From Candidatus Cryptobacteroides intestinigallinarum (GTDB lineage: Bacteria > Bacteroidota > Bacteroidia > Bacteroidales > UBA932): DNA of 64,000 nt. The stretch lies in assembly GCA_017694785.1 (NCBI GenBank), contig JADIMK010000010.1, positions 1 to 64,000 of the forward strand, in the 5' to 3' direction. The notes beneath the pieces were generated by a model that was given only the letters and a program-made list of their open reading frames with translations, was not told where the DNA came from and did not search any database. Of the stretch, positions 1-64,000 are shown piece after piece. Numbering within the stretch: the stretch's first letter is position 1; every line of letters begins with the position of its first letter. A program made the position numbers and the translations under genes.

Positions 1-156
1 TTCCTTGACAGGATGCACGGCTCACACGAGCAGGATGTCCTGGAGCCGCTTTCTGCTGGAAAGATCGATGACAATATCAGCAGGATAATAGAGGAGACTG
101 CCGATCTTGTCGCAGACCAGTACCGCAAGAACAAAGGGGTCAACATACGCGCTTAA
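1..156 (+). CDS. atpA: F1F0 ATP synthase subunit alpha, C-terminal end (truncated by window start)
   Basis: Frame 1 reads FLDRMHGSHEQDVLEPLSAGKIDDNISRIIEETADLVADQYRKNKGVNIRA*, resembling the AtpA C-terminus; directly precedes atpG. Confidence 0.75.
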   Translation, partial: FLDRMHGSHEQDVLEPLSAGKIDDNISRIIEETADLVADQYRKNKGVNIRA

Positions 157-174
157 CTTTCCGGGAGGATATAT

Positions 175-1071
175 ATGGCATCATTGAAGGAGATAAAGAG
201 CAGGATCAATTCTGTGAACGGGACGCTGAAGATCACTTCAGCGATGAAGATGGTGGCATCCTCCAAGCTTCATAAGGCCCAGAATGCCATCGCCAATATG
301 CTCCCGTATGAAAAGCAGATGCATAATATCCTGTACAGGCTGCTGTCGGATGATTCTGTGCCTGTGTGCGGGGAATATATCACGCAGCGTCCGTGCCGGA
401 AGGTGGCGATTGTCGCTGTGTCCTCCAACAGTGCGCTCTGCGGAGCATTCAATTCGAATGTGATAAAGCATTTCCATGAGACTGCGGCGGAATATCTTTC
501 CGCAGGACTCAGGAAAGAGGATATACTTGTCTACGGGCTCGGAAGGAAGATAGCGGATGCTGCCTCTAAGGCCGGATATGCGCCAATGGGCGATTTCAAC
601 CGACTTGAAGACAAATATATATACAGTGAAGCTGCCGATTTCGCCAGGATGCTGATCGACAAGTTCCTGAAGAGGGAGATCGACAAGATTGAGCTGGTGT
701 ACACCCACTGCCGTTCTACTTCTGTCCAGGTGCCGGTGAGGGAGACATATCTTCCGTTCTCTGCACCGGAGCCTTCTGATGACAGGGAAGACTCTGATCA
801 GGATGACAGCGGCTATATGAAGGATTATATTGTCGAGCCTGATGCTGAGTCAGTCCTTAGGGATCTTCTGCCTAAAGTCCTTGTACTGAAGATATATACG
901 ATGCTTCTTGATGCAAATGCAGCGGAGCATGCGGCAAGGACAGTAGCAATGCAGGAAGCGACGGACAACGGCAACCAGCTTCTCCAGGATCTTACACTGC
1001 AGTACAACAAGCAGCGTCAGCAGTCCATAACAGACGAACTCCTGGACATCGTAAGCGGTTCGCTTGCATGA
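175..1071 (+). CDS. atpG: F1F0 ATP synthase subunit gamma
   Basis: N-terminus MASLKEIKSRINSVNGTLKITSAMKMVASSKL and C-terminal ATDNGNQLLQDLTLQYNKQRQQSITDELLDIVSG are AtpG hallmarks. Confidence 0.97.
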   Translation: MASLKEIKSRINSVNGTLKITSAMKMVASSKLHKAQNAIANMLPYEKQMHNILYRLLSDDSVPVCGEYITQRPCRKVAIVAVSSNSALCGAFNSNVIKHFHETAAEYLSAGLRKEDILVYGLGRKIADAASKAGYAPMGDFNRLEDKYIYSEAADFARMLIDKFLKREIDKIELVYTHCRSTSVQVPVRETYLPFSAPEPSDDREDSDQDDSGYMKDYIVEPDAESVLRDLLPKVLVLKIYTMLLDANAAEHAARTVAMQEATDNGNQLLQDLTLQYNKQRQQSITDELLDIVSGSLA

Positions 1072-1090
1072 CCTTCACGATTAAATTGAC

Positions 1091-1098
1091 TATATTTG
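1091..1098 (+). promoter_or_regulatory. Candidate Bacteroidetes -7 promoter element (TATATTTG) upstream of flippase gene
   Basis: Exact TAnnTTTG match in ttgacTATATTTGcgg, 30 nt before the ATG at 1128. Confidence 0.5.
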
Positions 1099-1127
1099 CG
1101 GCTGATCGCCGATAATCCGGACAGCTG

Positions 1128-2711
1128 ATGCCGCAGATTCAGATAACAGACAACAGAAGAGTAGCAAGGAATACTGTTTTCCTCTATGTCAGAATGATTC
1201 TCATCCTGGGAGTGACATTGTACACTTCCAGGATTGTTCTTGATGTACTGGGCGTGGATGACTACGGTATCTACAATGTGGTGGGCGGGGTCGTCACTAT
1301 GTTCGCTTTCCTGAGCAACAGCATGGCATCCTCCACACAGCGCTACCTTACCTATGGGCTCGGCCGGAATGACCCGGACCGTCTGCGTACAGTGTTTTCC
1401 GCAGCCCTGCACATCCATCTTGTCCTTGGACTTGTGCTTGTAGCCCTTCTGGAGACAGCCGGACTATGGTTTCTGAATGAAAAACTCGTGATAGATCCGG
1501 ATAGGATGCATGCTGCAAGATGGGTCTTCCATTTCTCTGTACTGACATTCTTTGTGAATGTGCTCCAGGTCCCGTACAATGCCGTGATCATAGCACACGA
1601 GAAGATGGGCATATATGCTTATGTCAGTGTGGCCGAGGTAGTTGCTAAGCTTGTGCTTGTCTTTCTCCTTAAGTCTCTTCCTTATGACAAACTGATTCTT
1701 TACGGCTTTCTGATGCTTCTTGTCCAGGTCGGGGTACGGGTTTTCTATCAGATATGGTGCCGGTCCAGATATGCCGAATGCCGTCCCGTGGCTGTGCAGG
1801 ACAGGCATCTCTACCGGGAGATGTCCGGCTTTGCGGGCTGGAATGTGCTGGGAAGCCTTGCCTGGATAATGAAGGACCAGGGTGTCAATATACTTCTGAA
1901 TCTTTTCTTCGGTACGGCTGTAAATGCTGCCCGCGGGATAGCGGCGCAGGTGTCATATTCTGTCAACAGCTTCGTCAACAATTTCCAGATAGCCTTCAAT
2001 CCGCAGATCACGAAGAACTATGCCTGCGGACAGACAAAGGAGATGGAAAGGCTTGCTCTGAGAGGGCTGAAATTTTCATTTATCCTTCTGTATTTCATAG
2101 CATTGCCATTGCTTCTCAATGTGAATCTGATTCTGGATGTCTGGCTGAAGGAAGTGCCGGACCATGCTTCATCGTTCATTGTCCTGATAATGTGCGATGC
2201 TCTTGTGTGCAGCCTTTCCGGAAGTCCTCTGATGACTTCGCTTGCCGCTACCGGACGTATCCGCAACTATCAGGTCGTGGTAAGTATCCTGATTATGCTC
2301 ACCTTGCCTGTGTCATATTTACTTTTCAAGGCAGGTACTGATCCCGAGACTGTATATTATGTCATGATCTTTTTCTCTGCTGTCTCCGGTTTTGTCCGGT
2401 TCATGTTTGCGCGGCATCAGATAGGCTTTTCGACTGTTGCATATTTCAGGACAGTAGTCATGCGGGCCCTGGCGGTGGTATGCATCTCCCTTCCTGTGCC
2501 TGTTCTGCTCAGGACAGTGGTATTCAGGGAGGACGGCATCGTATCGTTCATTGTGCTGTGTATTGCCTGTGTCGTCTGTACAGGTGTTGCTGCCTGGTTT
2601 GCCGGGCTTGACAGGATTGAACGTCCGGCTCTTGTCAAGATGCTGCGTGACTTCTTTCGCAAGATTCATCTCATAAAGGCAGAAGATGCCATGGAGGGAA
2701 ACAATGGTTAG
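1128..2711 (+). CDS. Polysaccharide/oligosaccharide flippase (Wzx-like, MATE/MOP superfamily)
   Basis: 12-14 TM hydrophobic profile; RNTVFLYVRMILILGVTLYTSRIVLDVLGVDDYGIYNVVGGVV is typical of the Wzx family. Confidence 0.85.
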   Translation: MPQIQITDNRRVARNTVFLYVRMILILGVTLYTSRIVLDVLGVDDYGIYNVVGGVVTMFAFLSNSMASSTQRYLTYGLGRNDPDRLRTVFSAALHIHLVLGLVLVALLETAGLWFLNEKLVIDPDRMHAARWVFHFSVLTFFVNVLQVPYNAVIIAHEKMGIYAYVSVAEVVAKLVLVFLLKSLPYDKLILYGFLMLLVQVGVRVFYQIWCRSRYAECRPVAVQDRHLYREMSGFAGWNVLGSLAWIMKDQGVNILLNLFFGTAVNAARGIAAQVSYSVNSFVNNFQIAFNPQITKNYACGQTKEMERLALRGLKFSFILLYFIALPLLLNVNLILDVWLKEVPDHASSFIVLIMCDALVCSLSGSPLMTSLAATGRIRNYQVVVSILIMLTLPVSYLLFKAGTDPETVYYVMIFFSAVSGFVRFMFARHQIGFSTVAYFRTVVMRALAVVCISLPVPVLLRTVVFREDGIVSFIVLCIACVVCTGVAAWFAGLDRIERPALVKMLRDFFRKIHLIKAEDAMEGNNG

Positions 2712-3870
2712 TATATGTTCATCCGAGGACTGTACAGGTTGCGGGCTTTGTACAGCTGTCTGTCCTGTACATTGCATCAGTATGCGGCCAGGTCAGCTCG
2801 GCCATCTTTATCCTGAAATAGATCCGGGTGCATGTATAGACTGCGGGGCATGCAGAGCAGCTTGTCCGGTGTTGAGTTCGGCGGAAGCATCAGGGCACGG
2901 GTTGGGATTCTCTGCTCCTGACAAGGCTTATGCCGCCTGGGCAGATGACAGCTGTGAATATCTTACAAGTGCCTCAGGAGGTGCTGCATCTGTGCTTGCA
3001 AGACATTATATCTTGTCCGGAGGCATAGTCTACGGGTGCGCTGTCTGTCCGGGAAAGGACGGACAAGCATTCGATGTGCGGCACATAAGGGTTGATAATG
3101 TAGAGAAGCTGACTCTGCTGAAAGGTTCGAAGTATGTGCAGAGCAGCATCATGGACATCCTTCCGTCCTTGAAAAAGGATGTCCGTTCCGGCAGTCATGT
3201 ACTGTTCATCGGCACTCCATGTCAGGCTGCGGCAGTGAAGCGTCTTTTCCGTAAGGAGCCGGACAATCTTCTGGTTGCGGATCTGGTCTGTCATGGCGTA
3301 CCGTCGCTTTCGGAGTTGAGACAACACATATCGCGCAGGCTTCATATTTCTCCTGTTGAGGTAGGTGGCGTATCTTTCAGAGACAGTTCGGGATTCAGGA
3401 TAAATATATCTGGCCTTGACGGCCGCCTTCTCTACAGCAGCAGACCTTTGACAGGATTGCGTACAGAAGACCTTTATTATTGCCTTTTCATGGACGGATT
3501 CACTTATAGGGAGAGTTGCTACAGATGCCGTTATGCTTGTGTTGAACGTGTGTCTGACCTGACTTTGGGCGATTTCTGGGGGCTAGACAGATCTGTCTGG
3601 ACACCGTCTTCCGGAGTGTCACTGATCCTGCCTGTATCCGAAAAGGGGAAGGCTGCGATGGAGATTCTGAAACAAGGGATGACTATCGTGGAAAGGTCTG
3701 TACAGGAAGCAGCCTCAGGAAATGAACAGCTGAGGCATCCTAAGCATAAGAGCATAAGGATCAAGGTCTTTCGTGCTTTGGAAAAGGCCTTCGGACCAAG
3801 AGTATATTATCTTCTTGTCATTGACAGGATTGCATTGAAGCGTATAAGGAGGAAATTCGGGGCAAAATGA
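2704..3870 (+). CDS. Coenzyme F420 hydrogenase/dehydrogenase beta-subunit-like protein with N-terminal 2x[4Fe-4S] ferredoxin domain
   Basis: CTGCGLCTAVCP and CIDCGACRAACP cluster motifs, then an FrhB-like C-terminal domain (GTPCQAAAVKRLF, DLVCHGVPS, LGDFWG). Confidence 0.85.
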   Translation: MVSICSSEDCTGCGLCTAVCPVHCISMRPGQLGHLYPEIDPGACIDCGACRAACPVLSSAEASGHGLGFSAPDKAYAAWADDSCEYLTSASGGAASVLARHYILSGGIVYGCAVCPGKDGQAFDVRHIRVDNVEKLTLLKGSKYVQSSIMDILPSLKKDVRSGSHVLFIGTPCQAAAVKRLFRKEPDNLLVADLVCHGVPSLSELRQHISRRLHISPVEVGGVSFRDSSGFRINISGLDGRLLYSSRPLTGLRTEDLYYCLFMDGFTYRESCYRCRYACVERVSDLTLGDFWGLDRSVWTPSSGVSLILPVSEKGKAAMEILKQGMTIVERSVQEAASGNEQLRHPKHKSIRIKVFRALEKAFGPRVYYLLVIDRIALKRIRRKFGAK

Positions 3871-5009
3871 AGACAGGTATAATCACATTTCATGCGGCCA
3901 TAAATTATGGCTCAGTGCTGCAGGCTTTTGCTTTGCAGGAATATCTGACAGCGCGGGGTCACGATGTCTCTGTCATCGATTTCAGAAGCAAGGCCCAGAG
4001 GCAGCTTTATCCCTCTGCCATAAGCTTCAGCAGTCGCTACAATGCCAAGCGGACTCTGTCGCGTATTATGCGTCCTTTCTCCGGATGGAAAGAGATAAGA
4101 ATGACTGCAACAAAGCATTCTGCCTTCAGTTCTTTTCTGGAAAGGTACCTGCATCAGACTCCGGAAAAGTTCTTTGCTGAAGAAGATCTGCGCAGATATG
4201 ACTGGTCTTCATATGGGATGCTGGTGTCTGGAAGTGACCAGATATGGAATCTTTCGGCCATCGATGCGTCGCCGGCATATTTCCTTGATTTTGTATCAGG
4301 AATGAAGAAGATTGCCTATGCGCCTTCAGCCGGGCCTCATCCTGTCTCTTCTGGTCGTGCCGGGCTAGGATTATCACAGGCAAGGAAATTCATATCGGAT
4401 TATTCTGCGGTCTCGGTTCGCGAGAAGGCCACGGCTGATTTCTATTCCCTTGGAGATGCTCCGGTATTGCCTGATCCTACGGTCTTGCATGAGGCGGATT
4501 TCTATCGTTCAGCAGAATGCCCTCTGTCCGGAATATCCTTGCCGGAAAGATATGTGCTTTACTATGCCCCCGGGAGGCGCAGCAAGGCTGCAGAAATGCT
4601 GGCTGACGCAGCTTCTGCCGGTATGCTCGGAAAGAAGGCCGCCGCGGTGCTTCCGCAGCAGGCAAGGATTCCTGTCCTGTCGGTTGGGGATGGCGCATCC
4701 TGCTTATATCCAGAGTTTTCTGTACCTGTGCCATGTGGCCCTGACGGATTCCTGTATCTTGTGGACAAGGCCTCTTGTACTGTGGGGACATCATATCATC
4801 TTATGGTGTTCTCAATGCTTTTCGGCAAGGATTTCTGGTGTCCAGATGCTGCCTCGGACAGCCGTAAGGTCCAGCTGCTTTCTGCAGCAGGCCTGTCGGC
4901 GGACAATACATTCTTCCCTTTCAGTGATCCGGAGGTAAAACAACAGGCGAGACAGGCGTTGCTGAGACTCCGTGCTGAAACTGATGCGTTCTGGGATAGT
5001 ATCGGGTAG
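3867..5009 (+). CDS. Polysaccharide pyruvyl transferase family protein
   Basis: MKTGIITFHAAINYGSVLQAFALQEYL and SGSDQIWN are typical of PS_pyruv_trans; overlaps the previous gene by ATGA. Confidence 0.88.
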   Translation: MKTGIITFHAAINYGSVLQAFALQEYLTARGHDVSVIDFRSKAQRQLYPSAISFSSRYNAKRTLSRIMRPFSGWKEIRMTATKHSAFSSFLERYLHQTPEKFFAEEDLRRYDWSSYGMLVSGSDQIWNLSAIDASPAYFLDFVSGMKKIAYAPSAGPHPVSSGRAGLGLSQARKFISDYSAVSVREKATADFYSLGDAPVLPDPTVLHEADFYRSAECPLSGISLPERYVLYYAPGRRSKAAEMLADAASAGMLGKKAAAVLPQQARIPVLSVGDGASCLYPEFSVPVPCGPDGFLYLVDKASCTVGTSYHLMVFSMLFGKDFWCPDAASDSRKVQLLSAAGLSADNTFFPFSDPEVKQQARQALLRLRAETDAFWDSIG

Positions 5010-5068
5010 TCTTTATGCAGCCGGAGAGGCTATAGCATTCCAATCACGACAAATAATCATTTCATCTT

Positions 5069-5449
5069 ATGCTGAGAACACTTCTCATAATCGGTGCCGG
5101 GAGTTTCATCGGTGGTATTGTCCGTTTCCTTCTGACAAGGCTAGTGCAGAGCAATGTACACTCTGTTTTCCCTTGGGGAACATTGGCTGTCAATGTGGCT
5201 GGCTGTCTTTTCATCGGCATACTTTACGGCCTGTTTGAAAGAGGTAATCTTATGGATCAGCAGCTGAGGCTGTTTCTGACAATCGGCTTCTGCGGTGGCT
5301 TCACTACCTTTTCTACATTTGTAAATGAGAATTTCCTTATGCTGTCGGGGCAGAACTATCTGCAGTTTTCTGTGTATGCTGTCCTGAGCCTTGCACTGGG
5401 GCTTCTGGCGGTATATCTGGGGCATCTGATTGTAAGAGTGTTGGCGTAG
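5069..5449 (+). CDS. crcB: Fluoride efflux channel CrcB/Fluc
   Basis: GAGSFIGGIVRFLLTRL, FPWGTLAVNVAGCLFIGILYGL and GFCGGFTTFSTF motifs. Confidence 0.95.
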   Translation: MLRTLLIIGAGSFIGGIVRFLLTRLVQSNVHSVFPWGTLAVNVAGCLFIGILYGLFERGNLMDQQLRLFLTIGFCGGFTTFSTFVNENFLMLSGQNYLQFSVYAVLSLALGLLAVYLGHLIVRVLA

Positions 5450-5492
5450 CCGCTGCAGTTATGTCTTGATGTGGCTTGTCTGCACAGTCATG

Positions 5493-5658
5493 GGGGATTA
5501 GCCGCGCGGGGCGCGTCTTTTCCCGTTCCGCTTGCCGCGGGGGCCCTTGCAGAGCGGATGGTGCGTCCGCTTTTTTCTGTCGCTGCGCTCCTGTCGTATC
5601 CCGTCCGTGTCCTTTGCTTGCAAGAGCAAGCTCTTGCCGCTGCGGCCACGTCGGGATG
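5493..5658. repeat. GC-rich 166-bp intergenic direct repeat, copy 1
   Basis: Starts ggggattagccgcgcggggcgcgtc, ends cacgtcgggatg; about 4 mismatches to copy 2, 192 bp downstream. Confidence 0.9.
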
Positions 5659-5684
5659 ATTGCTATGCTGCACATATTCTGATT

Positions 5685-5850
5685 GGGGATTAGCCGCGCG
5701 GGGCGCGTCTTTTCCCGTTCCGCTTGCCGCGGGGGCCCTTGCAGAGCGGCTGGTGCGTCCGCTTTTTTCTGTCGCTGCGCTCCTGCCGCATCCCGTCCGT
5801 GTCCTTTGCTTGCAAGAGCAAGCTCTTGCCGCTGCGGTCACGTCGGGATG
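5685..5850. repeat. GC-rich 166-bp intergenic direct repeat, copy 2
   Basis: Near-identical to 5493..5658; both copies carry a GCGG..CCGCTTTTTT element and GCAAGAGCAAGCTCTTGC. Confidence 0.9.
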
Positions 5851-5874
5851 CTGTTCCTGCCATGCTGGCAGGAA

Positions 5875-5903
5875 CGAAAAAAGCGGATGCAAAAGCATCC
5901 GCT
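5875..5903 (-). terminator. Intrinsic terminator downstream of tRNA-Ser
   Basis: Minus strand reads AGCGGATGC-TTTT-GCATCCGCT-TTTTT: perfect 9-bp stem plus T tract. Confidence 0.85.
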
Positions 5904-5907
5904 CTGC

Positions 5908-5994
5908 GGAGAGAGGGGGATTCGAACCCCCGTGCCGCTTTTGGCGACTACACGCTTTCCAGGCGTGCCTCTTAAGCCACTCGAGCATCTCTCC
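5908..5994 (-). tRNA. tRNA-Ser (anticodon GGA)
   Basis: Reverse complement GGAGAGATGCTCGAGTGGCTTAAGAGGCACGCCTGGAAAGCGTGTAGTCGCC...GGGGGTTCGAATCCCCCTCTCTCC: class II tRNA with long variable arm, paired acceptor ends, T-loop GTTCGAATC and anticodon loop CTGGAAA. Confidence 0.96.
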
Positions 5995-6010
5995 AGTGTT
6001 AAATGGAGTG

Positions 6011-6018
6011 CAAATATA
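6011..6018 (-). promoter_or_regulatory. Candidate -7 promoter element (TATATTTG) for tRNA-Ser
   Basis: Minus strand TATATTTGCAC about 17 nt upstream of the tRNA 5' end. Confidence 0.5.
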
Positions 6019-6132
6019 CTGATAAATTTTCATTTGCACCAGAATTTATAGAAAATGTCCTGTCGGGCAATTATGCGAGGCAGGACATTTCATTTATTTA
6101 TGGTCCGTATTGCTACGGCTTGATTGTCGTTG

Positions 6133-6687
6133 TTATTCAGCGGCAGCTTCAGTTTCTGCAGTAGTGTCTGCAACAGCTGTAGAGTCGCACTCTGAGACAG
6201 CAGCTGAGTCACAGCATGCTGCAGTAGTGTCAGCAGCTTCAGCAGCTGGTTCTGCAACTTCTACCCTCTTGGTAAGTTCCATGAGGACGTTGCCTTCTGC
6301 GTCAAGTACCTGAACCTTGCCTGTCTCGACTGCATTTACAGTTGCAGCGTTGCTGATGGCATTGAGAACCTTTGATTCAAGATCCATAAGTTCCTGAGGT
6401 CCAGCCATCATAGTTGTTGCAGCAGGGCTGAATGAAAGGCTGTCTCCGGCGAAAGTATATTCGCCGTTCATGATGTTGCATCCTGTGTTGCCGTGGAATT
6501 TTCCTTCGGCTACATTGAATTCAATGAAAGGTGCAGCTTCAGAGAGAGAGTCAGCAAGTGCTACCTGCTCACCTGATACTGATGTGATGTCCCACACGCC
6601 GTCAAGTTCCGGCTGTGAATTACCGCAGCAAGATGCTACTGCGAAAGCAGCGCCAGCGGCCAGAATTGCGTAAAAAACTTTTTTCAT
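6133..6687 (-). CDS. META (HslJ-like) domain lipoprotein with Ala/Thr/Cys-rich C-terminal tail
   Basis: Lipobox VASCCGN; LDGVWDITSVSGEQV...FHGNTGCNIMNGEYTFAGDSLSFSPAATTMM fits the META domain. Confidence 0.85.
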   Translation of the reverse strand: MKKVFYAILAAGAAFAVASCCGNSQPELDGVWDITSVSGEQVALADSLSEAAPFIEFNVAEGKFHGNTGCNIMNGEYTFAGDSLSFSPAATTMMAGPQELMDLESKVLNAISNAATVNAVETGKVQVLDAEGNVLMELTKRVEVAEPAAEAADTTAACCDSAAVSECDSTAVADTTAETEAAAE

Positions 6688-6713
6688 GATTAATGTTGTT
6701 TAAAGTTCGGGTG

Positions 6714-6721
6714 CAAATATA
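6714..6721 (-). promoter_or_regulatory. Candidate -7 promoter element (TATATTTG) for META lipoprotein gene
   Basis: Minus strand TATATTTGCACCC about 27 nt upstream of the ATG at 6687. Confidence 0.5.
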
Positions 6722-6807
6722 ATCTAAAATATATTACGTGGAACGAAAAAATGCGAAAAGAACGCGTACAGATACAATAATCATTTTGAAACCTAATGAA
6801 TTTTATG

Positions 6808-6847
6808 AAAAAAATCCGGAGATACGATCTCTCGACCCTTCTCCGGA
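6808..6847 (-). terminator. Strong intrinsic terminator hairpin, minus direction
   Basis: Minus strand TCCGGAGA-AGGGTCGAGAGATCGTA-TCTCCGGA-TTTTTTT: perfect 8-bp outer stem, inner CGA-GAGA-TCG, then T7. Confidence 0.75.
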
Positions 6848-6904
6848 CTATTCTGTTGTCAATCCAATATTTATGTTTAACTAAAATTCTGTCGATGCCA
6901 ATCT

Positions 6905-6923
6905 ATGCCAACACCGTGCCAAA
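6905..6923 (-). promoter_or_regulatory. Candidate sigma54-type (-24/-12) promoter
   Basis: Minus strand TTTGGCACGGTGTTGGCAT: TGGCACG plus GG-N10-GC spacing; one mismatch to TGGCACG-N4-TTGCA. Confidence 0.45.
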
Positions 6924-7050
6924 GTCGTGAAAAATTTTTTATGTTCACAAGGAAAGATTAACTTTATGCAGTGATATCGGGCTGTCGGCTTTCCTGTATC
7001 CGATGCCATATCCAAGTGATTATAATGTTGAATGACAAGATGCAGTAAAG

Positions 7051-7734
7051 ATGTTCGGGAAAGATATATCTTTGAAAAACAAGACTCTGGCAGCCGCGTG
7101 TCTGTCGCTGGTATATGTCATATGCGCGTCTGTATATTTTCTTCCTGCGGATATACCTTATAAGATAGCGTTTCCTACGGTGGCTATAGCAGTATCTTCG
7201 TTGTGGCTTCTCCCTTGGCAGATGAGCTTTGCCCTGGTGGCTTCGGCTCTAGGTGACATACGGGGTGCAGCAGGCAATATGATCGGGCAGATAGAATTCT
7301 TCTCTATAGCACATCTTTTCCTTATACTTTTCTTTGTCCACAGGTGGTTCCATGAGCGTGATGCCTTTGAGCGTGCCGGCGGCAGACATCCTGAGACAAG
7401 AGCTGCGGCATTGGCAGGATATGCCGTATTGTCAGTCTGTGTCCTTGCCTTTGCTATGATATGGATTATTCCGGAGACTCCGGAGGGGATGGTAAGGGGC
7501 TGTGCCGCATTGTATGCTGTCATCATCTGCATGATGCTTTTCTGTGCACTGGTGCAGAGAAGCTGGGCGTATTCAATCGCAGCTGTACTTTTTGTATTTT
7601 CGGATGCAATGATAGGCTGGAATGCCTTTGTCGGGGAAGTGCATGGCGAAAAATATCTTGTCATGGTGCCTTACTATGCTGCCCAGTTGATCTTTTTCCT
7701 CCGTGCTGCTCATTTCGGCGCAGTCAGGCATTAG
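7051..7734 (+). CDS. YhhN/TMEM86-family membrane protein (lysoplasmalogenase-like)
   Basis: About 7-8 TM; FSDAMIGWNAFVGEVHGEKYLVMVPYYAAQLIFFL resembles the YhhN C-terminus. Confidence 0.7.
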   Translation: MFGKDISLKNKTLAAACLSLVYVICASVYFLPADIPYKIAFPTVAIAVSSLWLLPWQMSFALVASALGDIRGAAGNMIGQIEFFSIAHLFLILFFVHRWFHERDAFERAGGRHPETRAAALAGYAVLSVCVLAFAMIWIIPETPEGMVRGCAALYAVIICMMLFCALVQRSWAYSIAAVLFVFSDAMIGWNAFVGEVHGEKYLVMVPYYAAQLIFFLRAAHFGAVRH

Positions 7735-7767
7735 ACGTTTCCTTGATGTCCCCTGCACTCCCTGTGC

Positions 7768-9123
7768 TCAAGCCCCTTTCTTAAGTATCTTCGGGAATGA
7801 TATCATGAATATTATTGTGCAGCATATCGCAGCAGTTGCATCAGCGATGCTTTCCGCGGCAAACACTCCTTTCACGCCCCAGAATCCTGGAAGGACCAGA
7901 GCAAGAGGCACCAGAAGTATGACCTTTCTCAGCAGTGCGATGAAAAGGGATACCTTTGCCTGCCCGAGAGCGATGAACGTGTTCTGGCATGCTCTCTGGA
8001 GTCCGAATATCGTCATGCCGGAAAGGAATACGGGCATCATCTGGCTTACGGTATCTATAAGTTCCTGATCTGATGTGAACATAGATGCCGCTGCCTCAGG
8101 AAATGATATCATTGTAAGCATGACAACAACATTGAAAGAAAACATTGTCACAAGCGCTATCTTGTAGCATTCCTTTACCCTGTCTGTGTTGCCGTGCCCG
8201 AAATTGTAACTTATTATCGGGACAAAACCCTGGGCGAATCCGGTTATCGGAACACTGCCGAACTGCATTGCACTCTGGAGAATGGTCAGAGCGCTGACAT
8301 ATATGTCACCGAACTGCTTGAGGCTTCCGTTCAGTACAAAACCCACGAGACTTTCTGTAGATGCCATTATGAACGGAGAGATGCCGAGACCGAGGATGGC
8401 TCCTATCGTCCTCATGTCAAGCCGCATATATCTGTGGGCAAGATTGAGTGATGCTTCCCTGGAAAAAAGAAATCTGAGCACCCAACCGGCACTGCACGCC
8501 TGTGATATAACTGTCGCTATTGCTGCGCCCCTGACCCCCATGTCAAGCATGTAAATGAATATGGGATCCAGTATGATGTTTATTACCGCCCCTATCAGTA
8601 TTGAACACATTGCTATACCAGGTCTTCCCTGTATATTTATGAATGTGTTCAGTCCTGTAGATATCTGGACGAATATTGTCCCAAGAAGGTATATCGACAG
8701 ATATTCTGTGCCGTATCCCAGTGTAGCCTCCGAAGCTCCGGTCAGGAGCAGAATCGGTTCCATGAAAAGATATGTCACCAGGGAGGTGAATATGGTGAAT
8801 ATCACTAGAAGTACAAAGCCATTGCCTAGGATCCGCTCTGCACGTTCCCTGTCTCCCTGCCCGAGGGCAATTGCGGCAAGGGGAGCACCGCCTCCACTGA
8901 CAATTGCGGAAAATGCCGAAATCAGTATTATTACGGATGCCGTGACACCGACACCGGCCAGGGCATCCGTACCTATTCCCGGTATGTGGCCTATGAATAT
9001 CCTGTCTACAATGTTGTACAGAAGATTAGCTATCTGGGCGGCAACTGCAGGAAGGGCCATCTTGAATACAAGTGGCAGCATCTTGTCTGTCCCCAGCTTT
9101 TCTTCATATACATTGCCTTGCAT
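7768..9123 (-). CDS. MATE family efflux transporter
   Basis: LPLVFKMALPAVAAQIANLLYNIVDRIFIGHI...GFAQGFVPIISYNFG typical of MATE. Confidence 0.92.
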   Translation of the reverse strand: MQGNVYEEKLGTDKMLPLVFKMALPAVAAQIANLLYNIVDRIFIGHIPGIGTDALAGVGVTASVIILISAFSAIVSGGGAPLAAIALGQGDRERAERILGNGFVLLVIFTIFTSLVTYLFMEPILLLTGASEATLGYGTEYLSIYLLGTIFVQISTGLNTFINIQGRPGIAMCSILIGAVINIILDPIFIYMLDMGVRGAAIATVISQACSAGWVLRFLFSREASLNLAHRYMRLDMRTIGAILGLGISPFIMASTESLVGFVLNGSLKQFGDIYVSALTILQSAMQFGSVPITGFAQGFVPIISYNFGHGNTDRVKECYKIALVTMFSFNVVVMLTMISFPEAAASMFTSDQELIDTVSQMMPVFLSGMTIFGLQRACQNTFIALGQAKVSLFIALLRKVILLVPLALVLPGFWGVKGVFAAESIADATAAICCTIIFMISFPKILKKGA

Positions 9124-9235
9124 TTCTTCTGTCTTTTCATGTCATGTCAAAAGGAGACGTAGTCCTTATGTCCCCTCCTGCGTGTGTCCTGCTGTGACAG
9201 CCGGCACTATGCATTCCGGCTTCTGCAGATATGAG

Positions 9236-10507
9236 CTATCTTTTCAATAGAGTGTGCAGATATTTCCTGTATCCGTCCCAGTCTGTTATAGGCCGTTTTG
9301 CGACTCCGGAATCCATGGCGGCTTTCGCAACTGCTATGGAGACTGTCTCAAGCAGACGGCTGTCAAGGGCTTTCGGTATAATATAGTCAGGTCCGAAGCT
9401 GAGGCTTCCGACATTGTATGCCTTCAGGACTTCTTCAGGTACAGGCTCTTTTGCCAGAGCTGCGATTGCATGTGCTGCCGCCAGCTTCATTTCCTCGTTT
9501 ATCTTCCTGGCACGAGTGTCGAGGGCCCCTCTGAAGATATAAGGGAAGCCGATCACGTTGTTGACCTGGTTAGGATAGTCGCTTCTTCCTGTAGCTATCA
9601 GTGCGTCAGGCCTGGCATCGCGTGCATCTTCCCAGCTGATTTCAGGGTACGGGTTGGCAAGTGCCATTATGATGGGGCTGTCTGCCATGGTCTTTACCAT
9701 TTCCTTTGAGAGGACTCCGGCCTTGGAGAATCCGGCGAATACATCTGCTCCAGCTATGGCCTCCTGCAGGGTATGGATATCCCTGTCTGTGGCAAATCTT
9801 CTTTTCTGAGGGTTGATGTCAGTCCTGTCCTTGCGTACAACTCCTTTGCTGTCGCACATGACGATGTTGTCTGGATTTACTCCGGCCTTGATATACAGGT
9901 CTGTACATGCTATGGCAGCCGCTCCTGCACCGTTGACAACCAACTTGATTTCAGAGACTTTCTTCCCGGCAATCTCCAGAGCATTAATCAATGCTGCAGA
10001 AGTTATGATTGCTGTTCCGTGCTGGTCGTCATGCATTACCGGGATATCCAGCTCATTTACGAGCCTCTCTTCGATCTCAAAGCATTCCGGGGCCTTGATG
10101 TCCTCGAGGTTGATGCCCCCGAACGTCGGAGCGATGTTCTTTACAGTCTGTACAAAACTGTCGATATCCTGAGTGTCAACTTCTATGTCGAATGCGTCTA
10201 CGCCTCCCAGTATCTTGAAAAGAAGGGCCTTGCCTTCCATTACAGGTTTTGCGGCAGCCGCTCCCTTGTTGCCGAGCCCAAGGATTGCTGTGCCGTTCGA
10301 AATTACAGCGACAAGATTTCCTTTTGCCGTATAGTCGTAGGCCTTGTCCGGATTTCCGGCAATCTCCATCGTAGGAGCTGCCACTCCAGGGGTATATGCG
10401 AGAGACAGGTCTTCCTGGGTATCTGTAGGTTTTGTGGCGACAATCCCTATTTTTCCTGCAGGGAAGGCGCTATGGTATTCAAGTGCTTGACGGTCAATTG
10501 AATTCAT
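9236..10507 (-). CDS. Malic enzyme (NAD(P)-dependent), stand-alone catalytic domain
   Basis: DLSLAYTPGVAAP, VISNGTAILGLGNKGAAAAKPVMEGKALLFK, PVMHDDQHGTAIITSAAL. Start placed at MNSIDRQALEYH rather than the longer ORF start at 10564. Confidence 0.93.
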   Translation of the reverse strand: MNSIDRQALEYHSAFPAGKIGIVATKPTDTQEDLSLAYTPGVAAPTMEIAGNPDKAYDYTAKGNLVAVISNGTAILGLGNKGAAAAKPVMEGKALLFKILGGVDAFDIEVDTQDIDSFVQTVKNIAPTFGGINLEDIKAPECFEIEERLVNELDIPVMHDDQHGTAIITSAALINALEIAGKKVSEIKLVVNGAGAAAIACTDLYIKAGVNPDNIVMCDSKGVVRKDRTDINPQKRRFATDRDIHTLQEAIAGADVFAGFSKAGVLSKEMVKTMADSPIIMALANPYPEISWEDARDARPDALIATGRSDYPNQVNNVIGFPYIFRGALDTRARKINEEMKLAAAHAIAALAKEPVPEEVLKAYNVGSLSFGPDYIIPKALDSRLLETVSIAVAKAAMDSGVAKRPITDWDGYRKYLHTLLKR

Positions 10508-10631
10508 GATATTTACAATATAATAAGCCGTTTTATGTTGAAATGAGTCGCCTTTTTGCATCAAAAAAAATGCCGTAATCCATTAAAGGACATGTGCTAC
10601 TGACATTTCTTGCAATTTGCGAATAACGGCC

Positions 10632-11648
10632 TTATGCCTTGCGGTCTGCTGTGCTGCTGGATCCGGAAGCTTCGTATGCATCAAGTGCCTCTTTCATCTT
10701 TATCCGTCCGGCTTCGGATATTTCCTCAGCCTTTGCATAGTCTGATATGGCACCGAAGTCATCGAACGGCATGCTGACAAGTATATCCGGCCGGGTTATC
10801 TTCAGGGCAAGCTTTGTATTCACGTGGTTCATCAGGCTGAATGTCCTGGAAAGGAGGGAGAAATAGTTCCTTTCCTCGTCCAGGAGGTCGTCCTGTTCAG
10901 GGCTTCTTTCTGTCATGTGCTTCATGAGCCGGTATCCCTCGTCCCTTGCTAGTCTGAGTTTCTCCATGAAAGTCAGGCTGCCATTATGTCGCACGGAATC
11001 GATGACAGTCTTGGTCATCGCTGCGCTGGCCTTGTCTTCCTCTTCTTTCCTTGTCTCCTTTTCTGCGTCATCAATGAGTATCTGCCTGATTCTGTCGACA
11101 TTGACATCATTTACATCAATCGCTACCATTATGTCGCCTTCAGTGCGTGTGACCCTGTCCATCGGCATCGTGTTGGCGATTCCTCCGTCAATGAGTGTCC
11201 GGTATCCGTATTTCACCGGACGGAACAGGGACGGGATTGATATCGAGGCCCTTATGGCCTGATAGAGGTTGCCCTTGTCGAATATCACTTCTTCTCCAGT
11301 GTAGAAGTCTGTCGCTACGGCCTTGTATGGTATGTCCAGATCCTCGATGTTGACGTCCGGGACAATCTCCTTCATGGCCTTTATTATCCTGTCTCCATTG
11401 ACAAGATGGTTCATGCTTACAGTGATGTCCATGAGAGTGAATACCTTCCATACTCCGAGGGAGAAGAGCCACTGCTTGATCTCGGGAAGCTTTCCGGCAG
11501 CGTACATCCCTCCTATGAGGGAGCCTATGGATGTACCGGCCACCGAGGTTATGTTGTATCCTCTGTCCAGGAGCTCTTCTATTGCTCCTATATATGCGAA
11601 TCCTCTCGGTCCTCCGCTTGAGAGGACAAGTGCTACATTCTTTTTCAT
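10632..11648 (-). CDS. Patatin-like phospholipase family protein
   Basis: VLSSGGPRGFAYIGAIEEL, GTSIGS (GxSxG) and DGGIANTMP (DGG) motifs. Confidence 0.93.
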   Translation of the reverse strand: MKKNVALVLSSGGPRGFAYIGAIEELLDRGYNITSVAGTSIGSLIGGMYAAGKLPEIKQWLFSLGVWKVFTLMDITVSMNHLVNGDRIIKAMKEIVPDVNIEDLDIPYKAVATDFYTGEEVIFDKGNLYQAIRASISIPSLFRPVKYGYRTLIDGGIANTMPMDRVTRTEGDIMVAIDVNDVNVDRIRQILIDDAEKETRKEEEDKASAAMTKTVIDSVRHNGSLTFMEKLRLARDEGYRLMKHMTERSPEQDDLLDEERNYFSLLSRTFSLMNHVNTKLALKITRPDILVSMPFDDFGAISDYAKAEEISEAGRIKMKEALDAYEASGSSSTADRKA

Positions 11649-11702
11649 AAGTCGGATATATTGTGTGTTGACGGCTTTGCGCTTCAGTTGTATCAGTATT
11701 CT

Positions 11703-13028
11703 TTATTCCTGTGCTCCTGTGTCTGCCTTGGCGTTCGGGCTTTCTGTCTTCGGCTCTTTTGCCTGGGGCTCTTCGCTCCAGATATAGACTTTGTCTGATC
11801 TGCGGAGCTTGCCTTCACAGCCTTCGAGGAGCTCTGGGCTTACCGGTACTGAACAATATGTGCCTTTGCCGGCGCTGTCAGCCTGCTTCAGGTCAACACG
11901 TATCTCCGGGACAGTCATTTCGATGACTCCTGTAGACGGTCCCATTATAAGTATCCTGTCCCCTTTGTGGAGTGATGCGGATTCGACCAGTATCTCGACG
12001 ACTCCTATCTTGCCGAACCAGTTGGTGACCTTGCCGCTGTAGATTTTCCTGCGTGTTGCCTTGCTTCCGTAGACCTCGCTCCACTGACCAAGCCTCGCCC
12101 CCTGGTAGTATCCGTCCCAGAAACCCCTGTTGAAGACTTCCGAGAGTTCTTCCTTAAGTCTGGCTGCGAGTTCAGGTGTATAGGTACCGTCGCATACGGC
12201 ATCGGCAGCCCTGCGGTAGCAGGATGCGGTCTTCTTGACATATTCAGCAGAACGTGCCCTGCCCTCGATCTTGAACACTGTCACTCCGGCATCAATGATC
12301 TTGTCCATGAATTCTATGGTACACAAGTCCTTAGGGGACATGATGTATTTGTTGTCCACAACGAGCTGGTTGCCGGTCTCAAGATCTGTCACTTCATAGC
12401 CTCTGCGGCATATCTGGTAGCAGGAGCCTCTGTTGGCCGAGGCCCCGTATTCGTGGAGGCTGAGGTAACATTTGCCCGAGATGGCCATGCACAGGGCTCC
12501 GTGGGCGAACATCTCGATTTCCACAAGACGGCCGGAAGGGCCTTTTATGCCGTCACGGATGATGCCTTCCTTGATCTCCTTGACCTGATGCAGATTCAGC
12601 TCCCTTGCAAGTACTATGACATCTGCAAACTGTGAGTAGAATCTCAGTGCCTCCAGATTGGATATGCTGAGCTGGGTGGATATGTGGACTTCGACGCCTA
12701 TCTGCCTGGCATACATTATGGCAGCCATATCGGAGGCTATCACGGCTGTGATTCCTGCTTCCTTGGCGGCATCAAGCGTGTGCCTCATGTCCTCGAGATC
12801 TTCATTGTAGAGGACTATGTTGAGGGTAAGGTAGGACTTGACCCCGTGGCTGCGGCAGATGCTGCATATCTCTTTCAGGTCGCTCATCTTGAAGTTGTTG
12901 GCTGAATGCGACCTCATGTTGAGCTTTTCGACCCCGAAGTAGACGGAGTCTGCTCCTCCCTGTATTGCGGCCTGCAGGCATTCGAAGTTGCCGGCAGGTG
13001 CCATTATTTCAAGTTCTTTTCTTGTCAT
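11703..13028 (-). CDS. Peptidase U32 family protein
   Basis: ELEIMAPAGNFECLQAAIQGGADSVYFGVEKLNMR and FKIEGRARSAEYVKKTASCYRRAAD are U32 signatures. Confidence 0.92.
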   Translation of the reverse strand: MTRKELEIMAPAGNFECLQAAIQGGADSVYFGVEKLNMRSHSANNFKMSDLKEICSICRSHGVKSYLTLNIVLYNEDLEDMRHTLDAAKEAGITAVIASDMAAIMYARQIGVEVHISTQLSISNLEALRFYSQFADVIVLARELNLHQVKEIKEGIIRDGIKGPSGRLVEIEMFAHGALCMAISGKCYLSLHEYGASANRGSCYQICRRGYEVTDLETGNQLVVDNKYIMSPKDLCTIEFMDKIIDAGVTVFKIEGRARSAEYVKKTASCYRRAADAVCDGTYTPELAARLKEELSEVFNRGFWDGYYQGARLGQWSEVYGSKATRRKIYSGKVTNWFGKIGVVEILVESASLHKGDRILIMGPSTGVIEMTVPEIRVDLKQADSAGKGTYCSVPVSPELLEGCEGKLRRSDKVYIWSEEPQAKEPKTESPNAKADTGAQE

Positions 13029-14041
13029 TTGTTTCTCCCCAGCAGTCTGTCGGCAAATCTGTGCAGCATTTCATAGCGTACTTTCCCGAGTCCTGTCATA
13101 CCTGCGTTCTCCATTGCGTCAGCATGGAGCTTTATTATTTCATACTTGGCATCCTCATCAATGCCTATTGCTTCATATATATCCTTGACTCTCTTTATCT
13201 TTGCATCTTTTTCGGCGTCATTGCTAACAGACATTCCCATGGCCTGAAGAAGTGCTTTTTTCCCGTTCTGAGGATCGATCACTCCTGATTTCTCCATTTC
13301 CCCGCTTTTCTCGAGAGCTCTGGTCAGAAGCCATGTCTTCTTGTTGTTGACGATGTCGCCTCCGATCTTCTTGCCGAATACGCTCTGGTCACCGAATGTG
13401 TCGAGATAATCGTCTGTTATCTGGAATGCAAGGCCGAGGTTGTAGCCGAACTTGTAGAGATAGTCGCATGTGCGGGCATCTGCCCCGGCAATGACAGCTC
13501 CCATCTTGGCCGAACAGGCAATAAGTACTGCTGTCTTGAGCCCGATCATCTTCATGTACAGCGGCATGGATACTTCTTCAAGTTTTTCGAAGTCCATGTC
13601 GTACTGCTGGCCTTCGCATACCTGTGCGGCAGTGGTCGTGAAAAGTTCAAGAAGCTGTGGAAGCTTGTCGGCCGGAGCCTTTGCAAGGCGTCTGTAGCTG
13701 TCGATGCACATGACATCCCCTGAAAGTATGGCAGTGTTGCCGTCCCATCTGCTGGCGACAGTCGGCTTGCCACGGCGCATATCGGCCTTGTCCATTATGT
13801 CGTCATGTATGAGTGTGAAGCTGTGGAATACTTCTATGGCTGCCGCCGGCTGCAGTATCTCCTCGCTGAATGAATCCTTGAAAAGGGAATATGCCAGCAG
13901 GCACAGGCGCGGTCTGATACGTTTCCCTCCTATGTCAATCATATATCTGAGCGGGTCATACAGCCCCTGCGGCTCCGATGCGAAGCCTATGCTCCCGAAC
14001 AATTCCTTCAGAGAGTCTTCGATCTGGGTCTCGTTGATCAT
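13025..14041 (-). CDS. Polyprenyl (trans-isoprenyl) diphosphate synthase
   Basis: GGKRIRPRLCLLAYSLF, DDIMDKADMRRG (FARM) and DDYLDTFGD (SARM). Start at MINETQIEDS (14041) preferred. Confidence 0.93.
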   Translation of the reverse strand: MINETQIEDSLKELFGSIGFASEPQGLYDPLRYMIDIGGKRIRPRLCLLAYSLFKDSFSEEILQPAAAIEVFHSFTLIHDDIMDKADMRRGKPTVASRWDGNTAILSGDVMCIDSYRRLAKAPADKLPQLLELFTTTAAQVCEGQQYDMDFEKLEEVSMPLYMKMIGLKTAVLIACSAKMGAVIAGADARTCDYLYKFGYNLGLAFQITDDYLDTFGDQSVFGKKIGGDIVNNKKTWLLTRALEKSGEMEKSGVIDPQNGKKALLQAMGMSVSNDAEKDAKIKRVKDIYEAIGIDEDAKYEIIKLHADAMENAGMTGLGKVRYEMLHRFADRLLGRNK

Positions 14042-14120
14042 ATCAAAATGGATTTGTAATGCAGAAACAAAATTAATAAATAAGTGCTGAAATACGAATT
14101 TCAGCCTTAATAAATAAAGA

Positions 14121-14128
14121 TTATATTT
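14121..14128 (+). promoter_or_regulatory. Candidate -7 promoter element (TATATTTG) upstream of rsgA
   Basis: TAnnTTTG match in the divergent intergenic region. Confidence 0.4.
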
Positions 14129-14194
14129 GTGTCCGGAAAGCAAGGACGGACATGTCCGGACCTGGCGGACCCCGACCCGAATTATTCTCATGAA

Positions 14195-15142
14195 ATGAAG
14201 ACAGCGACTATAGTTAAGCATACCGGAAGCCATTATCTTCTGTCTGAACTGCCGGAATGGAATCTGTTTCCGGCTGTCCTCAGAGGAAAGATCCGCCTCA
14301 AGGGTTCTTCATCGACAAATCCTGTGGCCGTGGGGGACAGGGTGACCTATGAGTTCAATGGAGAAGAAGGCCAGGTGCCTACACCTGAGAATCCTGCGGT
14401 GATCACAGAGATACTTCCCCGTACGAACTATATGATCAGAAAGTCTGCCAATCTTTCCCGGCAGGCGCATATAATCGCGGCAAACCTTGACAAGGCATTC
14501 ATCGTGGTGACGATGGATTTCCCGGAAGTAAAGCTTCCTTTTCTGGACCGTCTTCTTGTCACCTGTGAAGTATATGGCATACCTGCTGTAATTGTGGTCA
14601 ACAAGACAGATCTCTATGACGGGCCGCTTCAGGAGAGACTTTCAGTCTTCCACGATATCTACGGCAAGGCGGGCTATACGGTGCTGGATGTGTCGGCAAT
14701 GACAGGTGCCGGTATTCCAGAGCTGCGGGATCAGTGCAAGGGGGCGGTTTCGCTTTTCTCCGGAGTCTCCGGTGTGGGGAAATCTTCTCTAATAAAGGCG
14801 GTGGACCCGTTGCTTTCACCGAAGACAGGGGAAATATCTGAGGCTCATCTGCAGGGAAAGCATACGACAACTTTCTATGAGATGTATCCGCTTTCTTCTG
14901 GCGGCTTCATCGTCGATACCCCTGGAATCCGCGGTTTCGGCCTGGTGGATCTTGATAAAGATGAGATAGCCCTGTATTTTCCGGAGATGCGCAGGGTCGC
15001 TGACGGGTGCCGGTTCTCACCGTGTACGCATACCCACGAACCCGGATGTGCTGTGAAGGCTGCGGTAGATGACGGAGAAATAAGTGCAGAGAGGTATATC
15101 TCATACCTCGGCATGCTGGATGAAGACGGCAAATACAGGTAA
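14195..15142 (+). CDS. rsgA: Ribosome small-subunit-dependent GTPase A
   Basis: Circularly permuted GTPase: NKTD before GVSGVGKSSLI, DTPGIRGFG, C-terminal CRFSPCTHTHEPGCAVKAAV zinc motif. Confidence 0.95.
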   Translation: MKTATIVKHTGSHYLLSELPEWNLFPAVLRGKIRLKGSSSTNPVAVGDRVTYEFNGEEGQVPTPENPAVITEILPRTNYMIRKSANLSRQAHIIAANLDKAFIVVTMDFPEVKLPFLDRLLVTCEVYGIPAVIVVNKTDLYDGPLQERLSVFHDIYGKAGYTVLDVSAMTGAGIPELRDQCKGAVSLFSGVSGVGKSSLIKAVDPLLSPKTGEISEAHLQGKHTTTFYEMYPLSSGGFIVDTPGIRGFGLVDLDKDEIALYFPEMRRVADGCRFSPCTHTHEPGCAVKAAVDDGEISAERYISYLGMLDEDGKYR

Positions 15143-15158
15143 TGATTTCAATATCTCA

Positions 15159-16568
15159 ATGGGAGACATCAATAAAGATATTCTTAAGCTGGCTGTTCCC
15201 AGCATACTTGCAAACATTACTGTTCCTCTTGTGGGGCTTGTGGACATGTCCGTGGCCGGTCATCTGGTCCCTGGCGATTCCATGCAGGCAGCTTCCCTGA
15301 TAGGCGGGATTGCTGTCGGCACTATGCTTTTTGACCTGCTGTACTGGAATTTCGGATTCCTCAGGGCCGGGACGGGAGGCCTTGCTGCGCAGGCGTACGG
15401 CCGAGGTGACGACAAGGCGGCAGGACGCATCCTGACCAGGGCAGTCGGGCTGGCAATGCTCTCGTCGGTTGTACTTATTGCCATACAGTGGCTTTTTGTC
15501 AAAGGAGCCTTTCTCTTTGTGGACTGTTCCCCGGAGGTGGAAGCCCTTGCGTCCGGATATTTCTTCATCCGCATATGGGCTGCTCCTGCGACTCTGAGCC
15601 TGATGGCATTAAAGGGGTGGTTCATCGGTATGCAGGACGGTATAAGTCCTATGGCGACCGATCTTGCCGTAAATGTGATCAATGCCGTTTCAAGCATTGT
15701 CCTCGCTCTCGGGATCCATGCAGGAGCCGTGTCCTTTGACGGGATCGGATTCAGCGGCATAGCCTGGGGAACAGTCATCGCACAGTACACAGGTCTTGCT
15801 GTCGCCATGGTCATCATATTCTCCAGATACAGAGAAAGGCTTAAGGGGACATTCAAGGCAAGGTATCTTCTCCTTGCTTTCTCGGGAGAAGGGGCCGGGC
15901 AGTTCTTCCGTCTCAACCGTGATCTTTTCATCCGTTCCCTGTGCCTGATCTGTATCTATATAGGCTTTACATCAATAGCGGCGTCATATGGGGATCTCAT
16001 TTTGGCTGTAGCTTCGGTACTGATGAAGCTGATGATGCTCTTCTCCTATTTTACGGATGGATTTGCGTATGCAGGCGAAGCCCTGGCGGGCAAAAGCATA
16101 GGGGAAAAAGACCCTGTGGCCTTGAGGATTTCAGTAAGCTGCGTCCATGCGTGGAGCATATTCCTTATGGTCTTGTCCGTTGTGGCATATGCCTTCGGTA
16201 CCATGCCGATGGTCGGCCTGATGACTGATGACAGTTCTGTCGTGGACCTCTCGGACTCTTATGTGCCTTGGCTCATAGCAATGCCGGCGATAGGGTGTGC
16301 AGCATTTACATGGGACGGCATCTACATAGGGGCGACGGCGGTGAAGCCTATGCGCAATGCCATGCTCCTGTCCACCGTGGCTTTCTTTGGAGCATATCTT
16401 GTCTGCATGGCTGTCAAGGGCAGCGAAGGAGATGAGTTCCTGCAGGGAAGGACAGCCCTGCACGGGCTTCTTTTCGGATACCTGCTCCATCTGGCTGTGA
16501 GGTTTGTATATCTTACGGCAGCCTACGGGAAGGAAGTCCTGCCAAAGGCTGTGCCGGAGCAGAGATGA
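15159..16568 (+). CDS. MATE/DinF-family efflux transporter
   Basis: DILKLAVPSILANITVPLVGLVDMSVAGHL and LRAGTGGLAAQAYGRGD. Confidence 0.9.
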   Translation: MGDINKDILKLAVPSILANITVPLVGLVDMSVAGHLVPGDSMQAASLIGGIAVGTMLFDLLYWNFGFLRAGTGGLAAQAYGRGDDKAAGRILTRAVGLAMLSSVVLIAIQWLFVKGAFLFVDCSPEVEALASGYFFIRIWAAPATLSLMALKGWFIGMQDGISPMATDLAVNVINAVSSIVLALGIHAGAVSFDGIGFSGIAWGTVIAQYTGLAVAMVIIFSRYRERLKGTFKARYLLLAFSGEGAGQFFRLNRDLFIRSLCLICIYIGFTSIAASYGDLILAVASVLMKLMMLFSYFTDGFAYAGEALAGKSIGEKDPVALRISVSCVHAWSIFLMVLSVVAYAFGTMPMVGLMTDDSSVVDLSDSYVPWLIAMPAIGCAAFTWDGIYIGATAVKPMRNAMLLSTVAFFGAYLVCMAVKGSEGDEFLQGRTALHGLLFGYLLHLAVRFVYLTAAYGKEVLPKAVPEQR

Positions 16569-16654
16569 CAGGTACTGCCATAATTCGGATTGGACATAAG
16601 TTTCAATAATACATCGAAAATTCATAACTTGCCGCATCTTACAAACAGATCAAG

Positions 16655-18028
16655 ATGAGTCTATATAGTTTCTACAGGATAAGCAAACCTTCAGGATACA
16701 AGGTTCCTGCGCAGGAAGCGGATGCAACATACAAGAGATTGAGAAACCGTACATTCTGGGGGGCAGTAGTAGCCTACAGTCTGTATTATGTGTGCCGGCT
16801 CAGCCTGAGTATAGTGAAACAGCCTCTGATTGACAGCGGTACTTTCACCGCCGGTCAGCTGGGTGTCATCGGATCTTCACTTCTTTTTGTCTATGCCGTA
16901 GGGAAATTCATGAACGGCTTCATAGCTGACTACTGCAATATCAGGCGCTTCATGGCCACCGGACTTCTGGTGTCCGCCGTAGCAAATCTTCTGCTCGGAG
17001 TGCTCGGCTTCTTCCATGGGTCTTCAGGAGCGGCATCTGCGGTATTCTTCATCACATTTGCTGTACTTTGGGGTGTGAACGGCTGGGTGCAGTCGATGGG
17101 ATCGCCTCCCGGGATCATAAGCCTTTCACGCTGGTTCCCGCTTTCAAAAAGGGGTACCTATTACAGTTTCTTCTGTTCAAGTCCATATCTGGGGGAGTTC
17201 CTTTCATTCATCATTGTCGGGCTTATCGTAGGTGCGCTCGGCTGGCAGTACGGATTCGTATTTGCATCTCTGGGCGGCTTCATCGGTACAGCCATCATAT
17301 TGCTTTTCGTCAGTGATACTCCTGAAAGCAAGGGACTCCCGTCTGTCCAGGAACTCTCTGGAGAGCAGATGCGCAAGGAGGATATGATGCGGACTGCCGA
17401 TATCCAGAAAAATGTGCTCAGACATCCCGGCATCTGGATAATTGCCGCATCAAGTGCATTCGTCTACATAGCCAAGTATGCCATAGCCAACTGGGGAGTG
17501 CTCTTCCTGCAGAAGGAGAAAGCTTTCACCCTTGAGTCCGCAACCCAGATCATAGCATTTTCCGCTGCGCTCGGTGTCCTCGGGACAATCCTCGCAGGAT
17601 GGCTGTCAGACAAGGTCTTCAAAGGAAGCAGGATATTGCCGGTGCTGATTTCTGGTCTGCTGAGCTTCATCTCGTTCGCCTTGTTCCTCTTCGCAGGAGG
17701 CGGCTATCTTGCCAATGTCATATATGTGTCCATGTTCAGCCTTTCGGTCGGGGTGCTCTACTGCATAATCGCCGGACTCATGGCCATGGACATTGTACCG
17801 AGGAAGGCTACCGGAGCCGCACTGGGTATCGTGGGCATTTCAAGTTATGTAGCGGCCGGCATACAGGACATCGCCAGCGGCTATCTGATCCAGGGCTATA
17901 CGGAAAAAGCTGCGGACATGGCTGATGCGGTCTACAATTTCACTCCGGTCTCGCTCTTCTGGCTTTTTGCGATGCTTGTCGCCTTTATCCTGCCGGTCGT
18001 CAGCTGGAGGAAGATGAAAAGGAAATGA
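16655..18028 (+). CDS. MFS transporter, organophosphate:phosphate antiporter (GlpT/UhpT-like) family
   Basis: YSLYYVCRLSLSIVKQPLIDSG, QSMGSPPGIISLSRWFPLSKRGTYYSFF and the GSDKVFKG-type loop ('GWLSDKVFKGSR'). Confidence 0.85.
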   Translation: MSLYSFYRISKPSGYKVPAQEADATYKRLRNRTFWGAVVAYSLYYVCRLSLSIVKQPLIDSGTFTAGQLGVIGSSLLFVYAVGKFMNGFIADYCNIRRFMATGLLVSAVANLLLGVLGFFHGSSGAASAVFFITFAVLWGVNGWVQSMGSPPGIISLSRWFPLSKRGTYYSFFCSSPYLGEFLSFIIVGLIVGALGWQYGFVFASLGGFIGTAIILLFVSDTPESKGLPSVQELSGEQMRKEDMMRTADIQKNVLRHPGIWIIAASSAFVYIAKYAIANWGVLFLQKEKAFTLESATQIIAFSAALGVLGTILAGWLSDKVFKGSRILPVLISGLLSFISFALFLFAGGGYLANVIYVSMFSLSVGVLYCIIAGLMAMDIVPRKATGAALGIVGISSYVAAGIQDIASGYLIQGYTEKAADMADAVYNFTPVSLFWLFAMLVAFILPVVSWRKMKRK

Positions 18029-18033
18029 TTCCT

Positions 18034-18041
18034 TATCTTTG
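18034..18041 (+). promoter_or_regulatory. Candidate -7 promoter element (TATCTTTG) for malQ
   Basis: TAnnTTTG match 14 nt before the ATG at 18056. Confidence 0.45.
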
Positions 18042-18055
18042 GGAAAAACTATACA

Positions 18056-20335
18056 ATGAAACTGATAACAGAAGTCGAATACCGTACATCCTGGGGGGAG
18101 GATCTGTTTCTCAGGAGCAACGGACAGCTGTTCCCGATGCAGTATACGGACGGAGGCGTGTGGCGCGCCTGCATTGACGGTCTGAAGCCGGGGCAGAGCC
18201 TTGAATACAGGTACGAAGTGCATAGGAACGGTGTCTGTTTCCGGACTGAATGGGCTGCTCACCACGTCAATCTTCCGAAGGAAGGGACTGCTGAGGTCCG
18301 CGATTCATGGTCTGATGTGCCTTCCGGACTGCCTCTGCGCTCTGATCCTTTCGTGTCCGGAGTGTTCCATGTCGATGAAGGCCATATGTGGAAGGCTGCC
18401 GGTACTGCAGTACCTGTGTTTTCACTGAGGTCTGAACAGAGTTTCGGAGTGGGGGAATTCAATGACCTCAAGCTGCTTGTGGACTGGGCTGTGGCGACAG
18501 GTCAGAAGGTGCTGCAGCTGCTGCCGGTCAACGACACTACCATGACCGGTACTTGGGAGGACTCCTATCCGTACAATGCCAATTCAAGCTTTGCCCTTCA
18601 TCCGCAGTTTGTCCATCTGCCGGATGCAGGTGTGCCGGAAGATGACGGATACATCAGGCTCAGGGATGAGCTCAATGCCCTGCCGCAGGTGGATTATGAA
18701 AGGGTCAACAACGAGAAGCTGAGGATGCTCCGTCTCTCCTTCAGGAAAAACGGGAAGAAACTCCTTTCATCTGCCGGGTATAAGGAATTCGCTGCGGAAA
18801 ATGCTTCATGGCTGCTGCCTTATGCCGTGTTCTGCGTGCTGAGGGATGAGTACGGCACTGCGGATTTCACAAAATGGAAGTCGGAAGATGCCGATTTCAG
18901 AACATATAGGGAAAGGAAAGCCATGGAATATGCCGATGCCAACAAGGACAGGACCCTCTTCTATTGCTTTGTCCAGTACCATCTGCATCTGCAGCTTTCA
19001 GCGGCAAGGGACTATGCCCGCTCCAGAGGCGTTGTGTTCAAGGGTGACCTGCCTATCGGAGTAAGCCGGACGAGTGCCGATGCCTGGGTGGACAGGAGGC
19101 TTTTCAACATGGATTCACAGGCCGGTGCCCCGCCTGACGCATTTTCGACCGAGGGCCAGAACTGGGGATTCCCGACCTACAACTGGGAAGAGATGTCCCG
19201 AGACGGCTATGCATGGTGGAAGGCCCGCCTCAAGACGATGTCGCAGTATTTCGATGCCTTCAGGATCGACCATATCCTTGGGTTCTTCCGTATCTGGGAG
19301 ATCCCTATGGATGCTGTCCACGGACTTCTCGGCCATTTCAACCCTGCTCTTCCTTATTCTTCTGAAGAGCTTGCCGGGCTGGGCTTCGACATGTCTTCGG
19401 GGAAATATTCAGAGCCATGCATGGATGACAGTCATCTGGACAGGATATTCGGCCAGTATGCAGCCAAGGTGCGGAAACAGTGCATGAAGGACGGACATCT
19501 GCGTCCGGCATATTCGACGCAGCGTAAGGTGGCGGACAAGTTCCCGGGAGATGATCCTGACATCGTCATGGTCCGTAGCGGGCTGATGCGTCTGCTGGAT
19601 GACGTGCTCTTCGTCGAAGATCCACGCCAGAAGGGCATGTGGCATCCTCGTATTGCAGCGCAGTACACTTATGCCTACAGCTGTCTGGACGAGTACCGCC
19701 GCAGGGCCTTCGACCGCCTTTACGATGACTTCTTCTACCACAAGCACAATGCATTCTGGAAAGAATCGGCCATGAAGAAGCTCCCTTCACTGCTCACAGC
19801 CACCGGAATGATGGCCTGCGGCGAGGATCTCGGGATGATTCCGGCGTGTGTTCCGGAGGTGATGTCCGAATACAGTATACTTTCTCTGGAGATCCAGCGT
19901 ATGCCTAAGGATCCGCATCGTGCTTTTGCCGATACGGCTTCATATCCGTATTATTCGGTTTGTGCGACATCGACCCATGACATGAATCCGATCCGGGCAT
20001 GGTGGGAGGAAGACCGTGCGGTTACAGGTCGCTTCTGGCATGAAGTACTTGGGCAGCAGGGAGATGCGCCTTGGTTCTGTGAGCCGTGGATATGCAGGAA
20101 AATAGTGAAGATGCACCTTGAGTCACCATCCTTGCTCGCTATCCTGCCGCTGCAGGACTGGCTGGCAATGGACGGGAAGCTCAGGCTTGAAGACCCTTCG
20201 GCAGAACGGATCAATGTCCCTGCCGTCCCGCGCTACTACTGGCGCTACAGAATGCATCTGACCCTTGAGAACCTGCTGGGACAGAGGGAGTTCAATGATT
20301 CAATAAAGGAGATGACAGCTTCTTCCGGACGGTGA
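18056..20335 (+). CDS. malQ: 4-alpha-glucanotransferase with N-terminal starch-binding (CBM20-like) module
   Basis: LQLLPVNDTTMTGTWEDSYPYNANSSFALHP, FKGDLPIGVSRTSADAWV, FDAFRIDHILGFFRIWEIP, GEDLGMIPACVPEVM, STHDM. Confidence 0.95.
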   Translation: MKLITEVEYRTSWGEDLFLRSNGQLFPMQYTDGGVWRACIDGLKPGQSLEYRYEVHRNGVCFRTEWAAHHVNLPKEGTAEVRDSWSDVPSGLPLRSDPFVSGVFHVDEGHMWKAAGTAVPVFSLRSEQSFGVGEFNDLKLLVDWAVATGQKVLQLLPVNDTTMTGTWEDSYPYNANSSFALHPQFVHLPDAGVPEDDGYIRLRDELNALPQVDYERVNNEKLRMLRLSFRKNGKKLLSSAGYKEFAAENASWLLPYAVFCVLRDEYGTADFTKWKSEDADFRTYRERKAMEYADANKDRTLFYCFVQYHLHLQLSAARDYARSRGVVFKGDLPIGVSRTSADAWVDRRLFNMDSQAGAPPDAFSTEGQNWGFPTYNWEEMSRDGYAWWKARLKTMSQYFDAFRIDHILGFFRIWEIPMDAVHGLLGHFNPALPYSSEELAGLGFDMSSGKYSEPCMDDSHLDRIFGQYAAKVRKQCMKDGHLRPAYSTQRKVADKFPGDDPDIVMVRSGLMRLLDDVLFVEDPRQKGMWHPRIAAQYTYAYSCLDEYRRRAFDRLYDDFFYHKHNAFWKESAMKKLPSLLTATGMMACGEDLGMIPACVPEVMSEYSILSLEIQRMPKDPHRAFADTASYPYYSVCATSTHDMNPIRAWWEEDRAVTGRFWHEVLGQQGDAPWFCEPWICRKIVKMHLESPSLLAILPLQDWLAMDGKLRLEDPSAERINVPAVPRYYWRYRMHLTLENLLGQREFNDSIKEMTASSGR

Positions 20336-20380
20336 TCCGGAGCGGACTCACGTCCGGACAAGGCCTCCTGGTGACTCTGG

Positions 20381-21085
20381 TCAACGGCCTTCAAGCCATC
20401 TGAGGAAATCATCTGTCCTTGACCGGCTTACCATCATTTCAAAAGATGCGCGGGGAGTGGATTCGATCCTGAATCTGCTCCCTGTCTTTGTTATGCTTGA
20501 TATTGCCTGCATGGATATGATACAGTTGCGTGAGATCCTGAAAAAGGTCTCCGGAGAGAGCTGGTCCATGATTATGTCAAGGGAAAAATCAACGATATAC
20601 CGGCGGTTGTCTCTGGTGACGACATATGTGGACTTGTCTTCGGAATAGATATAGGCTATGTCGGAAGATTTCAGGGGTACGATCATATCGTTCAGTTTCA
20701 CAAGGAACCTTTCCTTGAAGTGCCGTTCCATCTTTCTGCGGCATCTGTCGACGGCTCTCTGAAGCGCTTCCGGCTCGACCGGCTTCAGGAGATAGTCGAT
20801 GCTTTCCACCTCGAAGGCTTTTACGGCATAGCTGTCATATGCGGTTGTCATTATCACCTGGGCCTTTATGTCAGCCCTCTTGAATATTTCAAAGCAGTTG
20901 CCGTCTGAAAGCTCCACGTCCATGAAGATTATGTCGGCATGGTGCGAAGGGTCTTTCAGCCATGCAAGAGTCTCCGACACTGATCCGGTCTCTCCGGTTA
21001 TCACAGCATCGGAATAGAGCCTTCCGATGGTCCCTGCCAGGCTCTTTCTTGCCATCATCTCATCTTCGACTATCAGTATGTTCAT
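20381..21085 (-). CDS. LytTR-family response regulator
   Basis: REC domain (IVEDEMMAR, DIIFMDVELSDG, MTTAYDSYAVKAFEVESIDYLLKPV) plus C-terminal LytTR domain (FFRISRNCIISMQAISSI). Confidence 0.94.
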   Translation of the reverse strand: MNILIVEDEMMARKSLAGTIGRLYSDAVITGETGSVSETLAWLKDPSHHADIIFMDVELSDGNCFEIFKRADIKAQVIMTTAYDSYAVKAFEVESIDYLLKPVEPEALQRAVDRCRRKMERHFKERFLVKLNDMIVPLKSSDIAYIYSEDKSTYVVTRDNRRYIVDFSLDIIMDQLSPETFFRISRNCIISMQAISSITKTGSRFRIESTPRASFEMMVSRSRTDDFLRWLEGR

Positions 21086-22536
21086 GTCGTTCTAAGGTTA
21101 TCAGGTCTTGTGTCATTCTCTGTCTGAAGCTCCAGCAGAGGAACGGTTACCTTGAATGTCTTCCCGTCATTCTCAACTGTTACTTCTTTGCCGTACAGCC
21201 TGTACTGTCTTTTCAGGTAGTCCAGACCTATGTGGGTGGAGGTTACGGTGCCGAGCTTCGGATGTAGCGTGTTGGAGACTGTTATACAGCCCTCTCCTGC
21301 CGTCATGGTGATCTCAAGAGGGTCATCTTCTCCTATGCGGTTGTGCTTTATGGCGTTTTCTATCAGCATCTGTATTGAACACGGGATCACGTGGTATGAC
21401 AAGGCCGTCTTTTCAGGAATCAGGTCATTCACCTTGAACCCGTCGTTGAATCTTTCCTTAAGCAGATCAGTGTACATTGTCATGAATGTGAGTTCATCTT
21501 TCAACGGTACAGTCCTGTTGTCGTTGCGGAGCATATAGCGGTATATACCTGCAAGCTTGTGGATGTAGGCACTTGCATGTTCGGTCTGTCCGTCAAGTAC
21601 GAGGCAGTCAAGTATGTTGAGGGAATTGAAGAGGAAATGCGGGCTTACCTGCTGGCGCAGCTGTTCATACTGGAACTGAGCCTGGTCTGCCTGCCCTTTG
21701 GCTTCATACATGGCATCACGTGCGGATACGGCATAGTCTATCATATATACCACCGAATAGACGATGATATAGACAGCCAGCACGGCCACAGCCATTCTTG
21801 TGAAATCAATTGCCGTGAGTTCTCCAGGTTTTCCATCGAATATTCCTGAGCCGGCATATAGGGCTGTGGCGGCTGAAATGACACAGCCTGTTACCAGAGT
21901 CATGAATGTCTTCAGGATTATTCCCCGGCTCCGGTATCTTGTCCTCATGTATCTGACCATGAGGATTATGATGCAGAGCATTATTGTCATCAGCCCCGGC
22001 CTGTCGAATACGGCCGCTATGGTGTCAAAGATTCCACCGCTGTCCATGACCCCGTCAGGGAACAGCTGGGTCATGGTGATGCGGAACAGAAGAACCAGGA
22101 GGATTGCCAGGGCAAGCCACAGCACATGCTCCTTGCGTATGGTCCTGATGGGCCTGGTCTGGAGCAGTCTGCCGGCATAGTGATATCTTGAATTCTTCCT
22201 GAAGAGCACAAGGAAGCCGAATATTCCCCATCCGATGGCTTCAGTCGTCAGGAATGTTGACAAAGAGTGGATGAAAAGCTCCGACCCGGAGACCAGCATA
22301 AGGGCCTTTGCACCGTAGGTCCCGAGTATGAAGCCCAGCAGATTGGTTACAATGACGCAGGCTACAAGCAGTTCCACCTTTGCTCTCATCCGTATGCCTA
22401 TGAGAACAACCATGGTGATTGTAAGCATTGTGAGCCAGATCTCATCAAGAATGCCTGCACTTCTGCATATCAGAGCCGTGATGACATGCAGAAGTGCAAA
22501 TATGTGGATGATGATGCCGGTCCTTGGAACTTTCAT
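21082..22536 (-). CDS. LytS-type membrane sensor histidine kinase
   Basis: Multi-TM N-terminus; LRQQVSPHFLFNSLNIL (His kinase motif) and MLIENAIKHN (N box); ATGA overlap with the LytTR gene. Confidence 0.93.
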   Translation of the reverse strand: MKVPRTGIIIHIFALLHVITALICRSAGILDEIWLTMLTITMVVLIGIRMRAKVELLVACVIVTNLLGFILGTYGAKALMLVSGSELFIHSLSTFLTTEAIGWGIFGFLVLFRKNSRYHYAGRLLQTRPIRTIRKEHVLWLALAILLVLLFRITMTQLFPDGVMDSGGIFDTIAAVFDRPGLMTIMLCIIILMVRYMRTRYRSRGIILKTFMTLVTGCVISAATALYAGSGIFDGKPGELTAIDFTRMAVAVLAVYIIVYSVVYMIDYAVSARDAMYEAKGQADQAQFQYEQLRQQVSPHFLFNSLNILDCLVLDGQTEHASAYIHKLAGIYRYMLRNDNRTVPLKDELTFMTMYTDLLKERFNDGFKVNDLIPEKTALSYHVIPCSIQMLIENAIKHNRIGEDDPLEITMTAGEGCITVSNTLHPKLGTVTSTHIGLDYLKRQYRLYGKEVTVENDGKTFKVTVPLLELQTENDTRPDNLRTT

Positions 22537-22556
22537 CTTTGGATGTTTTCCTTTTC

Positions 22557-22564
22557 CAAAATTA
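22557..22564 (-). promoter_or_regulatory. Candidate -7 promoter element (TAATTTTG) for the LytS/LytTR operon
   Basis: Minus strand TAATTTTGG about 20 nt upstream of the kinase ATG at 22536. Confidence 0.4.
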
Positions 22565-22627
22565 CAATTTTTCAGGAAATGGGCAAAGTCCCATATGCTT
22601 GTTTCTGTTTTTCATCATGAAAAATTT

Positions 22628-22657
22628 ACCGTTCGTCATTGCGTTTTCTCCGTTCGT
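22628..22657 (+). promoter_or_regulatory. Candidate LytTR-family operator: two 9-bp direct repeats, 12-bp spacer
   Basis: ACCGTTCGT (22628-22636) and TCCGTTCGT (22649-22657), 21-bp period; each fits [TA][AC][CA]GTTN[AG][TG]. Confidence 0.65.
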
Positions 22658-22690
22658 CTTGCGGGGATTTCATGTAAAATACCTATTTAT

Positions 22691-22698
22691 TAGTTTTG
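22691..22698 (+). promoter_or_regulatory. Candidate -7 promoter element (TAGTTTTG) for the MFS-SusC operon
   Basis: TAnnTTTG match 28 nt upstream of the ATG at 22727, downstream of the repeat pair. Confidence 0.5.
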
Positions 22699-22726
22699 CA
22701 TTACCACAACAGTTGATGACACTCAG

Positions 22727-24115
22727 ATGAAAAAACCGAAATTGTCTTTCTGGCAGATCTGGAACCTTAGCTTCGGTTTCCTCGGGGTGCAGATAGGATA
22801 TTCACTCCAGAATTCCAACACCTCGTCGATTTTTGAATCTTTGGGAGCAGAGGTGAGCCATCTCAGTTATTTCTGGCTTGCCGCGCCGCTTGCCGGCATG
22901 GTTATCCAGCCTATCATAGGGATGTTTTCCGACGGCACTTGGACCAGGTTCGGAAGGCGGATCCCTTATATACTTGGCGGAGCACTCATTTCTTCTATCG
23001 CATTGATGCTGATGCCGAACTGTCCGCACCTCCTGGCTTTCGCGCCGCTTGCCATGGGGGCATTCATCCTCCTTTTCATGGATCTTTCATTCAATGTGAC
23101 CATGCAGCCTTTCCGCGCTCTGGTAGCCGATATGCTGGATGATTCGCAGAAGACAGAGGGCTATGTGGTCCAGACATTCCTGATCAATCTCGGAGCTGTG
23201 GTCGGGGCATTCCTTCCGCTTGTGATGACATGGCTCGGAGTGTCTGACGAAGCCGTCCCTGGACATGTATCTGACCATATCGCCTATTCCTACTATGCAG
23301 GAGGCACGATACTTCTGCTTACTGTGCTTGTGACAGCCTTCAGGACAAAGGAATATCCTCCTGAGAAATTCGCTGAATACAACGGACTTCCGTCAGTCTC
23401 ACAGGATGGGGCCCATACTGGAGATGCCGCAGCATGTGAAGTACAGGCCGGAACCAAAGGCAAGGCAGACTCGGAGAAGGAACCTAAGCCTGGATTCCTG
23501 ACCCTTATGCGCAATATGCCTGAGGTCATGCTGCAGCTCGGTGTGACCCAGTTTTTCTCATGGGCTGCGCTTTTCCTCATGTGGACTTATCTCAAGCCTG
23601 CGATCACAGGTACAGTCACCGATCCTGCGACAGGAGCAGTCCTGACTGCAGGAGAGACGCAGACGTGGGTAGGAGTACTCAACGGCATTTATCCCATCCC
23701 TGCCTGCATCGTTTCTATCTTCATGAGCCGCATAGCTGCCAGGCTGGGCAACAAGACTGTGTATGCGGTCTGCCTTATTGCCGGAGCACTCGGCTTCGGC
23801 GGCCTTATGCTTATCCATGACAAGTATCTGATGATGATACCTATGGTGTTCATAGGCATAGCCTGGGCCGGCATACTTGCGATGCCATATTCAATACTCT
23901 CCAGATATGTGGATGCCGGCAATATGGGCGCCTACATGGGTATATTCAACTTCACTATAACCATCCCGCAGATTGTGATAGGACTTACAGGCGGTGTCAT
24001 CGTAAAATGGATCTTCGGGTCCGACGCCCTCTCTATGCTTGGCCTGGCCGGAGTGTTCATGCTCCTTGCGGCCATATCCGTAGCCTTTGTCGGGAAAAAG
24101 AGCAGAAAATCATAA
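22727..24115 (+). CDS. MFS sugar transporter (SLC45/GPH-like, putative maltose/malto-oligosaccharide)
   Basis: LSFWQIWNLSFGFLGVQIGYSLQNSNTSSIFESLGA...GTWTRFGRRIPYILGGA; located at the head of the starch locus. Confidence 0.9.
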   Translation: MKKPKLSFWQIWNLSFGFLGVQIGYSLQNSNTSSIFESLGAEVSHLSYFWLAAPLAGMVIQPIIGMFSDGTWTRFGRRIPYILGGALISSIALMLMPNCPHLLAFAPLAMGAFILLFMDLSFNVTMQPFRALVADMLDDSQKTEGYVVQTFLINLGAVVGAFLPLVMTWLGVSDEAVPGHVSDHIAYSYYAGGTILLLTVLVTAFRTKEYPPEKFAEYNGLPSVSQDGAHTGDAAACEVQAGTKGKADSEKEPKPGFLTLMRNMPEVMLQLGVTQFFSWAALFLMWTYLKPAITGTVTDPATGAVLTAGETQTWVGVLNGIYPIPACIVSIFMSRIAARLGNKTVYAVCLIAGALGFGGLMLIHDKYLMMIPMVFIGIAWAGILAMPYSILSRYVDAGNMGAYMGIFNFTITIPQIVIGLTGGVIVKWIFGSDALSMLGLAGVFMLLAAISVAFVGKKSRKS

Positions 24116-24147
24116 ACAGACCATATAAATCAATAACACTCAATTCT

Positions 24148-27100
24148 ATGAACAGACTCTTATCCTTATCTGCGATACTGATGCTCCTGAGCATCTTTTC
24201 GCTGCCTGTATCTGCCCAGGGCGGATATGAGGTGAAGGGTGTGATCCAGGACCAGGTGGGCCCGGTCATCGGTGCCACTGTCATCGAACAGGGGACAACC
24301 AACGGAGCTTCCTCAGGTCTTGACGGAGATTTCACTTTAAGCGTATCCGGTCCTGATGCAATGCTGGAGATCAGCTGCATCGGATACAAGCCGGTCGTGT
24401 ATATGGCATCCCAGCTGCCTCCTGTCGTTACTCTGGAGGAAGATGCCATTTTTCTTGATGATGTAGTGGTGATAGGCTACGGTACCGTCAAGAAGGAAGA
24501 CATGACAGGTTCGGTAGTTGCCATAAAATCAGATGAACTCAACAGAGGAGCAGTCGTCTCTACCCAGGACATGCTCAAAGGTAAGGTCCCTGGACTCCAG
24601 ATCATTCCTGGAGACGGCGGCCCTGGCTCGGGTTCAACGATCCGTATCCGTGGAGCAGCATCGCTGAATGCATCCAATGATCCGCTTATCGTCATCGACG
24701 GTGTGCCGATTGCAGTCGACGGAGGTGCCGGAATGTCCAACCCTCTTGAGACCATAAACCCTAATGACATAGAATCATTTACAGTCCTCAAGGATGCTTC
24801 GTCCGCAGCCATCTATGGTTCAAGGGCATCCAATGGTGTGATCATCATCACCACCAAGAGGGGCAAGGGTGGAAGGCCTCAGGTCAGCTACAGCGGAAGC
24901 GTGAGCGTGCAGACCAATTCAAAGCGTATCCCTACCATGACCCCTGGCGAGTTCCGCGAGTATGTTTCAGAGACATTCCCGGCCGGGACTTCAACCGGTG
25001 ACTATGTCCGTGAGCACATGGGGAATGTTGATACTGACTGGCAGGATCTGGTGTTCCGTACAGCCATCTCACATGACCATAATGTAAGCTTGAGCGGTAA
25101 TGTCAAAGAACGTATGCCTTACAGGGCTTCCGTAGGCTGGACAAGCCAGCAGGGAACACTCCAGACCTCAAAGTATGACAGGGGGACTGTAGACATAAGT
25201 CTTTCTCCGAATTTCTTTGACAAGCATCTTACCATAAGTCTGAGCGGCAGGGGGGTATATACCCACCAGATATATGCCGACGGCGGTGTTGTGGGAAATG
25301 CCGCGTTCTTCAATCCTACCCAGGACCCTTATTTCAGGAATGAGGATGGTTCGATAGACTATACCACTACAAACGGTTTCTGGAACTATGGCTCAGGCCG
25401 TGGGGAAAACTTCACACCGAACACACTGCTTGGAGTAGGCCCACTGTCCCAGCTTTATGATGTCAACAACTACGGACGTGCAATGCGTATGATAGGAAAT
25501 GCGCAGATCGACTATATGGTGCATGGCTTCGAAGCCCTGAAGTTCAATCTCAGCCTCGGCCTTGACATGTCCGACTACAATTCACATAACGGTGTCAATC
25601 CGGGATCTTTCCAGGCTTATGCCGACACTGAGAACAGAGGAATAGGACAGTATACTGATACACGCAATTTCAGACGTAACCAGGTGCTGGAGTTCTATGC
25701 CAACTTCAACAAGGAGTGGGGTATCCACCATCTTGATGCGATGGCCGGATATTCATGGCAGCATTTCTACAGTGCTGACCACAGCGTGACATATTTCAAT
25801 GTCACGAATGAACAGAAAGGAGACGATTCGAGGTATCCGTGGAATTCGCAGGAAAGCTACCTTATATCTTTCTACGGACGAATCAACTATTCCATTGATT
25901 CCAGGTATCTCTTTACTTTCTCCCTGCGTGACGATGCTTCATCGAGGTTTTCTCCTGAGACCCGCTGGGGCCTTTTCCCTTCAGGAGCATTCGCATGGAA
26001 CATCAAGGAAGAGTCTTTCCTGAAGAACGTCAGTCCTGTGACACAGCTCAAGCTCAGGCTCAGCGCCGGACAGACCGGCCAGCAGGAAATAGGCAACAAC
26101 TACGCCTACATGGCCATCAATTCATTGTCGACCAATGTCTATCAGCAGTATCTGATGGGTAATATGGGCTATCAGTTCTATCTTACCCCGGCGGCATATG
26201 ACCCTAATATAAAATGGGAGACTACCACAACCTACAATGTCGGTCTCGACTTCGGTTTCCTTGATGACCGCATCACAGGTAGCGTGGATGCCTATCTCCG
26301 TCAGACCGATGACCTCCTCAACAGTGTGATCACTCCTATGGGTTCGAACTTCGGCAACACGGTGCTAACCAACATCGGATCGATGCAGAACAAAGGTCTT
26401 GAATTCTCCCTCAATGTCATCCCGGTGCAGACGACCGACTGGCATCTCTCCATCGGCTTCAACGGTACTTTCCAGGACACGAAGTTCACCAAGCTCAACA
26501 ATACGGATGGCCCTGACTATGCAATCCAGGTGGGGAGCATCAGCAAGGGAACAGGAAGCATGCTCAGCGTCCATAAGGTCGGCTATGCCCCGTATTCCTA
26601 CAGGACATTCCAGCAGCTGTACGATGCTGACGGAAATCCTATCCAGAATGCCTTTGTGGACAGGGACGGTGACGGTGTCATAACAGACAACGACAGATAT
26701 ATCTCAGGCAAGAGTCCGAACGCGAAGTTCTACTATGGACTCAACGTGAAGCTCACATACAGGAACTGGGACTTCGGCTTCAACGGACACGGCTCAGCCG
26801 GGAACTGGCTGTTCAATGACTTTGCTTCAGCCAATTCGACATCCAATCTTGATGTCAATTCCGGAAGCCTTCCTAACTTCGCGAAGTATGTGAAGACTAC
26901 AGGCTTTACTGCAGCAAACAGCGGTGAGCAGTGGTATTCCGACATGTTCCTTGAGAATGCATCTTTCTTCAGGATGGACGACATCAACCTCGGATATACA
27001 TTCAGGAACATAAAGAACTGGAACGGAGACATAAGGCTCGCACTCAGCGCTCAGAATGTATTTGTCATCACGGGCTACAGCGGAGTAGACCCGGAGCTTC

Positions 27101-27177
27101 CTGGAACGACCGGAATCGACAATACCATCTGGCCGCGCCCACGTACTTTCTCTCTCCGTGTGAATGTTAATTTCTAA
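24148..27177 (+). CDS. susC: SusC/RagA family TonB-dependent outer-membrane receptor
   Basis: Carboxypeptidase-like N-terminal domain (VKGVIQDQVGPVIGATVIEQGT), DDVVVIGYGTVKKEDMTGSV, plug SAAIYGSRASNGVIIITTKRGK. Start moved to MNRLLSLSAIL. Confidence 0.97.
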   Translation: MNRLLSLSAILMLLSIFSLPVSAQGGYEVKGVIQDQVGPVIGATVIEQGTTNGASSGLDGDFTLSVSGPDAMLEISCIGYKPVVYMASQLPPVVTLEEDAIFLDDVVVIGYGTVKKEDMTGSVVAIKSDELNRGAVVSTQDMLKGKVPGLQIIPGDGGPGSGSTIRIRGAASLNASNDPLIVIDGVPIAVDGGAGMSNPLETINPNDIESFTVLKDASSAAIYGSRASNGVIIITTKRGKGGRPQVSYSGSVSVQTNSKRIPTMTPGEFREYVSETFPAGTSTGDYVREHMGNVDTDWQDLVFRTAISHDHNVSLSGNVKERMPYRASVGWTSQQGTLQTSKYDRGTVDISLSPNFFDKHLTISLSGRGVYTHQIYADGGVVGNAAFFNPTQDPYFRNEDGSIDYTTTNGFWNYGSGRGENFTPNTLLGVGPLSQLYDVNNYGRAMRMIGNAQIDYMVHGFEALKFNLSLGLDMSDYNSHNGVNPGSFQAYADTENRGIGQYTDTRNFRRNQVLEFYANFNKEWGIHHLDAMAGYSWQHFYSADHSVTYFNVTNEQKGDDSRYPWNSQESYLISFYGRINYSIDSRYLFTFSLRDDASSRFSPETRWGLFPSGAFAWNIKEESFLKNVSPVTQLKLRLSAGQTGQQEIGNNYAYMAINSLSTNVYQQYLMGNMGYQFYLTPAAYDPNIKWETTTTYNVGLDFGFLDDRITGSVDAYLRQTDDLLNSVITPMGSNFGNTVLTNIGSMQNKGLEFSLNVIPVQTTDWHLSIGFNGTFQDTKFTKLNNTDGPDYAIQVGSISKGTGSMLSVHKVGYAPYSYRTFQQLYDADGNPIQNAFVDRDGDGVITDNDRYISGKSPNAKFYYGLNVKLTYRNWDFGFNGHGSAGNWLFNDFASANSTSNLDVNSGSLPNFAKYVKTTGFTAANSGEQWYSDMFLENASFFRMDDINLGYTFRNIKNWNGDIRLALSAQNVFVITGYSGVDPELPGTTGIDNTIWPRPRTFSLRVNVNF

Positions 27178-27188
27178 AGAACCGTACA

Positions 27189-28865
27189 ATGGAAACATAT
27201 AGAAAACTGATAGCAATGGCGGCAGCGGGATTGGCCGCAGTGTCGCTGAACTCATGCCTCGGGGATCTGGATACGATTCCTCTGAATCCTTATGACATCT
27301 CTTCCGAGACGGCATACGGGAAGGACGAGGCCGGATATGTACAGGGACTTACGAAACTTTATTTCCAGTTCATATCCAATGACACCAAGGACCTCCAGGT
27401 AAGTGACGGAGGTGCCTCTGAGCTGATTAGAGCATTCTGGTCAGTTCAGGAGACATCCACTGATGAAGCAAAATGTGCATGGGAAAACGATGCATGGGTG
27501 AGGGCCCTGAATACCAACACATGGTCAGAAGCACAGAATGATGCTACCTATGCAGTGTATGTACGTACCCTCCAGGGAATATCATACGCAAACGAGTTCC
27601 TCCGCCAGACGACTTCTGACAAGCTTGACAGCAGGGGCGTCGATGCCGGACTCAAGGCAAGGGCGGAAGGCTACAGGGCTGAGGCCCGCTTCCTCAGGGC
27701 ATATTTCTACTGGATGCTCATGGATACCTTCGGAAACGTACCGTTCATAACTGAGGAATCTGATTTCGGAGTAGGGGTCAACCCTCAGCAGAAATCACGT
27801 GCTGAAGTCTTCAGCTTCTGCGTCAGTGAACTTGAAGAGCTTGCTGCTGACGGAAGCGCTATGCCGGCTGCCCGCTCAAACTATCCGAGGGCGGACAAGG
27901 GCGCTGTAAAGGGCCTGCTGGCAAGGCTTTATGTCAATGCTGAAGTCTATTCAGGCACACCAATGTGGGAGGAAGCCAAGAAGACTTGTGAAGACATCTT
28001 CGCCATGGGATATGACCTCTGCGGCAATTATGCTGATCTTTTCCGTGGGGACAACGGTGAGAATCCTGAAGCCCGCAAGGAAATCATCTTTGCAGCGGCA
28101 TACGATGCAGAGCAGTCCCAGTCATACGGAGGCACATCATATCTTACTCTTGCTGCCGTGGCCGCGACCGACGTCACCGAAGGCGAAGGAGACAGCCAGG
28201 TGTTCCATGCACCGAACGGTGTCAACAACGGCTGGGCCGGAATCAGGACTACATATGAGTTCGTGTCAGAATATTTTGATGTAGCCAATCCGGACTATAC
28301 CACAGGCACCTATGACTGTGCAGACAAGAGAGGACAGATGTTCTATATCAAAGGACGCACCGAAACTATGCAGGATGCCCTCTATGTATTTGCAAACGGA
28401 TGGTCTTGCCTGAAGTTCAACAATATCCCTTCCGGCATGACTGCTGCTGAGTTCAACGAGACAGCAAGGACAAAGGCCTACAGCGACATCGACTATCCTC
28501 TGATCCGTCTCGGGGAAATCTATCTCATCTATGCTGAGGCCTGCATGCATCTTGACATGGTCTCTGAAGCTCTTCCTTATATGGAGAAACTGGCTGAAAG
28601 AGCTGGTGTAGAGGCTAAAGACTTCATTGACCAGAATTTCCTGATAGCTGAGCGTGCCCGTGAACTCATGTGGGAAGGACACCGCCGTACAGACCTTATC
28701 CGCTACGGAGTGTTCAATACTTCTGAATATACATGGCCTTACAAGGGCAATTCCTATCAGGGTACAGGCTTCCCTGAGTACATGAACATATTCGCCATTC
28801 CTCTTACGGATCTTGCTGCCAATGTGGACCTGAAGCAGAATCCGGGATATGCCGATGTACTGTAG
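27189..28865 (+). CDS. susD: SusD/RagB family nutrient-binding lipoprotein
   Basis: LNSCLGDLDTIPLNPYD lipobox, AEARFLRAYFYWMLMDTFGNVPF, ERARELMWEGHRRTDLIRYG. Confidence 0.96.
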   Translation: METYRKLIAMAAAGLAAVSLNSCLGDLDTIPLNPYDISSETAYGKDEAGYVQGLTKLYFQFISNDTKDLQVSDGGASELIRAFWSVQETSTDEAKCAWENDAWVRALNTNTWSEAQNDATYAVYVRTLQGISYANEFLRQTTSDKLDSRGVDAGLKARAEGYRAEARFLRAYFYWMLMDTFGNVPFITEESDFGVGVNPQQKSRAEVFSFCVSELEELAADGSAMPAARSNYPRADKGAVKGLLARLYVNAEVYSGTPMWEEAKKTCEDIFAMGYDLCGNYADLFRGDNGENPEARKEIIFAAAYDAEQSQSYGGTSYLTLAAVAATDVTEGEGDSQVFHAPNGVNNGWAGIRTTYEFVSEYFDVANPDYTTGTYDCADKRGQMFYIKGRTETMQDALYVFANGWSCLKFNNIPSGMTAAEFNETARTKAYSDIDYPLIRLGEIYLIYAEACMHLDMVSEALPYMEKLAERAGVEAKDFIDQNFLIAERARELMWEGHRRTDLIRYGVFNTSEYTWPYKGNSYQGTGFPEYMNIFAIPLTDLAANVDLKQNPGYADVL

Positions 28866-28893
28866 AAGACTTTGACAACATAAAGGAACATAT

Positions 28894-31638
28894 ATGAAAA
28901 CAGCAAGATATATCATGATGTCCGTTGCAGCTGCAGTAATGCTGGGAGGCTGCATGGACCTCGAGGAAGTGAGGATACTGGATCCTTCTTCCATTGTGCC
29001 GCCTGTCCTCAATCCTTTTGACCTTGAGGCTGTGGAGGTGACGAACGAGACTCTGGACAAGACCTTGACCTTCGCCTGGGACGAGGCATATTTCGGAGTC
29101 CAGACACATATCAGCTATTCGATTGAAGCCACCTACGGAGACAGCCCGAAGGTCGTGCTTTTCTCAGGACTCAGCGGTACTTCAGCTTCAATCACCTACG
29201 AGGACCTGAACTATACCCTTGCCCTTGATCCTGCTCTGGGAGGACTTGGGGTTCCTCTCGATACTCCGAGTGAAGTCAACTACTATATCTCGGCAAGCAT
29301 AGGGAACAGTGCTGACAAATATTATTCGGAGCCACGCGCCCTTGCCATGACAGTGATCTATGCCGAACCTATCTATCCTAAGGTTTGGGTAATCGGAGAT
29401 TTCTGCGGCTGGGTACACGACAGTTCACAGTATCTGTTCAGCTTCAACTACGATGCAAACTATGAAGGTGTCGTATATTTCGGAAGCAAGGCATCCAACG
29501 GCTTCAAGATAACAGGAGCCGCCAGCTGGGAAAATACCACAGGAAACTGGGGCTATGAAGGTCAGGATGATCCTGAGGCAGAGACAATCACACTGACCAA
29601 CGGAGCTACGACCAATATCATGCTCTACAGCCGTCCTTACTACAGCTTCAAGTACAATACATCTACGAGAGTCCTTACCAAGCAGATGTCCTTCGACAAG
29701 GTGACATGTACAATCAACGGCGCTGAAGAGGACATGTCTTTCAATACCTTGACACAGAGATTCTATCTTGACAAGACACTTGCCGAGAGCGATGTGATCG
29801 TATTCACGATAGTTGACGGAGACAACAGGACAGTCCTGGGCTCCCTTGAGGACGAGAAACTCAACGGAGGCGAAGCCGATGCTATCACAGCCGGAGTATC
29901 AGGCAACTACAGGATACTTGTCAACCTTAACAACTCTGCTGACCGGACATACCGCTTCAGCGCTGAGGAATACATGAACGGTGACGGAGGCATGGATCCG
30001 GACCAGCCGGGAGACGGCGATGATGAGACAGCTTCCGAGTCCTGGGGTATCGTAGGCGGCCCTAACGGGTGGGGCAATACACCTGACCTGGTGATGGTGG
30101 AGGAAGGCGGATTCTATGTCTACAAGGGTCTTGCACTTGAGGCAGGCTCTGATGTCGGATTCAAGATAAGGTTCAACAACGAGTGGAACGATGCCGCCAA
30201 CTACGGAGTCCTCACTGATGATCCTGCTGTGATAGGACCTGATGGCAATCCTGTCGAGACGAGCGGCGGATCAAAGAACATCTATGTGACTGCTCCCGGA
30301 ACATTCGATGTCTATTTCAACCTTGCCGGAAAGATGGTATATCTGATGAATGCCGGTGATCCTGCTCCAGTATTCGATACATGGGGCGTATGGAGAAACG
30401 GATATGAGCAGGATATCACAATGACAGAAGAAGGCAGCTGGTATGTGGCCAGAGATGTTGAACTAAATGGAGAAATATTCAAGATAAGGTATGCATCTGC
30501 ATGGGACCAGGACTACGGAACTGCTCTCTCATACGAGAACGGAGTACCTGTAGGAGCAGCTGTCCTGATGAATCCTAAGGGTGTCGACATGTCCGGACTG
30601 ACAGGTACATTTGACATATACTTCAACCCTACCGACGGTATCATCCAGATCAACGAGGCCGGTGAGCCGGCACCAGAACCAGTGTCTTGGGGAATAGCAG
30701 GAAGTGTCACCTCCTGGGGAGACTATGCTGATCTTACTATGGTCCTGGACGGAGGCTCGTATGTATGCCGTAACCTGATATTCACGGGACCGGACAACGG
30801 TGAGTTCAAGATCAGGGCAAACAGCAGCTGGGAAGCTTCCCTGGCCGGCACATACGCTTCATCAGGATCTACGTTCAATGTTTATGCTGGAGGAGCAAAC
30901 ATATCTGTCCCTGCCGGTACGTATGACGTGTGGTTCAATCCTTCGGCCCGTACAGTGACGATAAATGCTGTCGGCAGTTCATATGTCGCAGACTGGTATC
31001 TCTATGGAAATTTCGGCGGCAATACCACGGACTGGACAAATGTGGAGATGGCATCTGCTTCTGTCAACATCAAGGCTTACATGTCTGCATCAGTCTCTAT
31101 TCCTGATGACGGGCAGTTCCTGTACAAGAGCGGAGACGAGACACAGTGGCTCGGGCCTGACAGAACGATGGCATCCTACACAGATCCTTATACATTGACA
31201 ATAGGCACGGCATTCACAACATCTGCGGACAAGGTCAATGCCCGTATCCCTGCAGGCGGAACATACGATTTCTGGCTGCTTCCTGAGGCTGGCAGAGCCT
31301 ATGTCATGCCGGTAGGTGTAAAACCGGAGTATGTCCCTGACACTTGGGGTATCTGCGGAAGCATATCCGGATGGGGTGACCTCGGCGACTTTGCCATGTC
31401 CGACAACGGCGACGGTACATATACCCGCCGGGATGTACGCCTGAGCACCTCTGACGAGTTCAAGGTACGTTTCGGAAATGCCTGGGACAGACAGTATTCT
31501 GTGAACGGGACAGCCTCTGAAGGAGTCAACAATGTCACTTCTGACGGAGTTGCCGGAAATACCAGGGTGGCAGCAGACGGTGTCTATGACATCACGATCA
31601 ATCCTGCGGCCGCAACAATGACACTGACAAGAAAATAG
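28894..31638 (+). CDS. SusE/SusF-type outer-membrane starch-binding lipoprotein with multiple tandem modules
   Basis: Lipobox GGCMDLEE; SusE-like N-terminal domain; repeated W-G-I-x-G..W-G-D..FKIR..W modules starting near 30040, 30380, 30685, 30990 and 31340; follows susCD. Confidence 0.9.
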   Translation: MKTARYIMMSVAAAVMLGGCMDLEEVRILDPSSIVPPVLNPFDLEAVEVTNETLDKTLTFAWDEAYFGVQTHISYSIEATYGDSPKVVLFSGLSGTSASITYEDLNYTLALDPALGGLGVPLDTPSEVNYYISASIGNSADKYYSEPRALAMTVIYAEPIYPKVWVIGDFCGWVHDSSQYLFSFNYDANYEGVVYFGSKASNGFKITGAASWENTTGNWGYEGQDDPEAETITLTNGATTNIMLYSRPYYSFKYNTSTRVLTKQMSFDKVTCTINGAEEDMSFNTLTQRFYLDKTLAESDVIVFTIVDGDNRTVLGSLEDEKLNGGEADAITAGVSGNYRILVNLNNSADRTYRFSAEEYMNGDGGMDPDQPGDGDDETASESWGIVGGPNGWGNTPDLVMVEEGGFYVYKGLALEAGSDVGFKIRFNNEWNDAANYGVLTDDPAVIGPDGNPVETSGGSKNIYVTAPGTFDVYFNLAGKMVYLMNAGDPAPVFDTWGVWRNGYEQDITMTEEGSWYVARDVELNGEIFKIRYASAWDQDYGTALSYENGVPVGAAVLMNPKGVDMSGLTGTFDIYFNPTDGIIQINEAGEPAPEPVSWGIAGSVTSWGDYADLTMVLDGGSYVCRNLIFTGPDNGEFKIRANSSWEASLAGTYASSGSTFNVYAGGANISVPAGTYDVWFNPSARTVTINAVGSSYVADWYLYGNFGGNTTDWTNVEMASASVNIKAYMSASVSIPDDGQFLYKSGDETQWLGPDRTMASYTDPYTLTIGTAFTTSADKVNARIPAGGTYDFWLLPEAGRAYVMPVGVKPEYVPDTWGICGSISGWGDLGDFAMSDNGDGTYTRRDVRLSTSDEFKVRFGNAWDRQYSVNGTASEGVNNVTSDGVAGNTRVAADGVYDITINPAAATMTLTRK

Positions 31639-31651
31639 AACCATATCCATC

Positions 31652-34243
31652 ATGAAAAGATATCTTACAATACTTCTGCTTGCTGCAGCTGCAGCTTTCG
31701 CACCGGGCTGTACTGACATCGAGTCAGATCTTGTGCAGAATACAGCCCTGACTGTCACGGTTTCCGAGCTCTGGTTTGACTCGGAGGGCGGAAGCCAGAT
31801 GCTGGAGTTCCGTACCATCGCAGGCTCATGGACCCTGACCCAGACACAGGGTACGGAGGACTGGTGCCGTCCGGACCGTACTTCAGGTACCACTTCAAGT
31901 GCATTCTATGTAAGGACAGAGCCTAATCCGGATCTTTCCAGAGAGTCAGTCCTGACGATTTCCTCTCCAGGTTGTGAGCCTGTGCAGGTGAAAGTCATAC
32001 AGAACGGTCTCCAGGATAATGCCATAAGCTTTGAACCGGCAGTCCCGGATGCCGACCAGCCTCTGGTGATTACATACAAGGCTGTACCTGAGACTCCTCT
32101 CTATGACTATGAGGGAGACCTGTATATCCACACAGGTATAGTAGACGGGGATTTCTGGCAGTTTACACCGGCTGACTGGTATTCCAACATCGACAAGTGC
32201 AAGATGACACATGTCGGAGACAATACATGGACCCTTTCCATGACTCCTACGGTCAGGGATTGGTTCGGGTCTGGAGAGACAGAGGTTACACAGCTGGGTA
32301 TAATCATCCGTAGTGCAGACCGCACACTGAGGGCATTTGAGGACGACTATTTCCTGACTGTGACAGACAGTCGCTTTGAATTCGTGCATCAGACACCTGA
32401 GCAGGCTCCTGTCCCGTCAGGAGCAGAATACGGTATCAACTATAATTCTGACGGAAGCGTGACATTCGTGCTGTATGAGAAAGACAAGAACGGGGCACAT
32501 TATGACTATGCCTATGTCATAGGCGAATTTTCAGATTGGGGCCCGGCACATGAATATGCCATGAAGCGCGATGAAGCCAGCGGATGCTGGTGGTACACCA
32601 TGACAGGTGTCGAGTCAGGCCGTGAATACATGTTCCAGTACTATCTGGTCAAGGATGAGCCGTCTTCAGGCTTCAGCAAGTCAGTGCGCATCAGCGATCC
32701 GTTCTCAGAGATAATATACGATGGGGCCAATGACCAGTATATATCGGCCGCTACTTATCCGGATCTTCCTGACTATCCTAAGGAGACGACAGGACTTGTG
32801 TCCGCGTTCTGCTATGGAGACGATGAGTACCAGTGGCAGATCCCGGACTACCAGATCAGGGATGAGAACAATCTCATCATATATGAGATGCATTTCAGGG
32901 ACTTCTCCTCAACGGGGGACATCAACGGAGCAATGGCGCATCTGGACTATATAAAGGATCTGGGTGTCAATGCCGTTGAGGTGATGCCGGTGCAGGAGTT
33001 CGACGGAAATGACAGCTGGGGCTACAACCCATGCTCTTATCTCGCCATGGACAAGGCATATGGAACAAGAGACATGTACAAGCAGTTTGTTGATGCCTGC
33101 CACGAGAGAGGCCTTGCCGTGATCTTCGATGTGGTGTACAACCATATGACAGGAGCCAGCCCTATCGCCAAGCTCTACTGGAACAAGGATGGCGGAGACG
33201 GTGGCCTTACTGCCGAAAACAATCCGTGGTTCAATGTCACCGCACCTCACCCTTACAGCGTGTACCATGACCTCAACCATGAAGATGCCTTCGTAAAGGA
33301 ATATGTAGGCCGGAGCCTTGAATATCTCATAGAGGAATATAAGGTGGACGGATTCCGCTTTGACCTCACCAAGGGCTTCACCAATACTCCGAGCGACGAA
33401 AGCTCTGCCAGCAGGGAAGACCAGTCGAGGGTCAATATCCTTGACGGATACTGCCGCAGGGTAAAGGCTGCAGATCCGAATGCAGTTGTCATCCTTGAGC
33501 ATTTCTGCGATGACGGAGAGCAGATATCCCTTGTCAACAAGGGAATGAAGGTCTGGAGAAATGTCAATTATGCCTATGGCCAGAGCGAGATGGGCTACTA
33601 TGAAGGCAGCGGATTCAATGCACTCTGGACAGGGGACACTCCTTGGATGCCTTTCGGAGGATATGTCGGATATATGGAAAGCCATGACGAAGAGCGCAAT
33701 GCCTTCCGTTCAAAGGAATATGGCGATGAGTCCATAAATGACAATCTCGCGGCAAGGATGGCAAGGGCAGCCCTCAATTCTGCATTCTTCTTTACCGTAC
33801 CTGGCCCTAAGATGATCTGGCAGTTCGAGGAAATCGGCTATGACATATCCATCGAAGAAGGCGGACGTACGGCCAAGAAGCCTCTCCACTGGGAATATTA
33901 TGATGTACCTGAACGCAAGGGTCTCTACGATGCCTATTCAGAGCTTCTCAAGTTCCGTACTGAAAATCCCGGATTCTTCACTTCAGATGCATCCTTCTCC
34001 TGGAATGTACTCGCCAGCAACTGGCCTACAGGCAGGGACATAACCTGTGTGGCAGGAGACAAGGCTTTTGTGATGATCGGCAATTTCGACACAGTCACAA
34101 GGAACCTTACGGCAGAGCTTCCTGAGGTCCAGGGGACATGGAGGAACTGGCTTGACCCGGACGAAGCAGTCACGGCAGCCGGCGGCTATGTCACATTCAA
34201 GGATGTCGCTCCTGGGGAATACAAGCTCCTCGTCAATTTCTGA
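31652..34243 (+). CDS. Surface alpha-glucan hydrolase: BACON domain plus starch-binding region plus GH13 lipoprotein
   Basis: Lipobox APGCTDIESD; BACON-like VSELWFDSEGGSQMLEFRTIAGSWTLTQ...SPGCEPVQVKVIQNG; GH13 motifs DVVYNHM, GFRFDLTKGF, VILEHF, ESHDEER. Confidence 0.9.
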   Translation: MKRYLTILLLAAAAAFAPGCTDIESDLVQNTALTVTVSELWFDSEGGSQMLEFRTIAGSWTLTQTQGTEDWCRPDRTSGTTSSAFYVRTEPNPDLSRESVLTISSPGCEPVQVKVIQNGLQDNAISFEPAVPDADQPLVITYKAVPETPLYDYEGDLYIHTGIVDGDFWQFTPADWYSNIDKCKMTHVGDNTWTLSMTPTVRDWFGSGETEVTQLGIIIRSADRTLRAFEDDYFLTVTDSRFEFVHQTPEQAPVPSGAEYGINYNSDGSVTFVLYEKDKNGAHYDYAYVIGEFSDWGPAHEYAMKRDEASGCWWYTMTGVESGREYMFQYYLVKDEPSSGFSKSVRISDPFSEIIYDGANDQYISAATYPDLPDYPKETTGLVSAFCYGDDEYQWQIPDYQIRDENNLIIYEMHFRDFSSTGDINGAMAHLDYIKDLGVNAVEVMPVQEFDGNDSWGYNPCSYLAMDKAYGTRDMYKQFVDACHERGLAVIFDVVYNHMTGASPIAKLYWNKDGGDGGLTAENNPWFNVTAPHPYSVYHDLNHEDAFVKEYVGRSLEYLIEEYKVDGFRFDLTKGFTNTPSDESSASREDQSRVNILDGYCRRVKAADPNAVVILEHFCDDGEQISLVNKGMKVWRNVNYAYGQSEMGYYEGSGFNALWTGDTPWMPFGGYVGYMESHDEERNAFRSKEYGDESINDNLAARMARAALNSAFFFTVPGPKMIWQFEEIGYDISIEEGGRTAKKPLHWEYYDVPERKGLYDAYSELLKFRTENPGFFTSDASFSWNVLASNWPTGRDITCVAGDKAFVMIGNFDTVTRNLTAELPEVQGTWRNWLDPDEAVTAAGGYVTFKDVAPGEYKLLVNF

Positions 34244-34309
34244 CGGACCGATGCCGGTATAAGATAACAGTATTTCAGTGTACAATAATATTCAGAAGCC
34301 TGTATAGAT

Positions 34310-35677
34310 ATGCTTAGAATATTCTTTTCAGCGCTTGTATCAGCCCTTGTCCTTGCATCCCTTGCCGGATGCTCCGGACATAAGGCTGATACAGCCGTTT
34401 CTGCCCATCCGCAGTGGGCCTATAATTCTGTGGTATATGAAATGAATGTGCGGCAGTACACCCCTGAAGGGACATTCGCTGCCGCCTCAGAGCAGCTTCC
34501 TCGTCTGAAGGAGTTAGGAGTAGATGTCCTCTGGCTGATGCCGATATATCCTATCGGTGTCGAGCAGCGCAAAGGTACCCTCGGGTCGTACTATGCCATC
34601 TCGGACTATTGTGATGTCAATCCGGAGTTCGGTACCATGGCTGATTTCGAGGATTTCCTGGGCAAGGCACATGAAGCCGGTTTCAAGGTGATCCTGGACT
34701 GGGTGGCAAACCATACGTCACCTGACGCTGTCTGGGAATCATCCTGTCCTGCAGACTGGTATGTGAGGGACTCTCTGGGCAACACCGTGACCCAGTATGA
34801 CTGGACAGATATCGCAGAACTCAACTATGACAACCGCGACATGCGCGAAGCCATGAGAAATGCCATGCGCTTCTGGCTTGACAAGGGTGTGGACGGCTTC
34901 CGCTGCGACATGGCCTGTGAAGTCCCTGTGGATTTCTGGAGAGAGACCCTGCCGCAGTTGAGGAAGGAGTATCCGGATACATATTTCCTTGCAGAAGGGG
35001 AAGATCCAGGGCTGCATGAGGATGCTTTTGACGCATCTTATGCATGGAAGCTCCATCATCTGCTCAACAGCATTGCCAAAGGAGAAAAAGAAGCCTCTGA
35101 CCTGAAGGCATATGTTGCTGAAGACGCTGTTCTTATGCCGCGCGAGGCTTTCCGTCTGATGTTCACGTCCAACCATGATGAGAACTCATGGGCGGGAACA
35201 GAGTTCGAGAGAATGGGTGATGCCGCAGATGTGATGGCACTGCTCACATTTGTGCTCCCGTCCGGCCAGCCTCTTATATATACCGGACAGGAAATAGGCT
35301 ATGACCACAGGTTTGAATTCTTCGAGAAGGATCCGGTCCCGGCCTGGGAATGGAACACATGGTCGGATTTCTACAGGAGTCTCGTGGAGCTGCGTCATGC
35401 CCATCCTGCACTTGCGGCAGGTGAAAAAGGCGGACCGGCTGTCTTCCCTGAGGATACACCTGAGGGGCTGCTCCTGTTCTCAAGATCGGTGACTGCTGAA
35501 GAGAGCCTTGACGGAGAGGCTGATACTGTCCTTGTCGCTGCCAATCTCAGTGATTCGGATGTGACATTTGCTTTGCCGTTCGAGGGAGAAAAGACAGAAT
35601 ATTTTTCAGGAAAGGCCTTTACCGGAGGCTCGGAAACGGTACTCGGCCCTTGGGAATATCTGGTCTTTGCCGAATAA
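34310..35677 (+). CDS. Alpha-amylase family (GH13) lipoprotein
   Basis: Lipobox SLAGCSG; DWVANHTS, DGFRCDMAC, FLAEGED, FTSNHDENS. Confidence 0.92.
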   Translation: MLRIFFSALVSALVLASLAGCSGHKADTAVSAHPQWAYNSVVYEMNVRQYTPEGTFAAASEQLPRLKELGVDVLWLMPIYPIGVEQRKGTLGSYYAISDYCDVNPEFGTMADFEDFLGKAHEAGFKVILDWVANHTSPDAVWESSCPADWYVRDSLGNTVTQYDWTDIAELNYDNRDMREAMRNAMRFWLDKGVDGFRCDMACEVPVDFWRETLPQLRKEYPDTYFLAEGEDPGLHEDAFDASYAWKLHHLLNSIAKGEKEASDLKAYVAEDAVLMPREAFRLMFTSNHDENSWAGTEFERMGDAADVMALLTFVLPSGQPLIYTGQEIGYDHRFEFFEKDPVPAWEWNTWSDFYRSLVELRHAHPALAAGEKGGPAVFPEDTPEGLLLFSRSVTAEESLDGEADTVLVAANLSDSDVTFALPFEGEKTEYFSGKAFTGGSETVLGPWEYLVFAE

Positions 35678-35709
35678 TGTCGTGAAACTGTATTAAATTT
35701 ACGGGAAAT

Positions 35710-37680
35710 ATGATTTTGAGGAGAATATTCATGGCAATCGCTTTCGCCGGGCTTGCATCATGTGCCGGCAATACAGCATTTGATCCAGCATCTGTGCCAG
35801 ATGCCGCCGGTCAGGTGGACCGTGTGGAGCCGCTTTCCTGGTGGACAGGAATGAAGACTCCGCTTCAGCTCATGGTGCATGGAGAAGACATATCTTCTTA
35901 TGATGTGAAGATAGAAGCCGGGCAGGATGATTCCGGCAGACCGCTTGCCGGCCGTCAGGGTGTAAAGGTCGCATCTATACACAAGGCGGACAGCCCGAAT
36001 TATCTGTTCGTTGATGTGGAGATTGATGAAAATGCCATTCCCGGCACTTACTGGCTTGTGTTTGAAGGCAAGGACTCCAGCTTCAAATATCCTTATGAGA
36101 TAGCGGCACGTGCCGACGGGTCGGCCCGGAGAAAGAGCTTTACGACAGCCGACATGATATATCTGATAATGCCGGACCGTTTCGCAGACGGGGATCCGTC
36201 CAACGATTCGACAGACGATACTGCTGAAAAGGCAGACAGAGATGCTTTCTTCGGACGGCATGGCGGAGACATCAAGGGTATAATGGATCATCTTGACTAT
36301 ATCTCTGATCTAGGTGCCACAGCCATCTGGTGTACTCCGCTCCTGCTTGACGACGAGCCGGAAGGATCATACCACGGCTATGCATGCTCGGACTATTACC
36401 ATATTGATCCCCGCTTCGGCTCCAACGCCCTTTACCGGGATTTTGTCTCGGCGGCACATGGACATGGTCTGAAGGTCATCATGGACATAGTCACCAACCA
36501 TTGCGGTACGGCGCACTGGTGGATGAAGGATCTTCCTTTCAAGGACTGGATACATGTGTTTCCTGAATATACGGGGACAAATGTCTGCTTCTCCACCAAC
36601 ATGGACCCGAACGCCTCGCAGTATGACCTGAATCTCCAGGAGAGCGGGTGGTTCGTGCCTTCGATGCCGGACATGAATCTTGACAACCCTTATGTGCTCC
36701 AGTATTTCAAGCAGTGGGCCGTGTGGTGGATTGAATATGCAGGACTCGACGGCTTCAGGGTCGATACCTACCCGTACAATGAGAAAGAGCCTATGAGCCG
36801 GTGGTGTGCCGCTGTGCTTGAAGAATATCCAGATTTCAATATTGTGGGAGAGTGCTGGACTTCGTCAATACCTCAGCTCGCCTACTGGCAGGGTGGCAAT
36901 CCGAACAAGGACGGATTCGACTCACATCTTCCTTCAATCATGGACTTCCCTCTGCAGGAAGCCATCTGGAAGGGTGTTCCTACGGATTCCCAGGCCTGGG
37001 GCGAAGGCATGACAAAGGTCTATGACTGTCTGTCCCATGACTTTGTCTACCATGACCTGTCGAAGATGATGATCTTCCCGGGCAATCATGACACAGACCG
37101 CATAGGAGATGTCCTCCGCCACAATCCTGACCGTCACAAGATAGTGATGGCCATGATGGCGACAATGAGAGGAATCCCTCAGATATTCTACGGAGATGAG
37201 ATGATGTTCGTGTCCAAGGACCGCTCCCAGGGCCACGGCGGACTCCGTGTGGATTTCCCTGGCGGATGGCAGGGTGACAAGCTGGATCTCTTTACTCCCG
37301 AGGGACGTGCCGCAGCCAAGGTCAGCACAGACGGGCAGCTTGTGCCGGAAAGTCAGCTTGCTGATCTGCATGACTATACAAAGAAACTCTTCCAGTGGCG
37401 CAAGGACAAGCCTGTGATACACAACGGTCGCACTATGCATTTCCTGACAAGGGACAATACCTACGCATATTTCCGCTACGACGATACCGATGCAGTCTTT
37501 GTCTACATCAACAATTCCCGCGGAAAGAAGCATATCCCGTGGTCTCATTATTCGGAGATAGCTTCCGGCCTTACGGACGGACGTGATGTCATCACAGGAG
37601 AGGCTGTGGCAGTCAGCGATTCCACTGTCGTAGGCCCGCGTCAGGTGCTTATAGCAGAATTCAAGAGGCCTTCCAAGTGA
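35710..37680 (+). CDS. susA: GH13 neopullulanase/cyclomaltodextrinase-like lipoprotein (SusA-like)
   Basis: Lipobox GLASCAG; N-terminal Ig-like domain; MIYLIMPDRFADGDPSND, DIVTNHCG, GFRVDTYPY, IVGECWT, FPGNHDTDR. Confidence 0.9.
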   Translation: MILRRIFMAIAFAGLASCAGNTAFDPASVPDAAGQVDRVEPLSWWTGMKTPLQLMVHGEDISSYDVKIEAGQDDSGRPLAGRQGVKVASIHKADSPNYLFVDVEIDENAIPGTYWLVFEGKDSSFKYPYEIAARADGSARRKSFTTADMIYLIMPDRFADGDPSNDSTDDTAEKADRDAFFGRHGGDIKGIMDHLDYISDLGATAIWCTPLLLDDEPEGSYHGYACSDYYHIDPRFGSNALYRDFVSAAHGHGLKVIMDIVTNHCGTAHWWMKDLPFKDWIHVFPEYTGTNVCFSTNMDPNASQYDLNLQESGWFVPSMPDMNLDNPYVLQYFKQWAVWWIEYAGLDGFRVDTYPYNEKEPMSRWCAAVLEEYPDFNIVGECWTSSIPQLAYWQGGNPNKDGFDSHLPSIMDFPLQEAIWKGVPTDSQAWGEGMTKVYDCLSHDFVYHDLSKMMIFPGNHDTDRIGDVLRHNPDRHKIVMAMMATMRGIPQIFYGDEMMFVSKDRSQGHGGLRVDFPGGWQGDKLDLFTPEGRAAAKVSTDGQLVPESQLADLHDYTKKLFQWRKDKPVIHNGRTMHFLTRDNTYAYFRYDDTDAVFVYINNSRGKKHIPWSHYSEIASGLTDGRDVITGEAVAVSDSTVVGPRQVLIAEFKRPSK

Positions 37681-37704
37681 ATCTGATCCACATATATATG
37701 GTAA

Positions 37705-39969
<2,265 letters not shown>

Positions 39970-39974
39970 GAGTT

Positions 39975-41087
39975 ATGGATACAATTCAGACAGGAAGAAT
40001 AGTATTTCTGGATTACCTGAGGTTTTTAGCGTGCTTCATGGTAATCCTGGTACATTGCATAGAACCGTTTTATCTCGGAGGAGAAGGGACTCAGGTGAAG
40101 AATCTATCAGATGCCGCCTGGGTGACATTCCTTGATTCAGCGCTCAGGGCAGCGGTGCCGCTTTTTGTCATGGCATCAAGTTATCTGCTGTTTCCTCTGA
40201 AATACGATACGTCCACATTCTTCCGCAAACGTTTTGTGCGGGTGTTCATTCCTCTTCTTGTCTGGATCCTTCTGTATGCTCTGATTCCGTATTATGGTTC
40301 GTCAGACGGATTTTCCAGGGCAGAGAACCTCAAGGGCCTGCTTGTGAACTTCAATTTCCATGCAGGACACCTTTGGTTCCTCTATATGCTGCTCGGAGTC
40401 TATCTTGTGATGCCTCTTCTCTCCCCATGGATCGAGAAAGTCTCCAGAAGGGGAGAGGAGGCTTTCCTGGCTCTCTGGGGCTTCACTACCCTTATACCGT
40501 TCTTCAGACAGCTGGCAGTATATCTCACAGGCTCAGATGCATTGTGGGGCGAGGCAAGCTGGAATGAGTTCGGCGCATTGTATTATGTCAGCGGTTTCAT
40601 CGGTTATGTGGTCCTCGGCCACTACATAAGGACATACCTGGGTGACTGGTCTTGGGAAAAGACACTTGCCGTAGCTCTCCCTGTGTGGGCAGCCGGTTAT
40701 GCTGTCACTGCCGGATGGTTCTGGGGCATGATGCCGAAGGACTTCCCTGTCTCAGGTCCGATAGACATTGCCGTCTATCTTGAGACAAGCTGGGTGTTCA
40801 CAGCGACCGGAGTCGCCATGACGTCATTTGCATATTTCATGATCATAAAGAAGCTTACATCAGACGGCCGGGTGTACAGACATCTTATACTGCCTGTCTC
40901 AAAAGTGAGCTACGGTGTGTATCTCATGCACATGTTCATACTGGTGTTCTTCAACCAGATCGTATCGGCATGGGGATTGTCCACTCCGCTCCATATCCTT
41001 GTGACAGCAGTGCTTACCTTCACCGTGTCATCAGTAGCTGCCAAGGTCCTGTCTCTTGTCCCTGGAAGCCGGTATCTGATCGGCTGA
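39975..41087 (+). CDS. Acyltransferase family 3 (OafA/WecH-like) membrane protein
   Basis: RIVFLDYLRFLACFMVILVHCIEPF, ~10 TM, RFVRVFIPLLVW, AGHLWFLYMLLGVYLVMPLL. Confidence 0.9.
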   Translation: MDTIQTGRIVFLDYLRFLACFMVILVHCIEPFYLGGEGTQVKNLSDAAWVTFLDSALRAAVPLFVMASSYLLFPLKYDTSTFFRKRFVRVFIPLLVWILLYALIPYYGSSDGFSRAENLKGLLVNFNFHAGHLWFLYMLLGVYLVMPLLSPWIEKVSRRGEEAFLALWGFTTLIPFFRQLAVYLTGSDALWGEASWNEFGALYYVSGFIGYVVLGHYIRTYLGDWSWEKTLAVALPVWAAGYAVTAGWFWGMMPKDFPVSGPIDIAVYLETSWVFTATGVAMTSFAYFMIIKKLTSDGRVYRHLILPVSKVSYGVYLMHMFILVFFNQIVSAWGLSTPLHILVTAVLTFTVSSVAAKVLSLVPGSRYLIG

Positions 41088-41144
41088 CGATCGGCTGACC
41101 TCTGTCCGGTACGGCACCGCATATGTACGGTGACTGACAGGATT

Positions 41145-41933
41145 TCAGTTTGTGACTACGCAGCTGAAATATTCCTTGAAGAGCTTTTCTGCCCGCTGAA
41201 GCTGTTCTTTGGTGTTCAGCGGTACATTCTTGAGCTTGTATTCCTGCCCCAGGGCTTCGTATTTGTTGATTCCGAGCGTATGGTATGGGAGGATCTCAAC
41301 CTTCTGGATCATGCTGTAGCCGTTGTCCTGGCCTGCGGATTCCTCTGCTCCTGAATTTCTGTCTGCAGAAGTAGCAAGGTTGCCGAAATGTTCCCCAAGA
41401 GCCCGGATGTCTTCCTCATAGTCGCTGTATCCAGGCACAAGGACATATCTCAGCCAGAACGGTTTCCCATGTTCCTGAAGCCATGCCGCTGTCCTCAGGG
41501 TCTGGCTGTTGCTCCTTCCGGTAAGCGCCTCGTGTCTCTGCGGATTGAATTCCTTTACATCAAGGAGTACCAGATCCGTAAGGCTCAGAAGTTTTTCAAC
41601 ATCACTGTTCCAGATGCCTCCGTTCGAGTCTAGGCAAACGTTGATCCCGTTTTCATGCAGCTGCTCGACAAGAGGTATGAGGGCCTTTGTCTGCAGTGTC
41701 GGTTCTCCTCCGGAGAATGTAACGCCTCCGCGTTTCCCGAAGAAAGGCTTCTGTCTTATGGCCATCTGCAGTATTTCGGTGATGTCAGTCTCTGTACCTC
41801 CTTCATAAGGTATAGTGTCTGGATTGGCGCAGTAGAGGCATCTGAAAGGGCAGCCCTGTAAAAAAACGACGAGCCGGAGTCCCGGCCCATCGTAAGTTCC
41901 CATCGATTCGTATGAATGTACTTTGAGTGTCAT
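41145..41933 (-). CDS. pflA: Pyruvate formate-lyase-activating enzyme (radical SAM)
   Basis: GPGLRLVVFLQGCPFRCLYCANPDT with CxxxCxxC; GGVTFSGGEPTLQ; adjacent to pflB. Confidence 0.95.
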   Translation of the reverse strand: MTLKVHSYESMGTYDGPGLRLVVFLQGCPFRCLYCANPDTIPYEGGTETDITEILQMAIRQKPFFGKRGGVTFSGGEPTLQTKALIPLVEQLHENGINVCLDSNGGIWNSDVEKLLSLTDLVLLDVKEFNPQRHEALTGRSNSQTLRTAAWLQEHGKPFWLRYVLVPGYSDYEEDIRALGEHFGNLATSADRNSGAEESAGQDNGYSMIQKVEILPYHTLGINKYEALGQEYKLKNVPLNTKEQLQRAEKLFKEYFSCVVTN

Positions 41934-41937
41934 GGAA

Positions 41938-44166
41938 TTACATGCTCTGGTGGAAGGTACGTGCTATCACTTCAAGCTGGTGTTCTCTGCTGAGCTTGGT
42001 GAAGTTTACGGCATATCCGGATACCCTGATTGTAAGCTGAGGGTATTTCTCAGGATGCTCCATCGCATCTTCCAGCATTTCCCTGTTGAGGACGTTCACA
42101 TTCAGATGGTGGGCACCTTTTGTAAAGTATCCGTCCATCATGGTCACAAGATTCTCGATTCTCTCGGTATCTGTAGGACCGAGGGATTTCGGTACAATTG
42201 AGAATGTGTTGCTGATGCCGTCCATCGCATCATGGTAGTCGAGCTTGGCGACTGAGCTGAGGGAAGCGATCGCACCGTGGCAGTCGCGTCCGTGCATAGG
42301 GTTTGCACCCGGAGCGAAAGCGACACCCTTGGCTCTGCCGTCTGGTGTAGCTCCTGTCTTCTTGCCGTACATCACATTTGAGGTGATTGTAAGGAGAGAA
42401 AGGGTAGGTTTTGCATTCTTGTAGACAGGAAGCTTGCTGAGCTCGTTGCTGAAGAAATGCACGAGATCCACAGCTATGGAGTCCACCTTGTCGTCATCGT
42501 TGCCGAAGCAAGGATATTCACCCTGTATGTCGAACCCGTCGGTGAGACCGTCGGCATTGCGGTGGGCAGTGACCTTTGCATATTTGATTGCGGAGAGCGA
42601 GTCTGCTGCAATCGAAAGTCCGGCTACTCCGTATGCAAGATTGATCTCAGGATCAGTGTCGATGAATGCCATCTGTGAACGCTCATAGTCATACTTGTCA
42701 TGCATGTAGTGTATGATGTTCATGGCTTCGTTGTAGACCCTTGCCACCTGATGAAGGACTTTCTTGTAGTTGCTTACCACTTCTTCGAAATCAAGCACAT
42801 CGCTCTTGAGCGGCTCTATGCCTTCAACCATGAGTGTGCCTGTGTTTTCACAGCGTCCTCCGTTGATGGCCAGCAGGAGAGCCTTGGCAAGGTTGGCACG
42901 GGCTCCGAAGAACTGTATTGCCTTTCCTATAGCCTGATATGATACGCAGCAGGCGATGCCGTAGTCATCACAGCTGCGCACATGACGCATAAGGTCATCG
43001 TTTTCGTACTGGATGGAGCTTGTGTCTACAGATACCTTTGCGCAGAACTCCTTGAAGCCTTCCGGAAGCTCCGGACTCCAGAGCACCGTCATGTTAGGTT
43101 CCGGGGCAGGCCCGAGGTTGTAGAGCGTCTGAAGGAAGCGGAATGAAGTCTTTGTCACCTTCACTTTCCCGTCATTGAACCTTCCTCCCAGAGACTCGGT
43201 CACCCATGTAGGGTCGCCTGCGAATATCTCGTTGTAAGACTGCATCCTCAAGTGTCTTACCATCCTGAGTTTCATCACGAACTGGTCAATCAGCTCCTGT
43301 GCATAGCTTTCATCAATATTTCCGTGGTCGAGATCGTACTGGATGTATATGTCAAGGAATGACGATACGTTTCCGAGCGACATTGCTGCTCCGTCCTGCT
43401 CCTTTACTGCAGCAAGATAAGCCATATATACCCACTGTACTGCTTCGCGGGCATTCATAGCGGGTCTTGAAAGATCAAGTTCGTAGAAGCTTCCCATTGT
43501 CTTGATCTCTTCCAGTGCTCTGATCTGCTCTGAAACCTCCTCGCGGAGCCTTATCCTTGCATCGGTCATAGGGCCGGTGAGATTGTGCAGATCTTCTTTC
43601 TTGGCTTCAATGAGCCTGTCCGCGCCATAGAGGGCAAGCCTTCTGTAGTCGCCTATGATACGTCCCCTGGAGTAGTTGTCAGGAAGACCTGTCAGGAAGC
43701 CCAGAGAGCGGAATCTCCTGATTTCTTCTGTATATACGTCGAATACTCCATCATTATGCGTCTTGCGGTAGTGTGTGAATATCTCCTTGACCTTCGGATC
43801 AAGCTCAACACCGTTTTCACGGCAGGCTTTCTCAACTACCTTGTAACCGCCGAACGGTTTGATGGCTCTCTTGAGAAGTTCATCCGTCTGGAGGCCGACG
43901 ATAAGTTCACAATCCTTGTCGATATATCCGGCTTTGTGGGAGGTGATTGTTGATATGGTCTTCGCGTCGATAGAGCGTATGCCGTTGTTCTTCCTTTCCT
44001 CTTCAAGGGCGACGAGACATTCGTTCCACAGCTTCTTTGTCCTTTCTGAAGGTCCTTTCAGGAAAGACGCATCGCCAGTGTATGGCGTAATGTTCCTGTG
44101 GACGAAGTCCGATACATCGATCTTGCGGCTCCAGTTGCCGTCTTTGAATTTTTCTTTGATTTCCAT
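41938..44166 (-). CDS. pflB: Formate C-acetyltransferase (pyruvate formate-lyase)
   Basis: [14 protein letters not shown] (catalytic Cys-Cys) and C-terminal glycyl-radical motif [14 protein letters not shown]. Confidence 0.97.
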
Positions 44167-44202
44167 AAACCGTCAGTTATTGTTTCCTCGTTATTGAGCA
44201 GG

Positions 44203-44210
44203 CAAAGATA
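44203..44210 (-). promoter_or_regulatory. Candidate -7 promoter element (TATCTTTG) for pflBA
   Basis: Minus strand TTATCTTTGCC about 37 nt upstream of the pflB ATG. Confidence 0.45.
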
Positions 44211-44327
44211 ATCTGATATATTTAATAATTCAATTTTATTTTCTGCTCCGGAGACTGTCCCGGATTTCTGACGGCAATTGTATTTTCCGGCCTGGAGAGT
44301 CCTCCAGACCGGATTTGACAAGGCGTC

Positions 44328-44657
44328 CTACTGGCCGTCTTCCTCTATGGCCATCTTATTCGCAATCACTTCATATATCTGTCTCTCAGTGCCGTCGCCT
44401 GCAGTGTACTTCGAGCTTCTCAGCCTGCCGCAGACATAGACTGGAGTACCTTTCCCTATCCTGCTGAAGTCCGGCATGTTCTTTCCGGACCATGCGACTA
44501 TGTTGTGCCATGTCGTCTCCACAACACCTTCTCCGTCTTTGCTTTTGTACATGAAGTTGGTCGCCAGGGAAAATCTTGCGACCTGGCTGTTGCCTACATT
44601 CGAGATGCGAACATTCCCCACATTCCCTCTCAATTCGATTCTGTTCAGTTGTTCCAT
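44328..44657 (-). CDS. ssb: Single-stranded DNA-binding protein
   Basis: MEQLNRIELRGNVGNVRISNVGNSQVARFSLATNFMYKSKDGEGVVETTWHNIVAW...GTPVYVCGRLRSSKYTAGDG. Confidence 0.93.
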   Translation of the reverse strand: MEQLNRIELRGNVGNVRISNVGNSQVARFSLATNFMYKSKDGEGVVETTWHNIVAWSGKNMPDFSRIGKGTPVYVCGRLRSSKYTAGDGTERQIYEVIANKMAIEEDGQ

Positions 44658-44724
44658 AATCAGTGAAATTTTGTTATTCCATCCTATATTGTGCGCACCC
44701 GGACGGTATGGGCAAAGTAAAGCA

Positions 44725-44773
44725 AAATAACCGGACCAGCATCGGTATTTGCCGGATGCCATGTCGGTTATTT
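44725..44773 (+). other. Long imperfect inverted repeat followed by T-rich tract
   Basis: AAATAACCG...CGGTTATTT 9-bp arms enclosing GCATCGG/CCGGATGC; followed by CTGTTTTTTGTGCTTTTTT. Confidence 0.55.
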
Positions 44774-45024
44774 CTGTTTTTTGTGCTTTTTTCTTTTTTA
44801 TATGAATCAGGCTTTGCGTGTGTTAAACCAAGTGAAGACCAGTGTCGGACAGGGTTAAGCAAAGACTTGACTGGCAAAAAGAGAAGAATATTTAAAAAAG
44901 AGAAAAAGTATGCCTGAATCCGCCACATTGATTTGCCGGTGTCGCATCAATTCGTCACATTTGAAGCGACCAATAAGTCCCTACTGACTATAATAATAGT
45001 CTCTAAGGTTATAATCACGACTCT

Positions 45025-45510
45025 ATGGACTATAATAAAGAAGAACGCAGGTATTCAGTCTGTCTGGAATGCGGAGATGAGATCCATTACGGAAGACAGG
45101 ACAGGAAGTTCTGTTGTGAAGCCTGCAAGAACCGCTACAACAATAGGAAGACCAGGAGCAGCCGCAATACGAGACTTCGGGTGATGAACGCCCTTGACCG
45201 CAACTACCGGCTCCTGGACAGGCTCCTGAAGCTCGGCATGGATTCCCTCGACCTTGTGGAGCTGAGGCACATGGGCTTTGAGCCTTCCTATGTCACGTCA
45301 TACAGGAGGCTGCGCTGCCATGATGAATTCTGCTGCTTCGACATAAGATTCATAATGACAGCAACAAAGATATGTTCTCTGTCCAGGCTCCAGTCCCCGT
45401 TCTATAAGTCTGCGATGTCCGACGGAGCATCCTCCTGCCGCAGTAATGCCGGGGTGGAGAACCCCGGATCTGTGAAAAAATCCGTAAATTCGCACTCTGA
45501 TGACAAATGA
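45025..45510 (+). CDS. Small zinc-ribbon protein, uncharacterised
   Basis: CLECGDEIHYGRQDRKFCCEACKNRYNNRKTRSSRNTRLRVMNALDRNYRLLDRLL: CxxC...CxxxC zinc ribbon; ATGA overlap with next gene. Confidence 0.7.
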   Translation: MDYNKEERRYSVCLECGDEIHYGRQDRKFCCEACKNRYNNRKTRSSRNTRLRVMNALDRNYRLLDRLLKLGMDSLDLVELRHMGFEPSYVTSYRRLRCHDEFCCFDIRFIMTATKICSLSRLQSPFYKSAMSDGASSCRSNAGVENPGSVKKSVNSHSDDK

Positions 45511-47693
45511 CCATCGAGAAAGAGATGGAGGAAAAGGAAGACGTAAATAAATTTTTGAAGAAAAAGGGAAAAGATATGGACAAGGAAAATATAATAGAAA
45601 ATGAAAACTGTCGGCAGACAATTGGAAATGAAAACGGCCTGCAGACAGGGGAGAACCCTCTGCTGACGGAGTCTCCGTATCCTTTCGGGGCACCGCAGTT
45701 CGACAAGATACGCAACAGCGACTATCTGCCTGCCTTTGAAGAAGGGATAAGGGAGGCCAAGGCTGAGATTGATGCCATAGCAGGAAATCCTGCCGAGCCT
45801 GATTTTTCAAATACAATAGAGGCTCTTGAGTTCAGCGGAAGGAAGCTGGACCAGGTCTCGGACATATTCTTCAATATCCTTGAGGCAGACACAGATGACG
45901 AAAAGCAGGAGATCGCCGAGAAGGTGTCCCCGATGCTCACGGAATACTCCATGTATGTGTCAATGAATGAGAAACTTTTCAAAAGGGTCAGCTATGTCTA
46001 CGGGATGAAAGACTCTCTCGGGCTTTCTTCTGATGCGAAGAAGCTTCTTGAAGATACCTACAGGTCCTTTGTGCGCAACGGTGCAGCCCTTGAAGGTGCC
46101 GACAGGGAAGAATTTGCCAGATGCGTTGAGCAGCTGTCTCTGCTTTCCCTGCAGTTCGGGAAGAATGTCCTTGCAAGCTCGAACTCATTCAGCTTGCATG
46201 TCGAGAATGAAGCTGACCTTGACGGACTTCCTCAGTATGTGCGTGATATGGGTGCTGCTTCTGCTGCCGAGAAAGGTCTTGTCGGATGGGTATATACCCT
46301 GGAGTATCCGAGCTACAGTCCTTTCATGAAGTTCAGCCGCTGCAGGGAGCTCCGCCGGAAGATGTACATGGCGAGGAGCACAAGGGCTTACGGAGGTGAA
46401 TTCGGCAATGAAGGCATTGTCGGGGATATCGTGGCCCTCCGTCTCAAGAAGGCCAGGCTCCTGGGCTATAAGACATATGCGGAATATGCTCTGGAGGAAA
46501 GGATGGCCCGTACACCGGAGAAAGTGTCTTCTTTTCTGACTGATATGCTTGTCAAGACCTTGCCTTTCGCAAGAAAAGACGTTGATGATGTACTTGGCTA
46601 TGCCCGTCGCAACGGCTTTGAAGGAGAGGTGCTGGAGCCATGGGATTTCTCCTACTGGGCTGAACGCTACCAGGAGGCTGAATATTCTCTCAATGAGGAG
46701 CAGCTGAAGCCATATTTCAGGCTTGAGGACTGCATTTCAGCTGTATTCGGACTGGCCGGAAGGCTTTATGGGCTACGTTTCGATGAAAGGAAAGATATCC
46801 CGGTATATCACAAGGATGTGAAGGTCTATGACGTGACCGATGCTTCAGGACGCCACATGGCTCTTTTCTATGCCGATTTCTTCCCTCGTCCGTCAAAACG
46901 GGACGGTGCTTGGATGACAGAGTTCCGTGGACAGAGCATCATAGACGGTGTCGAGCATCGTCCGTTCATAAGCATAGTAACGAATTTCACCAAACCGTCG
47001 GCTTCTGCCCCTTCTCTGCTTACCCATGGTGAGTTTACTACTTTCCTGCACGAGTTCGGGCATGCGCTGCACGGTATACTTGCAGAGGGCCGTTATCCTT
47101 CCCTTACCGGTACAAATGTCGAAAGGGATTTTGTGGAGCTGCCGTCCCAGATCATGGAGAACTGGGCATGCGAGCCGGAATACCTTGACTCCTTTGCAAA
47201 GGACTACAGGACAGGCGAAGTGATTCCTGACGAACTTGTCAAGAGGATAGTGAGGGCGCAGAATTATCTTGCCGGCTATCAGCAGGTGCGCCAGCTTCAG
47301 TTCGGCATACTGGACATGGCCTGGCATACCCTCAGGGATGAGGCCGAATGCAGAGAAGCCGGTAAATCTGTCGAAGAGTTCGAAAAGAAGGCCCTTGCCG
47401 GATCTGAGGTGCTTCCTCATGCGGAAGGTACCGTGATCTCGACATCCTTCGGACATATATTCTCTGGCGGATATGCGGCAGGATATTATTCTTACAAGTG
47501 GGCGGAAGTGCTTGAGGCAGATGCGTTTTCTCTATTCAAGGAGAACGGGATATTCGACCGCGCTACAGCGGAGTCATTCCGCAGCAACATACTTTCCAGA
47601 GGAGGTTCGGAAGATCCGGACGTGCTGTACAGGAATTTCCGCGGCCGGGATCCTCAGCCTGATGCCCTCATGAAGAAGCTGGGTCTTATCTGA
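45507..47693 (+). CDS. M3 family oligopeptidase (Dcp/OpdA-like)
   Basis: HEFGHALHGIL (HExxH-type), NPLLTESPYPFGAPQFDKIRNSDYLPAFEEGIREAKAEIDAI. Confidence 0.95.
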   Translation: MTIEKEMEEKEDVNKFLKKKGKDMDKENIIENENCRQTIGNENGLQTGENPLLTESPYPFGAPQFDKIRNSDYLPAFEEGIREAKAEIDAIAGNPAEPDFSNTIEALEFSGRKLDQVSDIFFNILEADTDDEKQEIAEKVSPMLTEYSMYVSMNEKLFKRVSYVYGMKDSLGLSSDAKKLLEDTYRSFVRNGAALEGADREEFARCVEQLSLLSLQFGKNVLASSNSFSLHVENEADLDGLPQYVRDMGAASAAEKGLVGWVYTLEYPSYSPFMKFSRCRELRRKMYMARSTRAYGGEFGNEGIVGDIVALRLKKARLLGYKTYAEYALEERMARTPEKVSSFLTDMLVKTLPFARKDVDDVLGYARRNGFEGEVLEPWDFSYWAERYQEAEYSLNEEQLKPYFRLEDCISAVFGLAGRLYGLRFDERKDIPVYHKDVKVYDVTDASGRHMALFYADFFPRPSKRDGAWMTEFRGQSIIDGVEHRPFISIVTNFTKPSASAPSLLTHGEFTTFLHEFGHALHGILAEGRYPSLTGTNVERDFVELPSQIMENWACEPEYLDSFAKDYRTGEVIPDELVKRIVRAQNYLAGYQQVRQLQFGILDMAWHTLRDEAECREAGKSVEEFEKKALAGSEVLPHAEGTVISTSFGHIFSGGYAAGYYSYKWAEVLEADAFSLFKENGIFDRATAESFRSNILSRGGSEDPDVLYRNFRGRDPQPDALMKKLGLI

Positions 47694-48984
47694 GCTGCTT
47701 CTTGTCTGGATCTCTGAAAAGCAGAGCGAACAGTATTGCGACTACGAGGGCGTAGCCCGCGAAGATGTACCAGACCGTGCTCCAGTCCCCGACTGTGTAG
47801 ATGGTCCCGTTGACTTCTGCTGAATGTGTGAAGCTGTTCACGACGGCCTGTGCTCCGATCATTCCTATCGATGCACCTACTCCGTTGGTCATCAGCATAA
47901 AGAGTCCCTGTGCACTTGACCGGATGTCTTCAGTTGTCTTCTCGTTGACGAAGAGAGAGCCGGAGATGTTGAAGAAGTCGAATGCCACTCCGTATACCAG
48001 CATGGAGAGGATGAACATCCATACGCCTGATCCAGGATTTCCGATGCCGAAGAGCCCGAATCTGAATACCCAGGCTATCATGGCGATGAGCATCACCTTC
48101 TTGATGCCGAACCTCTTCATGGCAAACGGTATGAGGAGGATGCCGAGGGTCTCTGATACCTGCGATATTGATATGAGCGCATTGGCATTGTCCGCTCCGA
48201 ATGTCCCTGCATATTCAGGTATGGCCTTGAAGCTGGTGATGAACGGATTGGCATATCCGTTGGTTATCTGCAGAGCTACGCCGAGAAGCATCGAGAAAAT
48301 GAAGAATGCCGCCATATTCCTGTCCTTGAAAAGTGTGAAGGCCTTGAGCCCCAGAGAGTCCGCCAGGGTCTTCCTCTCTTGTGATGCTTTTACAGGGCAG
48401 TCAGGAAGGGTGAACGAATAGATCATGAGGACGATGCCTAGTATTCCGGAAGTCAGGAACTGGTTGTATGTGGACTGGAACTGTACTCCGTCCCCGTCTT
48501 TCATGAAATTGACGAAGAGCATGCTGCAGATGAAGCCGATCGTGCCGAATACCCTGATAGGCGGGAAGTCCTTGACGGTGTCGTAGCCGTTGTTTTCAAG
48601 TACCGTGTAGGCCACAGAGTTTGAAAGTGCTATCGTAGGCATGTAGAAGGCTACGCTGAGCGTGTAAAGAGGGAAGATCACACCGAATTCGATGGAGTTT
48701 CCTGCTGTCATGCCGTAATATCCTGCAGCAAGCATGGCTACACCGGCGATGCCGTGGCAGAGCGCGAGTACTTTCTGTGCCGGCATGAGCTTGTCTGCCA
48801 GTATTCCGATGAGAGCAGGCATGAATATCGATACGATTCCCTGCATTGAATAGAACCAGCCGATGTTCTCCGCCAGGCCGGTCTTTGCAAGGTAGTTGCC
48901 CATTGAAGTGAGATATGCTCCCCAGATGGCAAACTGGAGAAAGCTAAGGATGATCAGCCTTGATCGAACAGCTTTGTTTCCCAT
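47686..48984 (-). CDS. Nucleoside:H+ symporter family MFS permease
   Basis: LIILSFLQFAIWGAYLTSMGNYLAKTGLAENIGWFYSMQGIVSIFMPALIGILADK resembles NupG/NHS family. Confidence 0.85.
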   Translation of the reverse strand: MGNKAVRSRLIILSFLQFAIWGAYLTSMGNYLAKTGLAENIGWFYSMQGIVSIFMPALIGILADKLMPAQKVLALCHGIAGVAMLAAGYYGMTAGNSIEFGVIFPLYTLSVAFYMPTIALSNSVAYTVLENNGYDTVKDFPPIRVFGTIGFICSMLFVNFMKDGDGVQFQSTYNQFLTSGILGIVLMIYSFTLPDCPVKASQERKTLADSLGLKAFTLFKDRNMAAFFIFSMLLGVALQITNGYANPFITSFKAIPEYAGTFGADNANALISISQVSETLGILLIPFAMKRFGIKKVMLIAMIAWVFRFGLFGIGNPGSGVWMFILSMLVYGVAFDFFNISGSLFVNEKTTEDIRSSAQGLFMLMTNGVGASIGMIGAQAVVNSFTHSAEVNGTIYTVGDWSTVWYIFAGYALVVAILFALLFRDPDKKQLR

Positions 48985-49043
48985 ATTGTGCTATGATTAT
49001 GTTGTCAGTGCCGTAACAGGCATGTATTCCGCGCTGCGGCATA

Positions 49044-49051
49044 CAAAGATA
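49044..49051 (-). promoter_or_regulatory. Candidate -7 promoter element (TATCTTTG), nucleoside permease side
   Basis: Minus strand TTATCTTTGTATG upstream of the ATG at 48984. Confidence 0.4.
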
Positions 49052-49073
49052 AGAGTATTTCTTCAACTTTTGC

Positions 49074-49081
49074 TATCTTTG
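49074..49081 (+). promoter_or_regulatory. Candidate -7 promoter element (TATCTTTG), tgt side
   Basis: TAnnTTTG match 37 nt upstream of the ATG at 49118; divergent partner of 49044..49051. Confidence 0.45.
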
Positions 49082-49117
49082 AAGTTTGAAAATTTTACTG
49101 TTCAGAATACTCAGGAG

Positions 49118-50248
49118 ATGAAATTCGTAAAGACACATACTGATCCCGGTTCATCAGCCAGGTGCGGTACTATAACCACTGACCATGGCACTATTGAGAC
49201 CCCTATCTTCATGCCTGTAGGCACAGTGGGCTCCGTAAAGGGAATCTATCACCGCGACCTCAAGGAAGACATAAAGGCAGAGATAATACTGGGAAACACT
49301 TATCATCTGTATCTCCGACCGGGCCTTGATATACTCAGGAAGGCCGGAGGACTGCACAAATTCATTTCCTGGGACCGCCCTATCCTGACTGACAGCGGCG
49401 GATTCCAGGTCTTTTCTCTTTCTCCTATACGTAAGCTTACTCCTGACGGCTGTACTTTCCGTTCGCATATAGACGGGTCTAAACATGTGTTTACCCCTGA
49501 GAACAATGTTGACACCCAGCGGATAATAGGTGGCGACATCATCATGGCCCTGGACGAGTGCACCCCGGGGAACGCTTCATACGAGTATGCCCGCAAGTCC
49601 CTGGATCTCACCAAGTCGTGGCTGGAAAGATGTATAGCCCATTTTGACAGTACCGAACCTCTCTACGGATATTCCCAGACATTCTTCCCGATTGTACAGG
49701 GCTGTGTCTATCCTGACCTGAGAAGGGAAGCTGCCGAGCATGCCGCTTCATTTGACAGGGAAGGATATGCCATAGGCGGTCTTTCAGTAGGGGAGACTAC
49801 GGAGCAGATGTACGAGATGCTTGAAGTCGTGTGCCCGATCCTTCCTGATGACAGGCCGAGATACCTGATGGGTGTAGGTACTCCTGCCAATATCCTGGAG
49901 GGAATAGCCCGCGGAGTGGACATGTTCGACTGCGTCATGCCGACGAGAAACGGCCGCAACGGCATGGTATTTACCTGGGACGGCATAATGAACATGAAGA
50001 ACCAGAAATGGGCGGAAGACTTTTCTCCGCTTGACCCGAAAGGCACGTCATTTGTCGACAGGACTTATTCCAAGGCATATCTCAGACATCTTTTCATAGC
50101 AAAGGAAATCTTCGCCGGACAGATCGCAAGTGAACACAACCTTGCATTCTATCTGGACCTTGTGCGAGAAGCCCGCCGTCATATCAAGGCAGGGGACTTC
50201 AGCCGCTGGAAGGACGAGACTGTCAGAAAGGTAATGACAAGACTTTAA
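49118..50248 (+). CDS. tgt: Queuine tRNA-ribosyltransferase
   Basis: IFMPVGTVGSVKGI, LTDSGGFQVFSL, GGDIIMALDECTP, YLMGVGTPANILEGIARGVDMFDCVMPTRNGRNG. Start moved to MKFVKTHTDPGS. Confidence 0.97.
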   Translation: MKFVKTHTDPGSSARCGTITTDHGTIETPIFMPVGTVGSVKGIYHRDLKEDIKAEIILGNTYHLYLRPGLDILRKAGGLHKFISWDRPILTDSGGFQVFSLSPIRKLTPDGCTFRSHIDGSKHVFTPENNVDTQRIIGGDIIMALDECTPGNASYEYARKSLDLTKSWLERCIAHFDSTEPLYGYSQTFFPIVQGCVYPDLRREAAEHAASFDREGYAIGGLSVGETTEQMYEMLEVVCPILPDDRPRYLMGVGTPANILEGIARGVDMFDCVMPTRNGRNGMVFTWDGIMNMKNQKWAEDFSPLDPKGTSFVDRTYSKAYLRHLFIAKEIFAGQIASEHNLAFYLDLVREARRHIKAGDFSRWKDETVRKVMTRL

Positions 50249-50259
50249 ACCGTACGGAT

Positions 50260-51351
50260 ATGGACCTCAAGCCGAGACTCCTTGATTTATATATAATCAA
50301 GAAATTCATATTCACATTCTTTATCGCGCTGATCCTCATCATAGGCATCGTGATAATTTTTGACATAAGCGAGAAGATCGATGATTTTGTGAGCAACGAG
50401 GCTCCCCTCAAGGCCATCATCTTTGACTACTATCTCAATTTCATCCCTTATTTCATGAACATGTTCAGTCCTCTGTTCGTGTTTATTACGGTCATCTTCT
50501 TTACTTCGAAGATGGCTGCCAATTCAGAGATCGTAGCCATACTTTCGTGCGGCATAAGCTTCCACAGGATGATGGTGCCATATATTGTGTCGGCTGCATT
50601 CATAGCGCTTTTCTCCCTTGCCCTCAACCTGTTCGTCATACCTCAGTCAAATGCCACGAGAGTGGAGTTCGAAAGCAAATATATCAAAGGACACACCAAG
50701 AAGACAGTCAGGAACATCCATTATCAGATAGCCCCCGGAGAGTTCGTGTATGTGGAGTCGTTCAGTACGTGGAACAATACAGCCTACAGGTTCACTCTGG
50801 AGGAAATACGCGACAACAAGCTGATTTCAAAGCTCTCGGCTGAAACCGCCGTCTGGGACAGCACGGCCGCCTGCTGGAAACTGAAGAAATATTTCATAAG
50901 GGACTATACCTCAGCTCTCGGTGACCAGGTGCGCAGCGGAGCAGAGCTTGATACCGTCATAGATCTCAGCGTCAAGGACCTTTATATACAGAAAGGCGAG
51001 GTGGAGACACTTTCCTATAAGAAACTCAACGAGATGATCGATATCCAGAAGATGAGGGGGGATGCCAATGTCAAGGTGGCTCTTATAGAAAAGCATACAA
51101 GGTTTGCCCTTCCGTTCTCAGCGTTCATCCTCACCATCATGGGCGTAGCCCTTTCTTCCAAGAAAAGGAGGGGAGGCATCGGCTGGAACATCGGTATCGG
51201 TATCGCCCTGAGCTTCTCATATATCCTTTTCCTGAGATTCAGCCAGATGTTCGTCTATACTGATTTCCTCCCGCCTGGAATAGCCCTGTGGGTGCCTAAT
51301 ATCCTTTTCGCTTTCGTCGCAGGATTCCTGTATAAGATAGCTCCTAAGTAG
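50260..51351 (+). CDS. LptF/LptG (YjgP/YjgQ) family LPS export permease
   Basis: LDLYIIKKFIFTFFIALILIIGIVIIFDISEKIDDF...FSPLFVFITVIFFTSKMAANSEIVAILSCGISFHRMMVPYI; follows tgt. Confidence 0.92.
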   Translation: MDLKPRLLDLYIIKKFIFTFFIALILIIGIVIIFDISEKIDDFVSNEAPLKAIIFDYYLNFIPYFMNMFSPLFVFITVIFFTSKMAANSEIVAILSCGISFHRMMVPYIVSAAFIALFSLALNLFVIPQSNATRVEFESKYIKGHTKKTVRNIHYQIAPGEFVYVESFSTWNNTAYRFTLEEIRDNKLISKLSAETAVWDSTAACWKLKKYFIRDYTSALGDQVRSGAELDTVIDLSVKDLYIQKGEVETLSYKKLNEMIDIQKMRGDANVKVALIEKHTRFALPFSAFILTIMGVALSSKKRRGGIGWNIGIGIALSFSYILFLRFSQMFVYTDFLPPGIALWVPNILFAFVAGFLYKIAPK

Positions 51352-51414
51352 CATCCGGACAGTACGTCAGTCAGATCTTGAGGGGCAGAGTCGCATTTAT
51401 TTTCTGAAACGAGA

Positions 51415-52287
51415 ATGGAAGTTGAAATCACAGATGTACAGATCGATGTCATTGCAGGCATAGCATATTCGCAGGTCTTTACGGCAAGGAGCTGCCGTCC
51501 GTTGAGGATGACGGTGATGATTCCCCGGACAGGAGTGCCCAAGCCTGCCGTGGTCTATTTCCCTGGAGGGGGATTCGTGACATGTGATTATGAAAAGTTT
51601 GTCCAGATGCGTTTGGCACTGGCGAAGGCTGGATTTGTCGTAGCTGCCGCTGAATACAGGACTGTGCCGGACAAGTATCCGGCTCCTGTCATAGACGGGA
51701 AGGCTGCTGTCCGTTTCCTCAGGGCACATGCATCTCTTCTGGAGATAGATCCTGCGCGTATTGGAGTCCTCGGGGATTCATCCGGAGGGTATCTGGCACA
51801 GATGATTGCCGTGACCGGTGGAGATCCTGGTCTTGAAAAGGGCGAAAATCTCGGCTTTTCTTCCGAGGTGCAGGCGGCCGCTACTCTTTATGGAATAAGC
51901 GACCTCCGTAGCATCGGGGAAGGGTATCCTGATGAAATACAGAAAGTCCATGCGTCTCCGGCTGTGACTGAGGCTCTTATGCTTCATGGTCCTGCTTTCG
52001 GCAGTTTTCCCGGTGCCGGCATATTGTCTGATCCTGCAAAAGCTCTTGAGGCGAGTCCTCTTGGCCATATCCGGGAGAATCTCCCTCCGTTTCTCATAAT
52101 GCACGGCACAGTTGACACTCTTGTGTCTCCGAAGCAAAGCTCCAGGCTCTACGAGGCATTGTCTGAGAAAGGCAATGATGTCTCTTACGTCACTGTTGAG
52201 GGCGCCGGACATGGAGATCTTTTCTGGTATCAGCCGCAGCTCATAGAGACAGTAACAGGCTGGTTCAGGACAATTATGTTCCGCTGA
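51415..52287 (+). CDS. Alpha/beta hydrolase (HSL/acetyl-esterase-like)
   Basis: VVYFPGGGFVTCDYEKF, AAEYRTVPDKYPAPVID, GVLGDSSGGYLAQM (GDSSGG nucleophile), HGTVDTLVSPKQS. Confidence 0.9.
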   Translation: MEVEITDVQIDVIAGIAYSQVFTARSCRPLRMTVMIPRTGVPKPAVVYFPGGGFVTCDYEKFVQMRLALAKAGFVVAAAEYRTVPDKYPAPVIDGKAAVRFLRAHASLLEIDPARIGVLGDSSGGYLAQMIAVTGGDPGLEKGENLGFSSEVQAAATLYGISDLRSIGEGYPDEIQKVHASPAVTEALMLHGPAFGSFPGAGILSDPAKALEASPLGHIRENLPPFLIMHGTVDTLVSPKQSSRLYEALSEKGNDVSYVTVEGAGHGDLFWYQPQLIETVTGWFRTIMFR

Positions 52288-52380
52288 GGCGTCTTCGATA
52301 TAGCAGTCCGCAGTATTGTACCATCGGTATTGTCCAGACTTCTGCCGTCTGTCACGAAGTCATCATTTTGACGTCTACTG

Positions 52381-53409
52381 TCAGTCAACGAAGACACACC
52401 AGCCGAACGGATCTTCTGTCTCGCCGAACTGTATGCCGGTGATGAAGTTGTAGAGCCTGAGGCTCTTCGGTCCGCACTCTTTCGGATAAGTGTATGAAGT
52501 GATTTCGTCAGACTCAAGGAACGGCTTGTCATCTACCTGATATACAGGAGTTATGACTACTGCAGTACCGCATTCTCCGACTTCGTCGAAAGTACTGAGT
52601 TCGCTGACTTCAACCTGTCTTCTCTCGACTTCCATTCCAAGATGCCTTGCTGCTGCCTCAAGTGATTTGTTGGTGATTGATGGCAGGATGGAATCCGACT
52701 TAGGGGTGATGTAGGTGTTGCCTTTGATTGCGAAGAAGTTGGATGAACCGAACTCATCGATATATTTCTTTCTTGCAGGATCAAGGTAGAGGACTGCCTT
52801 GTAGCCCTGCTGATGAGCCATGTTGTATGAGCAGAGGGAAGCTGCATAGTTGCCTCCGAGCTTGTAGCAGCCGCATCCGTTTGGCGCAGCTCTGTCGTAG
52901 TTTCTTGCGATGACGACTTTTATGGCTTCAAGATTGCCTCCGTTGTATGCTCCTACAGGAGAACAGAGCATCATGAAGAGACAGTCTTTGGAAGAATTCA
53001 CGCCAAGTTGAGGGTTGACTCCTATCAGGGTCGGTCTCAGGTACAGCGATGCATGTGTGCCGTATGGCGGCAGGAAATCCAGATTTTCCTTTACCGAACG
53101 GATGCACATTTCGATGAAAAGCTCTGTCGAAGGCGCTGCGATGCCCAGGAATTTTGCAGATCTCTGGAGTCTCGCTGCATTCTCGTCAGGTCTGAAGAGG
53201 CGTATGCGGCCATCTTTCCCACGGAAGGCTTTCAGTCCTTCAAAGCATTCGATGCTGTAATGGAGAGCTCCTGCAAATGAACTTAACCTGATGTCGTCAT
53301 CAGTGTGGCTTTCTACTTCGCCCCATTTCCCGTCCTTGTAGCTGCAGGTCAGGATCGTGTTGGTCTTCGTGTAGGAAAATGTCAGTTTTGTCCAGTCTAC
53401 GTTAGCCAT
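52381..53409 (-). CDS. ilvE: Branched-chain amino acid aminotransferase
   Basis: ALHYSIECFEGLKAFRGKDGRIRLFRPDENAARLQRSA, GGNYAASL, ECGTAVVITPV. Confidence 0.95.
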   Translation of the reverse strand: MANVDWTKLTFSYTKTNTILTCSYKDGKWGEVESHTDDDIRLSSFAGALHYSIECFEGLKAFRGKDGRIRLFRPDENAARLQRSAKFLGIAAPSTELFIEMCIRSVKENLDFLPPYGTHASLYLRPTLIGVNPQLGVNSSKDCLFMMLCSPVGAYNGGNLEAIKVVIARNYDRAAPNGCGCYKLGGNYAASLCSYNMAHQQGYKAVLYLDPARKKYIDEFGSSNFFAIKGNTYITPKSDSILPSITNKSLEAAARHLGMEVERRQVEVSELSTFDEVGECGTAVVITPVYQVDDKPFLESDEITSYTYPKECGPKSLRLYNFITGIQFGETEDPFGWCVFVD

Positions 53410-53420
53410 TGTTAACCTCC

Positions 53421-54680
53421 TTAAATCAATATTTCAAAAAGTTTGTTGTTTTCGTTGATGTATTCATAGGCGATGTTGTGCTCATCCATACGTCTGATGA
53501 GAGCCTCATAGTCTTTTTTAGATGCAACCTCTATGCCTATCAGGGCCGGTCCTTCCTCTTTGTTCGTCTTTTTTATGTACTGGATGTAGACCAGGTCGTC
53601 AGTCGGGCCTATGACATCTCTGACGAATGACAGTATGGCACCTGATTTCTGCGGGAATTTTACGATGAAGTAGTGCTTCAGCCCTTCATAGAGCAGCGAT
53701 TTCTCGCGTATTTCTTCCATTCTGGTGATATCGTTGTTGCTTCCGCTCACGATGCAGCCTACTTTCTTGCCTTTGATCTTGTCTGCATAGAATCTGAGAG
53801 CTGCGGTAGAGAGTGCTCCTGCGGGCTCCACTACTATGGCGCTCTTGTTGTACATCTCGATGATCATGGTGCAGACTGCGCCTTCCGGCACAGCGACAAT
53901 ATCGTCAAGCACCTGCCTGCACACCTCGTAGGTGTATTCACCGGCTTTCTTTACAGCTGCTCCGTCGACGAATTTATCTATGTGGTCAAGGTCTACTATA
54001 TGGCCTTGCTCTATGGCTGTCTTCATGCAGGCCGCTCCGGCAGGCTCAACTCCGATGAGCTTGACTCCAGGCCATATCTGACGGAGATATCCGCCTACTC
54101 CTGCTGCAAGTCCACCGCCTCCGATAGGGATGAACACATAGTCCAGCGGTTCACTGCACTGACGGGCAAGCTCGAGACCGATCGTGCCCTGTCCTTCAAT
54201 GATCTTCGGGTCATCGAAAGGAGGGATGAATGTCTTTCCGCTCTTGCGTGCATATTCAATGGCGGCATTGTTGGCAGCATCGAAGGTGTCGCCGGTAAGT
54301 ACGATGTCGATGTGGTCCTTGCCGAACATCTTGACCTGTTCGATCTTCTGCTTAGGTGTGGTTGTCGGCATGTATATCGAACCCATTATCTGCAGTTTGT
54401 TGCAGGAGAATGCCACACCCTGGGCGTGGTTGCCGGCACTTGCGCAGACAATCCCGTTCCTGAGCACATCAGGAGAGATGGACCTGATCTTGTTGTATGC
54501 TCCTCTGATCTTGTATGACCGTACTATCTGGAGGTCTTCGCGTTTCAGGTAGACGTCTGCTCCGTATTTTTCTGAAAGATGATTGTTTTTCATCAGCGGG
54601 GTAGGCTGTATTATTTCCCCGAGGACCTTGGCCGCCTTCTCAATATTTTCAACGGCCGGAAAATACTTTATCTCAGACAT
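53421..54680 (-). CDS. ilvA: Threonine ammonia-lyase
   Basis: YLKREDLQIVRSYKIRGAYNKI (PLP Lys), ASAGNHAQGVAFS, PIGGGGLAAGVGGYL, SGSNNDITRMEEI, C-terminal ACT-like region. Confidence 0.94.
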   Translation of the reverse strand: MSEIKYFPAVENIEKAAKVLGEIIQPTPLMKNNHLSEKYGADVYLKREDLQIVRSYKIRGAYNKIRSISPDVLRNGIVCASAGNHAQGVAFSCNKLQIMGSIYMPTTTPKQKIEQVKMFGKDHIDIVLTGDTFDAANNAAIEYARKSGKTFIPPFDDPKIIEGQGTIGLELARQCSEPLDYVFIPIGGGGLAAGVGGYLRQIWPGVKLIGVEPAGAACMKTAIEQGHIVDLDHIDKFVDGAAVKKAGEYTYEVCRQVLDDIVAVPEGAVCTMIIEMYNKSAIVVEPAGALSTAALRFYADKIKGKKVGCIVSGSNNDITRMEEIREKSLLYEGLKHYFIVKFPQKSGAILSFVRDVIGPTDDLVYIQYIKKTNKEEGPALIGIEVASKKDYEALIRRMDEHNIAYEYINENNKLFEILI

Positions 54681-54781
54681 TTCTTATGTTTTTATCGCAA
54701 ATTTCCAATTTTTATGCAAAAATATGACTTGATAGAGGATTTTCCTAATGAATTGAATTATTTTTTGCCGTTTTTGCTGTC

Positions 54782-55468
54782 TCAGTCAAGTATTATCACC
54801 GCAATTGACCTGTGGCTGAACACAAGCTTCACAGTGTCTGATGAGGCCCTGTTGAGTGTGGCTTTCCATAGGTTGTCGAATACCACATTGTCCAGAGGCC
54901 AGACAAGGCCTTCTGAATGTATCTTCAGGCTATTGTCAGGAGTTATCACAGATACTTTCCTGCCTTCCCCGCACATGAATTCAATTGTGTCTGTAACTGG
55001 AAATGCCGTATCATAATCCGAAACCATATCGATGGACAGCCCCATTGCTTCAAGGTCGAAGGTCCTGGCATATTCCATCAGCAGGGAGACATTGCCGATT
55101 GTATGGTCCACACTCTTGCCGGTGCCGCCGATTATATGGATTTCAGAAATGTCCTTGAAATGGCTGACGGCGTAGTTGAAGGCCTTGGTCTGGTCATTTA
55201 TCTCCTGGTCTTCCACATGGACTATGATGTCGGAGTATTTCTCTTTCTTCTTTTCCGAGATGGAGTCGAGGTCACCTATCACTATGTCCGGAAATCTCAT
55301 CTTGCCTCCGGATTCCTCGGAAATCCTCAGATATCTGTCAAAGGCACCGTCGCAGCAGATTATGTAGTCCGCATTTTCTACGAATGACCTTGGATATGGC
55401 TTGCGGGGAAATTCACCGTTGCCGATTATGACAGCACTCTTTCCCATTTTACTTAGATTATCTTCCAT
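54782..55468 (-). CDS. thiN: Thiamine pyrophosphokinase
   Basis: AVIIGNGEFP, ADYIICCDGAFDRYL, PDIVIGDLDSIS, NDQTKAFNYAV, IIGGTGKSVDHTIGNVSLL. May start at the internal MGKSAVIIG. Confidence 0.9.
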   Translation of the reverse strand: MEDNLSKMGKSAVIIGNGEFPRKPYPRSFVENADYIICCDGAFDRYLRISEESGGKMRFPDIVIGDLDSISEKKKEKYSDIIVHVEDQEINDQTKAFNYAVSHFKDISEIHIIGGTGKSVDHTIGNVSLLMEYARTFDLEAMGLSIDMVSDYDTAFPVTDTIEFMCGEGRKVSVITPDNSLKIHSEGLVWPLDNVVFDNLWKATLNRASSDTVKLVFSHRSIAVIILD

Positions 55469-57903
55469 GACTCAGGCTCCCTGAAGCCTGCAAGGAAATC
55501 CTTGACATCCATTCTCTTCTTGCCTGACATCTGGAGCTGTGTGAGAGCTATGGCACCGTCCGCTGTCGTCACTGCAAGCCTTGCCTTCCCGTCGGAAAGG
55601 ATGGTGCCCGGTGCCGGAAGTGCTGCGGTCTTTGCTCCTGGATCCTCTTCTCCTGGCAATGCTGCCAGGGCCAGAGCATCTTCAGCCGAGAGCTTTTCAC
55701 TCTCATATATCTTTATCTGGGATGTCTTGCCGTCCTTTTCAATGTCCATGTAGGCTCCTGGATATGGTGAAAGTCCGCGTATGAGATTGTACACATCCTT
55801 TGTCTTCCTGTTCCAGTCGATCTTGCAGAGCTCCTTGGTGATCTTAGGTGCCGGCTTCAGCACTTCATCGCCCTGGATGAAGCTCTTCTGCATACGCAGC
55901 TCGACGTTGCCTTCTATGATGGTCTCCACTGTCTGCACCACTACCTTTGCACCGAGCTCCATGAGCTTGTCGTGGAGGGTGCCGGCTGTGTCGGTGTCGG
56001 TGATGCGGCACTGCTCCCTGAAGATTATGTGGCCTGTGTCCATGCCGTCATCTATCATGAATGTGGTGACTCCGGACATGTGTTCTCCGTTGATGATGGC
56101 CCAGTTGATAGGGGCGGCACCCCTGTACTGAGGCAGGAGGGCGGCATGCAGGTTGAATGTGCCCAGGCGCGGTATCTCCCAGACTACCTTAGGAAGTATC
56201 CTGAACGCCACTACCACGAAGAGATCCGGCTTCCATGCCTTGAGAGCCTCGAGGAATTCAGGATCCTTGAGCGAAAGCGGCTGCAGTACCGGAAGCCCGT
56301 GCTCTACGGCATATTTCTTTACCGCACTCTCATTGACTTTAAGTCCTCTGCCGCTCGCCTTGTCTGCTACTGTGACGACTCCGACGACATGATAGCCCTG
56401 CCTTATGAGTTCGTCAAGCGGTGCTACCGCAAATTCCGGTGTACCCATGTACACTATGCGTGTCCTCCTTATGCTTCCCATTATTTTCATCTTTGCTTTC
56501 TTGAACCAGGTCTTCATGCTGTCCGTACTGAATATTGACGAGTCATTTATCGCCTTCCATGTGAGGAAGATGCCTATCGGGAACAGTACATATGACGATA
56601 TGAAGACTCCTGCTGCTGCAGATATCGCCCCATCGTTGGCCAGCTTGGTCCCCGATATGTCGATGACCCAGTAGACCACGAAGAACAGGACCGATATTAT
56701 GGCCGGGGTGCCGAGTCCTCCTTTCCTTATCAGAGCACCCAGCGGTGCCCCGATGAAGAAGAATATGAAGCAGGCTATGGCAACTGCGAATTTCTTCAGC
56801 TGTTCGACATCTATCAGTCTGAGGGTGTATGTGTAGTAGTATACTTCCCGGCCGAATGTGGTAAGTTGGGATATGTATTCATTGGTGTTCGAAAGAGCCT
56901 TCTCGTAGCCGCGTATCTCCTTGTCCAGATCGTCCCATTCTCCGGCACCCTCGAATTCAAAAGGTACCTTGATGTCAGTCTTGAGCGATGTGTCAAGCTG
57001 TCTGCTGTAAGACAGTGTGCCGCTGCGTATGAGTTTCTCAAACTGCTCTTTCCTTGCATCCAGGGTTATGCCTCCGATGGAGTCCTTCCCGTGTCTGAGC
57101 TGATGCAGGTTCATTGACTTGACCTGGTCTCCGAATCTGTCATCCTCCGATTTCTGGAAGGCATAGTTCTCAAGCGGGATCACAAGTTCCTGGCGGGTAA
57201 ATTCGGATTTCTGCAGTTGGAGTGTCGTGTCCCTGAACTTCCTTGTGTTGGTCTCTTCGTAGTTGGCTCCGTTGAAAAGGGTGAAGGTCAGGTAGCTCTT
57301 GTCCTTGGACATGTTCATGATGGCCGAGTCGGCGAGAGTCAGGCTGGTGTTGCCTCTTTTGTCCTTGTGCCCGTACACCATCACGTCATGCATCATCCCG
57401 CTTTCTTCATCCCGTGTGTTGATCCTGAGGGTGTAGCCTTCGATTCCGTCATAGAAAGTACCGGTAGGTATCTTTATCTCTTCCTTGGTCTTGCCTATGT
57501 CGTCACGCAGCGTGTAGATCTTGTTGTATGCGACAGGTACAAGGTCATTGGTCGCGAAGAATGTGCCAACGCTTATGATGAAAGATGTTATGATGAGCGG
57601 TGCAAGTACCCTGCTCAGGGAGATGCCTGCCGCCTTGATGGCAAGCAGCTCGTTGTTTTCTCCCATCGTCCCCAGGGTCATCATTGAGGAAAGCAATGTG
57701 GCAAGAGGCAGGGACAGAGGCAGCAGGGTGGCGCAGCCCCATCCGAGGAATTCAAGTATGACCTTGAGACTCAATCCTTTGCCTACGAGTTCATCAATAT
57801 ATAGCCAAAGGAACTGCATCATGAGGATGAAGATGACGACAAAGAGGATCGCGAAAAACGGTCCTATGAATGATTTCAATATGAAAACGTCGAGCTTCTT
57901 CAT
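55453..57903 (-). CDS. Fused LptF/LptG-family permease (N-terminal ~471 aa) and methionyl-tRNA formyltransferase (C-terminal ~345 aa)
   Basis: Single uninterrupted ORF. N-terminal MKKLDVFILKSFIGPFFAILFVVIFILMMQFLWLYIDELVGKGLSL...GENNELLAIKAAGISLSRVL is YjgP/YjgQ. C-terminal IRRTRIVYMGTPEFAVAPLDELI...NLHAALLPQYRGAAPINWAIINGE...DDGMDTGHI...CKIDWNRKTKDVYNLIRGLSPYPGAY is Fmt. Junction about 56460-56520. Confidence 0.9.
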   Translation of the reverse strand: MKKLDVFILKSFIGPFFAILFVVIFILMMQFLWLYIDELVGKGLSLKVILEFLGWGCATLLPLSLPLATLLSSMMTLGTMGENNELLAIKAAGISLSRVLAPLIITSFIISVGTFFATNDLVPVAYNKIYTLRDDIGKTKEEIKIPTGTFYDGIEGYTLRINTRDEESGMMHDVMVYGHKDKRGNTSLTLADSAIMNMSKDKSYLTFTLFNGANYEETNTRKFRDTTLQLQKSEFTRQELVIPLENYAFQKSEDDRFGDQVKSMNLHQLRHGKDSIGGITLDARKEQFEKLIRSGTLSYSRQLDTSLKTDIKVPFEFEGAGEWDDLDKEIRGYEKALSNTNEYISQLTTFGREVYYYTYTLRLIDVEQLKKFAVAIACFIFFFIGAPLGALIRKGGLGTPAIISVLFFVVYWVIDISGTKLANDGAISAAAGVFISSYVLFPIGIFLTWKAINDSSIFSTDSMKTWFKKAKMKIMGSIRRTRIVYMGTPEFAVAPLDELIRQGYHVVGVVTVADKASGRGLKVNESAVKKYAVEHGLPVLQPLSLKDPEFLEALKAWKPDLFVVVAFRILPKVVWEIPRLGTFNLHAALLPQYRGAAPINWAIINGEHMSGVTTFMIDDGMDTGHIIFREQCRITDTDTAGTLHDKLMELGAKVVVQTVETIIEGNVELRMQKSFIQGDEVLKPAPKITKELCKIDWNRKTKDVYNLIRGLSPYPGAYMDIEKDGKTSQIKIYESEKLSAEDALALAALPGEEDPGAKTAALPAPGTILSDGKARLAVTTADGAIALTQLQMSGKKRMDVKDFLAGFREPESWKII

Positions 57904-57971
57904 CCTCAGCAGTCATTGTTTGTCGGCATCCGGCTGTCCGGTGCCGGTCTTGATATTGCAGATGGTCCTGC

Positions 57972-60596
57972 TTATCTTGTGGCCAGTTCGATCATCGTGT
58001 TGAGAGCCTCCTGCAGTCCGTCAGTGTTCTTTCCTCCTGCAGTGGCAAGGCCAGGCTGTCCGCCTCCTCCTCCGAGGATGGCTTTGGCAGCTTCTCTGAT
58101 GTCCTTGGCTGCATTGTGTCCTGCCTCTACAAGGTCAGGTGAATACATCAGGAGCAGCTGCGGCTTGCCCTGGTATTCAAATGCACCTGCTACAACCATA
58201 TCTGTAGTCTCCTTCTGGAGAAGAAGTGCTGCGTTCTTGAGTACGGAAGGGTCTATCGGACTGCTGAAAGAAATGACTTTGACGCCATTGATCTCACGGC
58301 TGTTGCTTATGAGAGTATTCTTGAGGGCAATGGTCTTTTCCTTGATCACAGCTTCCATCTCTTTCTTGAAATGGTCGTTCTCCTCGATGAGTTTCCTGAT
58401 TGAAAGAGCGAGGTCCGGCGCATTGTTGAAGAGGGCCTTGGCTGATCTGAGCATTGATTCCATGGCATCAACGACATTCTCAGCATCTTCACCTGTGGTA
58501 GCCTCGATTCTTCTGATTCCGGCTGCTATGGCGCTCTCTGAAACTATCTTGAAGAAGCCGATCTGGCCGGTGGCAGCTGCATGTGTACCTCCGCAGAGTT
58601 CGACGGAGTCTCCGAACTTAACTATCCTCACCCTGTCTCCGTATTTTTCTCCGAAGAGAGCCATCGCTCCCATCTCCTTCGCCTGGTCAATGGTCGCGTA
58701 CCTGTTCTCTTCAAGCGGACTGTTGAGCCTTATGAGCTCGTTGACACGTTTCTCGACCTTCTCTATCTGTTCGTCTGTCATCTTCTCGAAGTGTGAGAAG
58801 TCGAAGCGGAAATATGAAGGAGCGACATAAGAACCTTTCTGCTCCACATGTGTGCCGAGGATTTCCCTGAGGGCCTGATGGAGAAGATGTGTCGCCGTGT
58901 GGTTTGCTGTGATCCTCAGTCTTCTTGCGGCATCAACATGGAGGGTGAACTCTCCGCTGCAGTCTGAAGGTATGCGTTCAGCGATATGGATGGTAAGGTT
59001 GTTTTCCTTTATGGTGTTGAGTATCTCTATCTTTTCACCTGACTCTGACATGATCCAGCCTGTATCTCCGACCTGTCCTCCCATCTCGGCGTAGAACGGA
59101 GTCTTGTCGAATACCAGCTGGTACATCACCTTGTTCTTGGCCTTGACAGTGCGATGGCGGACAAGTGATGCACCGCTGATCTCGGTGAAGTCGTAGCCTA
59201 CGAACTCGACATTGTCGCAATGGTGGAATTCTACCCAGTCACCTGATTCGAGGGCAGTGGCGTTCCTTGCCCTCTCCTTCTGCTTCTGGAGCTCTTTCTC
59301 GAAATTCTCCAGGTCGATGGTGAAGCCGTTCTCTGATGCTATCAGCTCACTCAGGTCGATAGGGAAGCCGTATGTGTCATAGAGCACGAAGGCGTCTTCT
59401 CCGCTTATCACCTTTGTGTCCTTTGATTTCTCCATTATTGAGTCCATGAGCCTTATGCCTCTGTCGAGGGTACGGAGAAATGCCATCTCCTCCTCCCTGA
59501 TGACTTTCTCAATGAGGCTTTGCTGGCTCGCGATTTCAGGATATGATGAGCCCATGTCGTCGACAAGCTGGCCGACAAGCCTGCAGAGGAACGGTTCGTT
59601 GAATCCGAGGAATGTATGTCCGTATCTGACTGCCCTGCGGAGGATTCTTCTGATGACATATCCTGCCTTCACATTTGAAGGAAGCTGTCCGTCAGCTATC
59701 GAGAAGCTGATGGCCCTGATGTGGTCGGCGATTACCCTCATCGCCACTTCTGTCTTTTCAGACTCATGGTATGAGTGTCCGGAAAGCTCTTCGATCTTGT
59801 GGATCATGCCGGTGAACACGTCTGTGTCATAGTTGCTCGTCTTGCCCTGGAGAGCCATGCAGAGCCTTTCGAATCCCATTCCGGTATCTACGTTCTTGTT
59901 CGGAAGCGGCTCAAGATGTCCGTCAGCCTTGCGGTTGAACTGCATGAACACCAGATTCCATATCTCAATGACGAGATGGTGCCCTTTGTTGACAAGTTCG
60001 CGTCCCGGAAGGGCAGCCCTTTCTTCGTCGCTCCTGAGGTCGATGTGGATCTCGCTGCACGGACCGCATGGACCTGTATCTCCCATTTCCCAGAAGTTGT
60101 CGTGCTTGTCTCCGAGCAGGATCCTGTCTTCAGGCAGATATTTCTTCCATTCTTCGAAGGCTTCTGTATCCATTTCGGTGTGGTCTCCGTCATTTCCCTT
60201 GAAGACTGTGGCATAAAGCCTGTCCTTGTCTATCTTGTAGACTTCCGTGAGAAGCTCCCATGCCCATGCGATCACCTCTTTCTTGAAATAGTCGCCGAAG
60301 CTCCAGTTGCCGAGCATCTCGAACATCGTATGGTGGTATGAATCGTGCCCGACTTCTTCAAGGTCGTTGTGCTTGCCGCTGACCCTCAGACATTTCTGGC
60401 TGTCGGTGACCCTTTTGTACTTAGGGATACTGTTGCCTAGGAACCAGTCCTTGAACTGGTTCATGCCTGCGTTGGTAAACATGAGTGTCGGGTCGTTCTT
60501 TACTACCATAGGTGCAGAAGGGACTATGACATGTCCCTTTGATGCGAAAAAGTCCAGGAAAGCCTGTCTTATTTCTTTGGAAGTCATATTGTTCAT
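57972..60596 (-). CDS. alaS: Alanyl-tRNA synthetase
   Basis: [79 protein letters not shown]. Confidence 0.98.
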
Positions 60597-60630
60597 TATG
60601 TTTTTTCTGTTTTATCCAACAAATAACCTG

Positions 60631-60638
60631 CAAAATTA
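60631..60638 (-). promoter_or_regulatory. Candidate -7 promoter element (TAATTTTG) for alaS
   Basis: Minus strand TAATTTTGCAGG, 35 nt upstream of the alaS ATG. Confidence 0.4.
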
Positions 60639-60661
60639 TAACTTTTTTGGAAATAATGGAC

Positions 60662-60669
60662 TATATTTG
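60662..60669 (+). promoter_or_regulatory. Candidate -7 promoter element (TATATTTG) for the M23 peptidase operon
   Basis: gacTATATTTGcg, identical 13-mer to the box at 1088-1100; only 4 nt before the ATG at 60674. Confidence 0.45.
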
Positions 60670-60673
60670 CGAC

Positions 60674-61657
60674 ATGTCAAAATACCGGAAGTACAGATTC
60701 AACAGCGATACCCTCTCCTACGAGATCATCAAGGAGAAATCTGCACGCCGCCGCCTTTTCAAAAGCATCTTCCTTTTCGTGGGAAGTGTAGCTGCGGCTG
60801 TGTTCTATGCTTGGGTATATACGTCTGTGCTTGGCAATGAGCTTCCGAAGACAGTGATCCTGAGGAAGGCCAATGCCCGCCTGAGCTCAAAGGTGGAGGT
60901 GATGAACCGTCAGCTCGACCGCTACGATGAAATCCTTTCCGCTCTGTCCATGCGCGACAATGATATCTATCGTGCGGTATTCGGAATGTATGAGATACCT
61001 GATGAAGTAAGGAATGCAGGATATGGAGGAGTGAACAGGTATTCATATCTTGACTACGGAGACTGCTCCGGTCTTCTGCGCAATACCGTGATCCGTCTGG
61101 ATGTCCTGACGAAAAAGACTTTCGTGCAGAGCAAGTCCTTTGATGAAATCGCTGCAATAGCAAGACATTCCGGAGACATGGTCCTTTGTGTCCCTGCGCT
61201 TTCTCCTATCTGCCCGGCTCCCGGCACCTACCATATTTCCAGCTATTTCGGAAGGCGTACTGATCCTGTCTACGGACGTACTGCATTCCATGAAGGAATG
61301 GATTTCGCACTGCAGCCCGGCAACGGCATATATGCTACTGCTGACGGAGTCGTTGAGAAGGTGCGTCATGAATTCTTCGGGTACGGCAATTCTGTGGTCA
61401 TAGACCATGGATTCGGCTACAAGACAAGATATGCACACATGAAGTCGATCTCTGTCCATGAAGGAGAGAAGGTAAGACGCGGCTCCCTGCTCGGTCAATC
61501 CGGCAATTCCGGCAAGTCCACAGGTCCTCATCTGCACTATGAGGTCATATATAAGGGAAAGGCAGTCAACCCGTTGAACTATGTGGACCTTTCAATGGAC
61601 AAGGATGAATACATGTCTCTGGTGGATAATGTCAGAGAACAGTCCGGACAGTCATGA
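60674..61657 (+). CDS. M23 family metallopeptidase (murein DD-endopeptidase-like)
   Basis: N-terminal TM; YFGRRTDPVYGRTAFHEGMDFAL (HxxxD) and GPHLHYEVIYKGKAVNPLNY (HxH). Confidence 0.93.
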   Translation: MSKYRKYRFNSDTLSYEIIKEKSARRRLFKSIFLFVGSVAAAVFYAWVYTSVLGNELPKTVILRKANARLSSKVEVMNRQLDRYDEILSALSMRDNDIYRAVFGMYEIPDEVRNAGYGGVNRYSYLDYGDCSGLLRNTVIRLDVLTKKTFVQSKSFDEIAAIARHSGDMVLCVPALSPICPAPGTYHISSYFGRRTDPVYGRTAFHEGMDFALQPGNGIYATADGVVEKVRHEFFGYGNSVVIDHGFGYKTRYAHMKSISVHEGEKVRRGSLLGQSGNSGKSTGPHLHYEVIYKGKAVNPLNYVDLSMDKDEYMSLVDNVREQSGQS

Positions 61658-62604
61658 GCAGCCGCTACATAATCGACAAGGACGACTTCAGGATCAGGAA
61701 AGTCCGTCCGAATGCAGCCAGGATCTTGCGCAGGGTACTGAAATATTTTCTGGTCAGCATTTCTCTTGCTGTCGTGTATTATATGATCTTTGCGCTCATA
61801 TTCAGCACAGATACAGAACGGAAGCTCAAGCAGGAGAACCGCATGTATGAAAAGCTTTATCCTGGCATGCAGGATAAGGAAGCTCTTCTGGGTGGTGTAG
61901 TGTCAGAGCTGGAGGCGCGGGACAACAGCATATATGAAGAGATTTTCAACTCTTCGTCCCCTCTTTCTCCGGATTTCGGCTATACATTCTTCATGGATTC
62001 AGCAGATTCGGTCTCTGATGAAGGTCTTGTACGTTATACTGAAGCCAAACTGAATGATGCGTCGGCAAAGGCGGCTTATGTGGGGCAGACTCTGAAGGAT
62101 GCGGTGGACATGTGTCTGGCGGCAGGAGATTCTCTTCCGCCGCTTGTGCTTCCTCTGAAAGATTTTCCTTATGCACAGACAGGTGCATCTGCCGGCATGA
62201 AGATGAGCCCGTTCTATAAAGTGTATCATAAGCATAAAGGGCTGGACCTGATTGTCCCTTCCGGGACACCGGTATATGCTCCGGCCGACGGCAAGGTCGT
62301 ACTTGTCCGCAGGTCCGGACGAGAATCAGGAAATGTTCTTGTCCTGGATCACGGCAACGGATATTCAACAGGATATGCCCATTTGAAGGAGATACTTGTG
62401 CGTGACGGACGTATGGTTAAGAAAGGTGACCAGATAGCGACTACCGGATCTTCTGGAAAGTCTTTCGCCCCTCATCTGCATTATGAAGTGATCAAGGATA
62501 CGCTGCCTCAGGATCCGGTCAATTATTTCTTCGGGTCAGTTACACCTGAGGAATATATGGAGATGATGATCCTGGGTGAAAGCATAGCCCAGTCTATGGA
62601 GTGA
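61654..62604 (+). CDS. M23 family metallopeptidase, tandem paralog
   Basis: Same architecture as the preceding gene; HKHKGLDLIVPSGTPVYAPADGKV and APHLHYEVI; ATGA overlap. Confidence 0.92.
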   Translation: MSSRYIIDKDDFRIRKVRPNAARILRRVLKYFLVSISLAVVYYMIFALIFSTDTERKLKQENRMYEKLYPGMQDKEALLGGVVSELEARDNSIYEEIFNSSSPLSPDFGYTFFMDSADSVSDEGLVRYTEAKLNDASAKAAYVGQTLKDAVDMCLAAGDSLPPLVLPLKDFPYAQTGASAGMKMSPFYKVYHKHKGLDLIVPSGTPVYAPADGKVVLVRRSGRESGNVLVLDHGNGYSTGYAHLKEILVRDGRMVKKGDQIATTGSSGKSFAPHLHYEVIKDTLPQDPVNYFFGSVTPEEYMEMMILGESIAQSME

Positions 62605-62606
62605 TT

Positions 62607-62924
62607 ATGGAAAAATTGTATTACAGCATAGGAGAAGTCGCTTCTCTTCTCGGCGAGAATGTCTCTCTTGTCCGGTTCTGGTCAGATTCGTTCCCGAAGC
62701 TTCTGAATCCCAGACGCAATGCCAAGGGCAACAGGATGTATACCGCGGATGATGTAGAGACTTTCCGCCAGATATATTTTCTCGTCAAGGTCTGCGGTAT
62801 GACACTCGAAGGAGCATACAGGAGGTTGCTGACGGAGAAGGTCAAGGTGGGCCAGGCAGCGAGGATGATGGCGCTTCTTCAGGAGGTCCGCTCTGAGCTG
62901 GAACTTGCCAGGAAGAACATATGA
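62607..62924 (+). CDS. MerR family transcriptional regulator
   Basis: MEKLYYSIGEVASLLGENVSLVRFWSDSFPKLLNPRRNAKGNRMYTADDVETFRQIYFLVK MerR HTH. GTG at 62601 is an alternative start. Confidence 0.88.
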   Translation: MEKLYYSIGEVASLLGENVSLVRFWSDSFPKLLNPRRNAKGNRMYTADDVETFRQIYFLVKVCGMTLEGAYRRLLTEKVKVGQAARMMALLQEVRSELELARKNI

Positions 62925-63000
62925 TACGAAACTGTCTCCGGCTGCCAGACGTGAGAACGGCAAGTCGAGAGCCGCATCATCTGGATTAATAGACCTTATT

Positions 63001-63033
63001 ATATATTATAGGTATATTATCATATATTATAGG
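63001..63033. repeat. AT-rich 12-bp direct repeat (ATATATTATAGG x2, 21-bp period)
   Basis: Copies at 63001-63012 and 63022-63033 between merR and the Nif3 gene. Confidence 0.8.
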
Positions 63034-63054
63034 CATAGACAATTGACATAGGCT

Positions 63055-63843
63055 ATGGATACAGTATACAAGGTAAAAGATGTAGCAGCCGCCATCGAGG
63101 AGTTTGCTCCTCTGTCGGTCCAGGAGAAATGGGACAACAGCGGACTGTGCATCGGATCCATGGAGGCTCCGGTCGGGTCAGTGCTGCTTGGGCTGGACTG
63201 CACTCCTGATCTCGTGGATGAGGCTGTCTCTGTCGGGGCGGACATGATAGTGACTCACCATCCTCTGATATTTTCAGGACTGAAGAAGATCTGTCCTGAC
63301 GATCCGGTGGGGCTGGCGGTGATGAAAGCTGTCTCTGCCGGGATTGCAGTATATGCTGCCCATACTTCGGCTGACAAGGTGATAGCTGGAGTGAGCGGGG
63401 CAATGGCCCGCAGGCTTGGCCTTGAAAATATACAGATACTTGATGTTGAGGGAGACGGTATCGGGCTTGGAACAGTGGGAGATCTCCCTTCTCCCATGTC
63501 TTCGGACGAAGCTGTAGCGTTTGTCAAGGAGCGTTTCGGACTGAAGGCAGCAAGGGCATCAAAGCCATTGGATATACCGGTATCCCGCATAGCGATGTGC
63601 GGAGGCTCCGGAAGTTCACTGATTCCAGAGGCCATTGCGAGCGGCGCCCAGCTGTATCTTTGCGGAGATGTATCATATCATCATTTCTTCACTCCGGAAG
63701 GTTTCATGATCATGGATATAGGCCATTATGAAAGTGAGATTGAGATAGTTGATATTTTATTTTCGCTGTTGAAGAAAAATTTTCCTACATTTGCAGTCCG
63801 AATTACGCAGAATATTTATAGTAACCCGATATATTATTATTAA
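63055..63843 (+). CDS. Nif3-like dinuclear metal center protein
   Basis: FAPLSVQEKWDNSGLCIG, MIVTHHPLIFSGLKKI, YAAHTSADKV, GDVSYHHFFTPEGFMIMDIGHYESE. Confidence 0.94.
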   Translation: MDTVYKVKDVAAAIEEFAPLSVQEKWDNSGLCIGSMEAPVGSVLLGLDCTPDLVDEAVSVGADMIVTHHPLIFSGLKKICPDDPVGLAVMKAVSAGIAVYAAHTSADKVIAGVSGAMARRLGLENIQILDVEGDGIGLGTVGDLPSPMSSDEAVAFVKERFGLKAARASKPLDIPVSRIAMCGGSGSSLIPEAIASGAQLYLCGDVSYHHFFTPEGFMIMDIGHYESEIEIVDILFSLLKKNFPTFAVRITQNIYSNPIYYY

Positions 63844-63848
63844 GCGAT

Positions 63849-64000
63849 ATGGCAAAGAAGACTAAAAAAATCGAAACTCCTATCGACCAGAGGGAGACTT
63901 TCGTGTCAATTCAGAAAAGTTTCGCTGACTCTGACCTGAGTGTCGAGGAGAAACTCAAGACGCTGTATGCTCTGCAGCAGGCAGATACTGAAATTGACAA
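63849..64000 (+). CDS. C4-type zinc-ribbon/coiled-coil protein, N-terminal fragment (truncated by window end)
   Basis: MAKKTKKIETPIDQRETFVSIQKSFADSDLSVEEKLKTLYALQQADTEID continues past the window; assigned mainly by position after Nif3. Confidence 0.55.
   Translation, partial: MAKKTKKIETPIDQRETFVSIQKSFADSDLSVEEKLKTLYALQQADTEID

Follow-up and report, generated by a model that had tools for sequence, protein, structure and literature searches.

In Candidatus Cryptobacteroides intestinigallinarum, a lipopolysaccharide (LPS) permease of the LptF/LptG family and methionyl-tRNA formyltransferase (Fmt) are encoded by a single open reading frame (ORF). The likely explanation is a genuine fusion of the neighbouring genes lptF and fmt, giving one membrane-tethered bifunctional chain. 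The ORF lies in the 64,000-nucleotide stretch of contig JADIMK010000010.1 analyzed here (the window; Table 1). A preliminary description of the window had placed it at 55453-57903 without stating a strand; these coordinates are exact, the 816-aa ORF is on the minus strand, and the plus strand of the same interval contains stops throughout. The open frame claimed for the junction also held, with the peptide ...TWKAINDSSIFSTDSMKTWFKKAKMKIMGSIRRTRIVYMGTPEFAV... free of stop codons, and the domain search returned the complete permease followed by the complete Fmt that had been read from the sequence, with Pfam LptF_LptG, Formyl_trans_N and Formyl_trans_C all matching. The quoted NLH...LLPxYRGAAPI and DDGMDTG motifs are found in the ORF, and the reported near absence of a linker corresponds to ~30 residues between the last membrane helix and the first Fmt strand, a spacer that is the permease's own C-terminal tail. 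The single-ORF LptF-Fmt fusion was borne out, and it is kept across one genus and beyond.

Table 1 Features of the fused ORF and its surroundings (window coordinates).
Feature	Position	Strand	Remarks
lptF-fmt fused ORF	55453..57903	-	816 aa, ATG start, stop at 55453-55455
LptF/LptG permease half, residues 1-450	56554..57903	-	six predicted membrane helices; beta-jellyroll strands at 150-243
Coupling helix, residues 85-91 (ELLAIKA)	57631..57651	-	E85 in 118/118 fused proteins
Junction tail, residues 451-481	56461..56553	-	basic, predicted helix 460-478, pLDDT about 55
Methionyl-tRNA formyltransferase half, residues 482-816 and stop	55453..56460	-	
NLHAALLPQYRGAAPI motif with catalytic N584 and H586	56107..56154	-	aligned with 1FMT; 118/118
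DDGMDTG motif with catalytic D622	56032..56052	-	aligned with 1FMT; 118/118
alaS, upstream neighbour	57972..60596	-	name from sequence
Thiamine-pyrophosphokinase-like gene	54782..55468	-	overlaps fused ORF end by 16 nt; name from sequence
Second, stand-alone LptF/LptG permease	50290..51336	+	

The first half of the protein matched Pfam LptF_LptG (PF03739) at residues 8-450 (E 2.6e-66, 224.5 bits against a cut-off of 27.9; profile positions 3-353 of 353), and a sequence search matched it to solved LptF chains with E about 1e-9. The structure model contains six long helices flanking a jellyroll with six strands at 150-243, and the fused-protein sequences show hydrophobic peaks for helices 1, 3, 4, 5 and 6, with helix 2 weak. 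LptF spans the membrane with six helices, the LptB ATPases sit on the cytoplasmic side, and its E84 is comparable with the coupling-helix glutamate (PMC5548808). This half resembles LptF (YjgP) of LptB2FG in its full PF03739 match, the six helices of its model, jellyroll strands, coupling-helix Glu and match to solved chains. The fused protein differs from LptF in bearing a complete Fmt at its presumably cytoplasmic C-terminus, in an extra helical stretch (about 253-360) between the jellyroll and helix 4, and in scoring under the cut-off of the NCBIfam LptF equivalog TIGR04407 (144 bits against 230; LptG model, 86.7 against 240). Because of that score we name the permease half LptF-like.

By analogy with LptB2FG, both termini of LptF would be cytoplasmic and the coupling helix would be expected to contact LptB. 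LptB is present in the genome (355.7 bits, over the cut-off), as is an OstA_2 protein, and the stand-alone permease of the window is the probable LptG partner. The LptF-like half would work with LptB and LptG in LPS extraction. Immediately after the second permease, at 51415-52287, lies a BD-FAE/Abhydrolase_3 esterase.

The second half aligned over its full length with E. coli Fmt (1FMT; E 7e-62). Formyl_trans_N was matched at residues 482-659 (E 1e-37) and Formyl_trans_C (PF02911) at 687-808 (E 3.7e-24, 85.3 bits against 21.1), and the NCBIfam fmt equivalog TIGR00460 was passed with 246.5 against a cut-off of 201.5. When modelled, this half superposes on solved Fmt structures with TM 0.83-0.89, normalised by target length. 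The GRG loop (G518-R519-G520) occurs in all 118 fused proteins, and an alignment of these 118 distinct sequences shows E85, R519, N584, H586 and D622 to be invariant. In its two domains, its catalytic N-H-D, its score over the TIGR00460 cut-off and its 1FMT/2FMT fold, the fused half is like known Fmt, from which it differs in having no conserved start codon of its own and running on from the tail of a membrane protein. No other Formyl_trans_N protein was found in the genome (2.24 Mb, 91% complete), which also contains a peptide deformylase, and the fused Fmt half would be expected to formylate Met-tRNAfMet. Judged by their sequences, both the LptF and the Fmt halves look functional.

A further parallel is ArnA, in which a formyltransferase of the same superfamily is also joined in one chain to another domain and the biology also concerns LPS. 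ArnA is an enzyme of lipid A modification and its formyltransferase domain acts on a UDP-sugar. However, the fused Fmt half fits ArnA poorly (144 of 777 bits), and the partner domain in ArnA is a dehydrogenase/decarboxylase rather than an LPS permease.

In this genome a PF00551 search matched only the fused Fmt, with no PurN detected, which PurT or genome incompleteness may explain. On another contig (C88:1401-2912, minus strand; L183:613-2127:-), a 504-aa ORF combines a lipoprotein-like peptide deformylase (PF01327) with Beta-lactamase2 (PF13354). Relatives encode the deformylase (about 210-270 aa) and Beta-lactamase2 (about 300-370 aa) separately, and in one other genome (G003) the deformylase match sits within a 538-aa frame.

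Comparison with unfused relatives indicates that the junction tail consists of the C-terminal tail of unfused LptF plus the Fmt leader. The distance from position 450 to MGT is 35-50 residues in most fused genes, similar to the sum of tail and leader in most unfused relatives (about 36-54 residues), which argues that little or nothing was inserted at the fusion. LptF tails after position 450 are about 150-180 residues long in L060, L061 and L070, compared with 30-56 in most of the family. In the structure model (mean pLDDT 79, about 55 in the linker) the tail is helical at residues 460-478, and Fmt opens with a strand at 482; with a pTM of 0.45, the model does not fix the relative placement of the halves or any collision with LptB.

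The source is a draft assembly of 102 contigs, so an assembly or sequencing error could in principle have deleted a stop codon between two ordinary genes. We searched 100 relatives with the whole fused protein. Of the 60 other same-genus genomes, 54 gave one-piece matches at 58-79% identity with an open junction, the frames measuring about 790-860 aa. A stop at the junction, which the preliminary description had named as a refutation, was found in none of the 60. The six remaining genomes had contig ends, small fragments, no match or, in G025, a frameshift within the permease. The junction is likewise open in over 100 distinct sequences, drawn from independent assemblies and reaching down to about 50% identity. 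An artefact is therefore extremely improbable, and we regard that reading as refuted by the sequences of the relatives.

Full-length matches with species names come from Candidatus Cryptobacteroides faecigallinarum, excrementipullorum, faecipullorum, intestinipullorum and caccocaballi and from Candidatus Merdivivens pullistercoris and pullicola, and the named records of the two genera stem from birds, horses and ruminants. Cryptobacteroides sits in the GTDB family UBA932 (PMC8035907). A survey of this family found a fusion-sized frame in every listed same-genus genome and also in genera g46, g56, g57 and g58. A closer look added g43, g44 and g47, which brings the further genera with the fusion to at least seven in this family. 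Two separate ORFs are found in g45, g51, g52, g53, g60, g62, g63 and other genera of the family. Outside the family, when 159 genomes from the order and 170 from the phylum were surveyed with the Fmt half, the matches listed included no fusion-sized frame. One genome of another family, G074, had appeared to be fused (821-aa frame) and was rejected: a TAG and a TAA lie between its genes, and a second survey gave a 319-aa frame. In another class of the phylum, Fmt matches at G575:C77:12444-13184 and G599:C12:383608-384345 lie in frames of 523 and 457 aa, possibly other Fmt fusions.

The genes around lptF and fmt, presumably alaS, ribBA and thiamine pyrophosphokinase (named from sequence), bear on how the fusion arose. 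The order alaS - lptF/fmt - thiamine pyrophosphokinase is conserved, and unfused lptF and fmt of other genera in the family share the same genes and order, with alaS before and thiamine pyrophosphokinase after, the fused genera being identical save that two ORFs are one. Other families have lptF and fmt on one strand, separated by 2.0-3.7 kb; ribBA precedes fmt there, and in some of these families two more genes also intervene. Only ribBA separates the two genes in L060 and L061, early-branching members of the family, and in the inner unfused genera the spacing is about -31 to +20 nt, depending on the start codons chosen. The family and its outgroups thus hold a series of arrangements: separated, adjacent, overlapping and fused. 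On the other side of alaS, two adjacent plus-strand genes at 60539-62604 (372 and 316 aa) resemble a pair of membrane-anchored M23-type peptidases with a similar layout; a similar pair adjoins alaS in L050 and L048.

A single origin of all fused genes as one clade was rejected by a tree test (p-AU 0.0099 for both proteins together, 0.0047 for LptF alone and 0.043 for Fmt alone), so the fused/unfused state changed at least twice. On the tree of both proteins, at least two changes are forced and the best tree has four. The fused genes of g43 and g47 stand apart from the remaining ones; a single clade of all except these two was tolerated (p 0.44), and these others may or may not share one origin. 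Gains appear likelier than losses, given that the outer genera are unfused, and one gain followed by reversal would also fit. One unfused genome, L073, belongs to the same genus (g43) as the fused L056 and has a stop codon between its two genes; it was given little weight, its permease being masked and frameshifted.

A fused ORF need not yield a fused protein, and Fmt could also, or mainly, be produced by internal initiation at an ATG in the tail, such as that of Met475. An ATG lies 22 to 4 codons before MGTP in 79 of the 118 fused genes, an ATG, GTG or TTG in 96, and in unfused relatives Fmt mostly starts 5-14 codons ahead of MGT. Met475 itself is present in 59 of 118 fused proteins; in the others, A, L, K, S and I are freely exchanged at this position. 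However, 22 of the 118 genes, from several genera, have no ATG, GTG or TTG in the tail able to start an intact Fmt. Synonymous variation is also reduced at the true start and ordinary at the junction: codon variation at conserved residues is low in codons 2-20 (2.4% of equal windows are as low), and no constraint is seen at the junction (31-63% as low), in a comparison with some 20 columns to each window. No embedded start region emerged from a synonymous-site search of the fused genes. Since start codons are lacking in those 22 genes and the junction shows no constraint, internal initiation is no general requirement. The re-initiation raised in the preliminary description is accordingly disfavoured as a general route and we consider it unlikely here, although it may operate in some species. 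Cleavage of the full chain by a protease in the tail, releasing free LptF and free Fmt, would suit the tail, which is short and basic and which the model shows as only moderately ordered. Against it, no conserved cut motif is visible, the tail varies freely outside its basic and hydrophobic positions, and its length varies between genera; we find this quite improbable.

The explanation that we favour is a genuine fusion giving one chain. As synteny shows, ribBA was lost from between lptF and fmt in this lineage, making them direct neighbours, which would then have become closely spaced or overlapping. The lptF stop would next have disappeared in frame with fmt, leaving one ORF, probably at least twice. 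The product would be a single inner-membrane protein of roughly 90 kDa whose N-terminal half is the LptF of the LptB2FG lipopolysaccharide extractor. The basic tail of the permease would attach the C-terminal Fmt to membrane helix 6 at its cytoplasmic end, and this Fmt would formylate Met-tRNA on the cytoplasmic face of the membrane. The six-helix topology of LptF likewise points to an Fmt on the cytoplasmic side next to the membrane. The reason for the fusion is most likely permissive, not regulatory: joining would have cost little because the two ends concerned, the C-terminus of LptF and the N-terminus of Fmt, are free in the cytoplasm and because the genes already stood side by side and were probably co-translated. 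It seems doubtful that the fusion was selected, with the only Fmt sited on the LPS exporter so as to couple the supply of initiator fMet-tRNA, and through it the start of translation, to how many outer-membrane building machines there are or how active they are, and with several lineages of the family favouring this independently.

The LptF and Fmt families are known. In the open-access literature we found no published description of an LptF-Fmt fusion, and within that literature the joined architecture is apparently undescribed; the evidence that it is real is good, that for why it exists weak. Automatic annotation may label such proteins by one half only. Cell-envelope and translation-initiation proteins that are normally separate are here encoded as one chain in widespread, uncultured animal-gut Bacteroidales. 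If this chain stays whole, Fmt would act as a membrane-anchored enzyme with its copy number locked one-to-one to that of LptF. With more than one change of state, the family offers a rare series for the origin of bacterial gene fusions.
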